A stretch of DNA of 64,000 nt from Desulfosporosinus nitroreducens (GTDB taxonomy: Bacteria; Bacillota; Desulfitobacteriia; Desulfitobacteriales; Desulfitobacteriaceae), in the NCBI RefSeq assembly GCF_023897015.1, contig NZ_JAMHFY010000008.1:124001-188000 (forward strand). The letters are read 5' to 3'. The notes below the pieces were generated by a model that did no database searches, had not been told where the DNA came from, and saw nothing but the letters and a program-made list of their open reading frames with translations. Shown piece after piece: positions 1-64,000 of this stretch. How positions within the stretch are numbered: the stretch's first letter is position 1; the number at the start of each line of letters is the position of its first letter. Both the position numbers and the translations under genes were made by a program.

Positions 1-1
1 G

Positions 2-61
2 ACGAAGGCAAAGCTGTTTATTAAATTCCTTACGAATCCTGAAGAAAGTTGCCTTTGTTGA
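2..61 (+). CDS. Possible 3' end of a gene entering from the left (partial)
   Basis: An open frame runs from base 2 to a TGA at 59-61 and would encode the last 19 residues of a protein ending in PEESCLC. It stops just before a strong hairpin that would terminate it. The stretch is too short to identify, so it may be chance. Confidence 0.25.
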   Translation, partial: TKAKLFIKFLTNPEESCLC

Positions 62-74
62 AAATAGGAACAAA

Positions 75-106
75 TGTAAAGAGACAGCGTCGGCTGTCTC
101 TTTACA
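75..106. terminator. Bidirectional terminator hairpin
   Basis: A perfect 14-bp stem (TGTAAAGAGACAGC, loop GTCG) overlaps the stop codon of the minus-strand YeeE gene. It closes the sulfur-transport operon and would also stop any plus-strand transcript arriving from the left. Confidence 0.85.
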
Positions 107-593
107 TTAAATATTTAAGGAGGAGTTTTGATCCTAGCCATGTTCCCAAAAAGACCGCGAATGCAAAAATCCATCCAGTAAGAGAACTAGAAGCAATTCC
201 ATTTAACAGGGCGCCTACATTGCAACCATACGCAATTCGTGCTCCGTATCCCATGAGCAGTCCACCGATTAATGCAGAAAAAAAGAACTTTTTATCCCGG
301 ATTGGTCGAAAGCGAACTTGTGAAGCCACCAATGTTGCCCAAAAAGCACCCAGTAACAAACCGAGGTTCAAATAGGTTCCTGAGGCAGCCATTAATCCCT
401 CAAACGTAAATCCTCGGTCACTGAGAACTCCAAGGTTAGTACCGATCCATTCCGCCCAAATTTCTATATTCCAAGTAACTCCCCAGGGTTGGCGCCTCAC
501 GATCAGCACAAGTATGTTTAGCAGACCTAAAATAATTGCCCCTATCCAATAAGCCCAAGGGCCATGGATGATTGTCTGTAAAGTCTTTTTCAT
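102..593 (-). CDS. YeeE/YedE family (TsuA-like) sulfur transport protein, half-size
   Basis: A 163-residue integral membrane protein with about four or five hydrophobic helices. It carries the family's conserved Cys motif AYGCNVGALLNG near residues 120-131. YeeE/YedE proteins move thiosulfate or related sulfur species through the membrane by relay between conserved cysteines. Full-length TsuA is about 330-350 residues; this one and the 210-residue gene upstream are each about half of that, like the PmpA/PmpB pairs, and probably form one transporter. It is the last gene of an operon with a TusA-like protein, which would receive the sulfur in the cytoplasm. The substrate is inferred. Confidence 0.85.
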   Translation of the reverse strand: MKKTLQTIIHGPWAYWIGAIILGLLNILVLIVRRQPWGVTWNIEIWAEWIGTNLGVLSDRGFTFEGLMAASGTYLNLGLLLGAFWATLVASQVRFRPIRDKKFFFSALIGGLLMGYGARIAYGCNVGALLNGIASSSLTGWIFAFAVFLGTWLGSKLLLKYLM

Positions 594-608
594 TGCTACA
601 CACTCTCT

Positions 609-848
609 TTAATCATGCGTTTTTGTCAGCTCAAGATGCCATATTCCATTCGCCACTTCTTTTTCTTCAATAATATATCGATTGGCTTTTGCCCATACAA
701 CAATACCCCTTGAGGTACAACTGTGTTCAGTTTCTAGGACTAAAATATCACCGCATTGCATGGACGACAACTTCTGTTTTGCTTTAATTAGGGGAATTGG
801 ACACATTTCTCCCCATATATCAATTGAAAAACGAGTCATAGCTTTCAC
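609..848 (-). CDS. TusA-family sulfurtransferase
   Basis: A 79-residue protein with the TusA/SirA signature: a beta strand FSIDIWGE followed by MCPIPLIKAKQKL, whose CPxP cysteine carries the persulfide. It lies between two YeeE-type genes and starts where the upstream gene stops, an arrangement typical of TsuA-TsuB thiosulfate uptake, where TusA-like TsuB accepts the imported sulfur. The GTG at 848 and the ATG at 839 both have a usable ribosome site; the ATG (MTRFSID) fits the usual family N-terminus. Confidence 0.88.
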   Translation of the reverse strand: MKAMTRFSIDIWGEMCPIPLIKAKQKLSSMQCGDILVLETEHSCTSRGIVVWAKANRYIIEEKEVANGIWHLELTKTHD

Positions 849-1481
849 CTATTCCCCTAATTGTTTTTTTTGCCACCATCTAGCTAACTGCCATAAGGTT
901 AATAAAACGATTATTTCAAGAATAAGGGTTGGAACCCAACCGAAAATGTCCGGCAAAAAAATTCCAGGCCATTCACCAAAGGTATATCTCCAGCTTTTCA
1001 ACGATCGCTCTCCTAAAACTGAGCCTACAGCTAAACCGAAAAAAGCCAGCATCTGCATTGCAAAACCTTCTCCGATACGGATTATAATTCCGGTTGAACA
1101 GCCGCCAGCCAACACCATCCCTATCCCGAACAACAAACCACCGACAACAGTATGCACGCCCATGGGAAAAACATTGAGGGATAACGGGATGTTTCTCTGC
1201 GAAGCTCCCCAGGAAACCAGTGCAAAACCAAGGATACTAATCCCTAAAAGCAAAAGAAAGGCTCGAGTAAGTTGAGTCATACCGATCAATATAGGATCAC
1301 GTAATGCAGACACAAGACAAAAGCGAGACTTCTGTAAAACAAAACCCAAACTTATTCCTAGAGCCGTAATTAGCGTAAGACGGATACTTATTTGAGAAAG
1401 GAGAACGAGCAACAATGTGAGAAAAAGGATAAACCCGATATTCCATTTCCTTTGGGAATGAAAAGCACTATTGATCGACAC
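849..1481 (-). CDS. YeeE/YedE family sulfur transport protein, half-size
   Basis: A 210-residue membrane protein with five or six hydrophobic segments and the family motif AGGCSTGIIIRIGEG near residue 125, where the Cys is the presumed sulfur relay residue. It starts with GTG behind a GGGGGAGA ribosome site. It is the first gene of a three-gene operon and pairs with the 163-residue YeeE protein to make a full-size channel. The final 20 residues (ARWWQKKQLGE) are a basic cytoplasmic tail. Confidence 0.85.
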   Translation of the reverse strand: MSINSAFHSQRKWNIGFILFLTLLLVLLSQISIRLTLITALGISLGFVLQKSRFCLVSALRDPILIGMTQLTRAFLLLLGISILGFALVSWGASQRNIPLSLNVFPMGVHTVVGGLLFGIGMVLAGGCSTGIIIRIGEGFAMQMLAFFGLAVGSVLGERSLKSWRYTFGEWPGIFLPDIFGWVPTLILEIIVLLTLWQLARWWQKKQLGE

Positions 1482-1522
1482 TGACCAATCTCCCCCTCAC
1501 ATAGTCACCTAAAACAATATAG

Positions 1523-1550
1523 ACAATAAATATCATATCATAAATATTGT
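1523..1550. promoter_or_regulatory. Imperfect 28-bp palindrome in the promoter region of the YeeE-TusA-YeeE operon
   Basis: The sequence runs ACAATA ... TATTGT with AT-rich inner arms (TAT, AT) that pair in part. It lies about 45 bp upstream of the GTG of the first YeeE gene. On the minus strand a TTTACA-like -35 sits just upstream. It is a candidate repressor or activator site; the regulator is unknown. Confidence 0.4.
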
Positions 1551-1656
1551 TGTAAAGTTCAGGCTATAGAGGTAATTAATAAATTTCTTCCATTTAGACC
1601 ATATTTTTTGGAGGGAGTATCTCAACTTTTGCTAAGGAAGGAAGTTTTAACAATAT

Positions 1657-1692
1657 GAAAAGCACGTTGATTGTCCACGTCAACGTGCTTTC
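1657..1692 (-). terminator. Terminator of the CoA-disulfide reductase gene
   Basis: Thirteen-base arms (AAAGCACGTTGA type) around a nine-base loop, followed on the minus strand by TTTTC. It separates the CCG/CoADR operon from the YeeE-TusA operon. Confidence 0.7.
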
Positions 1693-1784
1693 ACTATGAT
1701 TCCTGTCATGTTTCCTCTATGAATAAGGCGAGGGAGGATGGTGACAGGAAAGTCAAGGAAATACCTTCTCAACAGCCGGAGGGA

Positions 1785-3470
1785 CTACTGTTTAAAGAAG
1801 GCACTTCCAACATTAAGTCCTCCTTGGAGAAACGCCACTTGAGAGAGACCTTTGCTTTGGAGCATGCATGCCGCTTCGTAGCCCCTTATTCCTAATCCAC
1901 ATACAGTTATAATCAAAGAATCCCTTGGGATCTCTTCCCAACGATCTCGCAGTTCGCCTAACCCAATCACCATGGTCCCATTCAGGGACAGCGGGTTAGC
2001 CGCCACTTCGTCCGGCTCACGAATATCAAGTATGCAGAGCTTTTCCCCGGCTTCTAAGCGTTTTGTGACGTTTTCCGCTGTGATTCCTAACGCTATCCCC
2101 TGACGCATGTTTTCTAACGTTGTAGCAGCATGTATGAGCACATCAATAGCGGTGGCAAATGGCGGTGCATAGGCTAGGTCTAAATCAATCAAATCTTCTG
2201 CCTTAGCGCCAAATTTAAGCGCGGTTGCCAGTACATCTAGTCTTTTGGCACATTCCCCTATGCCACAGACTTGGGCGCCGAGTAAGCGGCCATTTTCCTG
2301 TTCAGCGATTAATTTAATCGTGATAAGAGCATGCATGGGATAATAGTGAGTAGCATCAAGGCCACTGCTCACACTGGTTACGACATTGTATCCGCGTTTG
2401 CGAGCCTCTTCTTCGCTTAATCCCGTGCGACCGATAGTAAGATCAAAGGCTTGAAGAATAGAGGTTCCCTCGACTGGGGCAAAGCGAGCGGGGATTCCAG
2501 CAATATGATCTGCGATTACGCGGCCTTGCTTGTTAGCGGTCGAGGCCAGCGGAATATAAACAGGTTCCCCTGTAAGAAGATGGCGTTGTTCGGCACAGTC
2601 TCCGCCAGCATATATAGCCGGATCATTGGTCATCTGATGCTCATTGACTTGAATTGCTCCTGTGTTGCCAATCGTGAGCCCGGCCTCTCTGGCAAGTCCA
2701 ATTTCTGGACGAACGCCAGTGGCGATAATCACCATTTCCGTTTCAATTGTTCCTTGTTCTGTTATGACTCGGCATACATTGTCTTCAGCATCCCCTTCGA
2801 AAGCCTTCACTTTACAGGAAAGTTGCAAATCAACGCCATGTCCCTTTATTTTTTGCTCAACCAGTTTGGACATGTCAGAATCAAGTAACTTCGGCAATAC
2901 CCGAGAATCTGCCTCACACATTGTAACCTTCAAACGAGGGCTGACTAGGGCATCCGCTGTTTCTATTCCGATTAACCCGGACCCAATTACAGTGACATGC
3001 TTCACCTGCTTTGTTTTAATCAAATCCTTGACACTTTGGGCATCATGCGGATGATGCATGGTGAATATCCGTCCTAACTTAACTCCAGGAATTGGCGGTA
3101 TACTCGGCTTAGCCCCGGTTGCGAGAACTAAATAATCATAAGGCAAGGCATCCTCGAGATTAGTAAGCAAATTTCGGACCCAAACCTTTTTATTACTCCT
3201 GTCAATTTTTATAGCTTCTGTTTGAGTGTGAACTTTTGCATTCTTTTGTGCCGCAAAAAATTCCGTATCTCTAATTACACCGTAGGAGGTCGTCATTAAA
3301 TCTTCTAATCGGGGCACTAAGTTAGCGACATAAAATGGCAGTCCACATCCTCCGTAAGAGATTAGACTTCCTTTTTCTAGGATGGTAATCTCAGCATCCG
3401 GATTAATACGCCTTAAACGTGCAGCCACTTTAGGACCAATAGCAACCCCGCCTACAATAATTACTTTCAT
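1785..3470 (-). CDS. CoA-disulfide reductase-like flavoprotein with C-terminal rhodanese domain
   Basis: A 561-residue fusion. Residues 1-450 are an FAD/NAD(P)H pyridine-nucleotide-disulfide oxidoreductase: N-terminal dinucleotide motif VIIVGGVAIGPKVAARL, redox Cys in SYGGCGLPFYV near residue 43 (the single-Cys signature of CoA-disulfide/persulfide reductases), a second Rossmann motif VIGSGLIGIE, and an ATG-type FAD motif before GGDCAE. Residues 465-561 are a rhodanese domain with active-site loop VCGLGIRG. This architecture (CoADR-Rhd) reduces CoA persulfides or polysulfide. It follows the CCG protein by 38 bp in one operon and has its own terminator. The physiological substrate is inferred. 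Confidence 0.88.
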   Translation of the reverse strand: MKVIIVGGVAIGPKVAARLRRINPDAEITILEKGSLISYGGCGLPFYVANLVPRLEDLMTTSYGVIRDTEFFAAQKNAKVHTQTEAIKIDRSNKKVWVRNLLTNLEDALPYDYLVLATGAKPSIPPIPGVKLGRIFTMHHPHDAQSVKDLIKTKQVKHVTVIGSGLIGIETADALVSPRLKVTMCEADSRVLPKLLDSDMSKLVEQKIKGHGVDLQLSCKVKAFEGDAEDNVCRVITEQGTIETEMVIIATGVRPEIGLAREAGLTIGNTGAIQVNEHQMTNDPAIYAGGDCAEQRHLLTGEPVYIPLASTANKQGRVIADHIAGIPARFAPVEGTSILQAFDLTIGRTGLSEEEARKRGYNVVTSVSSGLDATHYYPMHALITIKLIAEQENGRLLGAQVCGIGECAKRLDVLATALKFGAKAEDLIDLDLAYAPPFATAIDVLIHAATTLENMRQGIALGITAENVTKRLEAGEKLCILDIREPDEVAANPLSLNGTMVIGLGELRDRWEEIPRDSLIITVCGLGIRGYEAACMLQSKGLSQVAFLQGGLNVGSAFFKQ

Positions 3471-3508
3471 GAAAGCTCCCCCTCATTAAATTAAGAAATG
3501 CACAATCA

Positions 3509-5122
3509 TTATTCCAAGAACTCTAAAAATGGTTTTTCCATACTTACAAGTGCATTAACCATCAATTCTACTAAACCGCCATATTGAACATTAAATTTGT
3601 CTGTCGCCTCGTAAAACTCTAGAATGTCGCGAATAGCTCCTTTACAATTAGAACAAGGTGCACACACATATTTAGGCAAGGCAGTATTTTTCATACTATC
3701 CTGAAAGGCTCCTAGGATCTGGTTAAACTTCATACGAGAGCTTACTTTGTTTCTCCATTCAGAGAAGTTCATAGAATTCGTAATAGCAAAACCACCGCCG
3801 CCGCCACAGCAGTAATTGTCAACACCATGCGGTGTCATTTCTCTGAACTGAGGACATATGGCTTTTAAGACATTTCGTTGCGGTTCCACAATCCCCATTC
3901 CTCGAACATAATTACAAGGATCATGTAGCGTTACAGGAAAGTTATTTTTTCGGGGATCTAACCTTAATTGTTTGAGCCTGACCATATCCCAAAGAAGAGG
4001 GAGACAACTCTCAACTGGAACTTTAGCATCTGCAAACACCATGCGATCCGCTATTAGCGCCGAAGCCTTATGGGCATGTCCGCACTCTGCGATGACTATT
4101 CGGTTGACTCCTAATTCTTTGGCAACTTTCATCTGCATTGTGGCCAGAGTTTTAGCTTGAAAATCATCATACCAGATGCCATAGTTTACATTGTCATATC
4201 CTGTGATTTCACTGCTAAGCGTCCAGTTTAGGCCAGCTTCTTCGAAGAGAATGGCAAAAGCTATGGGGTTTTCAGGCCAAGCCATATATTCGCCCGCATT
4301 ATGTAATAGAAGAATATCTGCACCTTTTTTGTCCATCGGAAATTTGATTTTTAAGCCATACTTCTCTTCGATATCCTCTTCTAAAAACTCTATCGTATCT
4401 AAGAAAGCCGGTTTGCTAACTCCCGTAGACGAACCTGTTTTTATCTGAAGCATCGTACCTTTGGTATGCAAGGGAAGAGGAGCAATGCCCATTTCTTGGC
4501 TAAATATTTTTCGGATTTCTTTCGTGAGAATGGCATTATCTAAGCCCAATGGACAAGTCTGAGCACAACGACGGCAAAGATTACATCGATAGGATAATTC
4601 TCCAAGCCGAGCAATTGTTTCCCAATTTACATCGATATCAGCTCCGACAAAACTGCCTAGAAGCTTTCCGCTTTTGGTAAAGTACTTCTTTACAATCTTT
4701 CGAAGAACTTCGGAGCGGAAAATTGGGCGATACAGCTCATTGTTTCCCGAGGCTTCGTAGATATGACAGGCCGCTGAACACGTATCACATTTTGCGCAGT
4801 ATTCAAAGGATAATAAGAGGGGCTGGAGCACTCCATTGTTGGCATCTGAAAAGCTTTTTTCTAAACCATTGAGGAATTTCCGTACAAATTCATCCTCTTC
4901 AGCTTTGGTTTTTGGGCGAATCAACGTATCGATTCCGACGTAGCCATCCAAAGATGTACAGAATTTTTCTTTCCATGCAGGCTTAGGATCGGTTAAGGGC
5001 GGTTCCATTCCAGGTTTATCATAGGGCGGAAATAAAGGCATTAGCTGTTCAGGTTCAAGTTTGATTAGTTGCTCATCTGATCGTCCCATATCCTTTGGGC
5101 GTAAATCTTTTTGATTGATCAT
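3509..5122 (-). CDS. Heterodisulfide-reductase-like Fe-S protein with CCG domains (HdrD/DsrK type)
   Basis: A 537-residue soluble protein. Two [4Fe-4S] ferredoxin motifs sit around residues 112-122 (CAKCDTCSAACH) and 180-192 (CNLCRRCAQTCPLG). The second half has cysteine-rich CCG domains, including DPCNYVRG and the diagnostic YCCGGGGGFA near residue 426. Relatives (HdrD, DsrK, GlcF) pass electrons to or from disulfides or persulfides. No membrane partner is next to it. It is the first gene of an operon with CoADR-Rhd, so a role in reducing thiol-bound sulfur is likely. Its promoter is a near copy of the promoter of the divergent ORP-like operon. Confidence 0.85.
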   Translation of the reverse strand: MINQKDLRPKDMGRSDEQLIKLEPEQLMPLFPPYDKPGMEPPLTDPKPAWKEKFCTSLDGYVGIDTLIRPKTKAEEDEFVRKFLNGLEKSFSDANNGVLQPLLLSFEYCAKCDTCSAACHIYEASGNNELYRPIFRSEVLRKIVKKYFTKSGKLLGSFVGADIDVNWETIARLGELSYRCNLCRRCAQTCPLGLDNAILTKEIRKIFSQEMGIAPLPLHTKGTMLQIKTGSSTGVSKPAFLDTIEFLEEDIEEKYGLKIKFPMDKKGADILLLHNAGEYMAWPENPIAFAILFEEAGLNWTLSSEITGYDNVNYGIWYDDFQAKTLATMQMKVAKELGVNRIVIAECGHAHKASALIADRMVFADAKVPVESCLPLLWDMVRLKQLRLDPRKNNFPVTLHDPCNYVRGMGIVEPQRNVLKAICPQFREMTPHGVDNYCCGGGGGFAITNSMNFSEWRNKVSSRMKFNQILGAFQDSMKNTALPKYVCAPCSNCKGAIRDILEFYEATDKFNVQYGGLVELMVNALVSMEKPFLEFLE

Positions 5123-5255
5123 ATTTAACTCTCCTCTTTCGACAAGTTAACTCTCCAAAATATGTAGTTATTCCTTGGGATGCGTCTTATCGCCTAATAA
5201 CGAAGTGAGTAAAAAGATAATCTTAATATGATATAATTCATGTCAATATAGTGCT

Positions 5256-5316
5256 TAGTTATTGACATATGCCCCATTCGATTTTATTATACTCTGTATT
5301 GAACATATGTCAATAA
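5256..5316 (-). promoter_or_regulatory. Minus-strand promoter with paired operators (twin 1)
   Basis: On the minus strand, TTGACA (5308-5313), a 16-base spacer and TATAAT (5286-5291) form a near-consensus promoter for the CCG/CoADR operon. The -35 lies inside the 13-mer TTATTGACATATG (5304-5316 complement), and an inverted copy of that 13-mer (5259-5271) lies over the start region. The whole block is an inverted, near-identical copy of 5476-5537. Confidence 0.8.
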
Positions 5317-5475
5317 ACGTTTTTTATTATCCTATGCATTGAATTTCTTAATATCTGGAATAGTTGTGTTTTTAATGGAGGGAGGTAAGGTGCAGCAAAT
5401 AAAAAGTCTGAATTTACGCTGAGAAAGAAAACTTTCTTGGTATTGAGGGAGGTCACCAGTGAACAGAACACATAG
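5317..5475. other. Spacer between the twin promoters
   Basis: It holds two very short plus-strand frames behind strong ribosome sites: GTG at about 5391 after GGAGGGAGGTAAG (10 codons) and GTG at 5460 after GAGGGAGGTCACC (7 codons). They may be leader peptides or relics of a lost gene. A small AAGAAAA/TTTTCTT-type inverted repeat lies between them. No longer gene is seen. Confidence 0.35.
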
Positions 5476-5537
5476 TTATTGACATATGTTCAAAATAGAG
5501 TATAATTCAATTTATAAAGGGCATATGTCAATAACTA
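5472..5537 (+). promoter_or_regulatory. Plus-strand promoter with paired operators (twin 2)
   Basis: TTGACA (5479-5484), a 16-base spacer and TATAAT (5501-5506) make a near-consensus promoter for the ORP-like operon. The 13-mer TTATTGACATATG covers the -35 (5476-5488) and its inverted copy CATATGTCAATAA (5522-5534) covers the start region. The flanks TTAGTTATTGACATATGCCC and TTGACATATGTTCAA recur in the divergent promoter, so both operons should respond to the same factor. Confidence 0.82.
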
Positions 5538-5551
5538 AAGGGGGCGGTAGT

Positions 5552-5758
5552 GTGCCTAGAAGAGATGGAACGGGTCCTATGGGCGAATCAATGAACAGTG
5601 CTGGCTTAGGCCAAGGGTCAGGTTACAGAAGGGGCCCAGGAAGAAATTTCACAAAAGATTTAATAGTATCAAAAACGCAAAAGGAATTGTTACAAGAGCG
5701 AAAAGAGCAACTTGAAAAAAGGCTTGCTGATATTAGCAAGCAATTAGAGATTTTATAA
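5552..5758 (+). CDS. DUF5320 family small protein
   Basis: A 68-residue protein beginning VPRRDGTGPMGESM, the Gly-rich start typical of DUF5320 proteins, followed by a C-terminal coiled-coil-like helix (KTQKELLQERKEQLEKRLAD). GTG at 5552 is chosen because AAGGGGGCGG precedes it at the right distance; the longer open frame upstream would begin inside the promoter. DUF5320 genes habitually sit with DUF134 and NifX-like genes. Molecular role unknown. First gene of the operon. Confidence 0.8.
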   Translation: MPRRDGTGPMGESMNSAGLGQGSGYRRGPGRNFTKDLIVSKTQKELLQERKEQLEKRLADISKQLEIL

Positions 5759-5824
5759 CTGGTAGTTGAAAGCACGCCTGCAGGCTTGTAAGTTTCTTAA
5801 TGAAATAATTGAGGTGTACGAATT

Positions 5825-6205
5825 ATGCCAAGACCCAGAAAATGGAGAAAAGTTTGTTGCTTGCCGGAAAGCAACAGCTTTGGGCCACTAAATACATTAA
5901 TCAATCAAGAACATTTTGTAATCATGACAGTTGATGAGTATGAGACGATACGGCTCATTGACTTAGAAGGTTTTACCCAGGAAGAGTCAGCCGACCAAAT
6001 GAATATAGCACGTACAACCGTCCAGCGCATTTATAATGATGCGAGGAGAAAACTGGCAGATTCCTTGGTCAACGGAAAAATGTTAAGAATTGAGGGCGGT
6101 GATTATAAGCTGTGTGACGGACTTGAAAAAACATGCGGTTGTGGTGGCTGCCTCAGACATAAATGCGATAGAAGTTTTAGGCTTGAGGATAATGGAGGTG
6201 AGTGA
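5825..6205 (+). CDS. DUF134 family HTH regulator
   Basis: A 126-residue protein opening [21 protein letters not shown], the DUF134 hallmark. Residues 38-85 form a sigma-70-region-4-like helix-turn-helix ([18 protein letters not shown] ... [19 protein letters not shown]). The C-terminus is cysteine-rich ([18 protein letters not shown]) and could bind metal or an Fe-S cluster. It is the obvious local candidate for binding the duplicated operators upstream, though that is inference. Its stop overlaps the GTG of the next gene by 4 bp. Confidence 0.85.
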
Positions 6206-6600
6206 TCATATATTCTGAGAAAGTGATAGAACACTTTATGTGTCCACAAAATGCTTACAGTATGCCTGATGCCAATGCGCAGGGAGTATGTGGGGATTCT
6301 TCATGCGGAGATGAACTCATCATTTTTCTAAAAGTACAAGATAATTACATTCAAGAGATTAGTTATCTGGTGTTTGGTTGTTGTGCATCAATTGCAACAT
6401 CTAGTATGACGTCAGTATTGGCTAAAGGAAAAAGCCTGGAGGATGCTTTGGCTATTACCGAAGAAAATATTATCCAGGCACTGGATGGTCTCCCTGAGGC
6501 TAAGGTGCACTGTTCAAATCTAGGAGTTAGTGCTTTGCGTGATGCTATAAACAATTACCGCAAATCAACAAAGACAAGTGTTAAGGAGGATTCTCAATGA
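6202..6600 (+). CDS. NifU/IscU-like Fe-S scaffold protein
   Basis: A 132-residue NifU-N-type protein beginning [15 protein letters not shown]. It keeps the scaffold cysteines: one in [12 protein letters not shown] (the family usually has GNPxCGD), one in the [13 protein letters not shown] region, and one in KVHCSNLG. Such proteins hold a nascent Fe-S cluster and pass it on. GTG start with GGAGGTGA, overlapping DUF134; the next start overlaps its stop in an ATGA. The ORP-like context suggests it supplies clusters to the neighbouring MinD-type ATPases. Confidence 0.85.
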
Positions 6601-6962
6601 AAATTGCAATTCCAGTAGATGACAAATCCACGGAAACAAGTGTCTGCCAATCCTTTGGTCGTACCCCTTATTATCTGATTTATGATACCGAATCAAAGGA
6701 GAGTGTTTTTTTAGATAACAGTGCAGCAGCCAGCCAAGGCGGCGCTGGGATCAAGGCCGCGCAGACGATTGTAGACAGCAAGGTGAGCGCTTTACTTACT
6801 CCTCGATGTGGGGAGAATGCCGCAGATGTTCTCAAGGCAGCCAATATCAAATTATACAAGACTGTAAATGCTTCTATTCAAGACAATATTGATGCATTAA
6901 ATGACGGGAAGCTATCCTTGTTAGAAGATATCCATCCTGGGTTTCATGGTCATGGAGGCTAA
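6597..6962 (+). CDS. NifX/NifB-domain (dinitrogenase FeMo-cofactor family) protein 1
   Basis: A 121-residue protein of the NifX/NafY/ORP fold: MKIAIPVDD start, QSFGRTPYYLIYD, GAGIKAAQTIVD, and a C-terminal HGHGG tail. Family members carry a preformed Mo- or Fe-containing cluster. It is translationally coupled to the scaffold gene. In the Desulfovibrio orange-protein operon the equivalent protein binds a Mo-Cu-S cluster; whether this one does is not visible. Confidence 0.85.
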   Translation: MKIAIPVDDKSTETSVCQSFGRTPYYLIYDTESKESVFLDNSAAASQGGAGIKAAQTIVDSKVSALLTPRCGENAADVLKAANIKLYKTVNASIQDNIDALNDGKLSLLEDIHPGFHGHGG

Positions 6963-6966
6963 TAGC

Positions 6967-7824
6967 ATGAAGATAGCTGTGCTAAGCGGCAAGGGAGGCA
7001 CAGGAAAAACACTTGTATCTGTAAATCTGGCTTCGGCAGCTAAGGAAGCTATCTATATGGACTGCGATGTTGAAGAGCCAAACGGACGTCTTTTTTTTAA
7101 GCCCAAGAACATTACATCAGAAAGCGTCTCAATTAAAATTCCTTTCGCAGATCAAAAGCTTTGTATTGGTTGCCGGAAATGCATTGATTTTTGTAAGTTC
7201 AATGCTATAGCCTTTATCATCAACAAGGTGATCGTGTTTGATGACGTTTGTCATTCTTGTGGAGGGTGCGTACTTTTTTGTCCGGAGAAAGCCTTGTCGG
7301 AGAAAGACAAAATTATTGGAGAAGTTCAGAGCGGTGTTTCAGAAAATGTCAGTGTCATTACTGGAATATTAAATACCGGTGAAGCATCCGGCGTCCCCCT
7401 TATCAAGAAGCTCCTGAATAACAATTTAGCAGGGAAAGCATTGACCTTTATAGATTGTCCACCTGGGAGTGCCTGTATTGTCATGGAAAGCATCAAGGAT
7501 GCAGACTATTGTCTTATGGTTGCCGAGCCCACCCTGTTTGGAGTACATAATCTCAATATGGTTTATGAACTTGTAAAGTTGTTCAAAAAGCCGCATGCCG
7601 CAGTACTTAACAAATGTCTGGAGGGAGAAAATCCTGCTGAAGACTTTTGCCGAGAAAAGGATATTAAGATTTTAGGCAAGATACCCTTTGACAGTGAGCT
7701 TGGAACACTGAATTCAAATGCTCTCATCTCAGTTAGAGAGAACCAAAAGTATCGTGATATGTTCTCTTCCATGCTTCAAATTGTGGCTAAGGAGGTGCAA
7801 CATGAAACAGTTGCTAATTCTTAG
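6967..7824 (+). CDS. MinD/ParA-type P-loop ATPase with ferredoxin insert (ORP-cluster ATPase 1)
   Basis: A 285-residue protein. The deviant Walker A KGGTGKT is at residues 9-15. Then a 2x[4Fe-4S] ferredoxin insert: CIGCRKCIDFCKF and CHSCGGCVLFCPE. The Walker B-type IDCPPGSAC follows. The start is set at ATG 6967 because GGAGG lies 8 bp upstream; the earlier ATG lies inside the preceding gene. Desulfovibrio ORP complexes contain exactly two such ATPases, and this one is followed at once by a paralogue. It overlaps that gene by 23 bp. Confidence 0.88.
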   Translation: MKIAVLSGKGGTGKTLVSVNLASAAKEAIYMDCDVEEPNGRLFFKPKNITSESVSIKIPFADQKLCIGCRKCIDFCKFNAIAFIINKVIVFDDVCHSCGGCVLFCPEKALSEKDKIIGEVQSGVSENVSVITGILNTGEASGVPLIKKLLNNNLAGKALTFIDCPPGSACIVMESIKDADYCLMVAEPTLFGVHNLNMVYELVKLFKKPHAAVLNKCLEGENPAEDFCREKDIKILGKIPFDSELGTLNSNALISVRENQKYRDMFSSMLQIVAKEVQHETVANS

Positions 7825-8677
7825 CGGCAAGGGCGGTACGGGAAAGACAACAATCGCCAGTGCTTTTATCCAGTTATCAAAGGCTAAAGTGTATGCAGAT
7901 TGTGATGTGGATGCACCTAATTTGCATTTAATAATGAATCAGGCATCCGTTGCCAAACGCTCAGGCTATTATGGAATGCCCAAGGCACATATTGATCTAA
8001 ATGAATGTGTGCAATGTGATTTGTGCAGGCAAAACTGCCGGTTTAATGCTATTCAGGCGGATATTGATTATAAAGTTGATTACTATGGTTGTGAAGGTTG
8101 CGGCGTTTGTCAAGCCGTTTGTCCGGCAGGAGCTGTATCGCTCAAACCTGCCCTGGCAGGAGAATTAATGCTCTACGTGAATGATGACCTATTTTCAACT
8201 GCAGAGCTCAAAATGGGGAGCGGTAACTCAGGGATGCTTGTCACCGAGGTGAAAAAGCAGATGAAGTCAGTGGCTACAGATTCTGGGCTTGCAATCATTG
8301 ATGGATCTCCAGGTATAGGATGCCCGGTCATTGCCTCGCTTAGCGGTGTTGATATGGTGCTAATAGTTGCAGAACCTTCTATCTCAGGCATTAGTGATAT
8401 GGAACGCATCATTAAAACAGCGGAAAAATTCCATACCAGAATCGCCATTTGTATTAATAAATATGACACCAATATTGAAAATACAAAAAGGATAGAGTGG
8501 TTTTGTCAAAAACTCTATCTGCCTTGTGCAGGAAGAATACCCTATGACCCGGAAGCGGTTAAAGCAATCAACCAAGGTCAGAGCATTGTTGAGATGGATT
8601 GCGAAGCAGGACGTGCTGCCAAAGTTGTTTTTGATAAGACAATTAAACTGTTATTCAATGAAAGTTTAGTGTTGTAA
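7802..8677 (+). CDS. MinD/ParA-type P-loop ATPase with ferredoxin insert (ORP-cluster ATPase 2)
   Basis: A 291-residue paralogue of the gene before it: Walker A KGGTGKTT at residues 9-16, DCDVDAPNLHL, a ferredoxin insert with CVQCDLCRQNC and CEGCGVCQAVCPAG, then IIDGSPGIGCPV. ATG 7802 is chosen for its GGAGGTG site; a longer frame extends back into the previous gene but lacks a ribosome site. The pair probably acts as a heterodimer that uses ATP to load or deliver clusters to the NifX-like proteins. Confidence 0.88.
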   Translation: MKQLLILSGKGGTGKTTIASAFIQLSKAKVYADCDVDAPNLHLIMNQASVAKRSGYYGMPKAHIDLNECVQCDLCRQNCRFNAIQADIDYKVDYYGCEGCGVCQAVCPAGAVSLKPALAGELMLYVNDDLFSTAELKMGSGNSGMLVTEVKKQMKSVATDSGLAIIDGSPGIGCPVIASLSGVDMVLIVAEPSISGISDMERIIKTAEKFHTRIAICINKYDTNIENTKRIEWFCQKLYLPCAGRIPYDPEAVKAINQGQSIVEMDCEAGRAAKVVFDKTIKLLFNESLVL

Positions 8678-8794
8678 GTTTAATATGAACAAACCGATCA
8701 GCTTAGCAACTTGATAAAGGCATGTATGAATCTTTTGATGGGGACTGGCTTGATCATGTATTGTAAATTTTAGGTAAAAATGGAGGAAGATAAC

Positions 8795-9151
8795 ATGAAA
8801 ATCGCAGTAGCAAGTAATAATGGAATGGTTACAGAGCATTTTGGTCATTGCGAGAGTTTCAGCATCTTTGAAACTGAAAACAATCAGATTGTTAAGAGTG
8901 AGTCCATCCCAAACCCCGGGCATAAGCCGGGCTTTTTACCGAACTTCTTAAATGACATAGGAATCAATGTTATTATTTCAGGTGGTATGGGTGGTGGCGC
9001 GATCCAAATATTTAACGAGAAGGGTATCGAAGTAATCACAGGCGCAAAAGGGCTGGCAAAGGCTGCAGCAGATCTCTATTCACAAGGCAAACTAAAAACT
9101 ACTGGCTCAGTTTGCCATGAACATCAGCACCACGATGAATGCGGACATTAA
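8795..9151 (+). CDS. NifX/ORP-like cluster-binding protein 2
   Basis: A 118-residue protein of the NifX/NifB-C fold (MKIAVASNNGMVTEHFGH, then GGMGGGAIQIFNEKGIEV) ending in a His-rich tail CHEHQHHDECGH that could bind metal. It is 117 bp after ATPase 2, so it may have extra translation control or a weak promoter. ATG 8795 follows GGAGGAAGATAAC; an ATG 15 bp upstream overlaps that site and is less likely. Confidence 0.85.
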   Translation: MKIAVASNNGMVTEHFGHCESFSIFETENNQIVKSESIPNPGHKPGFLPNFLNDIGINVIISGGMGGGAIQIFNEKGIEVITGAKGLAKAAADLYSQGKLKTTGSVCHEHQHHDECGH

Positions 9152-9164
9152 AGGAGCTATAGCG

Positions 9165-9212
9165 ATGACTGAAGGTAATGGACAAAATGAACGTTTTGAT
9201 ACCAGACATTAA
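9165..9212 (+). other. 15-codon micro-ORF behind AAAGGAGC
   Basis: ATG 9165 has a good ribosome site and encodes MTEGNGQNERFDTRH before a TAA. In related clusters a further Mrp-type gene can follow, so this may be the remaining start of a lost gene. It could also be a chance frame. Confidence 0.25.
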
Positions 9213-9264
9213 TTAAGCAAGATTCAACAGATGTTGTAAATGGGACAATGGTAGAGTTATTCAA

Positions 9265-9306
9265 TGCCTCCTAGCTAATACTATTTTAGCAAGGAGGCAA
9301 TTTTTG
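9265..9306 (+). terminator. Terminator of the ORP-like operon
   Basis: TGCCTCCT at 9265-9272 pairs with AGGAGGCA at 9292-9299, with additional AGCTAA/TTAGC pairing inside, then a TTTTTG run. Confidence 0.85.
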
Positions 9307-9423
9307 TGAGAGATTGACTTTAAAATAAACTTATTCAGATCACAATATATCCTCCCAGTACTCACAACAAAAGCCCTGCAGGAATAATATGGGATGTGAG
9401 GATGGAACTGGGAGGCGACCGGT

Positions 9424-10185
9424 TTGGAAGCAGAGGAACGGGTTTGTTATATCGAACGTTTAGAAGAATTAAGAGAGTCAAAAGTCTTAGTCTATTTTTC
9501 TTATACACCGTTAGATGATTCGATCTTGGTCCCCCTGTATAAACAGTTGAAAGAAATAGGGCATACTAAGAAGATTGATTTAGTTCTACACAGTTATGGG
9601 GGAGCGGTGGATACACCTTATAAAGTTGTGATGCTCATTCGAGAGTTTTGTGAAGAATTTGCAGTAATTGTTCCGTTTGTTGCCAAATCAGCTGCTTCGA
9701 TGCTCGCCCTAGGGGCAGATGAGGTGGTGATGGGACCGATCTCCGAACTAGGTCCCATTGATCCATTGGTTAAGCATCCAATTTATAAAGACGTCTTAGT
9801 ACCCGTTCAAGCAGTTTGGCATTGCCTAGATTTTTTTCAAAGGTTAATTGTCAATAGTTCTACCCCTGAAGTTGCAACCGATATTGCTGCTCCAATGCTT
9901 GCTAAGTTTGATCCTTGGCTTATCGGAGACTACGAAAAGACAATCAAGGCATCAAGGCAATATGCAGAAACATTATTATCGCGCTATATGCTTAAAAATT
10001 CTCCGGAAAAGGTTTCCATCGTTACCCATGCGTTAACGGAAGGATACTTTTCCCACGGATATCCAATCGGACGTCGAGAAGCTAAAGAACTAGGGATTAA
10101 AGTAACTGAAGCACATGGAGAACTATGGGATATTATTTGGAATCTGTATCTTGGCTATGAAAAACTATTTAAGGAGAATGAATAA
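9424..10185 (+). CDS. SDH-type ClpP-fold serine protease (SppA/ClpP superfamily)
   Basis: A 253-residue protein of the serine dehydrogenase proteinase (SDH_sah) family. Visible features are the oxyanion Gly-rich strand LVLHSYGGAVDTP and the nucleophile segment FVAKSAASMLALGADEVVMG, where the Ser of KSAASM is the presumed catalytic residue, followed by GPISELGPIDP. Such proteins are related to membrane signal-peptide peptidase SppA, but this one has no membrane segment. TTG start; single-gene unit with its own terminator. Its substrate is unknown. Confidence 0.8.
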   Translation: MEAEERVCYIERLEELRESKVLVYFSYTPLDDSILVPLYKQLKEIGHTKKIDLVLHSYGGAVDTPYKVVMLIREFCEEFAVIVPFVAKSAASMLALGADEVVMGPISELGPIDPLVKHPIYKDVLVPVQAVWHCLDFFQRLIVNSSTPEVATDIAAPMLAKFDPWLIGDYEKTIKASRQYAETLLSRYMLKNSPEKVSIVTHALTEGYFSHGYPIGRREAKELGIKVTEAHGELWDIIWNLYLGYEKLFKENE

Positions 10186-10212
10186 AAAGACTCGCATATG
10201 CGGTCTTTTTCT
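10184..10212 (+). terminator. Terminator of the SDH-type protease gene
   Basis: AAAAAGAC at 10184-10191 pairs with GTCTTTTT at 10203-10210; T-rich tail follows. Confidence 0.85.
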
Positions 10213-10403
10213 CATATTGTCAGAAACAACTAAGGCGATCGCCTAACGCCTTGTCGATAGACAAGTTTTCTTTAGTTTCCAGTGATAACATATTGCAGGT
10301 TATCGATTAATGAGGTAGGATAAGCATAATGCTTGGTTTTGCAATTTAATTATGTTAAGTATATGATTAGATGATGAGTAGATAGTTTTGGAGGTGCCTG
10401 AAT

Positions 10404-10613
10404 ATGCTAACAACGTTTGGATTAATTACTCCAGTGACTGCGGGAATCGCCCTTGTAATTGCTCTAGTTATTTTTGGACCAGGAAAACTCCCGGATTTGG
10501 GGAAAGCCCTTGGAAAAGGGATTAAAGAATTCAAATCCGCTACTGAAGATGAAAAACCAGAAGAAGTTAAAGAAATCAAAGAAGTCAAGACTGTAAAAAT
10601 CGAAAAAGAGTAA
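10404..10613 (+). CDS. tatA: Twin-arginine translocase subunit TatA/TatE
   Basis: A 69-residue protein: one N-terminal membrane helix ([19 protein letters not shown]), the Phe-Gly-Pro hinge typical of TatA, an amphipathic helix [18 protein letters not shown], and a charged Lys/Glu tail. It would form the pore component of the Tat export pathway. No tatC is adjacent. Ribosome site GGAGGTG. A terminator follows. Confidence 0.92.
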
Positions 10614-10628
10614 TAATCACACAGATAG

Positions 10629-10656
10629 AAAGACGGAGCAGAAGCCCCGTCTTTTT
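10629..10656 (+). terminator. tatA terminator
   Basis: AAAGACGG pairs with CCGTCTTT (10647-10654) and runs into a T-rich stretch. Confidence 0.85.
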
Positions 10657-10686
10657 GCTTTTTTCAGAAATAGATCAATTTAAAAT

Positions 10687-10950
10687 TTAAAGCTGTAAGG
10701 AGTTAAACTTATCTTTGGTCTTTTGAACTTCCTGGGCCTGAGCATCACTAGTCGGATACCATCCTTTTTGGTTCATTACATTATACAGGTTTTCATGAAT
10801 ACTATGTTCTTCCGTTAGGATATCCTTTAAGTTTTGCCTTAAATTAGCACACGTCGATTCGGTAATGAACGTATTAATACTGGAAGCAGTATGCTTTTCT
10901 GAGGTCAATAAATCTGTCAAAATTTCCTGTTCAGACAACGTATTTTGCAT
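10687..10950 (-). CDS. CotF-like spore coat protein
   Basis: An 87-residue alpha-helical protein resembling CotF-domain proteins: LLTSEKHTASSINTFITEST near the N-terminus and EEHSIHENLYNVMNQKGWYPT near the C-terminus, the latter being the common ending of the family. It lies in tandem with another small helical coat-like gene, so the two are probably co-expressed in the mother cell during sporulation. Confidence 0.75.
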   Translation of the reverse strand: MQNTLSEQEILTDLLTSEKHTASSINTFITESTCANLRQNLKDILTEEHSIHENLYNVMNQKGWYPTSDAQAQEVQKTKDKFNSLQL

Positions 10951-10971
10951 ATTAAATCCCGTCCTTTCTGT

Positions 10972-11178
10972 TTACTGATGGGAATTCAAATAATTGAGCA
11001 AGGTATCGTAATGCTTACGATGTTGTTGGGAAATGGAAGTAAGTTGGGAACTAATGGCTTGGTCTTGAACGGATTGAGCTGCTTGGGCAAACTTATGAAC
11101 TAGCAATGCTTCTGCGCCAAGTTGGTCATTTAAAATGGTCAAATTTTTTGCTGTTAATTCGGGATTTGCAGTATTCAT
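10972..11178 (-). CDS. Small helical protein, coat-associated by context
   Basis: A 68-residue predicted two-helix protein (LTILNDQLGAEALLVHKF ... SISQQHRKHYDTLLNYLN) that resembles the N-terminal part of CotF/ferritin-like coat proteins. It starts 21 bp upstream of the CotF-like gene on the same strand. Ribosome site GAGAGGAGAAT. The function is inferred only from this neighbour. Confidence 0.6.
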   Translation of the reverse strand: MNTANPELTAKNLTILNDQLGAEALLVHKFAQAAQSVQDQAISSQLTSISQQHRKHYDTLLNYLNSHQ

Positions 11179-11378
11179 AGTAATTCTCCTCTCGGTATAT
11201 TTAACACTTATATAGGATGTTCACATTAAAGATGAAGTATGTATATTTGAAATTAAAAAGATAAATAATTACTTACATTTTACCTCAGGAATATAAATTG
11301 GGGTTGAAGTGGATTATTTTGGAAACAATATTTTAGAAAGTTGCTAGTTAAGTTTTCTAAATAAGGAGAAATAAATAT

Positions 11379-12452
11379 ATGAGTATTACTTCGGATGTCA
11401 AGCCCTCAAATAGCGTGAAGTTGATTTATCTATACGTAATGAAGGTCTTTCCAATTGTGAAACAAGAGCTAAAAGTCTGGAAGCAAAAAGCTAGAGAGGC
11501 GCCTGATGCACGATTAAGTCAACAAGCCGTAGAGAGTATTCGCTTAAAAGCCTTTCACTGCCAAGGAGGGAGTATTTATGCTCTTTATCCAGGCATAAAT
11601 AGGGCAGAAACTATTCGATTTATCGTAGCTTATCAAACTATGAGCGATTATTTGGATAATCTTGTGGACAGTCTTGAAGTGCAAGACGAAAAAGCATTCT
11701 CACAATTGCATTTAGCCATGCAAGAAGCCTTAGATCCTGAGGCGGTTCCTTCAGACTATTATTTATACTATCCTTATCGCGAGGATGGTGGGTACCTGGA
11801 ACAGTTGGTCAAAGCCTGCCAAGAAAGTATACGCAAGTTGCCGTCGTATAAAACAGTTCAAGAGGAAGCCATTAAGTTAGCTGAGCTATATTCTTACTTA
11901 CAAACTTATAAACATTTAGCAATGGATAAACGAGAAGCGAAAATGCTAGAGTGGATTGACCCTCATATATCGAACGATTCTCAGATTACGGCCTGGGAAT
12001 TTGCAGCTGCAACAGGGTCGACCTTAGGAATTTTCTGTCTGTATGCAGTGGCTCATCATCCCAAATTACCAATACGACAAGTTAAGATGATTACTAGTGC
12101 CTATTTCCCCTGGATATGCGGCCTCCACATCCTATTGGATTACTTCATTGATCTGCGCGAAGATCACGAGACGAATCAGTTAAATTTCGTAGCCTATTAC
12201 GAACATGCGGATATGATTTATGAGCGCATGCACTTATTTCTGGAAAATTCCCTAAAACAAGCACAGCTTTTGGAATATCCCAAGTTTCATGAAGTTGTCA
12301 TTAAAGGACTTCTCGCTATGTATCTGTCCGATGAAAAGAGCATGGATGTTGACATTCAGTCTATTGTGAAGAAACTATTAGACAGGAGCGGGGTAGGAGT
12401 TAAGTTGCTCTATCGATTGTGTCGGCAACTTCGAAAAAGTAAAGTTATTTAG
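11379..12452 (+). CDS. Tetraprenyl-beta-curcumene synthase-like protein (DUF2600, YtpB type)
   Basis: A 357-residue protein of the DUF2600 family. Characteristic stretches are MSDYLDNLVDSLE (an aspartate-rich motif), PSDYYLYYPYREDGGYLEQLV, and CGLHILLDYFIDLREDHE. In Bacillus, YtpB cyclises a C35 polyprenyl diphosphate to tetraprenyl-beta-curcumene, a sesquarterpene precursor found in spores. The convergent neighbour is a polyprenyl diphosphate synthase that could supply the substrate. Confidence 0.85.
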   Translation: MSITSDVKPSNSVKLIYLYVMKVFPIVKQELKVWKQKAREAPDARLSQQAVESIRLKAFHCQGGSIYALYPGINRAETIRFIVAYQTMSDYLDNLVDSLEVQDEKAFSQLHLAMQEALDPEAVPSDYYLYYPYREDGGYLEQLVKACQESIRKLPSYKTVQEEAIKLAELYSYLQTYKHLAMDKREAKMLEWIDPHISNDSQITAWEFAAATGSTLGIFCLYAVAHHPKLPIRQVKMITSAYFPWICGLHILLDYFIDLREDHETNQLNFVAYYEHADMIYERMHLFLENSLKQAQLLEYPKFHEVVIKGLLAMYLSDEKSMDVDIQSIVKKLLDRSGVGVKLLYRLCRQLRKSKVI

Positions 12453-12492
12453 AATAAGGGACTGAAAGAGTCGATAACATATAAATTGCGAA

Positions 12493-12533
12493 GGATCCAT
12501 AATGGCTTTGAATAGACCATAATGGATCCCTTT
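12493..12533. terminator. Terminator between the convergent terpene genes
   Basis: GGATCCAT and ATGGATCC form the stem base, with a short mismatched upper stem; CCTTTTATT follows. It can serve both genes. Confidence 0.7.
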
Positions 12534-12548
12534 TATTGTCGCATGATT

Positions 12549-13541
12549 TTACACTCTGCGGTGTAAGATCGAATCAGCGAGATTGATCAGTGTTGTTTTA
12601 TAATGGCTCGAAGGAATTCCATTCAGGCTTTCCTTGGCATGGTTAATACATTGAGTTGCGGTCAGATAAGCTTGATCAATACATCCCGTATTAATAAGAG
12701 CTTCTTTGATGCTTTGAGTGCCTTGATATGTAATTTTACGAAGTCCCATGATTTCCTTTAGCCAGCTCCCATAAATCGGTTTTTCTAAAAGATATAGTAT
12801 TGGAAGAGTAATATTTCCATTGACCAGATCAGCTCCGACCGGCTTACCAAGCGATTCAGTATCCCCGTTAATATCCAGGATGTCATCAGTGATCTGATAG
12901 GCATAACCTAGATTTAGTCCGTATTCTCTCATTAGACCCAGCTCTTCTGGCTTGGCACCTGCCAGGATAGCCCCAGATTGACAGCATGCTGCCAGAAGAA
13001 TTCCGGTTTTTTTAGCAATTCGATTAAAATAACCTTCCGTGTCAACCGAGCTCGAAAATTGATCATCCGCTTGATGAACTTCCCCATGGCACATAGCTTG
13101 AATGGCATCAACCAGAAAGGTCATACTGGTTAATAACTGTTGTTTAGAAAGGATATTAAAGGCTTCAGCGAAGAGGTAGTCTCCAGTTAATATTGCTGCA
13201 TGGTTACCATATTCCGAGACTATTGTTGGTTTTCCTCGTCGAGTAGCTGATTCATCAATAACATCGTCATGAATCAGGGAAGCCATGTGAATAAGTTCTG
13301 ACGCAACAGCTGCTTCAATCATTAATGGATTTAAGGGAGCAAAACACATACCACTATAAAGGGTGAGGAGTGGTCGAATTCTTTTGCCACCGGATTGCAA
13401 CAAACTTATACAGGTTTGTCGAATGAGACCATCGGCTTTTTGGAGTACAGTCTGCAACTGATCCTCAACAAAGAGGAGTTCCGTGAATTGGAGATTGGGA
13501 ATAGACGTTTCCGTATTGATATAAAGTTGTTGTATACTCAT
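12549..13541 (-). CDS. Trans-polyprenyl diphosphate synthase (heptaprenyl type)
   Basis: A 330-residue all-helical prenyltransferase. The first aspartate-rich motif is LIHDDVIDESATRRGKPT, the second is QITDDILDINGD; GGKRIRPLL binds the isopentenyl diphosphate. Length matches heptaprenyl (HepT-like) or octaprenyl synthases. It could make the side chain of menaquinone and also feed the nearby terpene synthase. Chain length cannot be read with certainty from the sequence. No hepS partner is adjacent. Confidence 0.88.
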   Translation of the reverse strand: MSIQQLYINTETSIPNLQFTELLFVEDQLQTVLQKADGLIRQTCISLLQSGGKRIRPLLTLYSGMCFAPLNPLMIEAAVASELIHMASLIHDDVIDESATRRGKPTIVSEYGNHAAILTGDYLFAEAFNILSKQQLLTSMTFLVDAIQAMCHGEVHQADDQFSSSVDTEGYFNRIAKKTGILLAACCQSGAILAGAKPEELGLMREYGLNLGYAYQITDDILDINGDTESLGKPVGADLVNGNITLPILYLLEKPIYGSWLKEIMGLRKITYQGTQSIKEALINTGCIDQAYLTATQCINHAKESLNGIPSSHYKTTLINLADSILHRRV

Positions 13542-13778
13542 TGCATCCGCCTCTGTCCTCTTTTTTTGAAATATAGTAAAAGCTTTTATATTATGTCATA
13601 AAGCGGAAGATAGGATACCTAAAGTTAAAATATTTCTAAATTCTTAACCTCGTAACAAACTTAATGACAAGTTAGCAATATGAGTAAGATTAATTCTATG
13701 GGGGAATCTAAAAATGTTCGAGCTAAGCCAGTTTGAATTAATCAGAGGAACAATAAAAACATTGAGGAGGCAAATTTA

Positions 13779-13997
13779 ATGAGAAATGAAAATGATAAAG
13801 AACATGCATCTCAATTAAATCGTCAGCCCTGGGAACCGGCAGGTGTAGTGAGTGTAATAGAAGATGATAAAACTCCAAAGTACGGTGATAATGGAGGCAA
13901 GAATGCTAAGGGCGGCATGTTAACCTTAGAGGTTAAGGAGGTCTTTCATGATAAGGGGATCATGCAAGGGCTCAACAACACAAATCCCAAACGGTAA
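13779..13997 (+). CDS. Small hydrophilic protein, unknown
   Basis: A 72-residue charged, Gly/Asn-rich protein (RQPWEPAGVVSVIEDDKTPK, GDNGGKNAKGGML). Good ribosome site GAGGAGGC and a strong terminator mark it as a real monocistronic gene. No family recognised. No membrane segment or cysteine. Confidence 0.6.
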   Translation: MRNENDKEHASQLNRQPWEPAGVVSVIEDDKTPKYGDNGGKNAKGGMLTLEVKEVFHDKGIMQGLNNTNPKR

Positions 13998-14038
13998 TGC
14001 TAATAGCCCAATCATGTACTGATTAAATTAAGTAAAAA

Positions 14039-14077
14039 ACTCCGGCATGTGTCAATATGATGGACACGTGCCGGAGT
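14039..14077 (+). terminator. Strong terminator hairpin
   Basis: ACTCCGGCATGTGTC (14039-14053) pairs with GACACGTGCCGGAGT (14063-14077), with one G-T type mismatch in 15 pairs. Confidence 0.8.
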
Positions 14078-14148
14078 AGAAACGAGTATTTTACCAATAT
14101 TTCGGTCAAAATATATAGTAGTACTCGAAGACTCAGAGGTGAAAAATA

Positions 14149-14268
14149 TTGCATAAAACAAGAATTTGGAATGATCTAATCAAGCCAACAATTTGGGCAT
14201 ACATAATAGCGTGTGCAATCCCAGCAAGTATCGCTGGAACATATTATATTTACAGTCGTTTTTTTTAA
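14149..14268 (+). CDS. 39-residue membrane micro-protein
   Basis: TTG at 14149 is preceded by AGAGGTGAAAAATA. The product has a short basic N-terminus (HKTRIWNDLIK) and one membrane helix (IWAYIIACAIPASIAGTYYIY) ending SRFF. The coding pattern (hydrophobic run with flanking charged and aromatic residues) supports a real small protein. Function unknown. Confidence 0.5.
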   Translation: MHKTRIWNDLIKPTIWAYIIACAIPASIAGTYYIYSRFF

Positions 14269-14296
14269 ATCCGAAATATTGGGTTTTGTTTTTTCC

Positions 14297-15556
14297 TTAA
14301 GTGAGTTTTAGGGATGGCTTATTAGCTTGAATATAAATCTTGAATCCTAACATTAACAATGCAATAGAAATGAGGGTTAATGCCCCGGTAAGCCAAAAGG
14401 CCGTATGAGCCCCAAACCTATCTGCTGCAAAACCAGCAAACATGTTTCCAATTGGACTCGCTCCGGCAAAGACGAGAGAATAGACACTCATCACTCTTCC
14501 TCGATATTCATCTTTAGCATTAATCTGGAGGATTGAATTAGCCGTCGTGCTAAACCAAATATTAAAGATCCCGGTGATAATTAATAGTACCCCAGTGTAA
14601 TAATACATTTTAGTAACGCTAATTAAGATTAAATTGATGGAAACCACCACAGCGCTGCCTATCAAAACATTAGCCTTAGGACCGGATTTGCTGTTTAAGG
14701 ATACCATTAAAGCTCCCAAAAATGATCCCGCGCCTAAGGCCGACATCAAGAATCCATAGACATATTCTCCTTGGTGAAGCACATTTTTCGTGAAGACTGG
14801 AATTAAGACATTGAAGTTAAAAACAAAAATTCCGATAATTAATACCATCAAAAGCGTTTTAAGAAGGGGTGGCTCACCAGCTATATACTTCAACCCATCC
14901 TTAATCTCTTTAAGTATATTGTTCTTAACTTTCTTTCTTACATAAGGCTTGACCTTAATCTTAAGCAGGCTGATAAGAACTGCCATAAAGCTTAATCCAT
15001 TGAGAAAAAAGCACCATGCGGGTCCTAAGGAAGCCATGATTAAGGCTCCTATAGCCGGCCCTATAATTCTTGCCAAATTAAAGGTAGCAGAATTTAAAGC
15101 AATGGCGTTCATTAAATCCTGCTTGCCTGCCAATTCAATAGTAAAGGATTGTCTTGTAGGTATATCAACAGTGTTTAGGAATCCTAGTATTAAAGCCAGA
15201 ATAAGAATGTATTCATAGCGGACTGTATGAGTGAAGACTAGCATAAATAATGTGAAGGCCAAAATCATTGAAATGAATTGAGTGATCAGCAGGATGGTTC
15301 TTTTAGGATATTTGTCAATCATCACACCAGCAAACAATGAAAAGAAAGTAATCGGTAAGAATTGAATAGCTCCTAATAAGCCCACCAGCATTGGAGATCC
15401 TGTTAAAGAAAATACAAGCCATGTTTGCCCAATGCTTTGCATCCATGTTCCAATTAAAGAAACACATTGTCCAAGCCAATAAATTCGGAAATTACCATGG
15501 GTTAAGGCGGGAAATCTACTGCTTAACATCTTTTTAGCATATATAACGATATCCAT
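14297..15556 (-). CDS. MFS transporter (EntS-like exporter family)
   Basis: A 419-residue protein with about 12 membrane helices. HGNFRIYWLGQCVSLIGTWM at the N-terminus and the loop motif GVMIDKYPKRTILL (MFS motif A) identify the MFS_3/EntS-like exporter group, which exports small molecules such as siderophores or drugs. ATG 15556 is chosen because GAAGGTG lies seven bases upstream and it gives the usual family length; the longer frame to 15697 has no ribosome site. Single gene. Confidence 0.85.
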   Translation of the reverse strand: MDIVIYAKKMLSSRFPALTHGNFRIYWLGQCVSLIGTWMQSIGQTWLVFSLTGSPMLVGLLGAIQFLPITFFSLFAGVMIDKYPKRTILLITQFISMILAFTLFMLVFTHTVRYEYILILALILGFLNTVDIPTRQSFTIELAGKQDLMNAIALNSATFNLARIIGPAIGALIMASLGPAWCFFLNGLSFMAVLISLLKIKVKPYVRKKVKNNILKEIKDGLKYIAGEPPLLKTLLMVLIIGIFVFNFNVLIPVFTKNVLHQGEYVYGFLMSALGAGSFLGALMVSLNSKSGPKANVLIGSAVVVSINLILISVTKMYYYTGVLLIITGIFNIWFSTTANSILQINAKDEYRGRVMSVYSLVFAGASPIGNMFAGFAADRFGAHTAFWLTGALTLISIALLMLGFKIYIQANKPSLKLT

Positions 15557-15745
15557 AAGCATACACCTTCGTGTCACTTTAGGTTTTGTAACATGTGACT
15601 TAGTAATTATATCATAATGAATTATTGTTGCTAAGGCAATTTTAGAGCATAGAATATAATTCGAGTAAATATGGCATAAAAATCCTTTCAGGGACATTGC
15701 TTTACTGATACAATAGGGAAATAAATAAATAAGTAATGTAAGGAT

Positions 15746-16312
15746 ATGAGAAGTATGAACGTGATGATTTTAACAAGCAGCCCAAATATTGATGGGTTGA
15801 CTGCTGCCTGTGGAAACGCTGCCAAGGCAGGAGCAGAAGAGACTGGGGCAAAAGTCGTAATGGTAAACCTAAATCAGCAACGGATCGGCAACTGCCATGC
15901 CTGTGGCAATGGCTGGGGAACTTGCCGCAATGAGCATGAATGTCAAGTAAAGGATGACTTTCAAAATTTACATGCTTCTATGGCGGATATGGATGCCTTT
16001 GTCTTAATAACCCCAGTTTATTGGGGAGAAATGAGTGAATCAGCGAAATCTTTCACTGATCGGTTAAGACGTTGCGAGGCATTGAAAAAAGAGAAGACGT
16101 TTTTCGAAGAAAAACCAGTGATAACCGTTGCCGCAGCAGGGGGAAGCGGTAATGGAATAACGTCATGTCTCACCTCAATGGAAAGATTTCTTACGCATGT
16201 AAAAGCTGAAAGGTTTGACTTTATTGGAGTAACTCAAAAAAATAAAAGATACAAGCTGGAAACTATTCATGATGCCGCTAAAGAGATGGTTTTAAAGCGA
16301 AAAGATAAGTAA
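15746..16312 (+). CDS. Flavodoxin-fold NAD(P)H-dependent FMN reductase / iron-sulfur flavoprotein type
   Basis: A 188-residue flavoprotein. The phosphate-binding loop TSSPNIDGLTAACG is near residue 10, TPVYWGEMSESAKSFTDRL contacts the flavin. Between them the cysteine motif CHACGNGWGTC resembles iron-sulfur flavoproteins but has unusual spacing. It starts at ATG 15746 or the in-frame ATG 15755. It lies next to the MFS gene in divergent orientation. It is a generic redox enzyme; substrate unknown. Confidence 0.8.
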   Translation: MRSMNVMILTSSPNIDGLTAACGNAAKAGAEETGAKVVMVNLNQQRIGNCHACGNGWGTCRNEHECQVKDDFQNLHASMADMDAFVLITPVYWGEMSESAKSFTDRLRRCEALKKEKTFFEEKPVITVAAAGGSGNGITSCLTSMERFLTHVKAERFDFIGVTQKNKRYKLETIHDAAKEMVLKRKDK

Positions 16313-16332
16313 TACATCCTATAGAGTATGGC

Positions 16333-16372
16333 AAAAGCCATCACCTTGATCAATTTAGAGGTGATGGCTTTT
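16333..16372 (+). terminator. Flavoprotein gene terminator
   Basis: AAAAGCCATCACCT pairs with AGGTGATGGCTTTT, a perfect 14-bp stem. Its symmetry would also serve the minus-strand gene ending at 16394. Confidence 0.85.
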
Positions 16373-16393
16373 ATACATCGGAGGGCAAGAATG

Positions 16394-16717
16394 CTAATTT
16401 GAAGCTTCCTGCTTCTTAAAATAATCAGAAACAGCAGTAGATTGCATTTCATCCCAGTTTTTGAATTTGGTTTTTTTCTTTATAAATAAGTCAAAATCGT
16501 CATTGAGGAGAGCCATAAAGTCTTCTAGACTATTTACGTTAAACTTTCCAACAGTGAGTAGCTCACCAAAATTTGCAAATTGAGTATAAGTGCTCATAAA
16601 AGATGGTGTAAACAAATCAGTAAAGCTTACCATACCAAGTTTTTGCTCGGATTTTTCAGCGTTCTTTTCCAAGTTTTCAGCTAAGCGGTCTAAATCAGAT
16701 TTATTATTGTCATTCAT
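16394..16717 (-). CDS. Conserved-looking hypothetical protein, 107 aa
   Basis: An acidic and lysine-rich helical protein starting MNDNNKSDLDRLAENLEKNAEK and containing FTDLFTPSFMSTYTQFANFGELL and NSLEDFMALLNDDFDLFIKK. The coding pattern and AGAAAGAACG start region support a gene. No known domain or membrane segment recognised. Confidence 0.6.
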   Translation of the reverse strand: MNDNNKSDLDRLAENLEKNAEKSEQKLGMVSFTDLFTPSFMSTYTQFANFGELLTVGKFNVNSLEDFMALLNDDFDLFIKKKTKFKNWDEMQSTAVSDYFKKQEASN

Positions 16718-16819
16718 AACGTTCTTTCTCCACCTTTACTAATGTTGAGTTTGTATTAACGACTTTTGGACAGCTAGATACATTATAATATAAATGACAA
16801 TAAAGTAATAGTATTTAGC

Positions 16820-17029
16820 TTATTCCGAGTCATTCTTGAACGGATGTTCTTCATTATTCCAAAACGTACCACCTTGTTTAAATGCATCAGTGCTAAGAAT
16901 CTCCATTTCTCCTTCACGAAGAGCAGTATTAAAGAATTGTTCAATAGTAATACCAAGTTTAGTACATACATAATTAAGACGTTTACGATCTTCGTCAGAA
17001 ACAGGGATCACAAGATATTGAGTTTTCAT
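16820..17029 (-). CDS. Small protein, possible ribbon-helix-helix type
   Basis: A 69-residue protein: strand MKTQYLVIPVSDEDRKRL followed by helix-rich NYVCTKLGITIEQFFNTALREGE. The strand-helix-helix order resembles RHH DNA-binding antitoxin-like proteins, but I cannot confirm it. It has a good AGAGGTGATTT ribosome site. No toxin gene is adjacent. Confidence 0.55.
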   Translation of the reverse strand: MKTQYLVIPVSDEDRKRLNYVCTKLGITIEQFFNTALREGEMEILSTDAFKQGGTFWNNEEHPFKNDSE

Positions 17030-17106
17030 TATAAATCACCTCTAATCTAGTGATTCGATAGAAAGAGAAAAAAACCTGCCTCGCGGACAGAAAAACTCTA
17101 AATGGT

Positions 17107-17553
17107 TTAATTAGGATGTTTTTTCATGTAATCCTTAAGCCAAAGTGTGTGGAATTCTTCATCGAGCAGATAATCCATAAGTGTATTTCGAAGCTCAGAA
17201 TAATGCTTATCTTTACTCTCGGTGATAAAAGTGCGATAGGCCTCTATGGCCTTGTTTTCCAGAGCAACACCGAGCTTGCAGGTGTTACTGGCGCCGGTTA
17301 ATCCCACCATATCTCCAATAAAGCCACCTGCTAATTTAAAGACTGAACCAGTAATAGTAGGTACTTCAATATTTGCCTTGTCTAACACTTGGGCAAAAAA
17401 ATCAGCGTGACCCTTTTCGATTTCTATCATTTTTTCGAACGCTTTAATGTAGTATTCATTTGTCGAGGTCGAGATTTGAGATTCATAAAATGCAACTTGA
17501 AACTTTTCTAATTTATAGAATTCTTTTAACCGAGAAATAAATTTATCATCCAT
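17107..17553 (-). CDS. Ferritin-like / Coq7-like di-iron protein
   Basis: A 148-residue four-helix protein with carboxylate and His residues placed like a di-iron site: KFQVAFYESQ, MIEIEKGHADFFAQ (ExxH), ALENKAIEAYRTF, and LLDEEFHTLWLKDY (ExxH). A central GGFIGDMVGLTGA segment is typical of Coq7/rubrerythrin-like ferritin family members of anaerobes. It may deal with reactive oxygen or store iron. Single gene with AGGTATAAT-type leader. Confidence 0.75.
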   Translation of the reverse strand: MDDKFISRLKEFYKLEKFQVAFYESQISTSTNEYYIKAFEKMIEIEKGHADFFAQVLDKANIEVPTITGSVFKLAGGFIGDMVGLTGASNTCKLGVALENKAIEAYRTFITESKDKHYSELRNTLMDYLLDEEFHTLWLKDYMKKHPN

Positions 17554-17784
17554 AAATTATACCTCACTATCTAAAATTGATTTTAACTTAGATTTCATCA
17601 AAAATGGCTATTTTATCCCAAATAAAAAATACTTGGAAAAGCTTGGCGGTTTCTGTTAATATAACCTATAGAGTCAATGATTGTTCAATGTATACAATGG
17701 TCAAATATTCCTGTATTGGATTTCTGGTCATGGTTGGTTGGTATGCATAATACATATTGAAGAATCTAGGGGGTTAATTAGAAG

Positions 17785-19362
17785 ATGGATACCAGTTCCA
17801 GTGTAGGTCGCTTGTTTACCATAAATCCTCCTGTCGGCAGGAACTTGCCTGTAAGCAGGCTTGTGGAAATAGCATTAGATCGGCGGGAAGGAGTGCTGTC
17901 TAATACCGGTGCGCTTTGTTGTACTACCGGAAACTACACTGGCCGTTCTCCAAAGGATCGATTTATCGTTGAGGAGTCTTCGGTGCGTAGTCAGATTGCT
18001 TGGGGAGAAGTTAATAAACCTATTAGCCCTGAAACATTTAATAAACTTTATCAGCGGGCTTTGGCGTATTTGGAAACTAAAGAATACTTCGTGTTTGAAG
18101 GGTTTGCAGGGGCAGACAACAAATACAGTATGCCAATAAGAGTAATTAATGAATATGCCTGGCACAATATTTTTGTCCAACAGTTATTTATTAAACCGAC
18201 TGCTGAACAACTAGAAAGCCATCAACCAGAATTCACCATGATATGTACGCCAGGTCTAAAAGCGGATCCCGAAACAGACGGAACGAATTCTGAAGCTTAT
18301 ATTATTTTATCACTTGAGAAAAAAGTCATTATCTTAGGCGGTACTGAGTACGCTGGAGAAATGAAAAAGTCAATTTTCAGTGTCCTTAATTACTTAATGC
18401 CTTTCCGTGAAGTTTTGCCTATGCACTGTTCGGCTAATGTCGGAGCTAATCAAGATGTCGCACTTTTCTTTGGTCTGTCAGGCACGGGGAAAACTACTTT
18501 ATCGGCTGATCCAGAACGCAGTCTAATTGGTGATGATGAGCATGGTTGGTCCGAAAACGGAGTATTTAATTTCGAAGGCGGTTGTTACGCTAAATGCATT
18601 GACCTGTCTCAAGAAAAAGAACCCCAAATTTGGAATGCCATTCATTTCGGGACAGTTATGGAGAATGTTATTTTAGATACAAATTGCAGGGTGCCAAATT
18701 ACAAAGACAACTCTCTTACTGAAAATACGCGGGCTGGTTATCCTGTAACTTATATTGATAACGCTTTAATACCTAGTCTAGCCGGCCATCCGCGTGTGGT
18801 TGTTTTTTTGACCGCCGATGCCTTTGGGGTATTACCGCCGATTGCCAAGCTAACCAAAGAACAAGCCATGTATCATTTTTTATCCGGCTATACATCAAAG
18901 CTTGCCGGTACGGAACTAGGAATCAGAGAACCTGAAGCCACATTTTCGACTTGTTTTGGGGAACCATTTTTGCCATTAAGCCCGGCCGTTTATGCGGAAA
19001 TGTTAGGAAATCGCATTGAACAGCATCAGGCTAAGGTTTATCTGGTAAATACCGGCTGGTCCGGCGGCCCTTATGGAATTGGAAAACGTCTGAATCTAAC
19101 GTTTACCAGAGCTATGATAACAGCTGCTTTAAATGGAGACTTGGAGAAGGTTGCTTATCGTCCTGATCCGGTCTTTGGTATTCTAGTACCAGAAGCGGTA
19201 AAAGGTGTACCTGTTGGAATTTTAACTCCGCGTAATACTTGGGAAGACACTGAGGCTTATAACAAAACGGCAAACTCTCTCGCAGAGAGCTTTCGTCAGA
19301 ATTTCAAAAGATTTGATGACGTTTCAGCTGATATTCGTTCCGCTGGGCCCAACATTAAATAG
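17785..19362 (+). CDS. pckA: Phosphoenolpyruvate carboxykinase (ATP)
   Basis: A 525-residue enzyme that interconverts oxaloacetate and phosphoenolpyruvate with ATP/ADP in the cytoplasm. The kinase-1a loop [14 protein letters not shown] is near residue 230; the phosphate motif [20 protein letters not shown] follows; the RSPKDRF motif near residue 50 and the C-terminal [14 protein letters not shown] are as expected. Length is normal for the family (520-540). It is a single gene with a long AT-rich leader and its own terminator. Confidence 0.96.
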
Positions 19363-19428
19363 GATGGGTTTAAAATGTTAAAATTACTTGAGGAACTTTC
19401 AAGTAGTAATATATAGTAATACCAAAAT

Positions 19429-19455
19429 GGACAGCATTTGCTGTCCGTTTTTTTC
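19429..19455 (+). terminator. pckA terminator
   Basis: GGACAGCA (19429-19436) pairs with TGCTGTCC (19439-19446), followed by GTTTTTTTC. Confidence 0.9.
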
Positions 19456-19590
19456 GTATAAGGGATATTTAGGTTATCCATTCTGTTCCAGGTTAACGTA
19501 ATAATTCGTTATTTTTCGATAACGACCGTCAGAAAACAAGCACCAAATACGTTATTAATATTATATAGAAAAATTTTGGGGGGGATTTAT

Positions 19591-19734
19591 ATGAGCGGAC
19601 TGGACTTTTTGATTACATCCATTTGTTTCTCCGTTTTGGGCTATGGGTTATGCTACATTACTCTTTCATGTCACAGTGAACTCAATACGCGAGACGAGCA
19701 CATAGAAAATTCCTCACAGATTCTACACAAATAG
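19591..19734 (+). CDS. 47-residue membrane micro-protein
   Basis: ATG 19591 stands nine bases after GGGGGG. The product MSGLDFLITSICFSVLG continues to a single membrane helix ending LCYITLSCHSE, then a charged tail NTRDEHIENSSQILHK. Helix-then-charged layout suggests a real small membrane protein. Function unknown. Confidence 0.5.
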   Translation: MSGLDFLITSICFSVLGYGLCYITLSCHSELNTRDEHIENSSQILHK

Positions 19735-19810
19735 GTCACGGAAATGCAACATATATAGATTATATTAATTATAGACCCTTAAAAAAATTAGGAAGGGAGA
19801 TGTTAAAACC

Positions 19811-19894
19811 ATGAAATTGATTATCACCTTACTCTTAATCGGGATGATACCCTCATTTTTAAGAATGCTACCAACGAATGAATACTTAGACTAA
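19811..19894 (+). CDS. 27-residue hydrophobic peptide
   Basis: ATG 19811 follows AGGAAGGGAGATG at a slightly long distance. The peptide is MKLIITLLLIGMIPSF plus LRMLPTNEYLD. It could be a membrane micro-protein or a leader. Directly follows the 47-residue membrane gene by 76 bp. Confidence 0.4.
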   Translation: MKLIITLLLIGMIPSFLRMLPTNEYLD

Positions 19895-20031
19895 TATGAT
19901 GATCTATACTTGAGTTAATTCCCGTTTATTAACGGTGATATAAGCTTCTTCAAAAAGAGCAATTGCCTGGAATCTAGCTGGGGAAGATATCTGAATAAGG
20001 TTTTATCAAATATTGAATTACTTAGAGAGAA

Positions 20032-20070
20032 AATAATCCCTGGAAGCTGAGCTTTCAGGGATTATTTTTA
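20032..20070. terminator. Terminator hairpin
   Basis: AATAATCCCTGGAA pairs with TTTCAGGGATTATT around GCTGAGC, then TTTTTA. It lies between the micro-ORFs and the convergent HicB-like gene. Confidence 0.8.
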
Positions 20071-20117
20071 TATTCTTTATTCTTTATGTTTTATGCTAGA
20101 GAGCAACCTGAAGAGTC

Positions 20118-20621
20118 TTAGGCCGTTTCCTCACTTCCATTCCATTTATCCTTCCAGCCATCCCATTTGGGGGCAGACGCCAGTTGTTTTTTAATTGATT
20201 TGCACTGTATAGTCCAAGGTCCTATACAAAGAGTAGGAATTTGTAAAGATAAATGAGTTATCATAATCCCTAAGTGTCTTCTAAATGCTTTACTCCCCCT
20301 GTCATCTATAACATCAAATTCCTCAATAATTCCTAACACTTCGTTTGTATTAGAACAAATTGACCCATTGGCCTTATTTTTATGTGATACAAAATAACCT
20401 ATCACATCACTGTCGTTCTGCACTTGTTCTTCCTCCGCCGGTTCCTCTTCTTTGAATTGAAGTCCATTAATGGTATCAAGGGCGTCTCTCAATTCTTCGG
20501 CTCTTTGTATTACCTCCATAAGATCATTGCCTTGTGTTATACAACCTTTAACTCCGATTATTTCTGCCAACCAAAGTCCTTCTTCATTAAGTGGGCTTGC
20601 TATAAGGGTGCAATTTTTCAT
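20118..20621 (-). CDS. HicB-like N-terminal domain protein, 167 aa
   Basis: Residues 5-50 (LIASPLNEEGLWLAEIIGVKG, then GCITQGNDLMEVIQRAEELRDALD) look like the HicB antitoxin partial RNase-H fold. The rest (VIGYFVSHKNKANGSICSNT, IPTLCIGPWTIQCKSIKKQL) is unfamiliar. No HicA-like toxin gene is next to it and no DNA-binding domain is evident, so it may be a solitary HicB-type protein rather than a toxin-antitoxin pair. Confidence 0.55.
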   Translation of the reverse strand: MKNCTLIASPLNEEGLWLAEIIGVKGCITQGNDLMEVIQRAEELRDALDTINGLQFKEEEPAEEEQVQNDSDVIGYFVSHKNKANGSICSNTNEVLGIIEEFDVIDDRGSKAFRRHLGIMITHLSLQIPTLCIGPWTIQCKSIKKQLASAPKWDGWKDKWNGSEETA

Positions 20622-20815
20622 TGCTGCTAACCTCCAAAAAGAAATTTAAGTTAACAGTTCAAGATGTTAATTGGAAATACCTTCCATAAAAAGAAATTAC
20701 TTTCCCAATATTCCGACTGATCAGGCCTTGTTATTACTGCCTTTTTATTTGTCAGACATTTTTCACTAGCATTAGAATATTCTCGATTATGTAATTTAAT
20801 AGAAGGAGGGCTGAT

Positions 20816-20926
20816 ATGTCACAATATTATAAGTACAGAAAAAGCCTGCCACTGACCATATTTCAGATGGTAATTTATCCGATTGCGCTTGTGTTAATTC
20901 TTATCTGGGGATTTCATTACATTTAA
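20816..20926 (+). CDS. 36-residue membrane micro-protein
   Basis: ATG 20816 follows the excellent ribosome site AGAAGGAGGG. Product: basic start MSQYYKYRKSLPL, then one helix TIFQMVIYPIALVLILIWGF ending HYI. Strong start signal and composition support a real gene. Function unknown. Confidence 0.6.
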   Translation: MSQYYKYRKSLPLTIFQMVIYPIALVLILIWGFHYI

Positions 20927-21013
20927 ATGTAAATGCTTGATAGTACAACTAAATAATCAAACAGGGGAATTCAATTAAGAGGAAAGAGATAAATTTGGGT
21001 AAGATTATTAATA

Positions 21014-21036
21014 AAGCAGCCATTTTAGGCTGCTTA
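21014..21036 (+). terminator. Hairpin after the 36-residue membrane gene
   Basis: AAGCAGCC pairs with GGCTGCTT around ATTTTA; T-rich tail is weak. Confidence 0.55.
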
Positions 21037-21074
21037 TTAATAATAGTTGGTTAATTGCTAGGAAATCATTTTAA

Positions 21075-21272
21075 TTAATGAACCTCATCTGAAGTATCAA
21101 GCAATCTTTTAAGTAATGAAGAGAACTCAGATGTATCCATGTCGACTTCGAGAAAGGTTTCATCTTTAGGGTCGTCTGGGTACATCACAAACGTAAGTTT
21201 TCCAGGTTCGGATTCATAGATTTGAAGCACATTTTTATCATCAACTATTTCAATCTTTAATTTGCCAGGCAT
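21075..21272 (-). CDS. Small beta-rich protein, unknown, 65 aa
   Basis: Start chosen at ATG 21272 (MPGKLKIEIVDDKNVLQIYE) because GGGGATG lies upstream; a longer frame begins at 21308 inside a hairpin. Alternating strands (KLTFVMYPDDPKDETFLEVD) followed by a helix (FSSLLKRLLDTSDEVH). No family recognised. Confidence 0.55.
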   Translation of the reverse strand: MPGKLKIEIVDDKNVLQIYESEPGKLTFVMYPDDPKDETFLEVDMDTSEFSSLLKRLLDTSDEVH

Positions 21273-21295
21273 TAGGCACATCCCCTTTTGAGAGT

Positions 21296-21326
21296 GAAAG
21301 CAGGACAAACCGAACTCGTCCTGCTT
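21296..21326. terminator. Hairpin between two minus-strand small genes
   Basis: AAGCAGGAC and GTCCTGCTT arms. It lies downstream of the DUF2892 gene and upstream of the 65-residue gene, so it is likely the terminator of the former. Confidence 0.6.
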
Positions 21327-21406
21327 AATTTATTTAAAGCTTCCTTGAATATTTAATGGAGATCAATTCGTTCGCGGGTTGACCAACCCATTATATCATA
21401 AAAAAT

Positions 21407-21577
21407 TCAGTAGCCGATTACAGCTTCAAAAATCATGAGGCCAGCAATAAAAAGAGCAGATGAACTCATCCAACCCGTGACTACATGCATCATTACTAAA
21501 ATCACCAGAATTAATCCAATTGCAATACGAATTATCCGATCTTTTACCCCGAGATTTCTTTTGAATTCAAGTTGCAC
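21407..21577 (-). CDS. DUF2892 (YgaP-like) small membrane protein
   Basis: A 56-residue protein: FKRNLGVKDRIIRIAIGLIL, then a second helix (SALFIAGLMIFEAVIGY). The Asn-x-Gly-x-x-Asp-Arg-x-x-Arg pattern before the first helix is the DUF2892 signature. In YgaP this domain is fused to a rhodanese domain; here it stands alone. GTG start behind GAGGGATAAATT. Confidence 0.72.
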   Translation of the reverse strand: MQLEFKRNLGVKDRIIRIAIGLILVILVMMHVVTGWMSSSALFIAGLMIFEAVIGY

Positions 21578-21912
21578 AATTTATCCCTCGCAATCAAATT
21601 AAGCTATCTTTAATCTTCCCCCAAAAAATTTAGCAGTATTCCATTGCTCTTAACCCTAGTTGAAATACATTTATAATATTTCATTACCGATAGAATTTTA
21701 ATGCTTATTTGGGGAAGTATAATTGTGAAGATTAAACAACTTCAAAAGTTAACTACAGTTAATTAAAAAGCTAGAACAGAATTAATACTATAATTCAGTC
21801 ATAGACAACAAAGGACCATGTTAAAAGGCACCTAGGGAAGTCCCCTATGAGTGTCTTAGTTTTTATATACAAAAAAATAAAAGAAAAAGGGTACTATTGG
21901 AGGTATGTGATT

Positions 21913-23145
21913 ATGAGTAATCTAATGAACAAGTGGAATCAATTGAGCCTTGTAAAACAAATAATTATAGGTTTGATTATCGGTATTGTCTTGGCGGTAA
22001 CGATCCCAGAAATAGCAAAACCAATCACGATTTTTGGATCTTTATTTGTAGGTGCTTTGAAAGCAATTGCACCAATGATGGTCTTCTTCTTGGTCATGTC
22101 AGCCATCTCTCAACATAAGAGCGGTCATCAGACCAATATGAAACCCATTATCTTCCTCTATCTATTAGGGACATTTGTGTCTGCACTGGTAGCGGTTGTT
22201 GCAAGCTTTATGTTTCCGGTAACCTTAACATTTGCTGCGGGCGCAGAGAATGTCACTCCTCCCGGCGGTGTAGTAGAGGTCCTCAAAGCATTATTGATGA
22301 ATGTTGTTGACAACCCGGTAAAAGCACTTTTTAATGCCAACTATATCGGTATATTGTCTTGGGCATTGATTCTTGGCTTTGCTTTAAAAAATGCGCCAGA
22401 TTCTACAAAAACGATCATCTCGAACTTTTCCGAAGCCTTAACTAAGATAGTAAGGTGGGTTATAAAATTTGCACCGTTAGGTATCATGGGCCTCGTATTT
22501 GATTCAATTGCTACAAGTGGAATCAAAGTCTTACTTGGCTATGGACAATTACTTGCAGTTCTGATTGGATGTATGGTTTTTATAGCTCTTGTTGTCAATC
22601 CAACTATTGTTTACCTAAACATTCGTAAAAACCCATATCCACTTGTGTTCAAGTGTTTAAGGGAAAGCGGTATTACGGCATTTTTTACACGGAGCTCAGC
22701 GGCAAACATTCCTGTAAATATGAGCTTGTGTGAAAATCTAGGCTTAGATAAGGATACGTATTCGGTATCCATTCCATTAGGCGCTACCATCAATATGGCT
22801 GGTGCGGCTGTTACCATTTCTGTTATGACGCTTGCAGCGGTTAACACACTTGGCATTGAAGTGGATATGGCTACGGCATTAATTCTTAGTGTGCTGGCGG
22901 CTGTAAGCGCTTGCGGTGCTTCAGGGGTAGCTGGTGGTTCGCTATTGCTTATTCCTCTAGCCGCAAGCTTATTCGGAATCCCAAATGACATTGCTATGCA
23001 GATAGTTGGGGTAGGGTTTATCGTAGGTGTTTTACAAGACTCTTTCGAAACGGCACTTAACTCCTCCACGGACGTACTTTTCACAGCAACAGCTGAATTT
23101 GCTAAGTTACGTAAAGAAGGAAAAGAAATCGTTATTAATAGATAG
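21913..23145 (+). CDS. sstT: Serine/threonine:sodium symporter
   Basis: A 410-residue dicarboxylate/amino-acid:cation symporter-family membrane protein matching Sst[21 protein letters not shown] start, [16 protein letters not shown], the Ser-rich loop [21 protein letters not shown], and [19 protein letters not shown]. It imports serine and threonine with Na+. ATG 21913 is chosen (GGAGGTATGTGATT upstream); the frame open back to 21847 is longer than the family. A terminator follows. Confidence 0.92.
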
Positions 23146-23158
23146 AAGTTCTCATGAA

Positions 23159-23188
23159 AAAGCCGACCGCATTCTTACGGTCGGACGT
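23159..23188 (+). terminator. sstT terminator
   Basis: GCCGACCGCA and TACGGTCGG arms around TTCT. It overlaps the end of the convergent minus-strand small gene, and no long T-run is present. Confidence 0.6.
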
Positions 23189-23384
23189 GAGATGAACCCC
23201 TATTAAAAGTTTTAGATTTCTTAATGATTTTACTTTCGCTCAAATTTAATGGACCATATTTCTCCCAATCGTCAGGTGTCATTTTTCGAGTGATGCAATC
23301 ACCTACCGAAGAAGGAGTCTCTTCTTTTTCACCCAACATTTGAGTGGTTAGTAAAGTACCAAGTTTGGTTGCTTTTACATACAT
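23175..23384 (-). CDS. Small protein, unknown, 69 aa
   Basis: Basic protein MYVKATKLGTLLTTQMLG ... CITRKMTPDDWEKYGPLN ... KSKTFNRGSSHVRP. The frame ends inside the sstT terminator region. No family recognised; the composition looks coding but the call is moderate. Confidence 0.5.
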   Translation of the reverse strand: MYVKATKLGTLLTTQMLGEKEETPSSVGDCITRKMTPDDWEKYGPLNLSESKIIKKSKTFNRGSSHVRP

Positions 23385-23399
23385 TGCTCATAAAACCCC

Positions 23400-23750
23400 T
23401 TTCAACTTTTTCCTACAGTTTACAAGAGAAAGGATAATATGAGCATATGTCGTTAGTCATATTTGAATAGGACTTTACGCACGAAATTCTTATTAGGCAC
23501 TTCTATAAGAATCTAGTAATCTACGTGTGTATTCCAATCTCTTGAAATAAAAGATAACCCCTGTTTCAGAGGTTAATGAATAATAATTGATACTATTATA
23601 ATATTTTTGCCTGCATGAAATGGATTTTTGAAGATATAATTAGAAAACAGTAGAAGACTATGCAAGACGGATTAATCAGCAAACACTTTGAAAGTAAAGA
23701 TAAAGTAATAAAATAAGGTGTAGTATCTGGAATGAAGAAAGAGAGTAAGA
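23400..23750. other. Intergenic region before the GDSL hydrolase gene
   Basis: AT-rich, no gene seen. It holds a small hairpin (AACCCCTGTTTCAGAGGTT near 23550) and the leader of the GDSL gene with GAGAGTAAGAGCC just before its ATG. Confidence 0.4.
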
Positions 23751-23753
23751 GCC

Positions 23754-24434
23754 ATGAAGAAGATAATTATATTTTTATTATCTGCAACACTGCTGTTAGC
23801 TATGGCCACTCCAACAGCTACTGAAGTTTATACCTTAACGGGTATTAGCAGGCTAAAAAGCGGTACAGTAAACGCCGTGATCCTTGGGGACTCAATTGCA
23901 GTCAGTCAAGGGGCTTCGGATCCAGCAACAACTGGATGGAATTCTGAGCTTAAAACGTCTTTATCCAACAAATACTCAAATGACATAGTCTGGAACAACA
24001 AGGCTTCTTCAGGACATCTCATAGATTATAGTTTAACGAGAGCAACAGAGATAGTAAATACTACAGACGCTGTCTTTATTTGCACAGGAAGAATAGATAG
24101 AAACTTTGACACGCCAGATCAGTTCAGTGAAAAATATACGCAGTTAATCTATGACATTAAAAGCAAAGCGCCTGATGCGGATATATTTTGCATCGTTGAA
24201 CCTCCAATGGTTTCTGCAGACGAATCATTATTTCTAGGCATCAGAACAACAATTATTAATGTATCTGCTAAGACTGAATCGCACTTATTAGATGTATGGA
24301 GTGTATTTCCACAAGATCAAGTCACCTTAACAGACTATTTGATAGATGGACTTCATCCAAATGACAAGGGGTATAAGCTAATGTCAAGCTACATCTTTAA
24401 TCAGTTAGTTACAGTAATAAACACAGTCAAGTGA
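23754..24434 (+). CDS. Secreted SGNH/GDSL-family hydrolase
   Basis: A 226-residue exported esterase-like enzyme. An N-terminal signal peptide (KKIIIFLLSATLLLAMATPTA) precedes block I VILGDSIAVSQG with the nucleophilic Ser, and block V DGLHPNDKGYKLM supplies the Asp and His. SGNH enzymes remove acyl or acetyl groups from lipids, peptidoglycan or polysaccharides. Single gene; the substrate is unknown. Confidence 0.85.
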   Translation: MKKIIIFLLSATLLLAMATPTATEVYTLTGISRLKSGTVNAVILGDSIAVSQGASDPATTGWNSELKTSLSNKYSNDIVWNNKASSGHLIDYSLTRATEIVNTTDAVFICTGRIDRNFDTPDQFSEKYTQLIYDIKSKAPDADIFCIVEPPMVSADESLFLGIRTTIINVSAKTESHLLDVWSVFPQDQVTLTDYLIDGLHPNDKGYKLMSSYIFNQLVTVINTVK

Positions 24435-24466
24435 ATTAACCCCGTAATAGGACATTGCAGGCGCTT

Positions 24467-24492
24467 GCCACATTTTCGTACGGAAATGTGGC
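24467..24492. terminator. Hairpin downstream of the GDSL gene
   Basis: GCCACATTT (24467-24475) pairs with AAATGTGGC (24484-24492). It may end the GDSL transcript and also a minus-strand transcript begun at the orphan motif 24563-24577. Confidence 0.6.
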
Positions 24493-24562
24493 TTAATTGA
24501 GGATGCAGGAATATAAGGCACTGATCAAATGAGAGGAGGAGCAGGAGGGCTTTTGCTGTATA

Positions 24563-24577
24563 CTATTCAGCATGTCC
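24563..24577 (-). promoter_or_regulatory. Conserved element GGACATGCTGAATAG, copy A (orphan)
   Basis: Minus-strand GGACATGCTGAATAG preceded by GAACATTAAT and followed by TATA. The other copies stand 45-62 bp before a membrane-peptide gene; here no such gene follows, only a hairpin about 75 bp on. It may drive a small RNA or mark a lost gene. Confidence 0.55.
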
Positions 24578-24637
24578 ATTAATGTTCAGATCAGGCTAAG
24601 CGAGATAATTTAGAGTCTGGAGACCAGTACGAAGAAA

Positions 24638-24659
24638 GCCCAGGCATAAATGCCCAGGC
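24638..24659 (-). terminator. Hairpin after membrane peptide 1
   Basis: GCCTGGGCAT and ATGCCTGGGC form an imperfect stem right after the stop codon. Confidence 0.55.
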
Positions 24660-24667
24660 CCAAACCT

Positions 24668-24772
24668 TTAAGAATTCGCGGGTGCAGGTACAGTGATTTT
24701 TCCAATGAATCCGAGCAATCGAGTAATAATTCTCCACAATGCTACTATGACACGTAAAAGACCTAAAAGCAT
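24668..24772 (-). CDS. 34-residue membrane peptide 1 of the repeat-promoter family
   Basis: MLLGLLRVIVALWRIITRLL followed by GFIGKITVPAPANS: one amphipathic or membrane helix and a Pro/Ala tail. AAGGTGG precedes the ATG. The gene lies 53 bp downstream of element copy B and has a hairpin after the stop. The tail VPAPA is shared with peptide 4, so the two are probably related. Confidence 0.65.
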   Translation of the reverse strand: MLLGLLRVIVALWRIITRLLGFIGKITVPAPANS

Positions 24773-24825
24773 TCACTTCACCACCTTATTTAGATTCCCA
24801 TAAGAAGGAGAAGTCCTTTTATATA

Positions 24826-24840
24826 CTATTCGGCATGTCC
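24826..24840 (-). promoter_or_regulatory. Conserved element, copy B (GGACATGCCGAATAG)
   Basis: Preceded by AGAACATTTAG and followed by TATATAA on the minus strand. One base differs from the other copies. AACA, 15-16 bases, AATAGTATA resembles a sigma-K type promoter (AC, N16, CATANNNTA), with GGACATGC resembling a SpoIIID site in the spacer. That reading is inference. Confidence 0.6.
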
Positions 24841-24872
24841 CTAAATGTTCTTAGGTTTATAAATAGAAAGAG

Positions 24873-24895
24873 GGCCTAGGTTATTATACCTAGGC
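24873..24895 (-). terminator. Terminator after membrane peptide 2
   Basis: GCCTAGGT and ACCTAGGC arms around ATAATA. The same arm sequence is used after peptide 3 and, in variant form, after peptide 4. Confidence 0.75.
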
Positions 24896-24914
24896 TAAAA
24901 TTCAAAGCTAATCG

Positions 24915-25025
24915 TTAATAGTATCTGCATGGTTTTGGTGGTGGAGCTGGTGGTCTTCTGAGTCCTTGCAGTTCCAAGATGATTATTAATAATAGAACAA
25001 TAATGATTATTAATGCGGTCAGCAT
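24915..25025 (-). CDS. 36-residue membrane peptide 2 with polyproline tail
   Basis: One long helix MLTALIIIIVLLLIIILE, a short linker LQGLRR, then PPAPPPKPCRYY. AAAAGGAGTG precedes the ATG. It is 45 bp after element copy C. Peptide 3 is clearly homologous (same helix pattern, QRPP junction). Confidence 0.72.
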   Translation of the reverse strand: MLTALIIIIVLLLIIILELQGLRRPPAPPPKPCRYY

Positions 25026-25070
25026 ACATTTCACTCCTTTTGTATTCGTTCAGATGAGTCTCAATACATG

Positions 25071-25085
25071 CTATTCAGCATGTCC
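25071..25085 (-). promoter_or_regulatory. Conserved element GGACATGCTGAATAG, copy C
   Basis: Preceded by AGAACCTTCAAA and followed by CATGTATTG on the minus strand; it precedes membrane peptide 2. Confidence 0.6.
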
Positions 25086-25215
25086 TTTGAAGGTTCTTGG
25101 AGGGGGTGAACCCCTGAGAGGGCCTTTTGAATTTATAATGTTCAGCCAATTTTCGACATGTTTTTGGACAAGGGTATGTAATAATCTAATCATATAAAGA
25201 GGGGAGTTGAAAACT

Positions 25216-25650
25216 GTGGCTCGTGTTACCACGTTTATATACGCGCAAGAACACTTGAATGAAATGAATCCTAATGGACCGAGAGTTCATCTGATTAATC
25301 CATTAAATGTTTTAACCCCTCCATTGATTCCTTGCCAATTTTCGTTTGTAATTGGCGTTGGTATTATTGATCTTGATACTAGCGTAGAGCATTGTATTAA
25401 GTATAAATTTATTGGGCCTAAGCCAGACTCGCTGGTGATCGTTGATTCTGGGGATAATATTACAATTCCACCTCAACGTAATATCAATAACTTACCTCAA
25501 GAATTACTGGGCGTTTTTTTTGACATGAATTTAAGGAACACAATCTTAGGTGTCAATGGAGAATATAGATCAGAAGTATACCTTGATGGAATTCTTTTGG
25601 ACGAGTTTCCAATCAACGTTTGGGGGTTAAAAGATGTCAGCAAAGATTAA
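25216..25650 (+). CDS. Hypothetical beta-rich protein, 144 aa
   Basis: Starts GTG (VARVTTFIYAQEHLNEMNPN) nine bases after GGGGAG. The sequence is strand-rich (FSFVIGVGIIDLDTSVEHCI, LVIVDSGDNITIPPQ, YRSEVYLDGILLDEFPINVW) and ends GLKDVSKD. The layout recalls small exported or phage-like beta-sandwich proteins of the DUF6941 kind, but this is uncertain. It is the only plus-strand gene within the membrane-peptide cluster. Confidence 0.55.
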   Translation: MARVTTFIYAQEHLNEMNPNGPRVHLINPLNVLTPPLIPCQFSFVIGVGIIDLDTSVEHCIKYKFIGPKPDSLVIVDSGDNITIPPQRNINNLPQELLGVFFDMNLRNTILGVNGEYRSEVYLDGILLDEFPINVWGLKDVSKD

Positions 25651-25771
25651 TACTGTGTATGTTACCTTGGACAAAGTAACTAAGTTCCCTTGATTTCTGT
25701 CCTTGAGGAAATAATTAATACAGCTAAATGGATGGATTGTAATATATGAGACTTCAATTAGTCAGAAAGAA

Positions 25772-25794
25772 GGCCTAGGTATTTATACCTAGGC
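25772..25794 (-). terminator. Terminator after membrane peptide 3
   Basis: GCCTAGGTAT and ATACCTAGGC arms; directly after the stop of peptide 3. Confidence 0.75.
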
Positions 25795-25801
25795 TAAACG
25801 G

Positions 25802-25939
25802 TTACAGGTTTATTAAGTTGGGCGATTTTGGTGGTTTAGGTGGGATGGGTGGGCTAGGCGGTCTTTGGAGTATTGCTAACAGTTCCCATATGATGATTAA
25901 CAATAAGATAATAATTGTGATTAATGCAGTTAGAATCAT
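25802..25939 (-). CDS. 45-residue membrane peptide 3 with polyproline tail
   Basis: Helix MILTALITIIILLLIIIWEL, then LAILQRPPSPPIPPKPPKSP and NLINL. AGGAGTGAGG precedes the ATG; the gene stands 55 bp after element copy D. Paralogue of peptide 2. Confidence 0.75.
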   Translation of the reverse strand: MILTALITIIILLLIIIWELLAILQRPPSPPIPPKPPKSPNLINL

Positions 25940-25994
25940 ATACCTCACTCCTCTATTTTAGATTCTCTAAGATTGAGATGGTTCCTTATGCATT

Positions 25995-26009
25995 CTATTC
26001 AGCATGTCC
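25995..26009 (-). promoter_or_regulatory. Conserved element GGACATGCTGAATAG, copy D
   Basis: Preceded by AACATCCAAC and followed by AATGCATAAGG on the minus strand; precedes membrane peptide 3. Confidence 0.6.
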
Positions 26010-26121
26010 GTTGGATGTTATTGGAAGAATAAAAGATCGGCATGACGACCTGATTAAAAACATGGGATATCGTTTACATTTCAATTGAGTGTTCTTGGTT
26101 ATTTAGACACAAAAAGCAAAC

Positions 26122-26156
26122 GCAAAGCCCCTGATCGTAATGATCAGGGGCTTTGC
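26122..26156. terminator. Perfect 15-bp terminator hairpin
   Basis: GCAAAGCCCCTGATC pairs with GATCAGGGGCTTTGC around GTAAT. On the minus strand it is followed by GTTTGCTTTTTG, so it ends the 88-residue gene at 26225. Confidence 0.85.
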
Positions 26157-26224
26157 ATGTAATTTTAAGTAACAATAGTTTCTCTGAGGAGGCTATAAAA
26201 TATGACTGCTAGGGTCTGAACTTA

Positions 26225-26491
26225 TCAAGTAATTATATAACGCTTCCATGGAATTCTGTGGGGATCTACCTTTGCAAGAAATTTGACGATATCTTTTCGC
26301 CCATAATAAGCAGGTTTTCCTTCCGCGTTTTCGCCCATTAAGATGATTGGCATACCAGGAAAAATATGACGATAAGCATCTCTTGCTGCTTGAGTCTCAA
26401 CGCTGCTCTTGATTATATGAGGTTTAACTACCACAATAGCAAAAGTAATATCCTGCTCCTTAACAACGGCGCCATCGATTTGATAACTCAT
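26225..26491 (-). CDS. Hypothetical protein, 88 aa
   Basis: A soluble alpha/beta protein: VKEQDITFAIVVVKPHIIKS, then AYRHIFPGMPIILMGENAEG, KPAYYGRKDIVKFLAKVDPH. Ribosome site GGGGGTG. No family recognised; the pattern of strand and helix suggests a compact fold. Own terminator. Confidence 0.6.
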   Translation of the reverse strand: MSYQIDGAVVKEQDITFAIVVVKPHIIKSSVETQAARDAYRHIFPGMPIILMGENAEGKPAYYGRKDIVKFLAKVDPHRIPWKRYIIT

Positions 26492-26697
26492 AATATCACC
26501 CCCTTAATGAAAAAAGATTTGGTATTTTATGTCCAACTAACAAAATTCGACATAAAAAGAAAAACCCCTGTTAATTAAAAATATTTAAAGAGGTTGCGAA
26601 TCGAGTAGCCCATGTTGCTTAACTCATGCCTACTCTTCAAATCGCAGATTCTATCATACATTTCCATCTGGCTTACATATCGTTTAGTGTTGCAGGT

Positions 26698-26708
26698 CTA
26701 GCATGTCC
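26698..26708 (-). promoter_or_regulatory. Degenerate copy of the conserved element (copy F)
   Basis: Minus-strand GAACTTGGACATGCTAGA keeps GGACATGCT but lacks GAATAG. It lies about 200 bp before the 88-residue gene. Confidence 0.3.
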
Positions 26709-26759
26709 AAGTTCATCATGGATAAATCATAGATAGGCGCTATTCTTGTAATTTTGCTT

Positions 26760-26911
26760 TATGTATAATAAAGCTGGAGGGGGACTTCATATTTAATAGG
26801 AAAGTTCTAGCTTCGAGTTTGGCAATATGCCTGTCAAGTATTCTTGTCACAGGAGGTTCAAGTTCCCTACAGGAGGAATTCCAATGTAAAAGGCCTAGGC
26901 GTTAAACCTAG
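26760..26911 (+). pseudogene. Possible signal-peptide remnant
   Basis: A plus-strand frame reads NRKVLASSLAICLSSILVTG and GSSSLQEEFQCKRPRR before a stop in the peptide 4 terminator. It looks like the start of an exported protein, with GGAGGGGG upstream but ATA where the start should be. Probably a decayed gene start. Confidence 0.3.
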
Positions 26912-26914
26912 GCC
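26892..26914 (-). terminator. Terminator after membrane peptide 4
   Basis: GGCCTAGG and CCTAGGCC arms around CGTTAAA; same arm family as those after peptides 2 and 3. Confidence 0.7.
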
Positions 26915-26921
26915 AGTTTCT

Positions 26922-27038
26922 TTAACCTGCTACTGGTGCAGGTACAGGGATTTGTCCGACGGGCCATAACCATGGAGAAATTAACAGTAATAATGCGACT
27001 ATAAACGCCAAAAATCCTAAGAGTCCAATTAAAAACAT
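26922..27038 (-). CDS. 38-residue membrane peptide 4
   Basis: MFLIGLLGFLAFIVALLLLI followed by SPWLWPVGQIPVPAPVAG. GGGGAGGTGACGTAGA precedes the ATG; 62 bp after element copy E. The IPVPAP tail links it to peptide 1. Confidence 0.72.
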   Translation of the reverse strand: MFLIGLLGFLAFIVALLLLISPWLWPVGQIPVPAPVAG

Positions 27039-27100
27039 TCTACGTCACCTCCCCATATATAGGATCCAATAAGATGAGAAGGTTCTTGATATAAACTATT

Positions 27101-27115
27101 CTATTCAGCATGTCC
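27101..27115 (-). promoter_or_regulatory. Conserved element GGACATGCTGAATAG, copy E
   Basis: Preceded by CGAACATTCATC and followed by AATAGTTTATA on the minus strand; precedes membrane peptide 4. Confidence 0.6.
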
Positions 27116-27385
27116 GATGAATGTTCGTTGATTTCATCTCCTAGATTGATGAAGATTTGAAGGAACTTGCAAAGAAAGTAGACAGGTACTTCAAAACAAG
27201 GAATGACGTGACAAGAAACGGACAATAAATTGTTGCATATCATACACGAAAAAGATGCTTTGAGAGCAGGATTTAATATGTTGTTAAAAATATCCCTTTT
27301 ATACTGCAAGGATTTATTATAGAATGGGAATAGAAGGTTTAAATAATCAGCAAAAAATTATTTTTAAGATAACAAGGAGAAGAAA

Positions 27386-28672
27386 ATGGGAAAAACAATA
27401 GCTGAGAAAATATTTGATGCACACAGGGTAAACATGCCGTTTCCTGATACCCATGTATTAAAATTGGATAGGGTTTTCTGTCACGAGATTACCACACCGA
27501 TTGCTATCACAGATCTAATGGCAAGGGGAATGGACAGGGTCTTCGATCCCACAAAGATAAAAGCTGTCATAGACCATGTAACACCTGCAAAAGATTCTAA
27601 AACTGCTGAACAAGGAAAGATACTGCGCGATTGGGCTAAAAGGCATGGTATCAAAGACTTTTTTGACATTGGAAGAAATGGTGTTTGTCATGCAATATTC
27701 CCGGAAAAAGGATTTGTAAGACCGGGTTATACAGTTATCATGGGGGATTCGCACACATGTACTCATGGAGCGTTTGGAGCTTTTGCTGCAGGTGTCGGAA
27801 CCACTGACCTTGAAGTAGGTATATTTAAAGGTGTATGTGCCTTTCATTTTCCGAAAACCATTAAATTTGTGCTTAATGGCACCTTAAAACCAGGGGTTTA
27901 TGCCAAAGACTTGATACTTTTTATTATTAAAAAACTGACGGTTAATGGTGCAACTAACATGGTCATAGAATTTACCGGACCGGTTATCGATGCAATGTCA
28001 ATGGAATCACGTATGACATTATGTAATATGGCAATTGAAGCCGGAGGCACTTGTGGAATATGCTATCCGGATATGACAACAGTGGAATACCTATGGGAAT
28101 TCATTAAAGACGAATTTAGCACAAGGGAAGATGCTTTGAAAGAATACTCAAAATGGATTTCCGATGCGGATGCGTCCTATGAAAAAGTGTATGAATATGA
28201 TGTTACTAATTTAGAACCAATGGTAACTTTCGGGTTCAAACCAGACCAGGTAAAAACAGTCAATGAAATGGCAGATACAAAAATTGATCAGGTTTATATA
28301 GGAAGTTGTACCAATGGTCGTATAGAAGATCTGAGGATTGCTGCAAGTATCCTCAAGGATAAAAAAATAAGTGATGATGTTCGTGCAATTGTGAGCCCTG
28401 CAACTCCGGATATTTACTCCATGGCCTTAAAAGAAGGAATAATTGAGATTTTCCAGAACGCTGGTTTCTGCGTTACAAACCCAACATGCGGGGCTTGTCT
28501 TGGCATGAGTAATGGGGTTCTTGCTAATGGTGAATCCTGTGCTTCTACAACAAACCGAAATTTTAATGGCAGAATGGGAAAAGGCGGTACGGTTCATCTG
28601 ATGAGTCCTGCTACTGCTGCAGCTTCAGCTATTGTAGGAAAAATAACCAATTCACAATTTTATAAAGCGTAA
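27386..28672 (+). CDS. Aconitase-family dehydratase large subunit (LeuC/homoaconitase/dimethylmalate type)
   Basis: A 428-residue [4Fe-4S] dehydratase large subunit. Substrate and cluster motifs: GDSHTCTHGAFGAFAAGVGTT, GSCTNGRIEDL (first cluster Cys), and NPTCGACLGM (the other two). Length fits the short LeuC-type subunits. It forms a heterodimer with the next gene. Because no leuA or leuB is adjacent and the small subunit is not a typical LeuD, the substrate may be isopropylmalate, aconitate, homoaconitate or dimethylmalate. Promoter region is the AT-rich 27.2-27.38 kb stretch. Confidence 0.88.
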   Translation: MGKTIAEKIFDAHRVNMPFPDTHVLKLDRVFCHEITTPIAITDLMARGMDRVFDPTKIKAVIDHVTPAKDSKTAEQGKILRDWAKRHGIKDFFDIGRNGVCHAIFPEKGFVRPGYTVIMGDSHTCTHGAFGAFAAGVGTTDLEVGIFKGVCAFHFPKTIKFVLNGTLKPGVYAKDLILFIIKKLTVNGATNMVIEFTGPVIDAMSMESRMTLCNMAIEAGGTCGICYPDMTTVEYLWEFIKDEFSTREDALKEYSKWISDADASYEKVYEYDVTNLEPMVTFGFKPDQVKTVNEMADTKIDQVYIGSCTNGRIEDLRIAASILKDKKISDDVRAIVSPATPDIYSMALKEGIIEIFQNAGFCVTNPTCGACLGMSNGVLANGESCASTTNRNFNGRMGKGGTVHLMSPATAAASAIVGKITNSQFYKA

Positions 28673-28687
28673 GTATCGGAGGGAAAA

Positions 28688-29212
28688 ATGAAAGAATTTA
28701 GCGGAAAAGTCTTATTCTTGGATAGAAGTGATATCAATACCGATGAAATCATTCCGGCAAAGTATCTTACTGAAATCACTAAAGAGGCATTGAAACCATA
28801 TTTATTAGAGGATTTGTCTCTCGCCGGATTTAACACTAAAGAAGATATTAAAGACAAAGCTGTGCTTGTAACAAGAGCGAATTTTGGTTGTGGTTCTTCC
28901 AGAGAGCATGCTCCATGGGCGTTTGAAGTAAATGGAATCAATGTAGTGATTGCTGAAAGTTTCGCAAGAATATTCAGACAGAATATGTATAATTGCGGTA
29001 TGTTTGCCATTGAATTACCTAAAGATAAGATCGAATATCTTTTTGAAAACTTCGCGGGGAAAGAGACTTCAATAGCAATTGACATTGATAAAGAGAAGAT
29101 CATTGTAACTTCATCAGATCAATCAGAAGAAATTGATTTCAAAGTCGGCGAGTTTGACAAGACACTTGTTAAAGAAGGCGGCTGGGTTGGTTACGCTGAT
29201 AAAAACTATTGA
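28688..29212 (+). CDS. Aconitase-family dehydratase small (swivel) subunit
   Basis: A 174-residue swivel domain: LDRSDINTDEIIPAKYLTEI at the N-terminus, then the substrate loop NFGCGSSREHAPWAFEVNG. It begins 15 bp after the large subunit with GGAGGG. IDRSDINTDEIIPA-type starts occur in non-leucine members of the family, which is why I leave the substrate open. A terminator follows. Confidence 0.88.
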   Translation: MKEFSGKVLFLDRSDINTDEIIPAKYLTEITKEALKPYLLEDLSLAGFNTKEDIKDKAVLVTRANFGCGSSREHAPWAFEVNGINVVIAESFARIFRQNMYNCGMFAIELPKDKIEYLFENFAGKETSIAIDIDKEKIIVTSSDQSEEIDFKVGEFDKTLVKEGGWVGYADKNY

Positions 29213-29250
29213 TTAATTAAGGCTAGTTATTTATTGTGCTGTATTGCCTT

Positions 29251-29287
29251 AAACCTGCTTAACCATTTGGTTTTGCAGGTTTTTTTA
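29251..29287 (+). terminator. Terminator of the dehydratase operon
   Basis: AAACCTGC (29251-29258) pairs with GCAGGTTT (29275-29282), followed by TTTTTATT. Confidence 0.85.
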
Positions 29288-29510
29288 TTATTAGTAAATG
29301 TGAAGAAGTTACAAAGAATTGGGTAAAGAAACGGAATTGTCCTTTAATGTTTTAGAGGTTGACTGGAACAGAATCAAGTCGTGAATGTTCGGGCGGCAGT
29401 GTAGACAACATTAAACGCCGAAATCAGTTCATTTCTGAATGATTTCGGCGTTTAATAGCAGTTACTCTAGATTTGTTATAAATGAAAGCCTTGGAAGATG
29501 AAGATTTTAT
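29288..29510. other. Gene-free stretch with an isolated perfect hairpin (29411-29455)
   Basis: TTAAACGCCGAAATCA pairs perfectly with TGATTTCGGCGTTTAA around a 13-base loop. No gene precedes it within 200 bp on the plus strand after the operon terminator. It could end the minus-strand neighbour or a small RNA. Nothing else is visible here. Confidence 0.5.
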
Positions 29511-29738
29511 TTAATTATAATTTGAAACCATAACAATAAAAGTATAGAAGAATAAAAATGCGATGATTATGCTCACCGAAATAATCGCTCTTTTACCATC
29601 TTCTTGGTCTTCTTTTGCAGCACTATAGTCGTACCATGTCCTTAAATAAATGATATCAGCAGTTTCTCTTACGGCGGCCTTAAAGTTCCCATTTAATTTC
29701 TTGTTTCGGTTATCAATTACATAATATCTTCCTCTCAT
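29511..29738 (-). CDS. 75-residue protein with C-terminal membrane helix
   Basis: Soluble N-terminus MRGRYYVIDNRNKKLNGNFK, AAVRETADIIYLRTWYDYSA, then one helix AIISVSIIIAFLFFYTFIVMV. Ribosome site AAAAAGGAGAG. Function unknown; a tail-anchored small protein. Confidence 0.55.
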   Translation of the reverse strand: MRGRYYVIDNRNKKLNGNFKAAVRETADIIYLRTWYDYSAAKEDQEDGKRAIISVSIIIAFLFFYTFIVMVSNYN

Positions 29739-30039
29739 AAGCTTCTCTCCTTTTTAGATGAATATGTAAGGGCACCTTCGCAAGTTTAGTATCTCGCTAC
29801 CGAAGGATTACATTTCTTTGTCTTAACCTCATTTTACGATATCTCATTTCCTCCTTCTTCTCAATAAATAAAGTTCGCTAAGAATTCTGAATTTCCTGCT
29901 TTTCTACAATATTAATTGTTTTGCGACTATTTAGGGATTTATGATGTTCATAGATGAATCTTTTGTTGTACTGAACCGTCTGCCCATCGACAGCGGTCTT
30001 CGAGATCCACCCGAATAAAGCAGAAGAATTTTTTAAGCA

Positions 30040-30186
30040 TTAGCTTAGGAGGATCACTGCCTGGTTTCTGCTCAAATTCGGAATCGATTCCGAATTTGAA
30101 CTGCCATGTTTGGAGCCGGGCCAGGTTTTTATCCATAAGAGCGGCCCTTGGGCCGCAAAATCAACAGCCATCGGCAGGTGAGGCAT
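30040..30186 (-). pseudogene. Chimeric 48-codon frame containing a piece of the DUF3102 gene
   Basis: The frame MPHLPMAVDFAAQGPLLWIK ends with SSNSESIPNLSRNQAVILLS, nearly the same as SSNSESIPNLSYTQAIILLG inside the DUF3102 protein at 31.2 kb, and it carries the same 28-bp palindrome (30072-30099). It follows DUF2922 on the same strand. It is best read as a recombination scar holding a third fragment of the DUF3102 region. Confidence 0.5.
30072..30099. repeat. 28-bp perfect palindrome, copy 1
   Basis: Core TTCGGAATCGATTCCGAA with TCAAA and TTTGA flanks. Identical palindromes occur at 31244-31271 and 62736-62763 inside the two DUF3102 genes. Confidence 0.85.
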
Positions 30187-30203
30187 TTCCCCTCTGGCAG
30201 GCT

Positions 30204-30440
30204 TTAATATATGGGCGGATCATACAAATCGGTTGTTGTTGAATCCGTTATTTTTATATCTTTTTTGCCGATCAATTCGCCGCCGGTGGTGACAAACATA
30301 TTTTTTGAAATGATGAGGTCCATAGCGGCCTCAGCTTCCGCTGCGGTCAGGTCTGCCCGTGGTGCCGGCAGCGTAAGGGTAAATGTGCTCCCCAATGTTG
30401 TAACAAAGGTCAGCCGAAGGGTCTTCTGAGTATTTGCCAT
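30204..30440 (-). CDS. DUF2922 family protein
   Basis: A 78-residue protein: KTLRLTFVTTLGSTFTLTLP, then ADLTAAEAEAAMDLIISKNM and the ending KKDIKITDSTTTDLYDP. The split of a beta hairpin, helix and strand is typical of DUF2922, which is normally paired with DUF1659 as here. The pair is common in spore formers; role unknown. A GCGGCCC/GGGCCGC hairpin lies downstream at 30143-30158. Confidence 0.85.
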   Translation of the reverse strand: MANTQKTLRLTFVTTLGSTFTLTLPAPRADLTAAEAEAAMDLIISKNMFVTTGGELIGKKDIKITDSTTTDLYDPPIY

Positions 30441-30481
30441 ACCAATACCCCCTCTCCTCGTATGATCGATTGAACAGGGAT

Positions 30482-30706
30482 CTATTCCTGAGCCAGGTCA
30501 AAGCGGTTATTCCGGGTTACGGATACCAACGGGTATTCCAGCAAATCGAATAATGTGGTTGCTACTTCGTAAAGATCCTCATCGGACACGTCCATCTTCA
30601 GCCCGGAAAAGCTTTTTTGCCGGAAAACCGGGGAACCGTCGGCAGTCATACCGATCTGATAACGGACAACCATCTCGGTTTCCACCCCTGACGAAATGAT
30701 AGGCAT
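30482..30706 (-). CDS. DUF1659 family protein
   Basis: A 74-residue protein: VRYQIGMTADGSPVFRQKSF, SGLKMDVSDEDLYEVATTLF, DLLEYPLVSVTRNNRFDLAQ. It is the customary partner of DUF2922, 41 bp away in the same operon. GGGAGGATTATAA precedes the ATG. Its promoter region is part of the 1.1-kb repeat. Function unknown. Confidence 0.85.
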   Translation of the reverse strand: MPIISSGVETEMVVRYQIGMTADGSPVFRQKSFSGLKMDVSDEDLYEVATTLFDLLEYPLVSVTRNNRFDLAQE

Positions 30707-30810
30707 TTATAATCCTCCCTTATTCTGGATTTCACTGGTCAAGCCTTGGTTTGTCCTTCTTATCATATGCACCTTGTCCGGCAGGGGTTACCCTTGTCCA
30801 GGGTATTTAT

Positions 30811-30875
30811 GACAAAATAATGGCAAAACCGTAAAGTGCCTATGCACTTTATGGTCTTGCCATTATTTTCTCACA
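30811..30875. terminator. Long hairpin upstream of the DUF3102 gene
   Basis: AAAATAATGGCAAAACC and the matching GGTCTTGCCATTATTTT, with TAAAGTGC/GCACTTTA inside. It stands between the divergent DUF1659 and DUF3102 genes and recurs in repeat copy 2. Confidence 0.7.
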
Positions 30876-30985
30876 AGTGAGGGCTTGAACACATAGGCTA
30901 TGAGTAAGGTTGTTCAAATCCATCTTCTCTTATGGGAGCTTTTCCTCCGGAAAAGCTTATGAATAAGCAGAGGAGCTCGAAGATC

Positions 30986-31798
30986 ATGGCGAAGGGAATA
31001 AGCGAGCGGACGCCGCAGATTATCGCGGCCGAAATTAACAGTATTAAAGATCAGACCGGCAGAATGCTGCTTTACAGCTCCGTCGAGATCGGACGGCGCC
31101 TGACGGAGGCCAAATCCATGGTCAATCATGGAGAATGGGGGAAGTGGCTGGAGAACTCGGTGAGTTACTCTCAAAGCACGGCCAATAAACTCATGCGCCT
31201 CTTTGAAGAGTATGAGGCCAAGCTCACCGCCGGACAGGACAGTTCAAATTCGGAATCGATTCCGAATTTGAGCTACACTCAGGCGATTATCCTTCTGGGA
31301 ATTCCCGAGGAGGAACGGGAGTCCTTTATGGCAGAGCATGATGTGGCGAGTATGTCGACCCGGGAGCTTAAACAGGCAGTCCAGGAAAGGGACCAGGCCC
31401 TTAACGAAAAAGCGGAGCTTCAAAATACTCTGACCGCCAACCAGGGTGCAGTCACGGAAATAACCTATGAGCGGGATGAGTTGAGAAAACAGGCCTCAGG
31501 TCTCCAAGCGGCCATCCACACGAAAGAGTTAACCATCAAGACTTTACAGGAGAAACTGGACTCAGCCAAGGAGGGCGAGGCTTCAGCTGGGAAAATCGCC
31601 GCCCTGGAAAAGGATATCAAAGCCACCCGGATCAAGTTGTCCGCCAACAAAGTCAGCTTTCTCTACAACAATATCGCCAAAGAATTCGAAGAGTTGCTGA
31701 AGGAACTGACTAAGCTGGCTCCGGCGGACCCGGAAGCTCATGAAAAGTATAAGAGTGAGGTTAGCGGTTTTATCGGGAAAATAGCGGAGAGACTGTAA
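30986..31798 (+). CDS. DUF3102 family protein, copy 1
   Basis: A 270-residue protein. Residues 5-90 are the DUF3102 domain (SERTPQIIAAEINSIKDQTG, EIGRRLTEAKSMVNHGEWGK, SYSQSTANKLMRLFEEYEAK); a long coiled coil follows (LKQAVQERDQALNEKAELQN onward), then a helical C-terminus. The domain is found in phage, plasmid and other mobile-element proteins and looks DNA-associated. ATG 30986 is chosen because GAGGAG lies 9 bases upstream. A near-identical copy is at 62475-63290. Confidence 0.85.
   Translation: MAKGISERTPQIIAAEINSIKDQTGRMLLYSSVEIGRRLTEAKSMVNHGEWGKWLENSVSYSQSTANKLMRLFEEYEAKLTAGQDSSNSESIPNLSYTQAIILLGIPEEERESFMAEHDVASMSTRELKQAVQERDQALNEKAELQNTLTANQGAVTEITYERDELRKQASGLQAAIHTKELTIKTLQEKLDSAKEGEASAGKIAALEKDIKATRIKLSANKVSFLYNNIAKEFEELLKELTKLAPADPEAHEKYKSEVSGFIGKIAERL
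31244..31271. repeat. 28-bp perfect palindrome, copy 2 (inside DUF3102 gene)
   Basis: Same sequence as 30072-30099; it encodes SNSESIPNL. A perfect 28-bp palindrome within a gene is unexpected by chance. Confidence 0.85.
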
Positions 31799-32012
31799 GG
31801 CAGCGGGCCCAGGTGCAGGCAAGAGGATGTCTCACAAGAGCATCCTCTTTTTGATATCTTCCTCCATGTTCGGCCGAGTACTTGAGAAATCACTCTTATT
31901 GATTATTTCGATCTAGTTTTCACTAAGGGAGCATAGCGTCTCTGCCTTTTATTTCAATACAGAACATTGTTAAACATGGGCGTTATTAGTTGACTTTGTC
32001 AATGCACAGTAC

Positions 32013-33035
32013 TTAACGCTTCATTTGATGTTCTCTTAAGCCATCTGAGTTATCTGGGTTACTTTGCATGGGTATTGGCATAGATTCTGAAGAATTACTG
32101 CTTTTATGTTGGCTGCCAGGCATAGTGTATCCTGAGGATATTGAATCATTGTTGAGTAAGCTTTGATTTGATCCTCCTGAATTGGAGGAATCATTTGAAT
32201 GAGTATTCTCACCGATCATCGGATTTCCCATTGAGTCGGGCATCTCCTCTTGCATCCCGACTTGGTGAGAAATAGCCATGCTTTCTGTCGGGAAAAGTGT
32301 GGTTAAGGTTGTATTTGCCTCAGCCAACATATGAAGGGCATCCTTAGGATTAGAACCATCTGCAGTTACAATCAAGCCCTTCTCCTGAATCCGCTTGTAA
32401 ATCTGATACTGATTCACACTCATTCCAAGACTTTGAGCCGCTTTACGGGTATCTTCATCTGTTCTACTAACCATCATGTATGCAGAAATGTTCTCTTCAA
32501 GCATATGGCGCTCTATAGATTCTCGGAGTCTGGTCTGATCGATAACATCTAATGGTTGGTCTCCTACGGGTATAACACTAGTTAGAATCAGGGTATTTGC
32601 TTGATTAAAGACTCCATGTTCATTCGCTTTATCAATAATCAAGTCTACTGCAGTGTAAATGTCCATCCCTTGAAGTTGTAAGTTCGATGGTGAGTCCTGA
32701 GTTTCATCAATTACCTTAAGAACTTTTGCATTTCCGTCAATTAATAATTCCATACTAGAATCCATATCCAGCACAACAGCTGCTACAGCATTATTAGCTC
32801 CTGAGACTAAGTTGAAGACACTTAGAGACAAGGCGAGTAGTAGAATTGCAGCGATTGAACCAAATTTGATGAGTCTATGACTTAAAGGTTTATGAACAGG
32901 TAGCTCGATATCAAGAACCTGCCCCAGGGTAGGAGTAGCCTTCGGCGTTTTAATTTCTAAATAGTCACCACTTTCAGTATAAAGAATGGTGACTTTTTTT
33001 GATATCTTCATGACAATGCCAGTCGTTTTTTTCAT
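32013..33035 (-). CDS. rsgI: RsgI-like anti-sigma-I factor
   Basis: A 340-residue membrane protein. Residues 1-50 are the cytoplasmic RsgI N-terminal domain (TGIVMKISKKVTILYTESGD, then LEIKTPKATPTLGQVLDIEL), a single membrane helix follows (LIKFGSIAAILLLALSLSVF), then the extracellular RsgI core (NNAVAAVVLDMDSSMELLID) and a Ser/Asn/Gly/Met-rich tail from residue 255. It holds sigma-I inactive until a cell-surface signal arrives. No carbohydrate-binding domain is present, so the signal is not obviously a polysaccharide. It starts 5 bp after sigI. Confidence 0.88.
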   Translation of the reverse strand: MKKTTGIVMKISKKVTILYTESGDYLEIKTPKATPTLGQVLDIELPVHKPLSHRLIKFGSIAAILLLALSLSVFNLVSGANNAVAAVVLDMDSSMELLIDGNAKVLKVIDETQDSPSNLQLQGMDIYTAVDLIIDKANEHGVFNQANTLILTSVIPVGDQPLDVIDQTRLRESIERHMLEENISAYMMVSRTDEDTRKAAQSLGMSVNQYQIYKRIQEKGLIVTADGSNPKDALHMLAEANTTLTTLFPTESMAISHQVGMQEEMPDSMGNPMIGENTHSNDSSNSGGSNQSLLNNDSISSGYTMPGSQHKSSNSSESMPIPMQSNPDNSDGLREHQMKR

Positions 33036-33040
33036 TATGG

Positions 33041-33769
33041 CTAACTCCTCTCTTTGACTATAGAATCTACCTGTGTAAACCCTTTTAAAGACACGAATTC
33101 GGGGTCTGATAGGATTAAAGCTGTCGCGATTAGATATTTCCTGCCTCTTTCTAGAACCTTTCGCTTCACGCCTGTTAAGAGTTCCAACTCTTTGAGAGGT
33201 AAAAGCTTAGTTTTAGTTAGTTGCATTAATAAATTTGGGTGCTCACAAAGCTCTTGGGCTACTCTCCAGAGAGTAGCCTTGCTGTCTCTATGCTTCGGGG
33301 AAACTTCCACTAAGTCTTCCAATTTTATTCCATACTCGGCTAAAACTGTCGTGTAGATTTTTACAGTTTCGGAAAAATTACTATTTTGTTCTTCCTCCTT
33401 ATAGTGTTTAAACGACGATGCTGACTCATAGTCATAGAGATTATCTTCCTCAGCCTCCAATGGAGTAAGAGAGAGTACTTGATGTTTAGACTCTTTGCGA
33501 AAGTAGTCTATCAGTCGTCTTGCAATAACTGTTTTGGAAAAACTGTAGAAAGACGCTTTCTGGTCAGGTTTATAACCGTCTATAGCTTCATTAAAAGCAA
33601 GTAGAGCAATGCTTAACTCCTCATCATGTCCCCAAGTCAGATAGCGTTTACAGAGTTGGGAGCTAACTTTTACAATAAATGGTTTGTGATTTTGTATAAA
33701 TTCCTCTCTAATTAGTACGTTTCCTTTTTTCGCTAGTAGTAAAGATTGCTGAATCGTTAGTTCTGGCAC
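33041..33769 (-). CDS. sigI: RNA polymerase sigma factor SigI
   Basis: A 242-residue sigma-70-family factor of the SigI group: QQSLLLAKKGNVLIREEFIQ (region 2.1), RYLTWGHDEELSIALLAFNE (region 2.2), AIDGYKPDQKASFYSFSKTV (2.3/2.4), and a C-terminal HTH-like region (ELLTGVKRKVLERGRKYLIA). GTG start after GGAGGGG. Its own promoter 30 bp upstream matches the sigma-I consensus, implying autoregulation. Confidence 0.9.
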   Translation of the reverse strand: MPELTIQQSLLLAKKGNVLIREEFIQNHKPFIVKVSSQLCKRYLTWGHDEELSIALLAFNEAIDGYKPDQKASFYSFSKTVIARRLIDYFRKESKHQVLSLTPLEAEEDNLYDYESASSFKHYKEEEQNSNFSETVKIYTTVLAEYGIKLEDLVEVSPKHRDSKATLWRVAQELCEHPNLLMQLTKTKLLPLKELELLTGVKRKVLERGRKYLIATALILSDPEFVSLKGFTQVDSIVKERS

Positions 33770-33796
33770 TTCAACCCCTCCACTTAATAGATTGTT

Positions 33797-33826
33797 TTCG
33801 TATACTTATCGGTAATTTTGGGGGGT
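33797..33826 (-). promoter_or_regulatory. Sigma-I-type promoter of sigI-rsgI
   Basis: Minus strand: ACCCCCC (33820-33826), 19 bases, CGAA (33797-33800). C-rich -35 and CGAA -10 elements are known for Bacillus and clostridial sigma-I promoters. A nearly identical block of about 50 bp stands at 39634-39690. Confidence 0.75.
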
Positions 33827-33882
33827 ACCCGATGAAAAAGTTAATGGAAATTTTCCTGCCTACCCCTGCTTAGGATAAAAGA

Positions 33883-33913
33883 AGGCTCAGACCATTATTA
33901 AGGGTCTGAGCCT
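33883..33913 (-). terminator. Terminator of the broken NlpC/P60 gene
   Basis: AGGCTCAGACC pairs with GGTCTGAGCCT. A close relative stands at 40414-40449 with the same TTAGACAT flank. Confidence 0.8.
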
Positions 33914-33963
33914 CTTAGACATCTCGCTAAGTTTAAAAAGCCAGTCAATCTTGCCTAAAATGA

Positions 33964-34504
33964 CTAAAATACTCGCTTGGCGCCAACGTATACAGATTTC
34001 CAGTAGGGACCAAGATTGTAAACGGTAACACCTTTAGAACTGGAAGAGTTGATAAACTGACCGTTTCCTATATAGATGCCATCATGGTCGACATTCCCGT
34101 TTTTTGCCATGGAAAAGAAGACTAAGTCCCCCGGCTGGAGGTTATTGAAGGCCACCCCATAAATATGGAACACCCATATACTTTTTTGCAGTAGAGATAA
34201 TAGCATTTACCTTCTCTTGACGGGGTTGGGTATTATTCGACTGGCCGTCTTTAGTAATATAAAGAGAGTTGAGTTGCTTACCAGTAATTGGACCAACGAT
34301 TCCATCTGAGCTCAAGGTTTGAGCAGTTTGGAAAGCTTTTACTGCTGCTTGAGTATTTGATCCAAACCTTAATAAGGTATCCCCCACTGCAGCCTGAACT
34401 GTTTGGGCAGGTGCCAGCATTAGAAAAGCACCAAGAATAGCTAAGCTAATTAGTTTTTTCATTAACAATGACAGCTCCTTTCGTTGTTGCAAGTTGTCAC
34501 CCAA
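33964..34504 (-). pseudogene. Broken NlpC/P60 cell-wall hydrolase with peptidoglycan-binding domain
   Basis: The first frame (34142-34504) has a signal peptide (LISLAILGAFLMLAPAQTVQ), a peptidoglycan-binding repeat (VKAFQTAQTLSSDGIVGPIT), and the NlpC start AKKYMGVPYLWGG, then a stop. The second frame (33964-34206) resumes at LQPGDLVFFSMAKNGNVDHD with the catalytic His. Between WGG and LQPGD the family has about 40 residues, including the FDCSGF catalytic Cys; here these are deleted and the frame shifts. The product cannot be an active peptidase, though a truncated exported wall-binding protein could still be made. Confidence 0.85.
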
Positions 34505-34521
34505 CTAGCTCAAGGTACCAT

Positions 34522-34565
34522 TTCTTTATGAACTTCCTATGAAAGACCTATGAATTTCTTGTGAA
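34522..34565 (-). promoter_or_regulatory. Array of four 11-bp direct repeats upstream of the NlpC/P60 pseudogene
   Basis: Read on the minus strand: TTCACAAGAAA (34565-34555), TTCATAGGTCT, TTCATAGGAAG, TTCATAAAGAA (ending 34522), with exact 11-bp spacing. This period is typical of OmpR/PhoB-family response-regulator sites. It diverges from the plus-strand array at 34601. Confidence 0.8.
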
Positions 34566-34600
34566 TTAGTGGATTAATAAACTCAGTCTGGCTCTCCTTC

Positions 34601-34640
34601 TTCATAAGAAATTCACAACTCATTCACAGCATAATCGAAT
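34601..34640 (+). promoter_or_regulatory. Array P1 of 11-bp direct repeats, upstream of the Gly/Met-repeat gene
   Basis: TTCATAAGAAA (34601-34611), TTCACAACTCA (34612-34622), TTCACAGCATA (34623-34633), then ATCGAAT in a -10-like position. Confidence 0.82.
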
Positions 34641-34717
34641 TGATCCAATATACTTTGAGCCATGAAGACAAGGCTGCTTTGAAAGTGGTCTTGGGTAAAC
34701 TTTAAGGAGGTAAAGAT

Positions 34718-35683
34718 ATGAAAAAGACAAAATGGATCGTAGGACTCTCAATTGTAAGCTTAGTGGCGCTTTCGGGTACGGCGTTTGCACTAAATTCAGG
34801 CTCGGTTGCAGCAAAATCTGTAGGACAGACCCTCGGTTATGTACCGGTGGTGGCAACAACTCAGATTCAAGAAACTACTCCTCAGCTCTCAACATTAACG
34901 CTTTCTTCCACAAATAATAACCCGGATTCTGTTTCTACTCCTGAATTAGATGGATATAGTGGTAGCTACGGCATGATGGGGGCCCAGGGTGTTAACGGAT
35001 ATGGCGGTGGCTACGGCATAATGGGGGGCCAGGGTGGCTACGGCATAATGGGGGGCCAGGGTGGCTACGGCATGATGGGGGGCCAGGGTGGCTACGGCAT
35101 GATGGGGGGCCAGGGTGGCTACGGTATGATGGGGGGGCAGGGTGGTTATGGCATGATGGGTGGAGGCTATGACGCTAAAAGCCTGGGAGTTGATCTCACC
35201 AACGGTGAAGTTGCCTCATCTGATCAAGCCGTGGCAATTGCAAAAGCTTACGCACAGAAGATTAACCAGGACCTTGTTATTTCCCAGCTCCATGAATTTT
35301 CAAATGTTTATGGGGTAGAGTTTAATGAGGGAAGGACAGGGGCTAAAGCCTACGAAGTTATGGTTTTCAAGAATGGGGGACGGATCATAACTGACATGGG
35401 GCCAAATATTATGTGGAACACAAAATATGGACATATGAATTGGGGAAACGATGGAGCCGTTACAGTTAGCGAAGAACAGGCTACTAATAACGCTCAAGAG
35501 TTCGTAACCAAAATGGGACAAGGATACTCGATCGGAAAACCCGAACTAGCACCGGGGTATTATGAATTTATGGTTCAAAAAGATGACAAGGATTATGCGG
35601 AACTTGATGTAAATGGATATACGGGGCAAGTCTGGTTACAGAATTGGCAGGGACCAATTATTCGATCGATTGAAGTTAAATAA
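34718..35683 (+). CDS. Exported Gly/Met-repeat protein with PepSY-like C-terminal domain
   Basis: A 321-residue exported protein. Signal peptide KKTKWIVGLSIVSLVALSGT, a linker, then six 9-residue repeats of the GGYGMMGGQ type (about residues 98-151), then a folded region (SSDQAVAIAKAYAQKINQDL, AYEVMVFKNGGRIITDMGPN, DYAELDVNGYTGQVWLQNWQ) that resembles two PepSY-like units. Similar proteins coat cell or spore surfaces, and Met- and Gly-rich tracts can bind copper. ATG follows AAGGAGGTAAAGAT. It is controlled by array P1. Confidence 0.75.
   Translation: MKKTKWIVGLSIVSLVALSGTAFALNSGSVAAKSVGQTLGYVPVVATTQIQETTPQLSTLTLSSTNNNPDSVSTPELDGYSGSYGMMGAQGVNGYGGGYGIMGGQGGYGIMGGQGGYGMMGGQGGYGMMGGQGGYGMMGGQGGYGMMGGGYDAKSLGVDLTNGEVASSDQAVAIAKAYAQKINQDLVISQLHEFSNVYGVEFNEGRTGAKAYEVMVFKNGGRIITDMGPNIMWNTKYGHMNWGNDGAVTVSEEQATNNAQEFVTKMGQGYSIGKPELAPGYYEFMVQKDDKDYAELDVNGYTGQVWLQNWQGPIIRSIEVK
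35009..35170 (+). repeat. Six 27-bp tandem repeats in the Gly/Met-repeat gene
   Basis: Units GGCTACGGCATRATGGG plus GGGCCAGGGT start at 35009, 35036, 35063, 35090, 35117 and 35144 (the last is partial). Several are identical at the DNA level, so copy number is likely to vary between strains. Confidence 0.92.
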
Positions 35684-35959
35684 TGAGGTTATTAAAGTAA
35701 TTCCCCTTTTGTCTATACAGAAGGTTTAAGTAAGTACCGTAAACATATAAAAAGCGGCTGAGGAGTCAATCCTTAGTCGCTTTTATGTTAACTCTTAAGG
35801 CTATGCCGATCCTTGGATCAAATCATTTTACATAATAAATCACACATTTAGAGATAATATGTCAAAAGTGAGTGGCTAAAAGAGACGTGGTACTAGGTTC
35901 TGTATGAAATTTGAGTTATGGGCTAAGGCATCTCCACCTCAAAAGGAGGGTATTGGATA

Positions 35960-36370
35960 TTGTTCAAAGGAAGAAGAATAATTGCGGGGCTTATATTCGT
36001 TGTTGCTTTACTGAGCATTCCTCTCTTTTATAATTTAGGGAAATCTAACAAGGGGCCTGTCATAAATTTGGATACTCCAGCTATCCGGCAACTAGAGGTT
36101 AAGGAGTGTATTGAGTCAACGGAATTTATGAAGGCTAATCATATGAAACTTCTGTACCAATGGAGAGAAGAAGGCGTGCGTGAGGGCAAAACGGAGTATA
36201 TTAATAGTAAAGGGAAAGAATACAGACTTAGCTTTCAAACGTGCTTGAACTGTCATTATAAACCAGGAGTAAAAACGTCGGAGCAATTTTGTGTTTCATG
36301 TCATAATTACGCTGCTGTAAAACCGAATTGCTGGGAGTGTCATTTGCTGCCGGACCCTCATACTGAATAA
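35960..36370 (+). CDS. Orphan DsrJ-like triheme cytochrome c
   Basis: A 136-residue membrane-anchored cytochrome: N-terminal helix IIAGLIFVVALLSIPLFYNL, then three c-type heme sites CLNCH, CVSCH and CWECH in the last 45 residues, with the DsrJ-like stretch CHNYAAVKPNCWECHLLPDP. DsrJ is the periplasmic cytochrome of the DsrMKJOP sulfite-reduction membrane complex. Here no dsrM, K, O or P is adjacent, so it is an orphan or works with a complex encoded elsewhere. TTG start behind AAAGGAGGG. Confidence 0.85.
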   Translation: MFKGRRIIAGLIFVVALLSIPLFYNLGKSNKGPVINLDTPAIRQLEVKECIESTEFMKANHMKLLYQWREEGVREGKTEYINSKGKEYRLSFQTCLNCHYKPGVKTSEQFCVSCHNYAAVKPNCWECHLLPDPHTE

Positions 36371-36472
36371 CGTGTTTTTTAGTGGTAAGAAGGATACATA
36401 AATTAAATTCATAAAATCATTTTCGTTAGACCAAAATACTATAGAACTTAAAAACAAAAGAGGAATGTTTAC

Positions 36473-36646
36473 ATGACTGGACGCGCTCAAAAAATGGCTC
36501 AACCTAACAGTGGGATCAAATGTATCGTAAATACATGCCATTATTATGGTTCAGGGGATCATTGCCATGCAGATAAAATTGAAGTTCAATCCCCAAATGC
36601 AAAGAGCACTGAAATGACTGACTGCGCAACGTTTCTACCCGAGTAA
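36473..36646 (+). CDS. DUF1540 family small cysteine-rich protein
   Basis: A 57-residue protein with the DUF1540 layout: GIKCIVNTCHYYGSGDHCHA, then DKIEVQSPNAKSTEMTDCAT. Four cysteines (C-V-N-T-C, H-C-H-A, D-C) probably bind a metal. It is common in clostridia. Ribosome site AGAGGAAT. A terminator follows. Confidence 0.85.
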   Translation: MTGRAQKMAQPNSGIKCIVNTCHYYGSGDHCHADKIEVQSPNAKSTEMTDCATFLPE

Positions 36647-36692
36647 TTAATAGAGTAAACATCACCATTTACGCATAAGTTATAGATATCGT

Positions 36693-36745
36693 TGAGAAAA
36701 ATGGCTCTCTTTTATTGCATAAGAGAAAGCCATTTTTCTTTTTGT
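36693..36745 (+). terminator. Terminator of the DUF1540 gene
   Basis: AGAAAAATGGCT pairs with AGCCATTTTTCT, with CTCTT/AGAG inside, then TTTTTG. Confidence 0.8.
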
Positions 36746-36794
36746 TGTTCCTTGTTGGAATTTATGATGGTTTTGAATTTTAATTCCTCATTAT

Positions 36795-36838
36795 GAAGAT
36801 GGGATGTAGCGAAATTAGTTTCGTTATATCCCATCTTC
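36795..36838. repeat. Near-perfect inverted repeat abutting array P2
   Basis: GAAGATGGGAT and ATCCCATCTTC arms with CGAAA/TTTCG inside. It ends exactly where array P2 starts. Confidence 0.65.
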
Positions 36839-36875
36839 ATGAGAAATTCACAACTTTTTCATGGGAAAATCGTAT
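36836..36875 (+). promoter_or_regulatory. Array P2 of 11-bp direct repeats (no gene downstream)
   Basis: TTCATGAGAAA, TTCACAACTTT, TTCATGGGAAA, then ATCGTAT. The next plus-strand gene is 3 kb away, so this array has lost its gene or makes an RNA antisense to the sulfite reductase 3' end. Confidence 0.75.
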
Positions 36876-36898
36876 AGCCTTACTCACAGCTCCACGTT

Positions 36899-36994
36899 CT
36901 ACTTGGTTAAGAGAGGTACTGTAGTAACCTGGGTGACCTGTTGCTCCAATAATGTTGGAAATACAAATGCATTGAGTAGCATCAGAATCATCAT
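36899..36994 (-). pseudogene. Possible FtsH N-terminal fragment, 31 codons
   Basis: The frame MMILMLLNAFVFPTLLEQQV, TQVTTVPLLTK resembles the N-terminal membrane helix of FtsH proteases before their periplasmic part. No ribosome site is evident. Low confidence. Confidence 0.3.
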
Positions 36995-37020
36995 TGCTAG
37001 TGAACTCTAGTGGGTACTAC

Positions 37021-38646
37021 CTAAAAACAAGCTAATTTGCTTGGGGATTCTATATAGGGATTAAGAAGTTCCTGAAAGGTTTCAGTTCCGAGCCTTGAAA
37101 CAAAATCATTGAATGACTCTTGGAAATGTCTTTGAGTTTTGTAAAAGTTGATAAAGTCCTCTAGAACTTGGTGAACTCTGTCGGAGGGGATCACGCCTTG
37201 GAGCGTGGTTGCAAATCCTGTACTCATTCCGAGGCTTCCTCCAATGGATAGTTCGAATTTCTCGACGGCCTCACCATTCAGCTTCTCTATCGTACCTCTT
37301 AATCCAATATCAGCAATTTGTAAATGCCCACAGGAATTAGGACAGCCATTTACATGGATTCGAAGTGGAGTATCTAACTTAACCTTTTTATCAAGAGTTT
37401 GTGCCAATCTCAAGGCAAACTCTTTTGTTTCGACTAAAGCCAAAGTACAGAATTCCTTTCCAGTACACGAAACCGTGTATCCCACAAAGGGCTTTGGATA
37501 TGGTGTAAAACGCCGGATAATCTTTTCCGCTAGGAGGGCCGCTATATTTTCAGTTGGTATATTAGCAAGTACTAGATTTTTCGAAAGACACGTCCGAATG
37601 GAACCATCTCCGTACTTATCGGCACATTCCGCAACTTCAAGTAGATCTTCAGCAGATAACCGACCTAGAGGTACGGATAACCCCACATAGTTGAGCTCTG
37701 ATTGTTTTTGAGGATGAACACCGTAAAAATACCCAGCATTCCAGCCACGAGTTAAGTCAATTCCAGCTGTTTCAAGAGGGCCAGTTAGTTTCAAAAGTTC
37801 AGTTTCAAACTTAGCTTTTCCCCAATCCGCCAAGAGAAATTTAAGCCTCGCGTGTCGACGATTCTTTCTATAACCATAATCTCTAAAAAGAGTTGTAACA
37901 GCAATTGAAACTTTTAACACTTCACCAGGATGTACAAATAGATTCAACTTCTGGGCAAGATAGGGTTGTGCTGATAAACCTCCGCCCACATAAACATGAA
38001 ATCCGTAACGTTCATTTTTGCCATCTTTTTTAATCGCCGGTGTGAATGCTAAATCGTTGATCTCAGCATGCCCAACGTTATAAACATTTGCTGAAATCGA
38101 AATTTTGAACTTTCTCGGGAGATTTGAAAACTCTCTGTTTCCCTGAAAAAATTCGGAAACCTCCTGTACAAGCTCCCGAGTATCGATTGTTTCATTAGGA
38201 TCTATTCCCGCAAGTGGATTCCCTATAATTGTTCGTGGACAGTCTCCTTCGGACCCGATGGTTTGCAAGTCAACTTTATTCAAGATCTTCATAACCATAG
38301 GGATAGTTTCTATCGTGAGCCAATGAAACTGGAATGCCTGACGAGTTGTCAAATCGAGAATTCCTCGACCATAATCTTTGGCGATTGTTGCTAAGACACG
38401 GGCTTGATCAGAATTCATAACTCCACTGGGGATTTTCACTCTCATTAGAAAATATCCTGCATTCCGTGGTTTTTGAACATTGACTCCTGCCCATTTTAAG
38501 AGATTACGTTCTTTAAGATCAATGGATTCAAATCCGGATTTTTGGTACTTCGGAAGTCTTTCAACAATATCTAAGCCATCATTTACTAGCTTTAGCTTTT
38601 CAAAGTCGTTGAGTTCATTATAGTCAGTTGTCCATACTTTATTCAA
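37021..38646 (-). CDS. Siroheme nitrite/sulfite reductase (ferredoxin type)
   Basis: A 541-residue NirA/Sir-family enzyme. Two ferredoxin-like half-domains flank siroheme/[4Fe-4S] ligands: CTGKEFCTLALVETKEFAL and HVNGCPNSCGHLQIADIGLR. GNPLAGIDPNETIDTREL is the usual family core. TTG 38646 is chosen (GGGGGTATTATT upstream, product begins NKVWTTDYNEL), giving family length. It would reduce sulfite or nitrite with ferredoxin, for assimilation rather than DsrAB respiration. Upstream lies a TTTAGTTATTGACA block also seen in the twin promoters near 5.3 kb. Confidence 0.88.
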   Translation of the reverse strand: MNKVWTTDYNELNDFEKLKLVNDGLDIVERLPKYQKSGFESIDLKERNLLKWAGVNVQKPRNAGYFLMRVKIPSGVMNSDQARVLATIAKDYGRGILDLTTRQAFQFHWLTIETIPMVMKILNKVDLQTIGSEGDCPRTIIGNPLAGIDPNETIDTRELVQEVSEFFQGNREFSNLPRKFKISISANVYNVGHAEINDLAFTPAIKKDGKNERYGFHVYVGGGLSAQPYLAQKLNLFVHPGEVLKVSIAVTTLFRDYGYRKNRRHARLKFLLADWGKAKFETELLKLTGPLETAGIDLTRGWNAGYFYGVHPQKQSELNYVGLSVPLGRLSAEDLLEVAECADKYGDGSIRTCLSKNLVLANIPTENIAALLAEKIIRRFTPYPKPFVGYTVSCTGKEFCTLALVETKEFALRLAQTLDKKVKLDTPLRIHVNGCPNSCGHLQIADIGLRGTIEKLNGEAVEKFELSIGGSLGMSTGFATTLQGVIPSDRVHQVLEDFINFYKTQRHFQESFNDFVSRLGTETFQELLNPYIESPSKLACF

Positions 38647-38735
38647 AATAATACCCCCTAAACATAGCAAATTACTTGGATATAAATATACAATCAAGGA
38701 TACTATAACTATGAATATTTGTCTATAGATAGGTA

Positions 38736-38749
38736 TTTAGTTATTGACA
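38736..38749 (-). promoter_or_regulatory. Half-operator related to the twin-promoter 13-mer
   Basis: TTTAGTTATTGACA shares 13 bases with the block at 5255-5267 (TTAGTTATTGACA). It is about 90 bp upstream of the sulfite reductase start, so that gene may be part of the same sulfur regulon. Confidence 0.45.
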
Positions 38750-38757
38750 CAAAATAA

Positions 38758-38811
38758 GGGCAGTCTCAAAATAGAAACGGATTTTAGTTTCTATAATTTG
38801 AGACTGCCCCT
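38758..38811. terminator. Terminator of the GGDEF gene
   Basis: GGGCAGTCTCAAA and TTTGAGACTGCCC form the stem base, with TAGAAAC/GTTTCTA inside. Confidence 0.8.
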
Positions 38812-38847
38812 TCAACTTAAATTGATTCTGTCTATCAATCTGTAAAA

Positions 38848-39534
38848 TCAAAAACACACCGTACAGTTTTTTCCTGAATTTTTCGCAAGCAATAATGCAG
38901 CATCCGATTTCTCGATTACATCCTGTACAGATTCTCCATCTGTTGGACAACTTGCTACCCCTAGAGAAATTGTTATCTGTGGATATAGGTTATTATTTAA
39001 TTCACTAACTCGGGTGCGTATATTTTCAGCAATTTCCTTAGCAATTACTTTAGGGCAATTCTTTAGTAAAACCACAATTTCCTCTCCGCCATATCGGTAG
39101 GCTATATCCTCGGTTCGTACTGTTCTTTTGATTGTTTGACTGACTTTACGAAGAACTGTATCCCCTATTTTATGGCCATATTGATTATTAAAAACACGAA
39201 AATTATCAACGTCGATAAAAATCACAGAATAAATCGGTACATCTATCTTTTCTAATTCTAAATTAAACGCCCTGCGATTATACAAACCCGTTAGATTGTC
39301 AATAACAAGCTGGGACTTCAACGTCTCTGAATGATTTTTAAGTTCAGTGTATTTGTAGAAATACCAGTGTGCAAATAGAAAATTTAACATTCCGAATCCG
39401 AGACCCAATATAATACTCTGAACTAATAGACTATTAAAAAGTGACATTGAGATTTTATGAATAATCAACGCGTACATAATACCAATGCCCGTCATTCCAC
39501 CGAATAAACCTAGTTTGAATATGCTCATCCTCAT
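38848..39534 (-). CDS. Membrane-bound GGDEF diguanylate cyclase
   Basis: A 228-residue protein: two N-terminal membrane helices (KLGLFGGMTGIGIMYALIIH, SIILGLGFGMLNFLFAHWYF), a short linker, then a full GGDEF domain with DNLTGLYNRRAF, DVDNFRVFNNQYGHKIGD and the active-site variant RYGGEEIVVLL. It should make cyclic-di-GMP. A sigma-I-like promoter lies 117 bp upstream. Confidence 0.9.
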   Translation of the reverse strand: MRMSIFKLGLFGGMTGIGIMYALIIHKISMSLFNSLLVQSIILGLGFGMLNFLFAHWYFYKYTELKNHSETLKSQLVIDNLTGLYNRRAFNLELEKIDVPIYSVIFIDVDNFRVFNNQYGHKIGDTVLRKVSQTIKRTVRTEDIAYRYGGEEIVVLLKNCPKVIAKEIAENIRTRVSELNNNLYPQITISLGVASCPTDGESVQDVIEKSDAALLLAKNSGKNCTVCF

Positions 39535-39650
39535 CCTCCTTTACATATTATTCTCGTTTTATTTCAGTATTCCCTCTAATTTTGGCATATTCTAGCTTAA
39601 TTCTTAGTAGCTGAATCGTTTGACACTTAAACCTCTCCATTTAATAGATT

Positions 39651-39680
39651 TTCGTATAAGTATCGGAAATTTCAGGGGGT
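39651..39680 (-). promoter_or_regulatory. Second sigma-I-type promoter, driving the GGDEF gene
   Basis: Minus strand: ACCCCC (39675-39680), 20 bases, CGAA (39651-39654). The surrounding 50 bp (TTTCCGATACTTATACGAAA, CTATTAAATGGAG) closely match the sigI promoter. Confidence 0.65.
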
Positions 39681-39860
39681 ACCCTGTGAAAAATGCTTAT
39701 CATAGAATTTCTTAACCTACCCCTCGATAATTAAACAGGTGGACGAATATATTGGTGATCCAGGAGGTGATCGCTAGATTGAAAGAATCTCAAATTGGAT
39801 CCGTATTAGATCTATCAAGCAAACACCAATAGATGTATTTTGAAAGGATTTGAATGAATT

Positions 39861-40376
39861 ATGATGAAGAACAAAGCTTTAATGGTTACACTATCAATGG
39901 CTATGGTATTGGGATTAGCGGGGGCTGTAAATGCTACTACAATTGGCAGCAATACAACCAATATGCATCCAAAGACTACGTACGCACAGGCCTATATGGA
40001 TAACAATGATGTAACAAGCACGGAAGTGGAGAAGGTAGAAACCACTCAGCCAGATCAAACAGTTCCCTCCCAGACAGATGTCTACGATCAAATGATGAGT
40101 TCCAACCCTACCATGAATAACCAAATGCAAAACATGGTGACCGATCCTCAGATGCAAAACATGTCCGAAAATGCTCAAATGCAGAATATGCCTATGGATG
40201 ACCAAATGCAAAATATGCCAATGAATACCCAAAGAAATGGCCAGGTGAATAATCCCAAACACATACAAGGAATGGCCGGAACAAACAATTCGAACAATGC
40301 TAACGCTTCTCAACAGCCTGCCCAAAAATCAAGCAGCCAGAACAGGATGGGGTCCATGGGAAGAATGGGAAGATAA
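39861..40376 (+). CDS. Exported Met/Asn/Gln-rich repeat protein
   Basis: A 171-residue protein with a signal peptide (KNKALMVTLSMAMVLGLAGA ending VNAT) and a disordered body. From residue 85 it has five QMQNM-type repeats (NNQMQNM, PQMQNM, AQMQNM, DQMQNM), which add up to a strongly Met-rich tract, and the tail ends SMGRMGR. Met-rich exported proteins can bind copper, and csoR-copA is 1.2 kb downstream. Function is inferred. GAAAGGATTTG lies upstream. Its promoter stretch is 39.69-39.86 kb. Confidence 0.7.
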   Translation: MMKNKALMVTLSMAMVLGLAGAVNATTIGSNTTNMHPKTTYAQAYMDNNDVTSTEVEKVETTQPDQTVPSQTDVYDQMMSSNPTMNNQMQNMVTDPQMQNMSENAQMQNMPMDDQMQNMPMNTQRNGQVNNPKHIQGMAGTNNSNNANASQQPAQKSSSQNRMGSMGRMGR

Positions 40377-40413
40377 ATCTTCATGAAGCCGAATAATCTT
40401 AGCTTAGGCTAAT

Positions 40414-40449
40414 AAAAGGCTCAGACCGTATTAAGGGTCTGGGCCTTTT
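40414..40449 (+). terminator. Terminator of the Met-rich gene
   Basis: AAAAGGCTCAGACC pairs with GGTCTGGGCCTTTT. A close relative lies at 33883-33913. Confidence 0.85.
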
Positions 40450-40491
40450 AGACATGAGGGATATCCCCCCTATAACTGTTTCAATGGGGGC

Positions 40492-40531
40492 TTCATGAGA
40501 AATTCACAACTTTTTCATGAGATCCTCGAAT
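40492..40531 (+). promoter_or_regulatory. Array P3 of 11-bp direct repeats
   Basis: TTCATGAGAAA (40492-40502), TTCACAACTTT, TTCATGAGATC, then CTCGAAT. It is 46 bp upstream of the start of the 132-residue membrane protein. Confidence 0.8.
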
Positions 40532-40576
40532 CAGAGAGTTACACTGAGGATGTAGAAGTTGCTAAGGAGGTCACAT

Positions 40577-40975
40577 ATGAGCAAAAGCGAAGTAGTTCAG
40601 GACGTAAAAAAGAAGAGAGGCATAATCAAAGCAATTGGTTCAGTTCTGTTTGCAATTATAGCGTCTTCGCACCACTGGGTTCATACTCTTTTGATCGCAT
40701 TGGGTCTAACCACTCTAAGCTCAGGTCTATTATCTCTATCTCCGTCAACAAAGATTATCTTTCTACTAGTTTCCCTTGTTATTTCGGCGTGGTTTATACG
40801 TGTTGCAAAACGTAAGTGGAGTTATGACCGTCCTGCTGCGTGGGTGTATCTTATATCTTCTATTATCTCGATTATTTTGGTTATTACATCCTTGCCGCAA
40901 GCGATATCAGCCGTCATACCACCATCTCAGCAACAGCAGCAGACGCAACAACAGAAAGATATCCACGGACATTAA
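40577..40975 (+). CDS. Membrane protein with Gln/His-rich tail, 132 aa
   Basis: Four hydrophobic segments (IIKAIGSVLFAIIASSHHWV, LLIALGLTTLSSGLLSL, IIFLLVSLVISAWFI, VYLISSIISIILVITSLPQA) and a tail SQQQQQTQQQKDIHGH. A His-His pair in the first helix and the terminal HGH could bind metal. ATG 40577 follows AAGGAGGTCACAT. It sits between array P3 and csoR, so a role in copper handling is plausible but not shown. Confidence 0.65.
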   Translation: MSKSEVVQDVKKKRGIIKAIGSVLFAIIASSHHWVHTLLIALGLTTLSSGLLSLSPSTKIIFLLVSLVISAWFIRVAKRKWSYDRPAAWVYLISSIISIILVITSLPQAISAVIPPSQQQQQTQQQKDIHGH

Positions 40976-41037
40976 TGTTCTTAGGGTCTAAAACTTCCGC
41001 TCATACTGACACATCCATTCTGTCAAATTAGGGTCTC

Positions 41038-41077
41038 TTCACAAGAAATTCACAACTAATTCATGAGTTTATCGTAT
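41038..41077 (+). promoter_or_regulatory. Array P4 of 11-bp direct repeats
   Basis: TTCACAAGAAA (41038-41048), TTCACAACTAA, TTCATGAGTTT, then ATCGTAT. It is 112 bp upstream of csoR. Confidence 0.8.
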
Positions 41078-41148
41078 TTGGGGATTATTGTAAGACATAA
41101 GATTAATCCACGAGTGAGTTTGAGCATTTTTTTTTGTTAAGGCAAATA

Positions 41149-41157
41149 GGGTACCCC
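41149..41157 (+). promoter_or_regulatory. GGGTACCCC palindrome, candidate CsoR operator
   Basis: GGGTACCC overlaps the likely -10 (TATAGT) of csoR. CsoR sites are GC-rich inverted repeats with TACCC/GGGTA arms, so this fits autoregulation. It is short, so the call is tentative. Confidence 0.45.
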
Positions 41158-41188
41158 TCTATAGTATATTCGAATTGGTGGTGAGTGA

Positions 41189-41527
41189 ATGAATAATCCG
41201 GTAAAAGATATTTCTATTGATTGCAAGGATCTGAACCAAGAAGGAGGCAAACCTAGGAGCCATCATGACGAAAAGACAATCCGACAGCTTGTCGCCCGGA
41301 TGAACCGAATCGAGGGTCAAATACGGGGCATTAAAGGAATGATCGAGCGTCAAACTTATTGTGATGACGTCCTGAATCAGATAGCCTCGGCCCAATCTGC
41401 CCTCGACGGGGTCTCGAAGTTGCTTTTGGAAAAGCACATGAAATCATGCGTAAGGGAACGGTTGGAAAGCGGTGACACTGCGGTAGTGGATGAAGTCTTA
41501 AAAACGGTGTTCCGGATGTTGAGATAA
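41189..41527 (+). CDS. csoR: CsoR-family copper-sensing repressor
   Basis: A 112-residue DUF156 helical protein. The Cu(I) ligands of the family are visible: Cys in MIERQTYCDDVLNQIASAQS and the His and Cys in LLLEKHMKSCVRERL. The N-terminal 25 residues are an extra charged extension. It would release its operator when copper binds. The next gene is copA, 65 bp on. Confidence 0.9.
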   Translation: MNNPVKDISIDCKDLNQEGGKPRSHHDEKTIRQLVARMNRIEGQIRGIKGMIERQTYCDDVLNQIASAQSALDGVSKLLLEKHMKSCVRERLESGDTAVVDEVLKTVFRMLR

Positions 41528-41591
41528 TCTTTGGTAGATAATATAAAGCGAAAGGAATCTGAAATCAGATGGTTGATTGGAGGTACAAGTT

Positions 41592-44171
41592 ATGAGTGAA
41601 ACGATAAGAAACGAACATCTTGCACAGGTAAGTTTACCGGTACAGGGTATGAGTTGTGCAGCTTGTGTGGCAAAAGTTGAAAAGACCTTAAAAACCATGA
41701 CCGGTGTGCAAGAAGTTCATGTCAATTTGCTTTCAGGCAAAGCTGCTGTGACTTATGAGAGTAATCAGGCAGGAGTACCCCAGATGGTAAAAATGATTCA
41801 AGACATCGGTTACGAAGTGCCGGAGGAGGAAGTTTTGCTCACTGTGCGGGGTATGAGTTGTGCAGCTTGTGTTGCTAAAGTTGAGAAGGCCGTTAAGGGA
41901 ATGCCAGGAGTAACCTCTGTTGTCGTTAATTTACCGGCCGAGTCAGCTAAGGTAAAGTTTTATCCCGGTGCTGTGGATAAAACTCGGATCAAAAAAGAGA
42001 TCCAAGCCTTGGGATATGAGGTTAGCGAAAAGGTGACAGGTCAAGAAGCTTTAGACCGGGAGAAAGAGGCGCGGCAAAAGGAATTCCGGTTCCAAACTCG
42101 CAATATGTGGATTGCTTGGCCTTTGGCCATGTTGGTGATGATTGGCATGTTCCGAGATATGTGGATCTTTCCTTATTTTGTCCCAGAGTTTTTAGGTAAC
42201 GTGTATGTCCTTTGGGCCTTGACCACACCAATAGCCTTTATACCCGGGTGGCAGTTTTTTAAACACAGCTGGAACGGATTAAAACGTGGCGCAACGGATA
42301 TGAATTTACTCTATGCAACCGGGATTGGTGCTGCCTATATTATTGCGACAATCAATACCTTCTGGCCCGATGCCGGCTTCGGCGGACGGGGAGCGACCTT
42401 TTTCGAGTCAGCCGCTTTACTTACGGCGTTCATCGTTTTAGGTCGCTTTATGGAAGCGCTCACCCGGGGTCGGACTTCGGAGGCAATTCGCAATCTGATG
42501 AGTTTACAGGCTAAAACCGCTCGAGTAATCCGTAGTGGTGAAGAAGTAGAGATCGCCGCCGATGAGGTGAAGATCGGGGATATCGTGGTTGTGCGACCAG
42601 GGGAGAGCATACCCGTAGACGGTGAAGTTACGGAAGGTTATTCAGCAGTCGATGAAGCGATGATCACTGGAGAAAGTATGCCAGTGGAAAAACGAGCTGG
42701 GTCCCAAGTCACAGGTGCCACGATTAACAAGACGGGTTCGTTTAAATTCAAAGCAACAAGGGTTGGTAGCGAAACTGCTTTGGCCCAAATCATAAAAATG
42801 GTGGAAGACGCTCAGGCTTCCAAGGCGCCCATCCAAAAATTAGCCGATTTTGTAGCAGGCCATTTTATCGCTGGAGTGCATATCCTCGCTTTGATCGTCT
42901 TCTTCTTCTGGTTCTTTATCGGTTACGGGGCTTTCTTCACACCAACAAGCCAGTTTATACTCTCACCCTATAGCTTAGCAGAAGTCGGTGTCTTTGGTTT
43001 TGCACTTCTCTTGTCAGTGACGACCTTGATTATTTCTTGCCCGTGCGCTCTCGGCTTGGCTACACCCAGTGCCATTATGGCAGGTACGGGTAAGGGTGCT
43101 GAAAACGGTATTCTATTCAAAGGGGCTGATGCCGTCGAAGCGAGCAGCAAGCTTAATGCAGTTGTTTTCGATAAGACCGGTACTCTGACGAAAGGAGAAC
43201 CCTCGGTAACTGACGTGTTTGCGACAGAGGGCTTTGATCGGGATGATATTCTCGCGCTAGCAGCGGTCACTGAAAAACCGTCTGAGCACCCTTTAGGTGA
43301 AGCTATCGTACGGGGGGCTAAGGGAGAAGGATTGTCGGTTGGAGATGCCGATGATTTTGAAGCTATACCTGGACACGGTGTGCGGGCGACCTATCAAGGA
43401 CAGATAATCTTGTTAGGAAACCGTCGTTTGATGCAGCAACAAAATATTGATATCGGAAACCTAAGTGAGAAGATGGAGCAGTTGGAGGAAGAAGGAAAGA
43501 CAGCCATGTTAATGGCTGTTGATAATAAGGCTGCCGGAATTATCGCAGTGGCTGATATCCTGAAAGAAAATGCAAAAGTGGCCGTAGAGCGCTTGCAACA
43601 GATGGGTGTACAAGTAGCCATGATTACCGGAGATAACCAACGGACGGCTGAAGCCATAGCTCGACAAGTGGGGATTAAGACAGTACTGGCCGAAGTCTTG
43701 CCCAAAGATAAGGCTGCAGAAGTGATTAAGTTGCAAGAGAAGGGCCTAAATGTGGCCATGGTTGGAGATGGGATTAATGATGCCCCAGCCTTAGCTCAGG
43801 CCAACGTGGGGATTGCGATTGGATCTGGAACAGATGTTGCCAAAGAAACAGGCGACATCATCCTCATCAAGGACGATATCCGCGATGTGGTCGGAGCCAT
43901 TGAAATCGGACGGGCTACCATGCGCAAGATCAAACAGAACTTGGTATGGGCTTTCGTGTACAATATCACGGGAATTCCCTTAGCTGCAGGTATCCTGTAT
44001 CCTTTCACAGGGTTTCTAGTTAGTCCGGAACTTGCTTCCTTCTTTATGGCTATGAGTTCGGTATCAGTGACGATTAACACGCTTCTCTTAAAGCGTTACC
44101 AACCATCATTTCGGAGGGAACAGGTAAAAACCAGTATGCCCCCAGTGCCTCAACCACAAACAGCACGCTAA
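41592..44171 (+). CDS. copA: Copper-exporting P1B-type ATPase
   Basis: An 859-residue Cu+ pump. Two heavy-metal-binding domains (both with GMSCAACV) occupy residues 1-150; the actuator has TGES; the membrane metal site is [10 protein letters not shown]; the phosphorylation motif is [16 protein letters not shown] and [11 protein letters not shown] complete the catalytic core. Exports cytoplasmic Cu(I). ATG 41592 is chosen (GGAGGTACAAGTT). Normal length. Confidence 0.96.
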
Positions 44172-44187
44172 GGGAGGAGGTCTTACA

Positions 44188-44406
44188 ATGAACGATTTAG
44201 AATCAAAAGCCGCTAGGCAGGCTTCCGTGGTTTATATTGCGCTTTCACTGACTATAACCCTTATTTTTCTGGCCATCACTTTAGTGAACGGAAATGCCTA
44301 TACTTCTGTGGCCCGGGTCGGGGGTATGATTTGGGTTTTCATTCTGAGCATGATTGTCTTCATGCCGATCGTAATTCCTGTGGTGAAGAAAAGGATAATG
44401 GGATAA
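44188..44406 (+). CDS. Small membrane protein downstream of copA
   Basis: A 72-residue two-helix protein (SVVYIALSLTITLIFLAITL, GMIWVFILSMIVFMPIVIPV) starting 16 bp after copA behind GGGAGGAGG. Cotranscribed with copA. Function unknown; no metal ligands stand out. Confidence 0.7.
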   Translation: MNDLESKAARQASVVYIALSLTITLIFLAITLVNGNAYTSVARVGGMIWVFILSMIVFMPIVIPVVKKRIMG

Positions 44407-44429
44407 GAGCGTGGATACTTGAGTCGTAG

Positions 44430-44640
44430 TTAGTGATGATACAAGTCTAGGTTTTGTAAGTAAAGAAATGGTCTGTACCCAGTTCCCCCCGTCTCACGAG
44501 TTCGGGATTTATCGGCACGGTAAAATCGTTCGAAGATCAAAGGGAGATCTTCCTCAGAAATGCCTATTCCTGTGTTCTTGATGCTAATATTAGTGGATTT
44601 TAATACACCACATTCGTTTACTGCTCCAAGTACATCACGC
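44430..44640 (-). pseudogene. Histidine kinase ATPase-domain fragment
   Basis: The minus-strand frame reads [38 protein letters not shown]: the G1 box (usually DTGIGI), F box and start of G2 box of a sensor kinase. It then runs into unrelated sequence and a stop. Kinases of this sort pair with OmpR/PhoB regulators, so it may be the remnant of the system that reads the 11-bp arrays. Confidence 0.75.
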
Positions 44641-44782
44641 CAGCATAAACAGGGATCAAGACGGCACTTTCGGCCTTCTGCCGGAAGAAAGCGAAGTCAT
44701 AAGTATTAGTTCTATAATACAAAAAGCAATTAACCCTTTGCGTACAGCAAGGGGTTAATTGCATGTAAAAAAACATTGCTTG

Positions 44783-45220
44783 CTATTTTTTCTCCGTTAG
44801 TCCCTCCAGAAACAAAGCTAATTTGTATTTAAGGTTTTCCTTGAAAGGGATTTGTGAACGGCTAGTTATAGCTGATTGGATCAGGCCCATGAACATCTCA
44901 GTCACTATTTCAATTGGAATAGTGACTCTAAATTCTCCATTTTCCTGCCCTTCCTGAATAACATTTACTAAAAGGTCTTTAAACTCCGGACCATGTGGCG
45001 GTTGTATTGGTGATAGTGACTGGTTACGATATAATTTAAATAATTGTTGATTATCTTCAAATATCTTACCTAAAATCAATAAAATTTGAGAGATTTTTTG
45101 TGGAGGATTAATCGATGATTGGTTCAGTTCTTCTAGCGATCTTTTAGCCTCACTGATTTTTTGTGCCAAGGCATATTTGAGGATATCCTCTTTAGATTGA
45201 AAATAGTTATAAAAAGTACC
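44783..45220 (-). pseudogene. TetR-family regulator lacking its DNA-binding helix-turn-helix
   Basis: The frame holds the end of the TetR HTH (GTFYNYFQSKEDILKYALAQ) and the whole ligand domain (SEAKRSLEELNQSSINPPQK onward). Upstream of GTFYNYF it meets an in-frame stop at once, and the first half of the HTH is missing. An internal ATG at 45169 could still give a 128-residue protein with no DNA-binding domain. Confidence 0.8.
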
Positions 45221-45225
45221 TATAA

Positions 45226-45480
45226 ATTAAATTAATGAATAATTCCTTTCTGTATGAAAGCTTTGCTTAGGGTTTCATCACTGGCACTTTGGTTTGCTAA
45301 ACTCCCATTTAAGGATGATCGAACAGCTCATTGAATTTATTTGCGGATCAGCATTATTCATACGGGCGGTTCGGTAAATATGTTTATAACTAAAAAATAA
45401 TATGACAACATAAATAAATGGTTATTGACAGCATGATATTTAACTGTTAATCTGTTTTTGTAAATGAACAGACATAGGAG
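45226..45480. other. Remnant region between the TetR fragment and the rhodanese lipoprotein gene
   Basis: No intact gene. The TTGACA (45425-45430), 17 bases, TAATCT (45448-45453) promoter of the next gene lies at its right end. Confidence 0.5.
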
Positions 45481-45489
45481 GAAAATAGA

Positions 45490-46005
45490 GTGAAAAAGAT
45501 TTCAACGGTTGCAATTTCTTTAGCCTTAGGACTAACTCTCCTTTTAACAGGCTGTGGATCGAGTATCACAGCGAACAAGACCAGTGCGGAGAATAAACCT
45601 GCAGAATCTGCAGCAGCGAGCCAAACTGCTCAGCCCGCTCCGAAAGCCATTAAGGATTGGAAATACTATAGCGCAGATCAACTGAAAGAGGCAATCGAGA
45701 AGAAATCCCCCCTTCAAATCGTGGATATCCAAGTTGAGGCTGAATATGATGCACATCATATCAAAGGGGTTATCCCAACCTATGCTTATCCAGTAAAAAC
45801 AGAGGAAGAGAAAGCGAAGCTCGCTAAAATTCTTCCCCAACTTAAAGCGTCTAAAGATCCCATCGTAATTGTTTGCCCTGCAGGTAAAGGGGGAGCCGAG
45901 CGTACCTATCAGTATCTTTATGATCAAGGAATTGATGAATCGCGTTTGTTCACCCTCGAGAAAGGCCAAAGCGGCTGGCCTTATAGTGAGTTACTTGAGA
46001 AGTAA
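45490..46005 (+). CDS. Rhodanese-domain lipoprotein
   Basis: A 171-residue exported protein: signal peptide with lipobox LLLTGC (Cys at 22), a Ser/Ala/Pro linker, and one rhodanese domain (LQIVDIQVEAEYDAHHIKGV) with active-site loop VCPAGKGGAERTYQYL. It would transfer or bind sulfane sulfur on the outer face of the membrane. GTG start behind AGGAGGAAAAT. First gene before the flippase-glycosyltransferase operon. Confidence 0.88.
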   Translation: MKKISTVAISLALGLTLLLTGCGSSITANKTSAENKPAESAAASQTAQPAPKAIKDWKYYSADQLKEAIEKKSPLQIVDIQVEAEYDAHHIKGVIPTYAYPVKTEEEKAKLAKILPQLKASKDPIVIVCPAGKGGAERTYQYLYDQGIDESRLFTLEKGQSGWPYSELLEK

Positions 46006-46065
46006 GTCGATTCGAACCCTTCCAGCCGTTAATGGAGGGGTTCTTTATTTAGGGGGACAAGAAGT

Positions 46066-47082
46066 ATGGCAAGCACTTTAAGAGAACAAAGCAATTTCAA
46101 AAGATTTTTACTCCCCTTAAAAATCCTTGCCTCCATACTTATGCTTTCCTGGATGTTCAGTACCATTGAGTGGCAGCAAATCACTCAAATTCTCCTTCGC
46201 GTTAACGGGATATGGATGGCAATGGCTTTAGGATGGGTTGTTATTTCTGTGGGAGTAAGTGCCTATAAATGGCAGCTCATCTTAAGGGCCTCGCAACTTC
46301 ATGTTCCTCTAAGGGTTTTATGGAAAACTTATTGGGCAGGACTTTTTTTAAATAACTTCCTCCCTTCGAGTATTGGTGGGGATGGACTTAGAATTTATTG
46401 GGTGGGCAAAGTCACCGGGGAAATGGCTGGCTCAACGACTTCCGTAGTTGTCGAGCGTGTTTTAGCGACAATCGGTCTTTGTCTTACAGCAATCCTTGCT
46501 ATTTTGTTGACTGAAGTTCAAATACCTTATCTTTTAGCATTTTTTGGGGCGGTCATGTTTGTGGGGATTCTTATTCTATCATTTTTTCTTTTTCCTCATT
46601 TTACTGGATGGCTACAAAAGCGGTTGGGTTTCTTGCCGAAGGCTCAAAGTTTTTTAGTAGGAATAATATCTCATGGAATGCGCTTAAGAAACCAGCCGAG
46701 TTTAATGTTCTATGCGTTAATCGGATCTGTGCTCTTCCAGATGTGTGTTGTGATGGTGAATTGGTGTATATTCAAAGCCCTTTCGGTAACTGACTTGAAT
46801 CCTATCCAGGCCGCTGTAATCATACCGGCAACCTCTGTGGCCGCGATGCTCCCCATAGGAATCAATGGCTATGGCGTACGGGAGGGGGCTTATATCGCGT
46901 TATTTGCTCCTATGGGAATTTCCGGTCCTATTGCGCTCACCGCTTCAATTCTATTTGCACTACTTGTCAGCTTCTCCAGTCTTTGGGGAGGATGGATATG
47001 GATAAAGGAAGGACGACAAGATGTTGGAGAAAAAAGAGTTCCTCACGACGATAGAGAGGCAAGCCGCCCATTATTTCAGTAA
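46066..47082 (+). CDS. Flippase-like membrane protein (UPF0104/lysylphosphatidylglycerol-synthase TM family)
   Basis: A 338-residue protein with 7-8 membrane helices. Characteristic parts: WKTYWAGLFLNNFLPSSIGG, DGLRIYWVGKVTG, SVVVERVLATIGL and LPIGINGYGVREGAYIALF. Family members translocate lipid-linked sugars or modify lipids. The last 60 bp overlap the next gene. It is the first of six tightly packed genes. Confidence 0.85.
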   Translation: MASTLREQSNFKRFLLPLKILASILMLSWMFSTIEWQQITQILLRVNGIWMAMALGWVVISVGVSAYKWQLILRASQLHVPLRVLWKTYWAGLFLNNFLPSSIGGDGLRIYWVGKVTGEMAGSTTSVVVERVLATIGLCLTAILAILLTEVQIPYLLAFFGAVMFVGILILSFFLFPHFTGWLQKRLGFLPKAQSFLVGIISHGMRLRNQPSLMFYALIGSVLFQMCVVMVNWCIFKALSVTDLNPIQAAVIIPATSVAAMLPIGINGYGVREGAYIALFAPMGISGPIALTASILFALLVSFSSLWGGWIWIKEGRQDVGEKRVPHDDREASRPLFQ

Positions 47083-47488
47083 AGGTTTTAATTGCTGTCA
47101 GAGTATATTGCTTGCAGCCAATGATATTTGGGAGTTGAATCTTGATCAAGCGATTATAGCTTCAGGACGGTTCTTTCAACATGGAATGGGGTGCGGGTCT
47201 ACCTGTGGCGCTTTAATTGGTGCCCATATGGTATTAGGTATCCTGGATAACCGATATGAAACAAAACTCTCAAATAAATACGCCCGCAAGCTTTCCGAAG
47301 AATTTAATCAGACATTTGGCACAACTCAGTGTTCGGAGTTGCGTAAAAAGCAAAGCATTATGGATAAAATAGGGTATAAAGGATGTAAACGAATAACCTT
47401 TATGACGGCAGGAGTTTTCTATGAGTTTTGGGAGAGTACCAATGGAAACCAAACCCCGAGTGTCGGTCATTATTCCGACGTTAAATGA
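47021..47488 (+). CDS. C_GCAxxG_C_C family redox protein
   Basis: A 155-residue protein of the C_GCAxxG_C_C family: NCCQSILLAANDIWE, GRFFQHGMGCGSTCGALIGA and TTQCSELRKK supply the conserved cysteines. The function of the family is unknown; it often accompanies radical-SAM and selenium/sulfur genes. It overlaps the flippase gene by 62 bp. Confidence 0.8.
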   Translation: MLEKKEFLTTIERQAAHYFSKGFNCCQSILLAANDIWELNLDQAIIASGRFFQHGMGCGSTCGALIGAHMVLGILDNRYETKLSNKYARKLSEEFNQTFGTTQCSELRKKQSIMDKIGYKGCKRITFMTAGVFYEFWESTNGNQTPSVGHYSDVK

Positions 47489-48137
47489 AGAGGCTGTGAT
47501 TGAAAATACCCTTCGGACTTTACATGAAAACAAAGAACGGGTCACCTTAGAAGTCATTATCGTCGATGGGGGGAGCACTGACTCAACGTGCCAGATCGCC
47601 TCGCGATATGCAGATCAAGTGATTATTATGTCTCCAGGACGTGGTGGACAATTGAATCGGGGGGCGGAAAATTCATGCGGAGAGATTTTATGGTTCTTAC
47701 ATGCTGATTCGCAGTTGGAGAAGGATTATGTTCTCGATATTGTAAAAACGACGGAACAAGGCATAGGCGGAGGTTGTTTTGAAATTACCTTTGATTCCAA
47801 AGGTTTTATCTATCAGTGTATTGCCTGGAGTTCGAATCAAAGGGCGAAATGGTTTAAAAGCTTTTATGGAGACCAGGGAATATTCGTGAAGAGAGAGGTT
47901 TTTCAGAAACTGGGTGGTTTTCGTCCCATTCCTCTGATGGAGGATCTGGAGTTCTCTCGTCGACTTAAGCGAGCGACCAAAGTACAAGTGATTCAGAGGC
48001 CTCTTCAAACCAGCTCAAGGCGTTTTCGAAAAGGAATCCTGCGAACACTTCTTGTAATGCAGTTATTAAAACTAGGGTTTTATCTTCAAGTGAATCCAAA
48101 GTTTCTTTCAAGGGTGTATGGTTTAGGAAGAGGATAA
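47442..48137 (+). CDS. TIGR04283-type glycosyltransferase family 2
   Basis: A 231-residue GT-A transferase: RVSVIIPTLNEEAVIENTLR, DGGSTDSTCQIA, APGRGGQLNRGAE-type SPGRGGQLNRGAENSCGEIL, WFLHADSQLEKDYV, FYGDQGIFVKREVFQKLGGF. Members were first noted beside radical-SAM/selenodomain genes and are annotated as arsenosugar-pathway-like, but their substrate is generally unknown. Start is ATG 47442 (GGAGAGTACC) or 47421. The C-terminal 60 residues are duplicated at 63.4 kb. Confidence 0.88.
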   Translation: METKPRVSVIIPTLNEEAVIENTLRTLHENKERVTLEVIIVDGGSTDSTCQIASRYADQVIIMSPGRGGQLNRGAENSCGEILWFLHADSQLEKDYVLDIVKTTEQGIGGGCFEITFDSKGFIYQCIAWSSNQRAKWFKSFYGDQGIFVKREVFQKLGGFRPIPLMEDLEFSRRLKRATKVQVIQRPLQTSSRRFRKGILRTLLVMQLLKLGFYLQVNPKFLSRVYGLGRG

Positions 48138-48155
48138 GAGTGAAAGGAAGCAAAT

Positions 48156-48818
48156 ATGTATGGCACAGTGAATTCTCAAGCTCTCATTCTTATGACCCGA
48201 GTTCCGGTTCCAGGGAAGACGAAAACGAGGCTTATGCCTCATCTTTCTGCGGAGGAATGCGCAGGTTTTCACGAGGCTTGTTTAAAGGATATCATTAAAG
48301 TTCAAAGAGAACTCAAGAAGCCTGCGAATATCTTTTATTCGGAAAAACTCACCGAGAAGTTTATGTCGATGTTCCCGAAAGAGAGCCAATTTATTTCTCA
48401 GGAAGGGGATAATCTAGGGGAGAGGATGAGTCAAGCTTTCCGAATATCGCTCCAAGACTATAAGTTCACCCTTATGGTTGGTTCGGATTTACCTCATTTA
48501 ACTGTGCGGATACTCCAGAGTGCCTTTGAAGCACTTGAACAACACGATGTCGTTCTGGGACCGGCTCTTGATGGAGGATATTATCTTATCGGGTTAAAGC
48601 AATACATATCGGACTTATTTACAGGGATTAATTGGGGGAGTTCTGAAGTTTTTAGGCAGACTATAGAAAGAGTCCATTCCCTTGGCTTAAGCTATCGCCT
48701 TCTTAAGAAGATGCAAGACTTAGATACCATTGAAGATCTTCGGGTCTTCATGACAAATCCTGCTAACAAAGACCATCAAGCCTGGAAATTCATTGATCAA
48801 TTGGGAGGAGTAAAGTAG
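48156..48818 (+). CDS. TIGR04282-type glycosyltransferase/nucleotidyltransferase-like protein
   Basis: A 220-residue protein starting LILMTRVPVPGKTKTRLMPH, with LMVGSDLPHLTVRILQSAFE, DVVLGPALDGGYYLIGL and INWGSSEVFRQTIERV. This is the partner family of TIGR04283. GAAAGGAAGCAAAT precedes the ATG. A frameshifted duplicate occupies the right end of the window. Confidence 0.88.
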   Translation: MYGTVNSQALILMTRVPVPGKTKTRLMPHLSAEECAGFHEACLKDIIKVQRELKKPANIFYSEKLTEKFMSMFPKESQFISQEGDNLGERMSQAFRISLQDYKFTLMVGSDLPHLTVRILQSAFEALEQHDVVLGPALDGGYYLIGLKQYISDLFTGINWGSSEVFRQTIERVHSLGLSYRLLKKMQDLDTIEDLRVFMTNPANKDHQAWKFIDQLGGVK

Positions 48819-49829
48819 ATGCAGAGATTAGAAGCAAACCAGACCGAGGCCTTTAGAAGTCTCGATAAGGCTTTAAGAGGAGAAATTCTGGATAAAGAAG
48901 AGATCGAAGAGCTTTTCCGAGTTCCAAGCAAAAGTGAAGCCTTTTATGCGATTCAATACGCCTCTCGTAAAATCAGTGAATCAGTATCCCGAGGTAAAGC
49001 AGAAATTCACGGTCAGGTTGGAATCAATATCGGACCTTGCCCGAAGAACTGCCAGTTTTGTTCCTTTGCGGCGTGCAATAAAGTGTTCCCTGAGCCCTCT
49101 GTTCTCCCAACGGCTGAGATTATCAGCCGATGTCTTGATTTAGAAGAAGCGGGTGCAAATGCTATCTACTTAATGACCACTGCAAACTTTAGTTTTGAAC
49201 GGTTTATTGAGATTGCGCACGAGGTTAGGAATAAGCTTCAAAAGGAAAGCGTACTCGTAGCCAATATCGGGGACTTTTCCTACGAGCAAGCCTTAGAGCT
49301 TAAACAGGTCGGTATAAATGGTGTTTATCACGCTCTACGCTTAGGAGAAGGGAATACGACAGCCATCAATCCGAAGAGACGGCTAGAGAGCTTTGCAGCA
49401 GCGAAAGAAGCAGGACTTATCCTAGGAAATTGTGTGGAACCTGTAGGACCTGAACACACGGTGGAAGAACTCGTCGAGAAAACCCTCATCGCTCGAGAAG
49501 CGAACCCGGTATTCAGTGGAGCAATGCGGCGTATTACGATTCCCACCACGCCCTTGAGTCAGTATGGAATGCTTAGTGAAGGGAAAATGGCCCATATTCT
49601 AGCCGTGGTCCGCTTAGCGATGGGACACCATATTCTCGGAAATTGTACTCATGAACCCAATGTCCACGGGGCGGTAGCTGGCGCCAATCTTTTATGGGCT
49701 GAAGTGGGGTCGAATCCTCGTGATGTGGCGGGTGAAACTCACCGTGGGATTAGTGTTAAGCGGTGTAGAGAAATTTATTGGGAAGCAGATTGGGAAGTTC
49801 TTTCAGGACCTTCACAGTTCTTCCGGTAG
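48819..49829 (+). CDS. Radical SAM enzyme, BioB-like
   Basis: A 336-residue radical SAM protein. The [4Fe-4S] motif CPKNCQFCSFAACN (CxxxCxxC) is near residue 71; a TIM-barrel-like core follows (NAIYLMTTANFSFERFIEIA, VLVANIGDFSYEQALELKQV, RRITIPTTPLSQYGMLSEGK). It is closest in look to biotin-synthase-related enzymes. It starts one base after the previous stop. The chemistry is unknown; the neighbours suggest modification of a sugar or lipid. Confidence 0.85.
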   Translation: MQRLEANQTEAFRSLDKALRGEILDKEEIEELFRVPSKSEAFYAIQYASRKISESVSRGKAEIHGQVGINIGPCPKNCQFCSFAACNKVFPEPSVLPTAEIISRCLDLEEAGANAIYLMTTANFSFERFIEIAHEVRNKLQKESVLVANIGDFSYEQALELKQVGINGVYHALRLGEGNTTAINPKRRLESFAAAKEAGLILGNCVEPVGPEHTVEELVEKTLIAREANPVFSGAMRRITIPTTPLSQYGMLSEGKMAHILAVVRLAMGHHILGNCTHEPNVHGAVAGANLLWAEVGSNPRDVAGETHRGISVKRCREIYWEADWEVLSGPSQFFR

Positions 49830-49856
49830 TTAGGGGTATAAGAGAGGTGAGCTTTT

Positions 49857-50555
49857 GTGCCGTTTTCAAAACGGAAAATTATCAGCGGAATGGTTACCTT
49901 GTGCTTAATTGGGCTAGTCTTACTTTATCTTCTCCTACCAGGGTTTAAACATGAGGTCAATACTGCGGTTCGTTTAATCGCTCAGGCAGATATCCAGGGG
50001 CTAAGATTGTATGTTTCGAGCTTTGGTATTTTAGCGCCCTTGGTTTCTATGGCACTCATGGTTCTTCAGGCCTTGGCCTCTCCTTTGCCAGCCTTCGTCA
50101 TTACATTTGCAAACTCCTGGATATTTGGATGGTTCTGGGGTGCTGTTTATTCTTGGACGGGGGCAATGATTGGCGCTTCAGTCTGTTATTTTATAGCCAA
50201 GGCTTATGGCCGCCCGTTGGTTGAAAAGATGGTTGGGACAAAAGGGCTTGAAATGACCGATCGTTTCTTCGAAACCTATGGAAAGTATTCTATTGTTATT
50301 GCTCGACTTATCCCCGTAGTGCCCTTCGATATTATTTCTTATGCGGCAGGCCTTACACGCATCAGTTTTTGGAGCTTCTTCTGGGCAACGGGGGTGGGCC
50401 AACTTCCAGCAACCCTTATCTACTCCTGGCTCGGGGAAAATATGACGTTATCGGCGAAGTATGCTCTCTGGGCGGTTAGCGGTTTCATGGTTCTCATTTT
50501 TTTAAGTTTAGGGTTTAAGAAAAGGCTCCAGGCAAAGCTGGGGCAGGATGGATAA
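49857..50555 (+). CDS. TVP38/TMEM64 (DedA-like) membrane protein
   Basis: A 232-residue protein with 5-6 membrane helices: LVLLYLLLPGFKHEVNTAVR, ALASPLPAFVITFANSWIFG, AMIGASVCYFIAKAYGRP, ARLIPVVPFDIISYAAGLTR, TGVGQLPATLIYSWLGE. The VTT domain moves lipids across membranes. GTG start (PFSKRKIISG) after AGAGGTGAGC. Last gene of the operon. Confidence 0.9.
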   Translation: MPFSKRKIISGMVTLCLIGLVLLYLLLPGFKHEVNTAVRLIAQADIQGLRLYVSSFGILAPLVSMALMVLQALASPLPAFVITFANSWIFGWFWGAVYSWTGAMIGASVCYFIAKAYGRPLVEKMVGTKGLEMTDRFFETYGKYSIVIARLIPVVPFDIISYAAGLTRISFWSFFWATGVGQLPATLIYSWLGENMTLSAKYALWAVSGFMVLIFLSLGFKKRLQAKLGQDG

Positions 50556-50796
50556 CTATTCGCAAATGTATTTGCATAAATATATTGTGATAATATATTT
50601 ACATGAGCAGGTATCGATGATAACATTTAACTTGGATATATTCATTTAAAATAGTCTCTGACATTTTCAAAAATATGGAGGTGGAAAATTATAATTTCAT
50701 CCGTTGACCCCACAGTAAGATTCAATAGGGTTGGTGAGCGGCGAAATTAACTATAAGAAGGTTTGCCCAATTATATTTTGTGAGGAGAAAAAATTA

Positions 50797-51801
50797 ATGA
50801 AAAAGAAATTACTTGCTATTCTTATTTGTATTGCAGTGGTAGCTACATTTGCAACAGGCTGCAGTTCTACTGCAACACCGGAAAAGCCTGCGGCAGAAAC
50901 TCCGACCGTTAAGGCAGTCGAAAAGACAAAGGTATTTGTATCCGCAGATTGGGTAAAAAGTGTCATTGAGGGTCAACAACCAGAGTCAAAAGATTATGTA
51001 ATTATTGAGGCCGCTTGGGGCCAGGTTAGCGAGGATAAAGCATACACAGAAGCCCATATTCCAGGAGCGATCCATCTAAATACAGATGAAATCGAAGAAG
51101 AAAAGAATTGGGATATCAGAACAGGCGCGGAAATTACACAGGTAATGAAAAATTATGGTATAACCAAAGATACTAATGTAATCATTTATGGTGCAGACTC
51201 AGGTGCAGCGAGAGTTGCATTCGTATGTATTTGGGCTGGTGTTGAAAATGTAAAAGTCCTCGATGGTGGATTGAACACTTGGAAAAATGCAGGGTATGCA
51301 ACTAAGGACGGTATAGAAACTGCTAAAGCAACTTCAAAAGATTTTGGTGTAACAATACCTGCACATCCGGACTATGTCTTATCGTCTGACGAAGTAAAAG
51401 ATAAGCTGGCAAAAGATAACAACTTCAGATTGGTAAGTATTCGGAGTTTAGATGAATTTACGGGTAAGAAAAGCGGATATAGTTATATTAAAAGAGCAGG
51501 TGAACCCAAAGGAGCAGTTTGGGGTCATGATGAAACTGATTACCTCAATGAAGATGGAACGTTTATCAACTTTGATAAGGCGGTAGCCATGTGGACTGAA
51601 CAGGGTATAACAAAAGATAATGAAATTGCATTTTACTGTGGAACTGGTTGGAGAGCAACTATCCCTTGGCTAATGGCCTATGAAAATGGTTGGAAAAATG
51701 TAAAATTGTATGATGATGGATGGTTTGTGTGGCAGATGGATGAAAAAAATCCCGTACAGGCTATCACTCCTGAAGAAGCAGCAGCAAAATACAAAAAATA
51801 A
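50797..51801 (+). CDS. Double-rhodanese sulfurtransferase lipoprotein
   Basis: A 334-residue exported protein: lipobox signal KKKLLAILICIAVVATFATGC, then two rhodanese domains. The first has the inactive loop IIYGADSGAARVAFVC (no Cys at the catalytic position); the second has CGTGWRATIPW with the active Cys near residue 289. This architecture matches thiosulfate/mercaptopyruvate sulfurtransferases. ATG 50797 follows GAGGAGAAAAAATTA; the upstream frame is not needed. Own terminator. Confidence 0.9.
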   Translation: MKKKLLAILICIAVVATFATGCSSTATPEKPAAETPTVKAVEKTKVFVSADWVKSVIEGQQPESKDYVIIEAAWGQVSEDKAYTEAHIPGAIHLNTDEIEEEKNWDIRTGAEITQVMKNYGITKDTNVIIYGADSGAARVAFVCIWAGVENVKVLDGGLNTWKNAGYATKDGIETAKATSKDFGVTIPAHPDYVLSSDEVKDKLAKDNNFRLVSIRSLDEFTGKKSGYSYIKRAGEPKGAVWGHDETDYLNEDGTFINFDKAVAMWTEQGITKDNEIAFYCGTGWRATIPWLMAYENGWKNVKLYDDGWFVWQMDEKNPVQAITPEEAAAKYKK

Positions 51802-51806
51802 ATAAC

Positions 51807-51850
51807 ATCGAAAAAAGTCTGATTGCATAAGCATTCAGACTTTTTTCGAT
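51807..51850 (+). terminator. Rhodanese gene terminator
   Basis: ATCGAAAAAAGTCTGA pairs with TCAGACTTTTTTCGAT, a perfect 16-bp stem. Confidence 0.9.
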
Positions 51851-51922
51851 ACTTGTGTTAATTAAACATGGTAGACCTATACCCCAGAATTATTAATCTC
51901 AAAAAGCGAGCGAGTACAGTAA

Positions 51923-52351
51923 TTAATGGGCTAGCTTTCTTAAATAGACGGAAATCTTAATATCTTGTATCAATGTGACCATTGCCAAAATAAAACTGAT
52001 GAAATAATAGGATCGATAGTCTGCTGTTGAGAATCCTAAGGTAAAAATGACAGATACCATTGTAATGATTGTTAGTAAAACGACCATACGCAAAGCCACT
52101 TTATCTAAAACAGTACCGTTTTTATTAATCTTAAAAAATATAATAAGAATGATAACAGTCAATATAGCCAAGATAGTAATCGTAATATGTTGAAATTTAT
52201 CGATAGGGTATAAATTATTCCATGTGTGGTTCATATAGACGATAAATCGCATTACTCCCATCTTTTTCATTGATAATGTCTGAATTAAATAGGCGGTTAT
52301 AATTAATAAAATTTGAAGTACTGTCGCTATCTGATATAGGATTTTCTTCAT
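51923..52351 (-). CDS. Membrane protein, unknown, 142 aa
   Basis: Four membrane helices: ILYQIATVLQILLIITAYLI, HITITILAILTVIILIIFF, VALRMVVLLTIITMVSVIFT, YYFISFILAMVTLIQDIK. AAGGAGATTTAATT precedes the ATG. No family recognised. Confidence 0.65.
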   Translation of the reverse strand: MKKILYQIATVLQILLIITAYLIQTLSMKKMGVMRFIVYMNHTWNNLYPIDKFQHITITILAILTVIILIIFFKINKNGTVLDKVALRMVVLLTIITMVSVIFTLGFSTADYRSYYFISFILAMVTLIQDIKISVYLRKLAH

Positions 52352-52429
52352 AATAATTAAATCTCCTTAGATAATGATATCTAATATTATCATATTTAAA
52401 TTGGTTAACAGTAGTTTCTAACCCCAACG

Positions 52430-53075
52430 TCTCGATTTAAATTCAGTATACTCCATAATATCCAATCCAGTCATTAAGGCTATGGCCATACAAAAAGGTC
52501 AGTTCTAGAGATCACCCATTCTACCAACTTCCATTTATATCCATTAAATGCCCTTTCATTTGGTTTCCGCTTTTATTAGCAGGATTATTCATAGCTAATT
52601 ATCCGAAGTTAGGCATAAGAAAACTCACGCCTACTTACTCCCAATAAAGCTTTTAAATCTCAATTGAACGGCGAGCTCAGACCATTTCCACAGGTGCGGC
52701 AATTGTTTTCATACTACATATATTCGCCTCTAATCAGAACGCCTGCTCTGATTATTAAGCAGATGAGATAAAATTTACAGGTAAGGACTTCTGGTCATTC
52801 TGTAAAACCCTTCTTCTGCATTTTAGTGGCATTACAAAATAATGCCATCCCTGTCTTCATTTTCTTAAAGGTTAGCTTTTCATAGAATATTTCTTTACCT
52901 GGTGCTGCATATAATATGAAATTACATTTTGGAAGTGTCTTTCATAATAAGGTCTATTATCCAGAGACGCACAGACAAAAAATACCAGCTTACATGATTG
53001 ATACTTGGATATAATAGAATCAGATGGTTGACTTCTTGGAGAAATAAAGCCACTAACTTCAAGGAGAACTGCCAC
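52430..53075. other. Degenerate, gene-poor stretch
   Basis: Stops in all frames break up anything longer than about 70 codons. A plus-strand piece (52504-52647) reads HPFYQLPFISIKCPFIWFPL, LLAGLFIANYPKLGIRKLTP and looks like the end of a lost membrane protein. No intact gene or RNA is seen. Confidence 0.5.
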
Positions 53076-53103
53076 AAAAGGAGAGCAGCTAGGCTCTCCT
53101 TTT
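53076..53103. terminator. Perfect terminator hairpin
   Basis: AAAAGGAGAGC pairs with GCTCTCCTTTT around AGCTAG. Its gene is probably lost. Confidence 0.75.
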
Positions 53104-53173
53104 ACATATTTTACTTAACAAACAAAAAAGGCTCTCGCCGTTTCAGATGAGAGTCAAATGTATTTTAATATAC

Positions 53174-53412
53174 CTAACTACTAGCCATGATGCCACCATT
53201 CTTTAGCCCTGAAAGGTCTGCAAAACTAGAAACTTTATTAACATGTGAAAACTCAAGCATAACTTCTCCCGCTGTACCTCTAGATCTCCAATACTCACCG
53301 TCTAGCCTTCTAACTGGGTTTCCTTAGAAAATGGCTTACTCCCTTGGCTTGAATAATCCGTTAAACCATAATAAGGTGGATCGCAATAGAAAAACGTTGA
53401 GCTTCGAAAAAG
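53174..53412 (-). pseudogene. DNA adenine methylase (Dam/D12 type) fragment with frameshift
   Basis: The minus-strand frame TFFYCDPPYYGLTDYSSQGS carries the catalytic DPPY motif of N6-adenine methylases. It shifts frame near 53317 and continues as LDGEYWRSRGTAGEVMLEFS, HVNKVSSFADLSGLKNGG, which has a phage-gene flavour. Both ends of the methylase are gone. Confidence 0.7.
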
Positions 53413-53510
53413 TCTAATGGCCCAAACGATGACTTACACAGGAGTACGAGAAGTAGTCCGTTGGCTGAATCAGTGGTAACGAGGATATTAAAAGCCCGAC
53501 CAGTTATTGG

Positions 53511-54410
53511 TTACCTTACAAGGTTTAAACCAAGTCTTTGGGCAAATGTTAAAGCTTCCTTATAATCTGATTTAGACAGTCTTTTAGATATCTCGAAATA
53601 TTTGGACGCTTGATGGGCCGGGCGATACTGATCCATTAAGTTGACTACGCAATCGGGCGACAATTCGTGCTTGATGAATTTCAAGATTTCTTTACTATCT
53701 TCAAGTCCCCCTGGCATCATTAAATGCCTAATAATCAGTCCTCGGTAAGCTATGCCATCGTTGTTCACCTTCAGTCCGCCTACCTGACGGTCCATTTCCT
53801 TTAAAGCTAACTTCACCTTTTCCGGATAATCCTCCACATTGGAATAGCGGCTTCCCCTTTCAGCGAGATGATACTTAAAGTCGGGCATGTAGATGTCAAC
53901 CACACCCTCTAACAAAGCCAACGTTTCAAGATGTTCATAGCCGCCGCAATTATAAACCAGCGGGAGGCTTAATCCTTTTTGAGCTGCCATAAAAACAGCG
54001 TCCAGGATGTTCGGCACAAAATGGGTGGGTGTGACAAGATTGATATTGTGACAGCGGTAATGATTCTGAAGTAGGAGCATAATTTCCGCTAAAGACTCGT
54101 TCGTAGTTAATTGCCCTTCGCCGTTAAAACTAAGCTCGCAGTTCTGGCAAAAAACACAACGCATATTGCAATATGCAAAAAATATTGTGCCTGATCCATT
54201 GTGTCCAACTAAAGGCGGCTCCTCCCCGTAGTGCGGACCATAGCTAGCGATCACAGCCATCTCGGGAGCCTGGCAAAAACCATGCTTCTCGAGCCGGTTG
54301 ACTCCGCATTGGTGAGGACAAAGATTACACTTTATTAGTTGCTTTTTGGCCTTGAGGACTCTCTGTTCCAGTTGATGGTTTTTCAAGAGTTTGACGTAAC
54401 TTGGCTCCAT
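53511..54410 (-). CDS. PflX-type radical SAM protein
   Basis: A 299-residue protein of the PflX group (COG1313-like): CNLCPHQCGVNRLEKHGFCQ at the N-terminus and the radical SAM motif YCNMRCVFCQNCELSF (CxxxCxxC). LVTPTHFVPNILDAVFMAAQ and VDIYMPDFKYHLAERGSRYS follow. Related to pyruvate formate-lyase activating enzymes but with no glycyl-radical partner nearby. Its start and upstream region are duplicated at 58.4 kb. Confidence 0.88.
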   Translation of the reverse strand: MEPSYVKLLKNHQLEQRVLKAKKQLIKCNLCPHQCGVNRLEKHGFCQAPEMAVIASYGPHYGEEPPLVGHNGSGTIFFAYCNMRCVFCQNCELSFNGEGQLTTNESLAEIMLLLQNHYRCHNINLVTPTHFVPNILDAVFMAAQKGLSLPLVYNCGGYEHLETLALLEGVVDIYMPDFKYHLAERGSRYSNVEDYPEKVKLALKEMDRQVGGLKVNNDGIAYRGLIIRHLMMPGGLEDSKEILKFIKHELSPDCVVNLMDQYRPAHQASKYFEISKRLSKSDYKEALTFAQRLGLNLVR

Positions 54411-54485
54411 TTTTCACCTTTTCCAAATAGATTTTAAGCATTGTGTTAACGGAAAAGAAAGATCGATATTGAAGGCAGCTCGGCG

Positions 54486-55124
54486 CTAAACTGTAATGTC
54501 GATTTCATTGATTAAAAATTGGTCATGAATCGATGATAAAATTAACAAGCAAATTATAGCCCCAGCTAATGCAAGAAACATGTCCCACTGTGTGTCCCAA
54601 ATATCTCCTTGAAGTCCAAGGAAAGCCTCTGCATCTCCGCCCAATAGTATTGCCACACACCACTCAACCAATTCATAAAGAGCACTTACCCCAAGAACTA
54701 ATCCGAGAACAATGGTTATGAGTAATTTCCCTTTTTGGAAGGCAGATGTTCGCAGCAGGATTTCCCGTAAAGTAAGGGCCCAAACGAAACCATTGACAAA
54801 ATGGCCAAACCGATCATAGTAATTCCTCCCAAGATTAAAAGAATCTTGTAGCCAGTTAAACAAAGGTACTTTGCCATAGGTGTAATGTCCCCCGATGAGG
54901 ACTATGATTGCACCCAAACATAGAAGCAAATAAACGGGGGTCGTGAGACGAAACTTATTATAGGAATATATAATAATAATTGCCCCCAAAACAATAGGGG
55001 TAACCTCTAAAAACCAGGTAACTAATTGGTAAGGTTTATAAGCAGACCATATAAAAACTATGAAGAAAATAGTCAAAAGGAAAAAATGTATCAGTTTGCC
55101 TGATTTTAGGCTTGAGATTTCCAT
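54486..55124 (-). CDS. DUF2238 (YjdF-like) membrane protein
   Basis: A 212-residue protein with six membrane helices. NWLQDSFNLGRNYYDRFGHF, VNGFVWALTLREILLR and GDIWDTQWDMFLALAGAIIC are the conserved DUF2238 stretches. Function unknown. It does not overlap with PflX and may be separately expressed. Confidence 0.85.
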   Translation of the reverse strand: MEISSLKSGKLIHFFLLTIFFIVFIWSAYKPYQLVTWFLEVTPIVLGAIIIIYSYNKFRLTTPVYLLLCLGAIIVLIGGHYTYGKVPLFNWLQDSFNLGRNYYDRFGHFVNGFVWALTLREILLRTSAFQKGKLLITIVLGLVLGVSALYELVEWCVAILLGGDAEAFLGLQGDIWDTQWDMFLALAGAIICLLILSSIHDQFLINEIDITV

Positions 55125-55235
55125 TTTGCGCTTCTCCTATTGTCTGATTTCACAGAATCCACTGCATACCCTTGTAAATCGAAAGGTAAATTGATTTCTC
55201 AATTTACCGAAATTTTTGTCTGTTTACTAGATTAA

Positions 55236-55310
55236 TGGCTGGGGAGGCTGGATTTGAACCAACGAATGCCAGAGTCAAAGTCTGGTGCCTTACCGCTTGG
55301 CGACACCCCA
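55236..55310 (-). tRNA. tRNA-Gln (anticodon TTG)
   Basis: The minus strand reads TGGGGTGTCGCCAAGCGGTA through the anticodon stem-loop CCAGA, CTTTGAC, TCTGG, the T arm GTTGG, TTCAAAT, CCAGC and an encoded CCA. The anticodon TTG reads CAA. The fold is complete except for one T-T mismatch at the sixth acceptor pair. Confidence 0.93.
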
Positions 55311-55654
55311 ATACAGAATAATATTCCATGGGATATGAAAAACCCTCAGCTTCATTCTGATAACTATTATATCCAAGGAGTGAATCTGTATGCTGGTAGT
55401 TTTTGTCTCTCTTACAGCTCGTCCTGCGGGCCGTGCAGTATCTTTTGGAATTAATGTAGAAAGTAGCCGAACAAATAGGGCAAATCTACCCAGAAATGAA
55501 TTGAAGGCTAGAAGACATAGAATAATATTTTAAAAAACAAGCAAAAATATCGAGTAATGCTTACGTAACAAGAGCAGATCTTCATAATATTTTGAAGGCG
55601 AATCAACACGATCAAAATCGCAATGCGCAGAACGAGAAAAGGGAGCGAGAAATT

Positions 55655-56125
55655 ATGGCTGAGAAAGAAGTCATTCTAACGTTAGAAGGTCTTAAAAAGC
55701 TTGAAGAAGAGTTAGAACTATTTAAAACTGTGAAGCGGCGGGAAGTTGTTGAACGAATAAGGCAGGCCATGGACTTTGGAGATATTAGTGAAAACTCAGA
55801 GTACGATGAAGCTAAGAACGATCAGGGTTTTATTGAAGGACGAATCATAACTCTCGTAAAAATGCTCAGGAATGTACGAGTTATTGATAAAGTTGAAAGA
55901 ACAGATATCGTGGCACTAGGGGGAAAAGTGCGTCTGAAAGCCATGGACTTTGGGGATGAAGAAGAGTACTACATCGTTGGTTCGGCAGAGGCGAATCCAG
56001 ACACTAATAGAATTTCCAATGAGTCGCCAGTCGGAAAAGCGGCTCTGGGACAGGCCAAAGGAGCCATCGTTGAGGTTAATGTTCCTGAAGGTATACTTCA
56101 CTATCAAATTTTAAATATTATGTAA
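55655..56125 (+). CDS. greA: Transcription elongation factor GreA
   Basis: A 156-residue protein with the GreA N-terminal coiled coil ([20 protein letters not shown], then [20 protein letters not shown] containing the acidic tip) and the C-terminal FKBP-like domain ([40 protein letters not shown]). It rescues stalled RNA polymerase by inducing transcript cleavage. ATG 55655 follows GGGAGCGAG and gives normal length; the longer frame does not fit the family. Here it stands alone in an accessory region, so it may be an extra copy. Confidence 0.92.
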
Positions 56126-56237
56126 GTGACGTCGGTTCCATAATCCCATCTTTTCAGGTAAGCCAAATGTGGTCAGTCTCTTTTATTCTTCTAATACCAT
56201 ATTATGGAATGAAGATTGAGAAGAGAGGTGAATTTTA

Positions 56238-56543
56238 TTGAATTATGCTGCAGAGATATATCACGTTCATCACTACAGCTTTCGAACCACATTTGAAGAC
56301 GGTCATACCCACAGAATGTTCGGTATTACCACTCCGGGAATTTTAAGAGGAAATACCCACGTCCATCATTACCATGGGGCTACCACCCTGGATGATGGAC
56401 ATGTTCATTACTATGGAGGTGTAACTGGACCTGCCATTTACCTTCTCAGGGGCGGTCATGTCCACTATTACCAAGGCGTTACAACCTTTAACGATAGGCA
56501 TAGGCATGCATACGCCGGGAATGATTCTCCGTCTTACCCTTAA
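56238..56543 (+). CDS. YmaF-family His-rich protein
   Basis: A 101-residue protein built of repeated HVHHY/HTH units: HVHHYSFRTTFEDGHTH, NTHVHHYHGATTLDDGHVHY, GGHVHYYQGVTTFNDRHRH. YmaF proteins are found in spore formers; metal binding by the many His is likely. TTG 56238 after AGAGAGGTGAAT is the start. Confidence 0.82.
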   Translation: MNYAAEIYHVHHYSFRTTFEDGHTHRMFGITTPGILRGNTHVHHYHGATTLDDGHVHYYGGVTGPAIYLLRGGHVHYYQGVTTFNDRHRHAYAGNDSPSYP

Positions 56544-56559
56544 CCAAGTATTAAGCAGG

Positions 56560-56700
56560 GTCAAGTCTTCTGAACCATCCTTATAGAGTTCATCGATGTC
56601 GAAAACCCAAAAGGGGAGGGCTGTTTAGCAAAAAGCAACTCCTTAACCTTTGGTTGTGAAGTTCCACTGCATCATCAAAGAGGTCTAGGAATAAGTCTCT
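56560..56700. other. Intergenic stretch before the SpoVAD remnant
   Basis: No gene is seen; it may contain decayed 5' parts of spoVAD. Confidence 0.4.
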
Positions 56701-56912
56701 ATCTCGGATCAAGGCGAGGGTCCAATAGTAACCTCGGCTACTATTGGCCGAGTCATCGATATGGGTCTAACCCCTTTAATATGGGGGCAGCCATGGCTCC
56801 GGCGGCAGTCGATACGATTGAGGCGTATTTTAGGGATTTAAACAGAGATCCTTCCTATTATGACTTTACAACCGGTGATATTTTGGAGGGAATAGTAAAC
56901 TTTACAGAATAA
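56700..56912 (+). pseudogene. SpoVAD fragment, frameshifted
   Basis: One frame reads GPIVTSATIGRVIDMGLTP; after a shift the next reads NMGAAMAPAAVDTIEAYFRD, LNRDPSYYDFTTGDILEG. The second block is the GAAMAPAAxDTI...PxYYDxxxTGD signature of SpoVAD, the stage V sporulation protein for dipicolinate uptake. The N-terminal 60% and the end are gone. Confidence 0.75.
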
Positions 56913-57120
56913 AAGTATTATACATTGTAAATATTAGCCCTAGTTGCTTTTTCCTTCCTCCTTCTTTATTGAGTCCTCTTCATATGAGGATTTCAATTTT
57001 TATTAGGATTTAAATTTCTTGTAAAGATAGTTACTTAAAAGGGATCTGTGAGGAATAATAGTAAAGCTTCAAATAATCATTACCCTACGAGGAAGTCCGT
57101 GAAGAAAGAAGAGAAGAAGC

Positions 57121-58221
57121 TTGAAGAAGATTTTGTTCTTGCCGTTTTTAACCATACCTACAGGGCATCACTCGGTGGCCAATACCTTAATTAGCTCTCT
57201 TAAAAAACGGATTCAAGGAGAATTTGCGAGTATTGACTTCCTGAGTTATTTTAGCCCACGACTGGAAAGAGCCGTTACGAACCTCTATTTAAACTGGATT
57301 AGTCACTCTCCCGAAACTTACAATTGGGCTTATAGTTACTTCGTTTACCCGTCAAGTAGTAAAAAATATACGCAAGTGTATGAAAGATTGTTCCTAACAA
57401 AGATGCAACGTCTGCTATCAGAAGAGCAGCCTGATCTAATAATTTGTACCCAAGCTTATCCATCTCTATTGATTTCCTGTCTGAAAGTTCAAGGAAAAAT
57501 TAAGACCCCTGTCATTAACGTTTATACCGATTTGTTTATCAATAACATTTGGGGACGTATGGGAATCGATTACCATTTTGTTGCGGATGTTCCGTTGAAA
57601 AACGAGTTAGTACAAAAATATAGAGTACCCAAACATCAGGTATTTATAACCGGTATTCCGGTCGATGAGTGGTTGGCCCCTACGACACGTCAGCCGAAAT
57701 TATTCCCGCCTTACCATATCCTGATAGCAGGTGGAAATAGCGGATTAGGAAATATAAACGAGCTTCTACAGACCTTGAAAAATTCTACAAATTTTAATTG
57801 CACTGTTCTTTGTGGTAATAATAAAAGACTCCTTGCAAAAATCATCTCCTGGCAGATTAAAAACATTTATCCTCTTCCTTATATTTCATCGAAGAGAGAA
57901 ATGGCGCTCTTATACGATCAAGTCGATGCAATTGTGACTAAACCAGGTGGTGTAACAATTAGTGAAGCTCTTCGGAAGAGGATACCTATCTTTGTCTATT
58001 CCGCCCTACCTGGACAGGAACAATTTAATCAGCAATACCTTACAACTCAAGGTTTAGTTTATCCCTTAACTCAGGAACCCTCAGCACAGGAACAATTGCT
58101 CAGTATTTTAAGTGATAAATTTAAGCAGGCAAACTGGCGGAAACGGGTTGATAGTTACTTCGATAGGCTAGAAAGGAGTGCATGGGAAAAAATCGTGGAG
58201 ATTTCAGATCAAATCACGTAG
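57121..58221 (+). CDS. MGDG-synthase-like / UgtP-type glycosyltransferase (GT28)
   Basis: A 366-residue GT-B enzyme: KILFLPFLTIPTGHHSVANT at the N-terminus (acceptor site), the donor-side PYISSKREMALLYDQVDAIV and KPGGVTISEALRKRIPIFVY, then ALPGQEQFNQQYL. Such enzymes add glucose or galactose to diacylglycerol. TTG start after AAGAAGAGAAGAAGC. Single gene. Confidence 0.85.
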   Translation: MKKILFLPFLTIPTGHHSVANTLISSLKKRIQGEFASIDFLSYFSPRLERAVTNLYLNWISHSPETYNWAYSYFVYPSSSKKYTQVYERLFLTKMQRLLSEEQPDLIICTQAYPSLLISCLKVQGKIKTPVINVYTDLFINNIWGRMGIDYHFVADVPLKNELVQKYRVPKHQVFITGIPVDEWLAPTTRQPKLFPPYHILIAGGNSGLGNINELLQTLKNSTNFNCTVLCGNNKRLLAKIISWQIKNIYPLPYISSKREMALLYDQVDAIVTKPGGVTISEALRKRIPIFVYSALPGQEQFNQQYLTTQGLVYPLTQEPSAQEQLLSILSDKFKQANWRKRVDSYFDRLERSAWEKIVEISDQIT

Positions 58222-58360
58222 ATGTCGAAAACACATTACAAGGAGGAGATCTTAACTGCCAGACTTTATTTCTGTTGGGTGTAAATAGTGCCCCGAAAGC
58301 TTCTGGGACATAAACTTTCGTTCCTGATTGAAAAAGCAAAAAAGGGTATAATATCATGAC

Positions 58361-58500
58361 AAAGATTACACCTTATCAGATGTTCTTTGGCCTTAAGCAC
58401 TCTTTGTTCCAGTAGATGGTTTTTCAAGAGTTTAACATATCCTGGCTCCATTTTTCACCTTTTCGAATATTTATTAAGCGTAATGTTAACAGATAAAAAA
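58361..58500 (-). pseudogene. Duplicated 5' end of the PflX gene
   Basis: The frame MEPGYVKLLKNHLLEQRVLK, AKEHLIRCNLC aligns with MEPSYVKLLKNHQLEQRVLK, AKKQLIKCNLC at 54.4 kb, and the DNA match runs on through the upstream region (to 54455). After CNLC the sequence diverges and stops soon. Identity is roughly 85% by eye, so the duplication is not recent. Confidence 0.85.
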
Positions 58501-58508
58501 CATCATTT

Positions 58509-59087
58509 TTATGCGATTGTTGCTGTAAATAGAATCTCATTATATAAAACCTTCTTAAATTGTGTTAGGAATTCGGTTTTAAAGTCTTTAAGTTCAAACA
58601 TTTTAATATAAGAGTCGTAATCTCGAATAAAGCTACCGTTATCACATAATTTCATTACGTAGTTAGAAAAAAATGAATTTTTTAATAGACATGGTTCCAA
58701 GACAACAACTTTACCATAAGGCTTTAGAATTCGCTGAAACTCAGAGAGATAAGGTAAGAAATCTTCTGAAGCGATGTGATGTAATACCGATAACGTAAGG
58801 ATGTAATCGACAGAATTGTCCTTCAGAGGCAGATTGGTACCTTCCAAGACTAGAAAGTTGTAACCCGGGTTTAAACATTTGGCATAAGCAATGCGTCGAG
58901 AATCCGGATCTACCCCTATATAGTGGTTTTTCGAACATAGGGAGCTAGCTGACCCAATTCCCGAACCAAAATCAAGTACCTTTTGGTCAGTAAAATTAAA
59001 ATATCGGCCCAAGACACCTTTTATGTACAAATTGTTTAAAAAATCTGGACGAACAAACCAATGGTAGAAGAGAGGGGATAATTCCAT
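58509..59087 (-). CDS. Class I SAM-dependent methyltransferase
   Basis: A 192-residue methyltransferase: motif I VLDFGSGIGSASSL, motif II-like IGVDPDSRRIAYAK, DYILTLSVLHHIAS and the post-motif ILKPYGKVVVLEP. Small and without an extra domain; the substrate is not evident. It stands alone next to the PflX fragment. Confidence 0.82.
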   Translation of the reverse strand: MELSPLFYHWFVRPDFLNNLYIKGVLGRYFNFTDQKVLDFGSGIGSASSLCSKNHYIGVDPDSRRIAYAKCLNPGYNFLVLEGTNLPLKDNSVDYILTLSVLHHIASEDFLPYLSEFQRILKPYGKVVVLEPCLLKNSFFSNYVMKLCDNGSFIRDYDSYIKMFELKDFKTEFLTQFKKVLYNEILFTATIA

Positions 59088-59178
59088 GCATTTTACCTCG
59101 AAAAATATTATTTAGATTAATATTCCCTATTTTAAGGGAATTATGTATTTTTTTGCTAGATTGATTTACTACATTTAG

Positions 59179-59457
59179 AACGAAAGAATTGCTTGCCCAG
59201 GAAGGGTTTGGTGGGGTTATTCAACTATTTCCTCTACTTGTATGCCTGAAATAGTAGCTTCTGCCTCACGCTACTTGTTTAACTGGGTATGGCTCTACGA
59301 CAACAAGGATAGTAGCCTTTGTTCAACACTTTGGTCAGAAGCCTACCGCAAGGCCGGAATTGATTTATGTCCTGACGTTAAGTTTCCTGTACCGGAGGAT
59401 GTTGCAAAGTCAAGATATTTACATAAAGTCGGAATTTATAATGCTATAAAACATTAA
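59179..59457 (+). pseudogene. C-terminal fragment of a YiiX-like NlpC/P60-type hydrolase
   Basis: The frame after a TAG at 59176 reads NERIACPGRVWWGYSTISST, CMPEIVASASRYLFNWVWLY, DNKDSSLCSTLWSEAYRKAG, IDLCPDVKFPVPEDVAKSRY. The CSxLW..AYxxAGID ending recalls permuted papain-like hydrolases. The N-terminal catalytic part is absent. Low-to-moderate confidence on family. Confidence 0.5.
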
Positions 59458-59459
59458 TA

Positions 59460-59925
59460 TATTTTGAATTTAAAAAAGATAACTCTACTTATTGGTATAG
59501 GTAGTGCAATGATGTTAGGGAAGGCCTGGAGAAAAATGACTTAAGGAATAAACGAGAACTGCCTTTAACTGTACCCTATAGAGTAGACCTTTTAAAAGTC
59601 TATCCTATAGGGTATTTGCATGAGAAATGTAAATTTTAGTTTTATGGACAACCTGTTTTAAACTCTGAATGGGTTGTACCTAGACAGTCTCAGTGTGTTC
59701 GGTATCATCAGGTGGAAATCGTTGGGGTGACGGCGGGAACTTGCCCCAGAGATACAGATTCGATGTACAAATTTAGGCACGTCCCCAATGACTGCCCTGG
59801 ATTCTCCAGATGCTGGTGTGGAAAATAGTGCAATGCCTCATCAGATTCCCTGGCCCAAACTTGGTACTAATATAACAGTTCTAATCATATTCTTATGAAA
59901 GATAACAATAAGAAGGAGTATAAAG
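59460..59925. other. Intergenic region with one terminator
   Basis: The hairpin at 59572-59614 (TACCCTATAG and CTATAGGGTA arms, GTAGAC/GTCTA inside) ends the preceding transcript. Nothing else is recognised until AGAAGGAG at 59911. Confidence 0.6.
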
Positions 59926-59928
59926 TAG

Positions 59929-61338
59929 TTGATAAAAGTTAGTTTACGGCCCATCATTAGTAAGATAAATTTACCCACTGTTTTAAAAACAACGATACTT
60001 CCGGGTGACTCAATCGAACGATTATTTATTGCAACCCAGACAGGAGAGATCTTTTACATTGGAAACGGAGTCATAGGGACTTTCTTAGATATTCGCCCGC
60101 AAATCATAAAACTAGGTGCTTCTGGTCGTGGATATGATGAACGGGGATTGATAGGTCTAGCGTTTCATCCCGAATTTTATTATAACGGCCTGTTTTATCT
60201 TCATTATTCAGTAGCTGGAACACAAGGTCCAGGTGCTCTTCCTGAATCTTTTATGCCTAACCCATGTGACCCCAGAACCTTAAACCTAAAGTGGATAAAT
60301 AGAGAAATTCACTATGATCATATTGATACAGTTGAAGAATGGATTTTACATTCGAATGGTCAACTTCAAAAACGGCGGACATTACTTAATTTAAGAAGAC
60401 CATTTTTTAATCATAATGGTGTCAATAGCTTAAACTTTTCACCTGAAACAGGAAAACTTATTTTAACAACCGGAGATGGTGGATCAGGGTATGATCCATT
60501 TAATTTAAGCCAGGATGACATGGAAATCGCCGGTAAAATAATTGAAATTGATGTAGTTAAAACTATATTTATCAATAATCCACCCGTAGTTACACGTTTT
60601 AATGAACTTCCCGTACCTATTCAGGAAACGCTTACAGTAATTGCCAAAGGGGTTCGTAATATATCAGGCATTTCATTTCAAAGGTTTTATAATCAGTATA
60701 TCAAATATGTGGGAAATGCCGGACAGGATCTGGTAGAGTCGATTTTTTCATTTGTTCATTATAAAGCAATACCGGTTACTCGGCTTATTCATGCTTATGT
60801 AATGAAATCTGAACCTGACCAAGAAGGATTTATTAACTTTGGCTGGCGAGGGTGGGAAGGTGCTTTTCCTGCTTCGATAATAAGAGACTGCTCTGCCAAT
60901 CCGACTTTAAATCAAAAAACAATTGCTTATTACAATGAAGCAGTAAAAACTTCAGCGCGGCGTCTTCAGCCTCATATTAGTTATTTTCATAAAGATCCCC
61001 GACCCGATAAGTTTGGAGGAACTGCACTTACTGGAGTCCAGCCATATATGGGGAATGAAATCCCCGATTTAACGGGAAGCGTTGTGTTTATCGACTTAGC
61101 TCGGGATGATAAATCTCTACCGACCGTTAGAGGGGTTTTAGCTTATACCAGGGCAAGAATAGATTGTAAACTAAATGATTTTAGTGTTATTGAAACCGAT
61201 TATAATTTTGGGTCTCAATCAGCCTTTTATGTTAGTTTGGGAACGAATCTGGATCAAACCAGACTATATTTAGGGGTTTATGGCTCTATGAAAGTGACTG
61301 ATTTTAACCAAGGTACTGTTTTTGAAATTGTTCCATGA
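59929..61338 (+). CDS. PQQ-dependent sugar dehydrogenase-like beta-propeller (GSDH/sorbosone type)
   Basis: A 469-residue protein of the glucose/sorbosone dehydrogenase family: IERLFIATQTGEIFYIGNG, DERGLIGLAFHPEFYYNGLF, FNHNGVNSLNFSPETGKLIL, TTGDGGSGYDPFNLSQDDME, then EGFINFGWRGWEGAFP. No signal peptide is visible, which is unusual for this family and leaves its location open. TTG start after AGAAGGAGTATAAAGTAG. Confidence 0.8.
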   Translation: MIKVSLRPIISKINLPTVLKTTILPGDSIERLFIATQTGEIFYIGNGVIGTFLDIRPQIIKLGASGRGYDERGLIGLAFHPEFYYNGLFYLHYSVAGTQGPGALPESFMPNPCDPRTLNLKWINREIHYDHIDTVEEWILHSNGQLQKRRTLLNLRRPFFNHNGVNSLNFSPETGKLILTTGDGGSGYDPFNLSQDDMEIAGKIIEIDVVKTIFINNPPVVTRFNELPVPIQETLTVIAKGVRNISGISFQRFYNQYIKYVGNAGQDLVESIFSFVHYKAIPVTRLIHAYVMKSEPDQEGFINFGWRGWEGAFPASIIRDCSANPTLNQKTIAYYNEAVKTSARRLQPHISYFHKDPRPDKFGGTALTGVQPYMGNEIPDLTGSVVFIDLARDDKSLPTVRGVLAYTRARIDCKLNDFSVIETDYNFGSQSAFYVSLGTNLDQTRLYLGVYGSMKVTDFNQGTVFEIVP

Positions 61339-61360
61339 TTCATAACTATAAAATTGCTCA

Positions 61361-61639
61361 ATTTCCATCCGCGTTCCAATTTCAAAAGCCAAAAATTCTA
61401 GTCTTAGTAATAAACCCTTTCCTGAAAAGGTTGGTAACGATAAAAATATGGTTGGTTATAAATATGGTTCTTACTCGGAAATTGAATTGACAAATTACTC
61501 GGAATGGAACGCTAAGAACATTTTGGATAGAGGAATAAAATTATTGTCATTCTTAGAAAGAAGATGGGGTTACAAGATAGGTTCAGGGACAAAATGTAAT
61601 GAAACAGAATTTTTGGGTTTAGATTTTTTGCGCAAATAA
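61361..61639 (+). pseudogene. C-terminal fragment of a GmrSD-like (DUF262/DUF1524) restriction protein
   Basis: The frame reads VPISKAKNSSLSNKPFPEKV, GNDKNMVGYKYGSYSEIELT, NYSEWNAKNILDRGIKLLSF, LERRWGYKIGSG. KNSxLSNKPFxEK and the NYSEWNAKNILDR...L..RRW ending are typical of the DUF1524 nuclease half of GmrSD type IV restriction enzymes. The HNH-bearing part upstream is missing. An annotation as a short ORF from 61448 would be misleading. Confidence 0.6.
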
Positions 61640-61835
61640 ATTTTACAGTGGCTTATAGTTTTATTGTAGGGTTTCTAGCAGTGTAAGATCATCGTCATTG
61701 CTAGAAACCCTAGTAATAGTTAGTGCGAAATCCGTGATCTATAACAAATGCTTATATATTTTTGTTGACTATTTTCATATTTTTAGTGTCAACAAGGGCA
61801 AAAGAAAAAAGGCCCTAAGGCCTTTAATATCAATG

Positions 61836-61898
61836 TGGTGCGGTCGAGAGGACTTGAACCTCGATGCCCTTGCGAGCACTAGAACCTGAATCTAGCGC
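61836..61898 (-). tRNA. 5'-truncated tRNA-Leu (anticodon CAG), probable attachment-site remnant
   Basis: On the minus strand the anticodon arm GCGCTAGATTCAGGTTCTAG, variable arm TGCTCGCAAGGGCA, T arm and acceptor CGACCGCACCA of a tRNA-Leu (CAG) are present. The acceptor 5' strand and the D arm are replaced by unrelated sequence. The T stem has one mismatch. Such 3'-part copies arise where islands integrate into tRNA genes. Confidence 0.8.
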
Positions 61899-62030
61899 TA
61901 GAAGTCACGGAAAGATCGTTGCCCTGTCGATGATTGAGGTGTGTTTCATCCAACTTATTTTTTTAGTATAAGCATATTTAATTCGTTAATATCAAGATTA
62001 CCTTCCTTAAGTGACAAAGGGGGGTTGCGA

Positions 62031-62201
62031 ATGAACATTATTAAAGATATTATCCCCACTGGGGTTTCGGGCAGACCCGCGAAGGCAATGACCGCGAAAT
62101 ATATTACCGTACACAACACAGGAAATACTGGTGTGGGCGCGAACGCGCTCGCACACGCGGGTTTATTGAAGCGCGGAATTAGGCACAACAGGATGGCATA
62201 G
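62031..62201 (+). pseudogene. N-acetylmuramoyl-L-alanine amidase N-terminal fragment
   Basis: ATG 62031 follows AAAGGGGGGTTGCGA; the product MNIIKDIIPTGVSGRPAKAM, TAKYITVHNTGNTGVGANAL, AHAGLL is the start of a CwlA/XlyA-type amidase_2 domain with the zinc-ligand His in VHNTGN. It breaks off at the border of the 1.1-kb repeat. Confidence 0.75.
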
Positions 62202-62474
62202 TCCTCCCTTATTCTGAATTTCACTGGTCAAGCCTTGGTTTGTCCTTCTTATCATATGCACCTTGTCCGGCAGGGGTTACCCTTGTCTAGGGTATTTAGA
62301 CAAAATAATGGCAAAACCGTAAAGTGCCTATGCGCTTTATGGTCTTGCCATTATTTTGTCACAAGTGAGGGCTTGAACACATAGGCTATGAGTAAGGTTG
62401 TTCAAATCCATCTTCTTCTTATGGGAGCTTTTCTTCCGGAAAAGCTTATGAATAAGCAGAGGAGCTCGAAAATC

Positions 62475-63290
62475 ATGATGAAGGGAATAACCGAGCGGAC
62501 GCCGCAGATTATCGCGGCCGAAATTAACAGTATTAAAGATCAGACCGGCAGAATGCTGCTTTACAGCTCCGTCGAGATCGGACGGCGCCTGACGGAGGCC
62601 AAATCCATGGTCAATCATGGGGAATGGGGAAAGTGGCTGGAGAACTCGGTGAGTTACTCCCAAAGCACGGCCAATAAACTCATGCGCCTCTTTGAAGAGT
62701 ATGGGGCCAAGCTCGCCGCCGGCCACCAGGACAGTTCAAATTCGGAATCGATTCCGAATTTGAGCTACACACAGGCGATTATCCTTCTGGGAATTTCCGA
62801 GGAGGAACGGGAGTCCTTTACGGCAGAGCATGATGTGGCGAGTATGTCGACCCGGGAGCTTAAACAGGCAGTCCAAGAAAGGGACCAGGCCCTTAACGAA
62901 AAAGCGGAGCTTCAAAATGCTCTGACCGTCAACCAGGGTGCAGTCACGGAAATAACCTCTGAGCGTGATGGGTTGAGAAAACAGGCCTCAGGTCTCCAAG
63001 CGGCCATCCACACTAAAGAGTTAACCATCAAGACGTTACAAGAGAAATTGAACTCAGCCAAGGAGGGCGAGGCTTCAGCTGCGAAAATCGCCGCCCTGGA
63101 AAAGGATATCAAAGCCACCCGGATCAAGTTGTCCGCCAACAAAGTCAGCTTTCTCTACAACAATATAGCCAAAGAATTCGAAGAGTTGCTGAAGGAACTG
63201 ACTAAGCTGGCTCCGGCGGACCCGGAAGCTCATGAAAAGTATAAGAGTGAGGTTAGCGGGCTGATCGGGAAAATAGCGGAGAGACTGTAA
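62475..63290 (+). CDS. DUF3102 family protein, copy 2
   Basis: A 271-residue near-duplicate of the protein at 30986-31798, intact, with a handful of substitutions (MMKGITERT start; YGAKLAAGHQDSSN; TSERDGLRKQ). The reading frame is preserved across the 3-bp insertion, which suggests selection on the protein or a recent copy event. Same ribosome site AGAGGAGC. Function unknown. Confidence 0.82.
   Translation: MMKGITERTPQIIAAEINSIKDQTGRMLLYSSVEIGRRLTEAKSMVNHGEWGKWLENSVSYSQSTANKLMRLFEEYGAKLAAGHQDSSNSESIPNLSYTQAIILLGISEEERESFTAEHDVASMSTRELKQAVQERDQALNEKAELQNALTVNQGAVTEITSERDGLRKQASGLQAAIHTKELTIKTLQEKLNSAKEGEASAAKIAALEKDIKATRIKLSANKVSFLYNNIAKEFEELLKELTKLAPADPEAHEKYKSEVSGLIGKIAERL
62736..62763. repeat. 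28-bp perfect palindrome, copy 3
   Basis: Same sequence as 30072-30099 and 31244-31271. Confidence 0.85.
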
Positions 63291-63374
63291 GGCAGCGGGC
63301 CCAGGTGCATGAGGGTTTGCGATAGTTGAAGGGACTGCTGCAAAACGAAGAAGTTCGCAGAGCAGCAGCCTCTT

Positions 63375-63578
63375 GTGATGAAGGATCTTGAGTTCTCTCG
63401 TCGACTTAAGCGAGCGACCAAAGTACAAATGGTTCAGAGGCCTCTTCAAACCAGCTCAAGGCGTTTTCGAAAAGGAATCATTCGAATACTTCTGCTTATG
63501 CAGTTATTAAAACTAGAGTTTTATCTTCGAGTTAATCCAAAGTTTCTTTCAAAGGGTTTAAGAAGAGGATATGGGTGA
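63375..63578 (+). pseudogene. Truncated TIGR04283 glycosyltransferase copy (last ~60 codons)
   Basis: The frame DLEFSRRLKRATKVQMVQRP, LQTSSRRFRKGIIRILLLMQ, LLKLEFYLRVNPKFLSKGLR copies the end of the gene at 47442. The catalytic N-terminal domain is missing. Confidence 0.85.
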
Positions 63579-63590
63579 AAGGAAGCAAAT

Positions 63591-64000
63591 ATGGATGGCA
63601 CAGTGAATTCTCAAGCACTCATTCTTATGACCCGAGTTCCGGTTCCAGGGAAGACGAAAACGAGGCTTATGCCTCATCTTTCTGCGGAGTTTGAAGGATA
63701 TCATTAAAGTTCAAAGAGAACTCAAGAAGCCCGCGAATATCTTTTATTCGGAAAAACTCACCGAGAAGTTTATGTCGATGTTCCCGAAAGAGAGCCAATT
63801 TATTTCTCAGGAAGGGGATAATCTAGGGGAGAGGACGAGTCAAGCTTTCCGAATATCGCTCCAAGACTATAAGTTCACAGTTATGGTTGGTTCGGATTTA
63901 CCTCATTTAACTGTGCGGATACTCCAGAGTGCCTTTGAAGCACTTGAACAACACGATGTCGTTCTGGGACCGGCTCATGATGGAGGATATTATCTTATCG
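63591..64000 (+). pseudogene. Frameshifted TIGR04282 glycosyltransferase copy (runs off the window)
   Basis: Starts MDGTVNSQALILMTRVPVPG, KTKTRLMPHLSAE like the gene at 48156. A 26-bp deletion after TCTGCGGAG shifts the frame at once into a stop. Later substitutions (GPAHDGG for GPALDGG) show that it is no longer under selection. Confidence 0.85.

Follow-up and report, generated by a model that had tools for sequence, protein, structure and literature searches.

The window analysed here is a stretch of 64,000 nucleotides from Desulfosporosinus nitroreducens (contig NZ_JAMHFY010000008.1, positions 124,001 to 188,000), and the region under study, positions 5256-5537 of the window, separates two divergently transcribed operons with start codons at 5122 on the minus strand and 5551 on the plus strand. 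Pfam assignments agree with the plus-strand gene order that had been read from the letters alone, DUF5320-DUF134-NifU-NifX-MinD-MinD-NifX, with DUF5320 scoring one bit below its cut-off. The first gene encodes the small DUF5320 protein (5551-5758; PF17253, 2.2e-05), for which comparison with homologues makes the GTG at 5551 (MPRRDGTGPMG) the most likely start. It is followed by DUF134 (5825-6205; PF02001, 7.4e-22), which scores 78.2 bits against a family cut-off of 27, carries a sigma-region-4-like helix-turn-helix (HTH) and is the regulator proposed here; Desulfosporosinus sp. SRJS8 has an identical protein. Downstream lie a NifU/IscU-like scaffold (6202-6600; Pfam, NCBIfam), a first NifX-like (Nitro_FeMo-Co) protein (6597-6962; Pfam), two MinD/ParA-type ATPases, each with a 4Fe-4S insert (6946-7824 and 7796-8677; Pfam), and a second NifX-like protein (8780-9151). 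MinD-type ATPases with 4Fe-4S inserts together with NifX-like proteins are the mark of an ORP/MrpORP cluster-assembly operon.

The minus-strand operon consists of a 4Fe-4S and CCG domain protein (3509-5122) and a CoA-disulfide reductase (CoADR)-rhodanese fusion (1785-3470; Pfam, NCBIfam), the pair that had been named in the sequence-only reading. The CCG protein can now be placed more precisely: at 386.4 bits it falls below the NCBIfam equivalog cut-off of 400 for DsrK, so that it was rejected as DsrK proper and is treated as a DsrK paralogue, of which a second copy, 83% identical, is present in the genome. Past a 300-bp gap after the CoADR-rhodanese gene, YedE-TusA-YedE sulfur genes occupy positions 1481-102, the YedE/YeeE-type sulfur transporter being represented by two half-length genes (849-1481 and 102-593) with TusA in between. 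The gap contains a hairpin-like repeat (1657-1692, AAAGCACGTTGA...TCAACGTGCTTT) that may be a terminator or an attenuator.

A promoter scan of the region returned exactly two matches at 12 of 12 positions, both TTGACA-N16-TATAAT and thus both with perfect sigma-70 consensus hexamers, at 5313-5286 on the minus strand and 5479-5506 on the plus strand. The two divergent promoters are inverted relative to each other. Inverted repeats of 36 nt (5281-5316/5476-5511, 89% identity) and 20 nt (5255-5274/5519-5538, 100% identity) together make up a pair of inverted modules, each about 62 bp long, as had been claimed. An exact 13-mer, TTATTGACATATG, occurs four times, at 5259-5271 (+), 5304-5316 (-), 5476-5488 (+) and 5522-5534 (-), and each promoter has two copies pointing inward, one over the -35 and the other at the predicted transcription start. 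Their start-to-start spacing, put at 45-46 bp beforehand, was measured as 45 and 46 bp. Apart from the four exact copies, no position in the window matches TTATTGACATATG with fewer than two mismatches, and the whole genome of 5.46 Mb holds five exact copies, compared with about 0.16 expected from length alone.

The four copies are real, but each is only half of a longer element: distant members of the family, such as that of Alkaliphilus (L108), keep the second half, giving a palindrome of 20-22 bp, GTTATTGACATATGTCAATAAC. The 13-mer thus makes up the strong arm of a dyad, and the inner arm is degenerate in the lineage of the window. Stand-alone half-sites were accordingly dropped, since distant relatives display the full dyad. 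The palindromes are paired at a centre-to-centre distance of 36-39 bp, the first covering the -35 and the second about +1 to +22. In the plus module, operator A (GTTATTGACATATGTTCAAAAT, 22 bp, 5475-5496, centre 5485/5486) overlaps the -35 hexamer TTGACA (5479-5484), the -10 hexamer TATAAT follows after 16 bp (5501-5506), the same spacing as in most relatives, and operator B (5514-5535, centre 5524/5525), 39 bp from A, is predicted to lie over about +1 to +22. The minus module repeats this layout on the opposite strand, with operator A (5296-5317, centre 5306/5307) over the -35 (5308-5313), the -10 at 5286-5291, and operator B (5258-5279, centre 5268/5269) 38 bp from A. The hexamers were placed by the promoter scan and the operators by the repeat search and a family alignment of 63 pairs.

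We then examined how far this arrangement is conserved. A DUF134 profile scan of one genome per species, covering 84,980 species, led to 80 named loci, chosen by two peptide patterns of which one spans the DUF134 recognition helix. They come from Clostridium, Acetobacterium, Alkaliphilus, Fusibacter, Syntrophomonas, Pectinatus, Bacillus and Thermoactinomyces and, as metagenome-assembled genomes whose labels outside the Bacillota may reflect misbinning, from Flexilinea (Chloroflexi) and Synergistaceae; DUF134 genes are also found in archaea. Seventy-nine of the 80 loci had enough upstream sequence for analysis. A half-site with at most one mismatch lies within 900 bp upstream of DUF134 at 70 of these, against 7.2 expected in shuffled controls (first-order resamplings), and is absent at the other nine; a pair of sites 30-48 bp apart is present at 50 of the 79, against 0.0 expected. 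Both palindromes are conserved among the 63 aligned pairs, with a centre spacing of 36-39 bp in 53 of them. The -10 matches TATAAT at five or six positions in 57 of the 63, and in 51 of those 57 exactly 16 bp separate it from the preceding TTGACA of site A. The spacers have diverged in this alignment, conservation being confined to the operators and the -10. The consensus operator is TTATTGACATATGTCAATAA, with a nearly invariant central ATAT. Site B retains TTGAC without any need for a -35 there, and TTGAC is therefore probably maintained by a regulator and not by sigma. The operator thus stands at DUF134's own promoter and is conserved there in relatives, as expected of an autoregulatory dual-operator repressor.

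The presence of the pair is statistically tied to that of DUF134. Among 398 genomes sampled independently from the phylum, 276 encode PF02001; the pair occurs in 43, all of which (43/43) encode PF02001, and in none of the 122 genomes lacking it (Fisher p 7e-8, in a test that ignores kinship). Within the order, the pair TTGACATATG-N18..40-CATATGTCAA was found in 25 of 74 genomes and its reversed control pattern in none of the 74, and a class-level pattern search of nine further genomes outside the order gave no matches. Of the 46 places in the order, 31 have a DUF134 gene no more than 1.2 kb away; the remaining 15 have none inside that distance, as would be expected for a regulon and also for an unlinked regulator.

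Those places away from DUF134 that could be read belong to operons of like kind: ferredoxin/CCG genes, stand-alone NifX, and NifX with a CbiM-type transporter. In the genome of the window, the fifth exact TTATTGACATATG, on another contig, forms a third module with a one-mismatch partner before genes for a ferredoxin and an HmcF/TmcB-like CCG protein. At two loci (L186 7703-7742; L189 3422-3461), a NifX gene and then a CbiM-like cobalt/nickel transport operon follow the operator pair; the CbiM assignment comes from reading the protein sequence rather than from a family search. As for the divergent DsrK paralogue, 13 of its 17 closest CCG orthologues (85-100% identity) retain the site and four are without it, and more distant copies of this paralogue lack it. 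Loss of the 13-mers in relatives that retain both operons had been named beforehand as the outcome that would speak against co-regulation; with some exceptions, the sites are retained. The same paired operator stands at both promoters and is kept at both in relatives, so that co-regulation of the two operons, as originally suggested, is well supported by sequence comparison.

DUF134 paralogues are accompanied at their genes by palindromes that resemble one another without being the same; the operators of the three types are TTATTGACATATGTCAATAA, TTGAGCATATGCTCAA and TTATTGGCATTTGACAATAA. A paralogue with the helix SRATFQRIL goes with the palindrome TTGAGCATATGCYCAA, which was found in 27 genomes and, at 25 of 31 places, less than 700 bp from a DUF134 gene. 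Three genomes (G004, G016 and G023) that have this paralogue and no ORP-type DUF134 carry only the operator TTGAGCATATGCYCAA. In the second DUF134 paralogue of the genus (L191-L198; G000:C14:74814-74829 in the genome of the window), TTGAGCATATGCYCAA is located between the -10 and the ribosome-binding site, and that genome has an extra copy at G000:C88:40239, distant from all DUF134 genes. The form TTATTGGCATTTRACAATAA was detected in 13 genomes, in all of which the contig that carries it also has a DUF134 gene of non-ORP type. A third type, with the helix SRQTFQNII (L199-L206), has TTATTGGCATTTGACAATAA between its gene and a divergent CoA-disulfide-reductase-like gene. Genomes lacking the motif have a DUF134 with an SRPTFQ-like helix in place of ARTTVQ, and a near-match to the site was seen at two of 28 such genes. 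Six of eight DUF134 genes with an SRPTFF helix have a TTGACATATG-like half-site upstream (L267, L270, L273, L276, L278, L285).

Several Bacillota encode DUF134 as a fusion protein that continues into a Nitro_FeMo-Co (NifX) domain at the C-terminus, frequently together with a His/Cys-rich tail. Eight such fusions were examined (L245, L251, L252, L253, L255, L256, L257 and L259), the one in L245 confirmed by Pfam and the other seven recognized from their translations; DUF134 is their sole recognized DNA-binding domain, and the site lies close upstream of six of the eight, one with a CATAAG core. Two cysteines of DUF134, C11 and C97, are invariant in 47 sequences.

The AF2 model of DUF134 has a mean pLDDT of 74, rising to about 87-93 in the HTH region, which is of the sigma region 4 type and also gives a Pfam Sigma70_r4 match. 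In Foldseek comparisons, the model HTH superposes on region 4 of SigR (5fgm) at 0.7 Å over 50 residues and on the DNA-binding domain of DeoR with operator (PDB 7bhy/8r7y) at 0.6 Å over 40 residues; among solved structures, DeoR of Bacillus subtilis also gives the best match by profile (E 0.005). Like this member of the SorC/DeoR family, DUF134 is linked to a palindromic operator whose arms are of the TTGA/TCAA type. Unlike DeoR, DUF134 has no large effector-binding domain but a short Cys-bearing tail or, in the fusions, a NifX domain. With sigma region 4 (5fgm; sigma-E with -35 DNA, 2h27) it shares the HTH fold, and the DUF134-linked operator embeds the -35 hexamer; unlike sigma factors, DUF134 lacks region 2 and any sign of polymerase binding, and its site is palindromic and paired.

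Co-occurrence, paralogue-specific operators, helix differences, NifX fusions and the HTH fold favour DUF134 as the binder. Of the two candidate regulators put forward originally, a CRP/FNR-family factor and DUF134, the latter is now strongly favoured as the predicted binder and the former is poorly supported. We consider it probable that DUF134 represses its own ORP-type operon, the divergent DsrK-paralogue/CoADR operon and the third, ferredoxin/HmcF-like operon through the paired operators. The four 13-mers would then represent two operator pairs for DUF134, the product of gene two in the plus-strand operon. Through its sigma-region-4-fold HTH, a dimer of DUF134 would recognize the 20-22 bp GTTATTGACATATGTCAATAAC, a sequence that embeds the -35 TTGACA; since sigma factors use this fold to recognize the -35, polymerase and repressor would compete for the same bases. 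One dimer, at operator A, would cover the -35, and a second one, 38-39 bp away at operator B, the transcription start, and both together would block polymerase and keep a consensus-strong promoter off. Binding and dimerisation are, like repression, predicted properties, and we infer repression rather than activation from the position of the operators. The DUF134 operon would be autoregulated, and the divergent operon and the unlinked ferredoxin and HmcF/TmcB-like CCG operon would belong to the same regulon. The fused NifX domains, the NifX, NifU and MinD genes, the CbiM-type transporter and the DUF134 cysteines make a metal-sulfur cofactor or a metal our best guess for the signal, and DUF134 might, at a guess, be released according to the state of a metal-sulfur cofactor on NifX-type partners. 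Direct action of sulfide or polysulfide on DUF134 is possible.

That DUF134 binds these sites but activates transcription, or switches by means of a bound cofactor, appears unlikely. The two operators flank the -10 at a conserved spacing, a position compatible with a cofactor-dependent switch, but the -35 and -10 hexamers are perfect as they stand, and the -35, which RNA polymerase needs, lies under operator A; this combination is the reason why the sites are read as repressor operators. Hardly any credence attaches to the idea that the inverted modules merely record a recent duplication and inversion of a promoter, with no specific regulator. The two modules are indeed near-identical inverted copies in this genome, but paired palindromes recur with diverged spacers in the 43 of 398 phylum genomes, where only the operators and the -10 are kept, and TTGAC persists in site B although no -35 is required at that position.

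It is also very improbable that the TTGAC-N4-GTCAA sites are bound by an Fnr- or HcpR-like member of the Crp/Fnr family that co-regulates the two operons, with DUF134 a mere target. The Fnr box is TTGAT-N4-ATCAA, and another type of Crp/Fnr box is TTGTGA-N6-TCACAA; the half-site and spacing of the operator resemble the former. However, TTATTGACATATGTCAATAA departs from these box consensuses in its N4 core, which is near-invariant as ATAT, and the conserved site reaches 20-22 bp. An HTH_Crp_2 match of some kind was present in all 41 motif genomes tested, exceeding the curated cut-off in 38; the lack of a match above it in the other three speaks against this rival, although Crp/Fnr proteins are too ubiquitous to be dismissed by absence. 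A Crp/Fnr-like gene adjoins the module at two loci of the phylum search (L222 and L240), but searching by homology to two Crp/Fnr proteins brought up such genes in only two of 80 flanks, and a Crp/Fnr factor gives no reason for operator variants that track DUF134 paralogue types or for sites at DUF134 fusions.

Repression by DUF134 may be compared with the control of known ORP systems. In Desulfovibrio vulgaris, the divergent orp1/orp2 operons are under sigma54/DVU2106 control, with IHF (PMC3897727; Fievet 2011). In both systems, ORP-type genes are found in divergent operons under common control, and the regulator is a repressor of its own gene as well, a property that is predicted here. Unlike the sigma54, IHF and enhancer-binding protein of D. 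vulgaris, the window has sigma70-type promoters and putative DUF134 operators, and its divergent partner operon is different; control by DUF134 would therefore solve the same problem of coordination in a separate way. MrpORP of Desulfovibrio (PMC6345978) likewise combines an ATPase with a NifX/ORP-type domain in Fe-S biogenesis, and its C-terminal part is matched by the second NifX-like protein of the window; the window differs in having separate genes and a NifU-type scaffold in the same operon.

We found no function or binding described for the motif, DUF134, UPF0251, COG1342 or DUF5320 in open-access papers, and subscription journals or RegPrecise may hold a prior regulon prediction. To our knowledge, the physiological signal of the ORP complex is not known. 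UPF0251 is mentioned once, as a secondary mutation in a rex-deletion strain (PMC5886521).

More tentatively, and with somewhat less than even confidence, PF02001/DUF134 proteins may be widespread small autoregulatory repressors that read palindromes containing the -35 by means of their sigma-region-4-like HTH, sense a metal-sulfur cofactor of the ORP/NifX type by way of a fused NifX domain or a NifX-type partner, and couple cofactor assembly to persulfide/disulfide reduction in anaerobes. The predicted operator, the fixed promoter layout, the three paralogue-operator pairs and the NifX fusions make DUF134 a directly testable regulator family. DUF134 could moreover serve as a reporter for the ORP complex, as the signal that releases it would tell what the complex responds to.

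Follow-up and report, generated by a model that had tools for sequence, protein, structure and literature searches.

Gene content and layout of the locus

We analysed a 64,000-nucleotide stretch of Desulfosporosinus nitroreducens DNA (hereafter, the window), in which eight forward-strand genes encode two rhodanese lipoproteins and, between them, six further proteins including a radical SAM enzyme. The features are as follows.

45490..46005, + strand: Rhd1, single-domain rhodanese lipoprotein with an LLTGC lipobox and Cys129 at the catalytic position (PF00581, 41.2 bits)
46014..46043, + strand: weak terminator-like hairpin with an 11-pair stem, in the gap between Rhd1 and the flippase gene (consensus scan, total near the shuffled expectation)
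46066..47082, + strand: flippase-like integral membrane protein, LPG_synthase_TM/TIGR00374 (PF03706, 125.9 bits; TIGR00374, 69.9 bits, cut-off 43.2)
47021..47488, + strand: C-GCAxxG-C-C redox-type protein (PF09719, 70.3 bits; TIGR01909, 51.7 bits, cut-off 47.4)
47421..48137, + strand: GT2 glycosyltransferase (GT), TIGR04283 family (246.9 bits, cut-off 182)
48156..48818, + strand: CofC-like/DUF2064 nucleotidyltransferase-type protein, TIGR04282 family (205.5 bits, cut-off 134; PF09837, 110 bits)
48819..49829, + strand: BioB/HydE-fold radical SAM enzyme, CxxxCxxC at C74/C78/C81 (PF04055)
49857..50555, + strand: VTT (TVP38/DedA-type) membrane protein (PF09335, 106.2 bits; UptA family, 48.3 bits, below cut-off)
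50666..50695, + strand: weak promoter-like TTCAAA-18-TATAAT before Rhd2 (10/12 consensus match; scan total near the shuffled expectation)
50797..51801, + strand: Rhd2, double-domain rhodanese lipoprotein with a CGTGWRA loop in its second domain (two stretches of PF00581, 88.2 bits)
63376..64000, continuing past the window end to 64149, + strand: decayed partial second copy, comprising the end of the GT gene and the start of the TIGR04282 gene (DNA identity and protein pieces)

All eight genes named in the first-pass annotation are where it placed them, with family scores over the curated cut-offs (PF00581, PF03706, PF09719, PF04055 and PF09335 in Pfam), the radical SAM gene being BioB-like only. 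No gene of the genome other than this GT passes the TIGR04283 cut-off, and the TIGR04282-family protein scored 46.9 bits, below cut-off, against the CofC model TIGR03552. Cys25, 62, 104 and 122 of the C-GCAxxG-C-C protein are Cys in 17/17 aligned sequences. Of the six genes described as overlapping, the longest ORFs overlap in two pairs only (46066-47082/47021-47488 and 47021-47488/47421-48137), the remaining operon genes abutting with gaps of 0-27 nt. The Rhd2 gene lies 241 nt downstream of the VTT gene; its start is most likely ATG 50797 rather than TTG 50731, because a Shine-Dalgarno-like site is present and a lipoprotein signal follows immediately. Given the 241-nt gap, the promoter-like site and the terminator-like hairpin, the two rhodanese genes may be transcribed separately from the operon. 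The second copy is 91.6% identical in DNA to 47935-48737 (806 columns), and then joins an Rhd2-tail fragment, a 90-bp piece matching 51695-51784.

A radical SAM enzyme with the BioB/HydE fold

The CxxxCxxC motif and the TIM-barrel core of its structure model (pLDDT 94.3) place the 48819..49829 product in the radical SAM superfamily. The closest solved fold was biotin synthase BioB (8vdw; Z 34.1, rmsd 2.2 over 307 residues), with which the enzyme also shares its motif, followed by the [FeFe]-hydrogenase maturase HydE (5few; Z 33.2, rmsd 2.6 over 314 residues). Unlike these enzymes, however, it scored 48.5 bits on the BioB model TIGR00433 (cut-off 225) and 25.7 bits on the HydE model TIGR03956 (cut-off 254.6), and its gene neighbours differ from those of BioB. 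The Cys triad C74/C78/C81 is conserved in 85/85 family members, C205 in 80/85, C276 in 77/85 and H278 in 83/85. We take the auxiliary-cluster ligands of E. coli BioB to be C97, C128, C188 and R260. In a hand-counted profile alignment with 1r30, these positions are occupied by Y117, V147, G203 and G274, with only C205 and C276 close to two of them.

This alignment bears on the possibility that the enzyme inserts sulfur at an unactivated carbon to yield a thiosugar lipid, with the rhodaneses supplying or placing the sulfur. BioB is among the closest solved folds, rhodaneses are conserved nearby and a YedF-type (TusA/DsrE) gene occurs in two Nitrospirota loci (L067 and L089). Nevertheless, the mismatch at the cluster ligands led us to reject BioB-type insertion as the leading idea, and the rhodaneses are lipoproteins outside the membrane that are also present at ArsS loci; we regard this pathway as distinctly unlikely. 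The family has other roles as well, since some members adjoin SsuABC-type transporters and 9 of the 15 phylum genomes carrying it (E <= 1e-60) have no TIGR04283 match over cut-off. A search of the open-licence literature found no published work that pairs TIGR04283 with a BioB-like radical SAM enzyme, the nearest hint in print being the NCBIfam family name rhoda_near_glyco (NF045521, cut-off 145 bits). Rhd2 scored 25.8 bits on that model and Rhd1 gave no match, while seven double rhodaneses of relatives reached 50-57 bits.

A constant core with an exchanged radical enzyme

Two neighbourhood surveys were performed. The first took the best 80 of 463 relatives, of which 79 were scored (L132, with no full ORF, was left out). 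The second, a phylum survey, was anchored on TIGR04283 over cut-off, found in 21 of 348 genomes, and scored neighbours within 7.5 kb. Scoring used family HMMs built from loci of the same scan, and some contigs end near the genes, which lowers all neighbour counts. In the first survey the radical SAM family adjoins TIGR04283 in 33/79 scored loci from at least eight phyla, bearing out the earlier proposal that the genes form one module. At the level of sequence, a core of TIGR04282 and TIGR04283 with the flippase, C-GCAxxG-C-C, VTT and exported rhodanese families is recurrent in many genomes, and the gene beside it is one of several radical SAM types: the BioB/HydE-fold enzyme, ArsS or a third type. 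Around the 21 phylum-survey anchors the partner was BioB-like in five cases, ArsS in five and the third type in four (one broken); BioB-like and ArsS were never together (0/21). The core evidently needs no radical enzyme next door, since the remaining seven loci had none of the three types.

The clearest case of exchange is G054 (L146), which has the same flippase, C-GCAxxG-C-C, GT, TIGR04282, VTT and double-rhodanese genes as the window, but with an ArsS of 425.7 bits (cut-off 300). The GT tree, from a quick search in which only 14/50 inner branches were starred, has one supported clade (SH-aLRT 95) of 20 rows, 14 BioB-like, 3 ArsS and 3 third-type, and neighbouring rows differ in the type of radical enzyme. 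Across genomes, TIGR04283 coincides with the BioB-like family in 6 (0.9 expected; Fisher 8e-5) and with ArsS in 6 (0.5 expected; Fisher 6e-7), both tests ignoring kinship. ArsS is present in only 3/33 genomes with a BioB-like gene near TIGR04283, and where the BioB-like gene lies away from TIGR04283 (n=38 genomes), 25/38 carry a TIGR04283 gene over cut-off at some other site. The BioB-like enzyme of another clade sits near ArsS (6/79 loci, plus L045), an arrangement that suits enzymes complementing each other as well as ones standing in for each other.

We give next to no credence to the view that the window genes are chance neighbours without a functional unit. Rhodaneses are not rare (14 matches in the window genome), but one lies within 7.5 kb at 12/21 TIGR04283 loci, with a probability of 1e-5 at the 7/46 background rate (ignoring kinship), and gene order and spacing recur in distant genomes. 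Both surveys (33 versus 46 loci; 21 loci) led us to reject chance grouping.

Conserved rhodaneses and a predicted selenoprotein form

The 7/46 rate comes from the first survey, where a rhodanese is near the BioB-like gene in 19 of the 33 loci with TIGR04283 adjoining, compared with 7 of the 46 without it; together with the phylum survey, this shows that rhodaneses are conserved beside the operon, so that the genomic part of the refutation set by the first-pass annotation, a lack of such conservation, fails. The bracketing arrangement is a feature of the window, but rhodanese genes on both sides in this order are clear elsewhere only in the near-identical G018/L063; in other loci the rhodaneses shift place or one is absent, and bracketing was rejected as a conserved trait. 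The Rhd1 Cys129 column is Cys in 9/9 aligned relatives. Rhd1 is 61-71% identical across Desulfosporosinus loci, two of which have GTs only 38-39% identical.

The double rhodanese of 10 related loci is predicted to be a selenoprotein, with an in-frame UGA at the catalytic Cys followed by 41 conserved residues. The reading of these Cys-less proteins as dead enzymes was rejected because the UGA that ends their ORFs falls precisely in the column of the catalytic Cys. No SECIS element was matched by Rfam in L107 and L162, and the stem-loop 3' of the UGA shows one compensatory pair only, so the selenocysteine assignment is an argument from the reading frame, not from RNA structure. PMC13188914 lists Sec-containing rhodanese forms with a UxxG motif, which the U-T-M-G of the related double rhodaneses matches at the level of the motif. 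Unlike those forms, Rhd1 and Rhd2 of the window carry Cys at the catalytic position; the selenium suggested by the first-pass annotation is thus echoed in relatives but not in the window itself. Because ordinary ORF calling truncates the exported double rhodanese of many loci, where it is a predicted selenoprotein, those genes are likely mis-annotated.

As regards sulfur, the rhodaneses accompany the core whichever radical enzyme is present, including ArsS, so on their own they do not indicate that the BioB-like enzyme handles sulfur, and the ligands of BioB's sulfur-donor cluster are not conserved.

Relation to arsenosugar biosynthesis

In arsenosugar biosynthesis ArsS, the arsenic-adenosylating enzyme, is characterised, while the two glycosyltransferases take their name from family and neighbourhood. 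The closest known neighbourhood is indeed that of ArsS (TIGR04167): the window shares TIGR04283 and TIGR04282, both over cut-off, and ArsS-bearing relatives also have flippase, C-GCAxxG-C-C, VTT and double-rhodanese partners, but in the window the BioB/HydE-fold enzyme takes ArsS's place. The window genome has no ArsS at E <= 1e-40 (best 43.8 bits, cut-off 300), and its best match to the arsenite methyltransferase ArsM (NF008823) is 104.5 bits against a cut-off of 263, below which divergent variants could also score. Arsenosugar production by the known route is therefore unlikely. In a different arsenic pathway the BioB-like enzyme might adenosylate an arsenic species in the manner of a non-orthologous ArsS, with the core making and exporting an arsenosugar lipid. 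The NCBIfam names of TIGR04283 and TIGR04282 both read arsenosugar biosynthesis glycosyltransferase, members of these core families adjoin ArsS in L145, L146, L162, L164 and others, and the BioB-like genes near ArsS in another clade would also suit it; against it stand the low ArsS and ArsM scores, and we consider it unlikely. According to PMC12159101, which cites the ArsS paper, a radical SAM enzyme adenosylates arsenic in arsenosugar biosynthesis.

A possible route from radical nucleoside to surface glycolipid

The probable task of the gene set is to make an unusual sugar-lipid and bring it to the cell surface, and the earlier view of a product made inside and moved outside is consistent with this gene content. 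As a whole, the first-pass interpretation is partly supported. The fuller reading, in which a constant core, an exchangeable radical SAM enzyme and the lipid-making steps outlined here make up one membrane-glycolipid module, seems to us evenly balanced. Much as ArsS acts on arsenic and HydE on sulfur, the radical enzyme would attach a 5'-deoxyadenosyl radical to an atom of its substrate, giving a modified 5'-deoxynucleoside that would then lose adenine. TIGR04282 would turn the resulting 5-modified ribose phosphate into an activated nucleotide sugar, and TIGR04283 would transfer the modified sugar to a lipid, which would be either phosphatidylglycerol or polyprenyl phosphate. Both the lipid and its carrier could be moved through the membrane by the flippase and VTT protein, and the surface rhodaneses might act on the outer face via persulfide chemistry, or a selenolate in relatives. 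The nucleoside-to-sugar-phosphate part of this route fits the nucleoside hydrolase (PF01156) near the pair in the rSAM-less loci L154 and L158, and the APH-type kinases (PF01636) in L151, L154 and L155; the window operon itself contains neither a nucleosidase nor a kinase.

An operon for surface polysaccharide or lipid-carrier recycling, in which the radical SAM enzyme tailors a common sugar or a lipid tail and no hetero-element is involved, appears very unlikely. The flippase-like and VTT proteins do match lysyl-PG and undecaprenyl phosphate families (MprF and UptA models, below cut-off) and the GT2 fold is generic, but ArsS, the predicted selenoprotein rhodanese and the C-GCAxxG-C-C protein co-occur with the same core, pointing to chalcogen or metalloid chemistry.

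Returning to the glycolipid module, the BioB-like enzyme fills ArsS's slot and might transfer 5'-deoxyadenosyl to another heteroatom, suggesting that the product is a ribosyl lipid of the ArsS type in which the head group differs; the title of PDB entry 5few, HydE with S-adenosyl-L-cysteine as final product, offers a precedent for adenosyl transfer to sulfur. That several radical SAM types serve the same core suggests a general core function, and the core may be a general platform for lipids with odd elements. The uncharacterised BioB/HydE-fold family is now tied to a likely substrate class, and a testable prediction on element-bearing lipids is gained. In its broadest form, which we offer tentatively and with more doubt than confidence, one core in many phyla would take 5'-deoxyadenosyl adducts from interchangeable radical SAM enzymes and turn radical nucleosides into surface glycolipids, ArsS being the arsenic version and the BioB/HydE-fold enzyme a new sulfur or selenium version; on the outer side of the membrane, seleno- or thio-rhodaneses would complete or read the head group. 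If so, anaerobic and groundwater bacteria would contain an undescribed class of hetero-element membrane lipid.

Gene content and neighbourhood of the operon

The window belongs to contig C88 of a 5.46 Mb genome, whose nearest named relatives are Desulfosporosinus. The eight genes at 45490-51801 were re-read and scanned.

Genes of the operon at 45490-51801, plus strand, in order
45490-46005, +: Rhd1, single-domain rhodanese lipoprotein
+: TIGR00374/PF03706 flippase-like protein
+: C-GCAxxG-C-C protein
+: TIGR04283 glycosyltransferase (GT)
+: TIGR04282, CofC-like nucleotidyltransferase-type protein
48819-49829, +: BioB-like radical SAM (rSAM) enzyme
+: VTT (TVP38) protein
50797-51801, +: Rhd2, double-domain rhodanese lipoprotein (start most likely at 50797)

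The flippase, C-GCAxxG-C-C, TIGR04283 and TIGR04282 proteins passed NCBIfam cut-offs; the rhodaneses, VTT and rSAM proteins were over Pfam cut-offs only, and the rSAM protein scored far under the cut-offs of the BioB, PylB and HydE NCBIfam models. Its gene begins at the base directly after the TIGR04282 stop.

A search of named genome contigs with the rSAM alignment turned up 463 relatives. The 80 best were retained, and 79 of these loci were scored (L132 was left out, having no full ORF). Among these, TIGR04283 lay within 7.5 kb of the BioB-like gene in 33/79 loci, from at least eight phyla by record titles (including Bacillota, Nitrospirota, Thermodesulfobacteriota, Omnitrophota, Hydrogenedentota, Auribacterota, Planctomycetota and Myxococcota). 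The 33 loci also contained TIGR04282 (27), VTT (27), the flippase (17) and C-GCAxxG-C-C (17), against 4, 1, 0 and 1 in the 46 loci lacking TIGR04283. The first-pass annotation had joined the flanking rhodaneses to the operon, an association that the survey upheld: rhodaneses accompanied 19/33 loci with TIGR04283 versus 7/46 without (Fisher, 1e-4; VTT, 3e-14; relatedness not corrected).

Close relatives vary in arrangement. Desulfosporosinus BRH_c37 and D. metallidurans (L047, L048) retain all gene families in altered order, with Rhd1 behind the rSAM gene, at 61-65% (Rhd1) and 38-39% (GT) identity to the window. In the closest relative (G018, L043 5235-5559), the VTT gene lies in rearranged pieces, yet its neighbours are 91-96% identical. 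In genome G002 (L051 9304-10306), what is left of the rSAM gene (residues 100-332) borders directly on an incomplete flippase gene, as if a deletion had fused the ends; the GT, TIGR04282 and C-GCAxxG-C-C genes are absent, and Rhd1 (71%) and VTT are still there.

Probable exchange of the radical SAM enzyme

To avoid bias, a second survey was anchored on TIGR04283 rather than on the rSAM enzyme. TIGR04283 was over cut-off in 21/348 genomes of the phylum, giving 21 loci (19 fetched, the window genome G000, and G032; G336 was also fetched but fell under the cut-off and was not counted).

Radical SAM enzymes within 7.5 kb of TIGR04283 in the 21 loci
BioB-like enzyme, 5/21: G000, G170, G394, G191, G189
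ArsS, 5/21: G032, G360, G166, G197, G288
Third rSAM type, 4/21: G265, G204, G217, G138 (copy in two pieces)
None of the three, 7/21: G233, G144, G190, G101, G105, G082, G337

No locus (0/21) had both the BioB-like enzyme and ArsS within this distance; in G082, ArsS is present, but on another contig than TIGR04283. Two proteins of the third type scored 78-80 bits with TIGR04167 (ArsS) and 91-95 bits with NF049973, all under cut-off. The flippase and C-GCAxxG-C-C together lay within 7.5 kb in 4/5 BioB-like, 1/5 ArsS, 4/4 third-type and 0/7 rSAM-less loci. Among the 60 nearest relatives, TIGR04283 was over cut-off in 10, standing by a BioB-like gene in six, by ArsS in two (G032, G054), by the third type in one (G010) and by none in one (G055). 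On gene content, G054 (L146) is the clearest apparent case of exchange: its flippase, C-GCAxxG-C-C, GT, TIGR04282, VTT and double rhodanese are window-like, and an ArsS (425.7 bits, cut-off 300) replaces the BioB-like enzyme. In a GT tree of 53 sequences (quick search, SH-aLRT supports only), one supported clade of 20 mixed 14 BioB-like, three ArsS and three third-type loci; the ArsS locus L162 adjoins Syntrophomonas BioB-like loci, and the BioB-like L157 adjoins the third-type L144. We read this as one core in which the rSAM enzyme would have been exchanged repeatedly.

At the genome level, the BioB-like family (E <= 1e-60) occurred in 15/348 genomes, six of them with TIGR04283 (expected 0.9), and ArsS in 8/348, likewise six with TIGR04283 (expected 0.5). 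ArsS was over cut-off in 3/33 genomes whose BioB-like gene is near TIGR04283. Where the BioB-like gene lay away from TIGR04283, 25/38 genomes carried TIGR04283 over cut-off elsewhere; where it lay beside ArsS, 2/7 did. Against the exchange reading, 9/15 phylum genomes with the BioB-like family had no TIGR04283 over cut-off. Since, in addition, some family members sit with SsuABC-type transporters or near ArsS, the family extends beyond a role with this core. G032 has both enzymes, but an ArsS stands beside its GT; the BioB-like genes of G032 are on a different contig, close to further ArsS genes. A 20-kb locus of this genome (L045, G032:C2:297000-316999) contains four BioB-like paralogues, ArsS, SsuABC/SaoX-like transporters, CobW-like GTPases and a 5'-deoxyadenosine-deaminase-like amidohydrolase.

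The core itself is known; for its combination with a BioB/HydE-fold rSAM enzyme where ArsS would stand, we found no description in the open-licence literature. In the window genome, neither ArsS nor ArsM, by which we tested for an arsenosugar system, was over cut-off; the window module may nevertheless work like that system. Our leading model, a core-based module with an exchangeable rSAM enzyme and the BioB-like enzyme in the slot of ArsS, is given an even chance, since there is good support for the modular exchange but not for the chemistry.

Fold and putative chemistry of the BioB-like enzyme

In the alignment, CxxxCxxC was present in 85/85 sequences, Cys at 205 in 80/85, Cys at 276 in 77/85 and His at 278 in 83/85; L110, L113 and L123, located beside ArsS, have Ser at 205 and Gly at 276. 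The predicted structure was confident (pLDDT 94.3, pTM 0.92), and the closest solved folds were BioB (8vdw, Z 34.1, rmsd 2.2 over 307 residues), HydE (5few, Z 33.2, 2.6 over 314) and PylB (Z 31.9, 2.9 over 315). For the predicted model, BioB and HydE are tied as nearest fold, and a shared fold shows no function. Unlike BioB, the window enzyme has Y117, V147, G203 and G274 at the positions aligned to the sulfur-donor cluster residues (positions counted by hand). The title of the HydE entry 5few names S-adenosyl-L-cysteine as the final product, and for arsenosugars PMC12159101 describes adenosylation of arsenic by an rSAM enzyme. The rSAM enzymes of the core may likewise move deoxyadenosyl onto a heteroatom, which would explain why the BioB-like enzyme and ArsS are interchangeable.

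Other putative steps of the pathway

From its family, the TIGR04282 protein would perform a CofC-like activation (the window protein also matches CofC, under cut-off), the GT2 enzyme would then transfer the activated group, and the membrane proteins could flip the product and return the carrier. The rSAM-less loci L154 and L158 have an inosine-uridine nucleoside hydrolase near the pair, scoring 125.6 and 131.5 bits; L151, L154 and L155, the rSAM-less loci scanned for them, contain APH-type kinases. These enzymes fit a route in which a nucleoside is turned into a sugar phosphate and this into a nucleotide sugar. For algae, PMC10456119 proposes an arsenolipid pathway via a nucleosidase. The TIGR04283/TIGR04282 pair stands without an rSAM gene in L143, L151, L154, L155 and L158; a periplasmic-binding-protein ABC transporter is present in L143, L151, L155 and L158, and a Sulf_transp (YeeE-type) gene in L151.

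Rhodaneses and predicted selenoproteins

A rhodanese lay within 7.5 kb in 12/21 TIGR04283 loci (BioB-like 4/5, ArsS 3/5, third type 2/4, no rSAM 3/7). The window genome has 12 rhodanese genes (14 matches), and a random 15-kb stretch would contain one in ~3% of cases; even at the unpaired-locus rate of 7/46, much above ~3%, the chance of 12/21 is 1e-5. Rhodaneses therefore go with the core and not with one rSAM enzyme.

In one cluster of 13 double rhodaneses, five have the catalytic Cys and eight ORFs stop exactly there. In these eight, and in L157 and L162, the stop is a UGA that falls on the Cys position (Y-U-T-M-G-I/M-R-S-G). Behind it, all ten loci encode exactly 41 further conserved residues before a UAG or UAA; nine of the ten have the BioB-like enzyme and one (L162) ArsS.

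Loci in which an in-frame UGA takes the place of the catalytic Cys codon of the double-rhodanese lipoprotein
L079, L081, L088, L100, L105, L106, L107, L109, L157, L162

We predict from these reading frames that the ten are selenoproteins, which ordinary ORF calling shortens by 42 residues. A stem-loop behind the UGA (-6.1 kcal/mol) has one compensatory pair, and an Rfam search of L107 and L162 gave no match. A list of prokaryotic selenoproteins in PMC13188914 includes UxxG rhodaneses, TIGR04167 (ArsS), C-GCAxxG-C-C and YeeE/YedE proteins. In contrast to the predicted Sec rhodaneses, Rhd1 and Rhd2 of the window carry Cys; Rhd2 (CGTGWRA) belongs to a separate subgroup, also found in L043, L144, L155 and L157. 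Outside the window, at C88 114610-118679 (L149), a rhodanese lipoprotein directly precedes an operon reading like a molybdopterin-oxidoreductase, and Rhd1 matches there at 28% identity.

Decayed copy and repeats around the operon

A second copy of the operon, incomplete and decayed, lies at 63376-64000 and continues to 64149 beyond the window end. It keeps the end of the GT gene and TIGR04282, with 91.6% DNA identity, followed by 90 bp of the Rhd2 tail; rSAM, VTT and most of Rhd2 are lost. Two segments, 30709-31817 and 62198-63309, are 96.4% identical and carry an ORF of ~300 aa; because the second stops 67 bp ahead of the decayed operon copy, the two may have been moved or duplicated together. 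Divergent from the operon, a TetR-type regulator ORF at 44783-45169 (-) gave a weak TetR_C match only; its N-terminal DNA-binding part seems absent, and it is probably broken. Another radical SAM gene in the window, the second (53511-54410, -), has its start within a 148-bp repeat (54317-54464 and 58358-58504, 83% identical).
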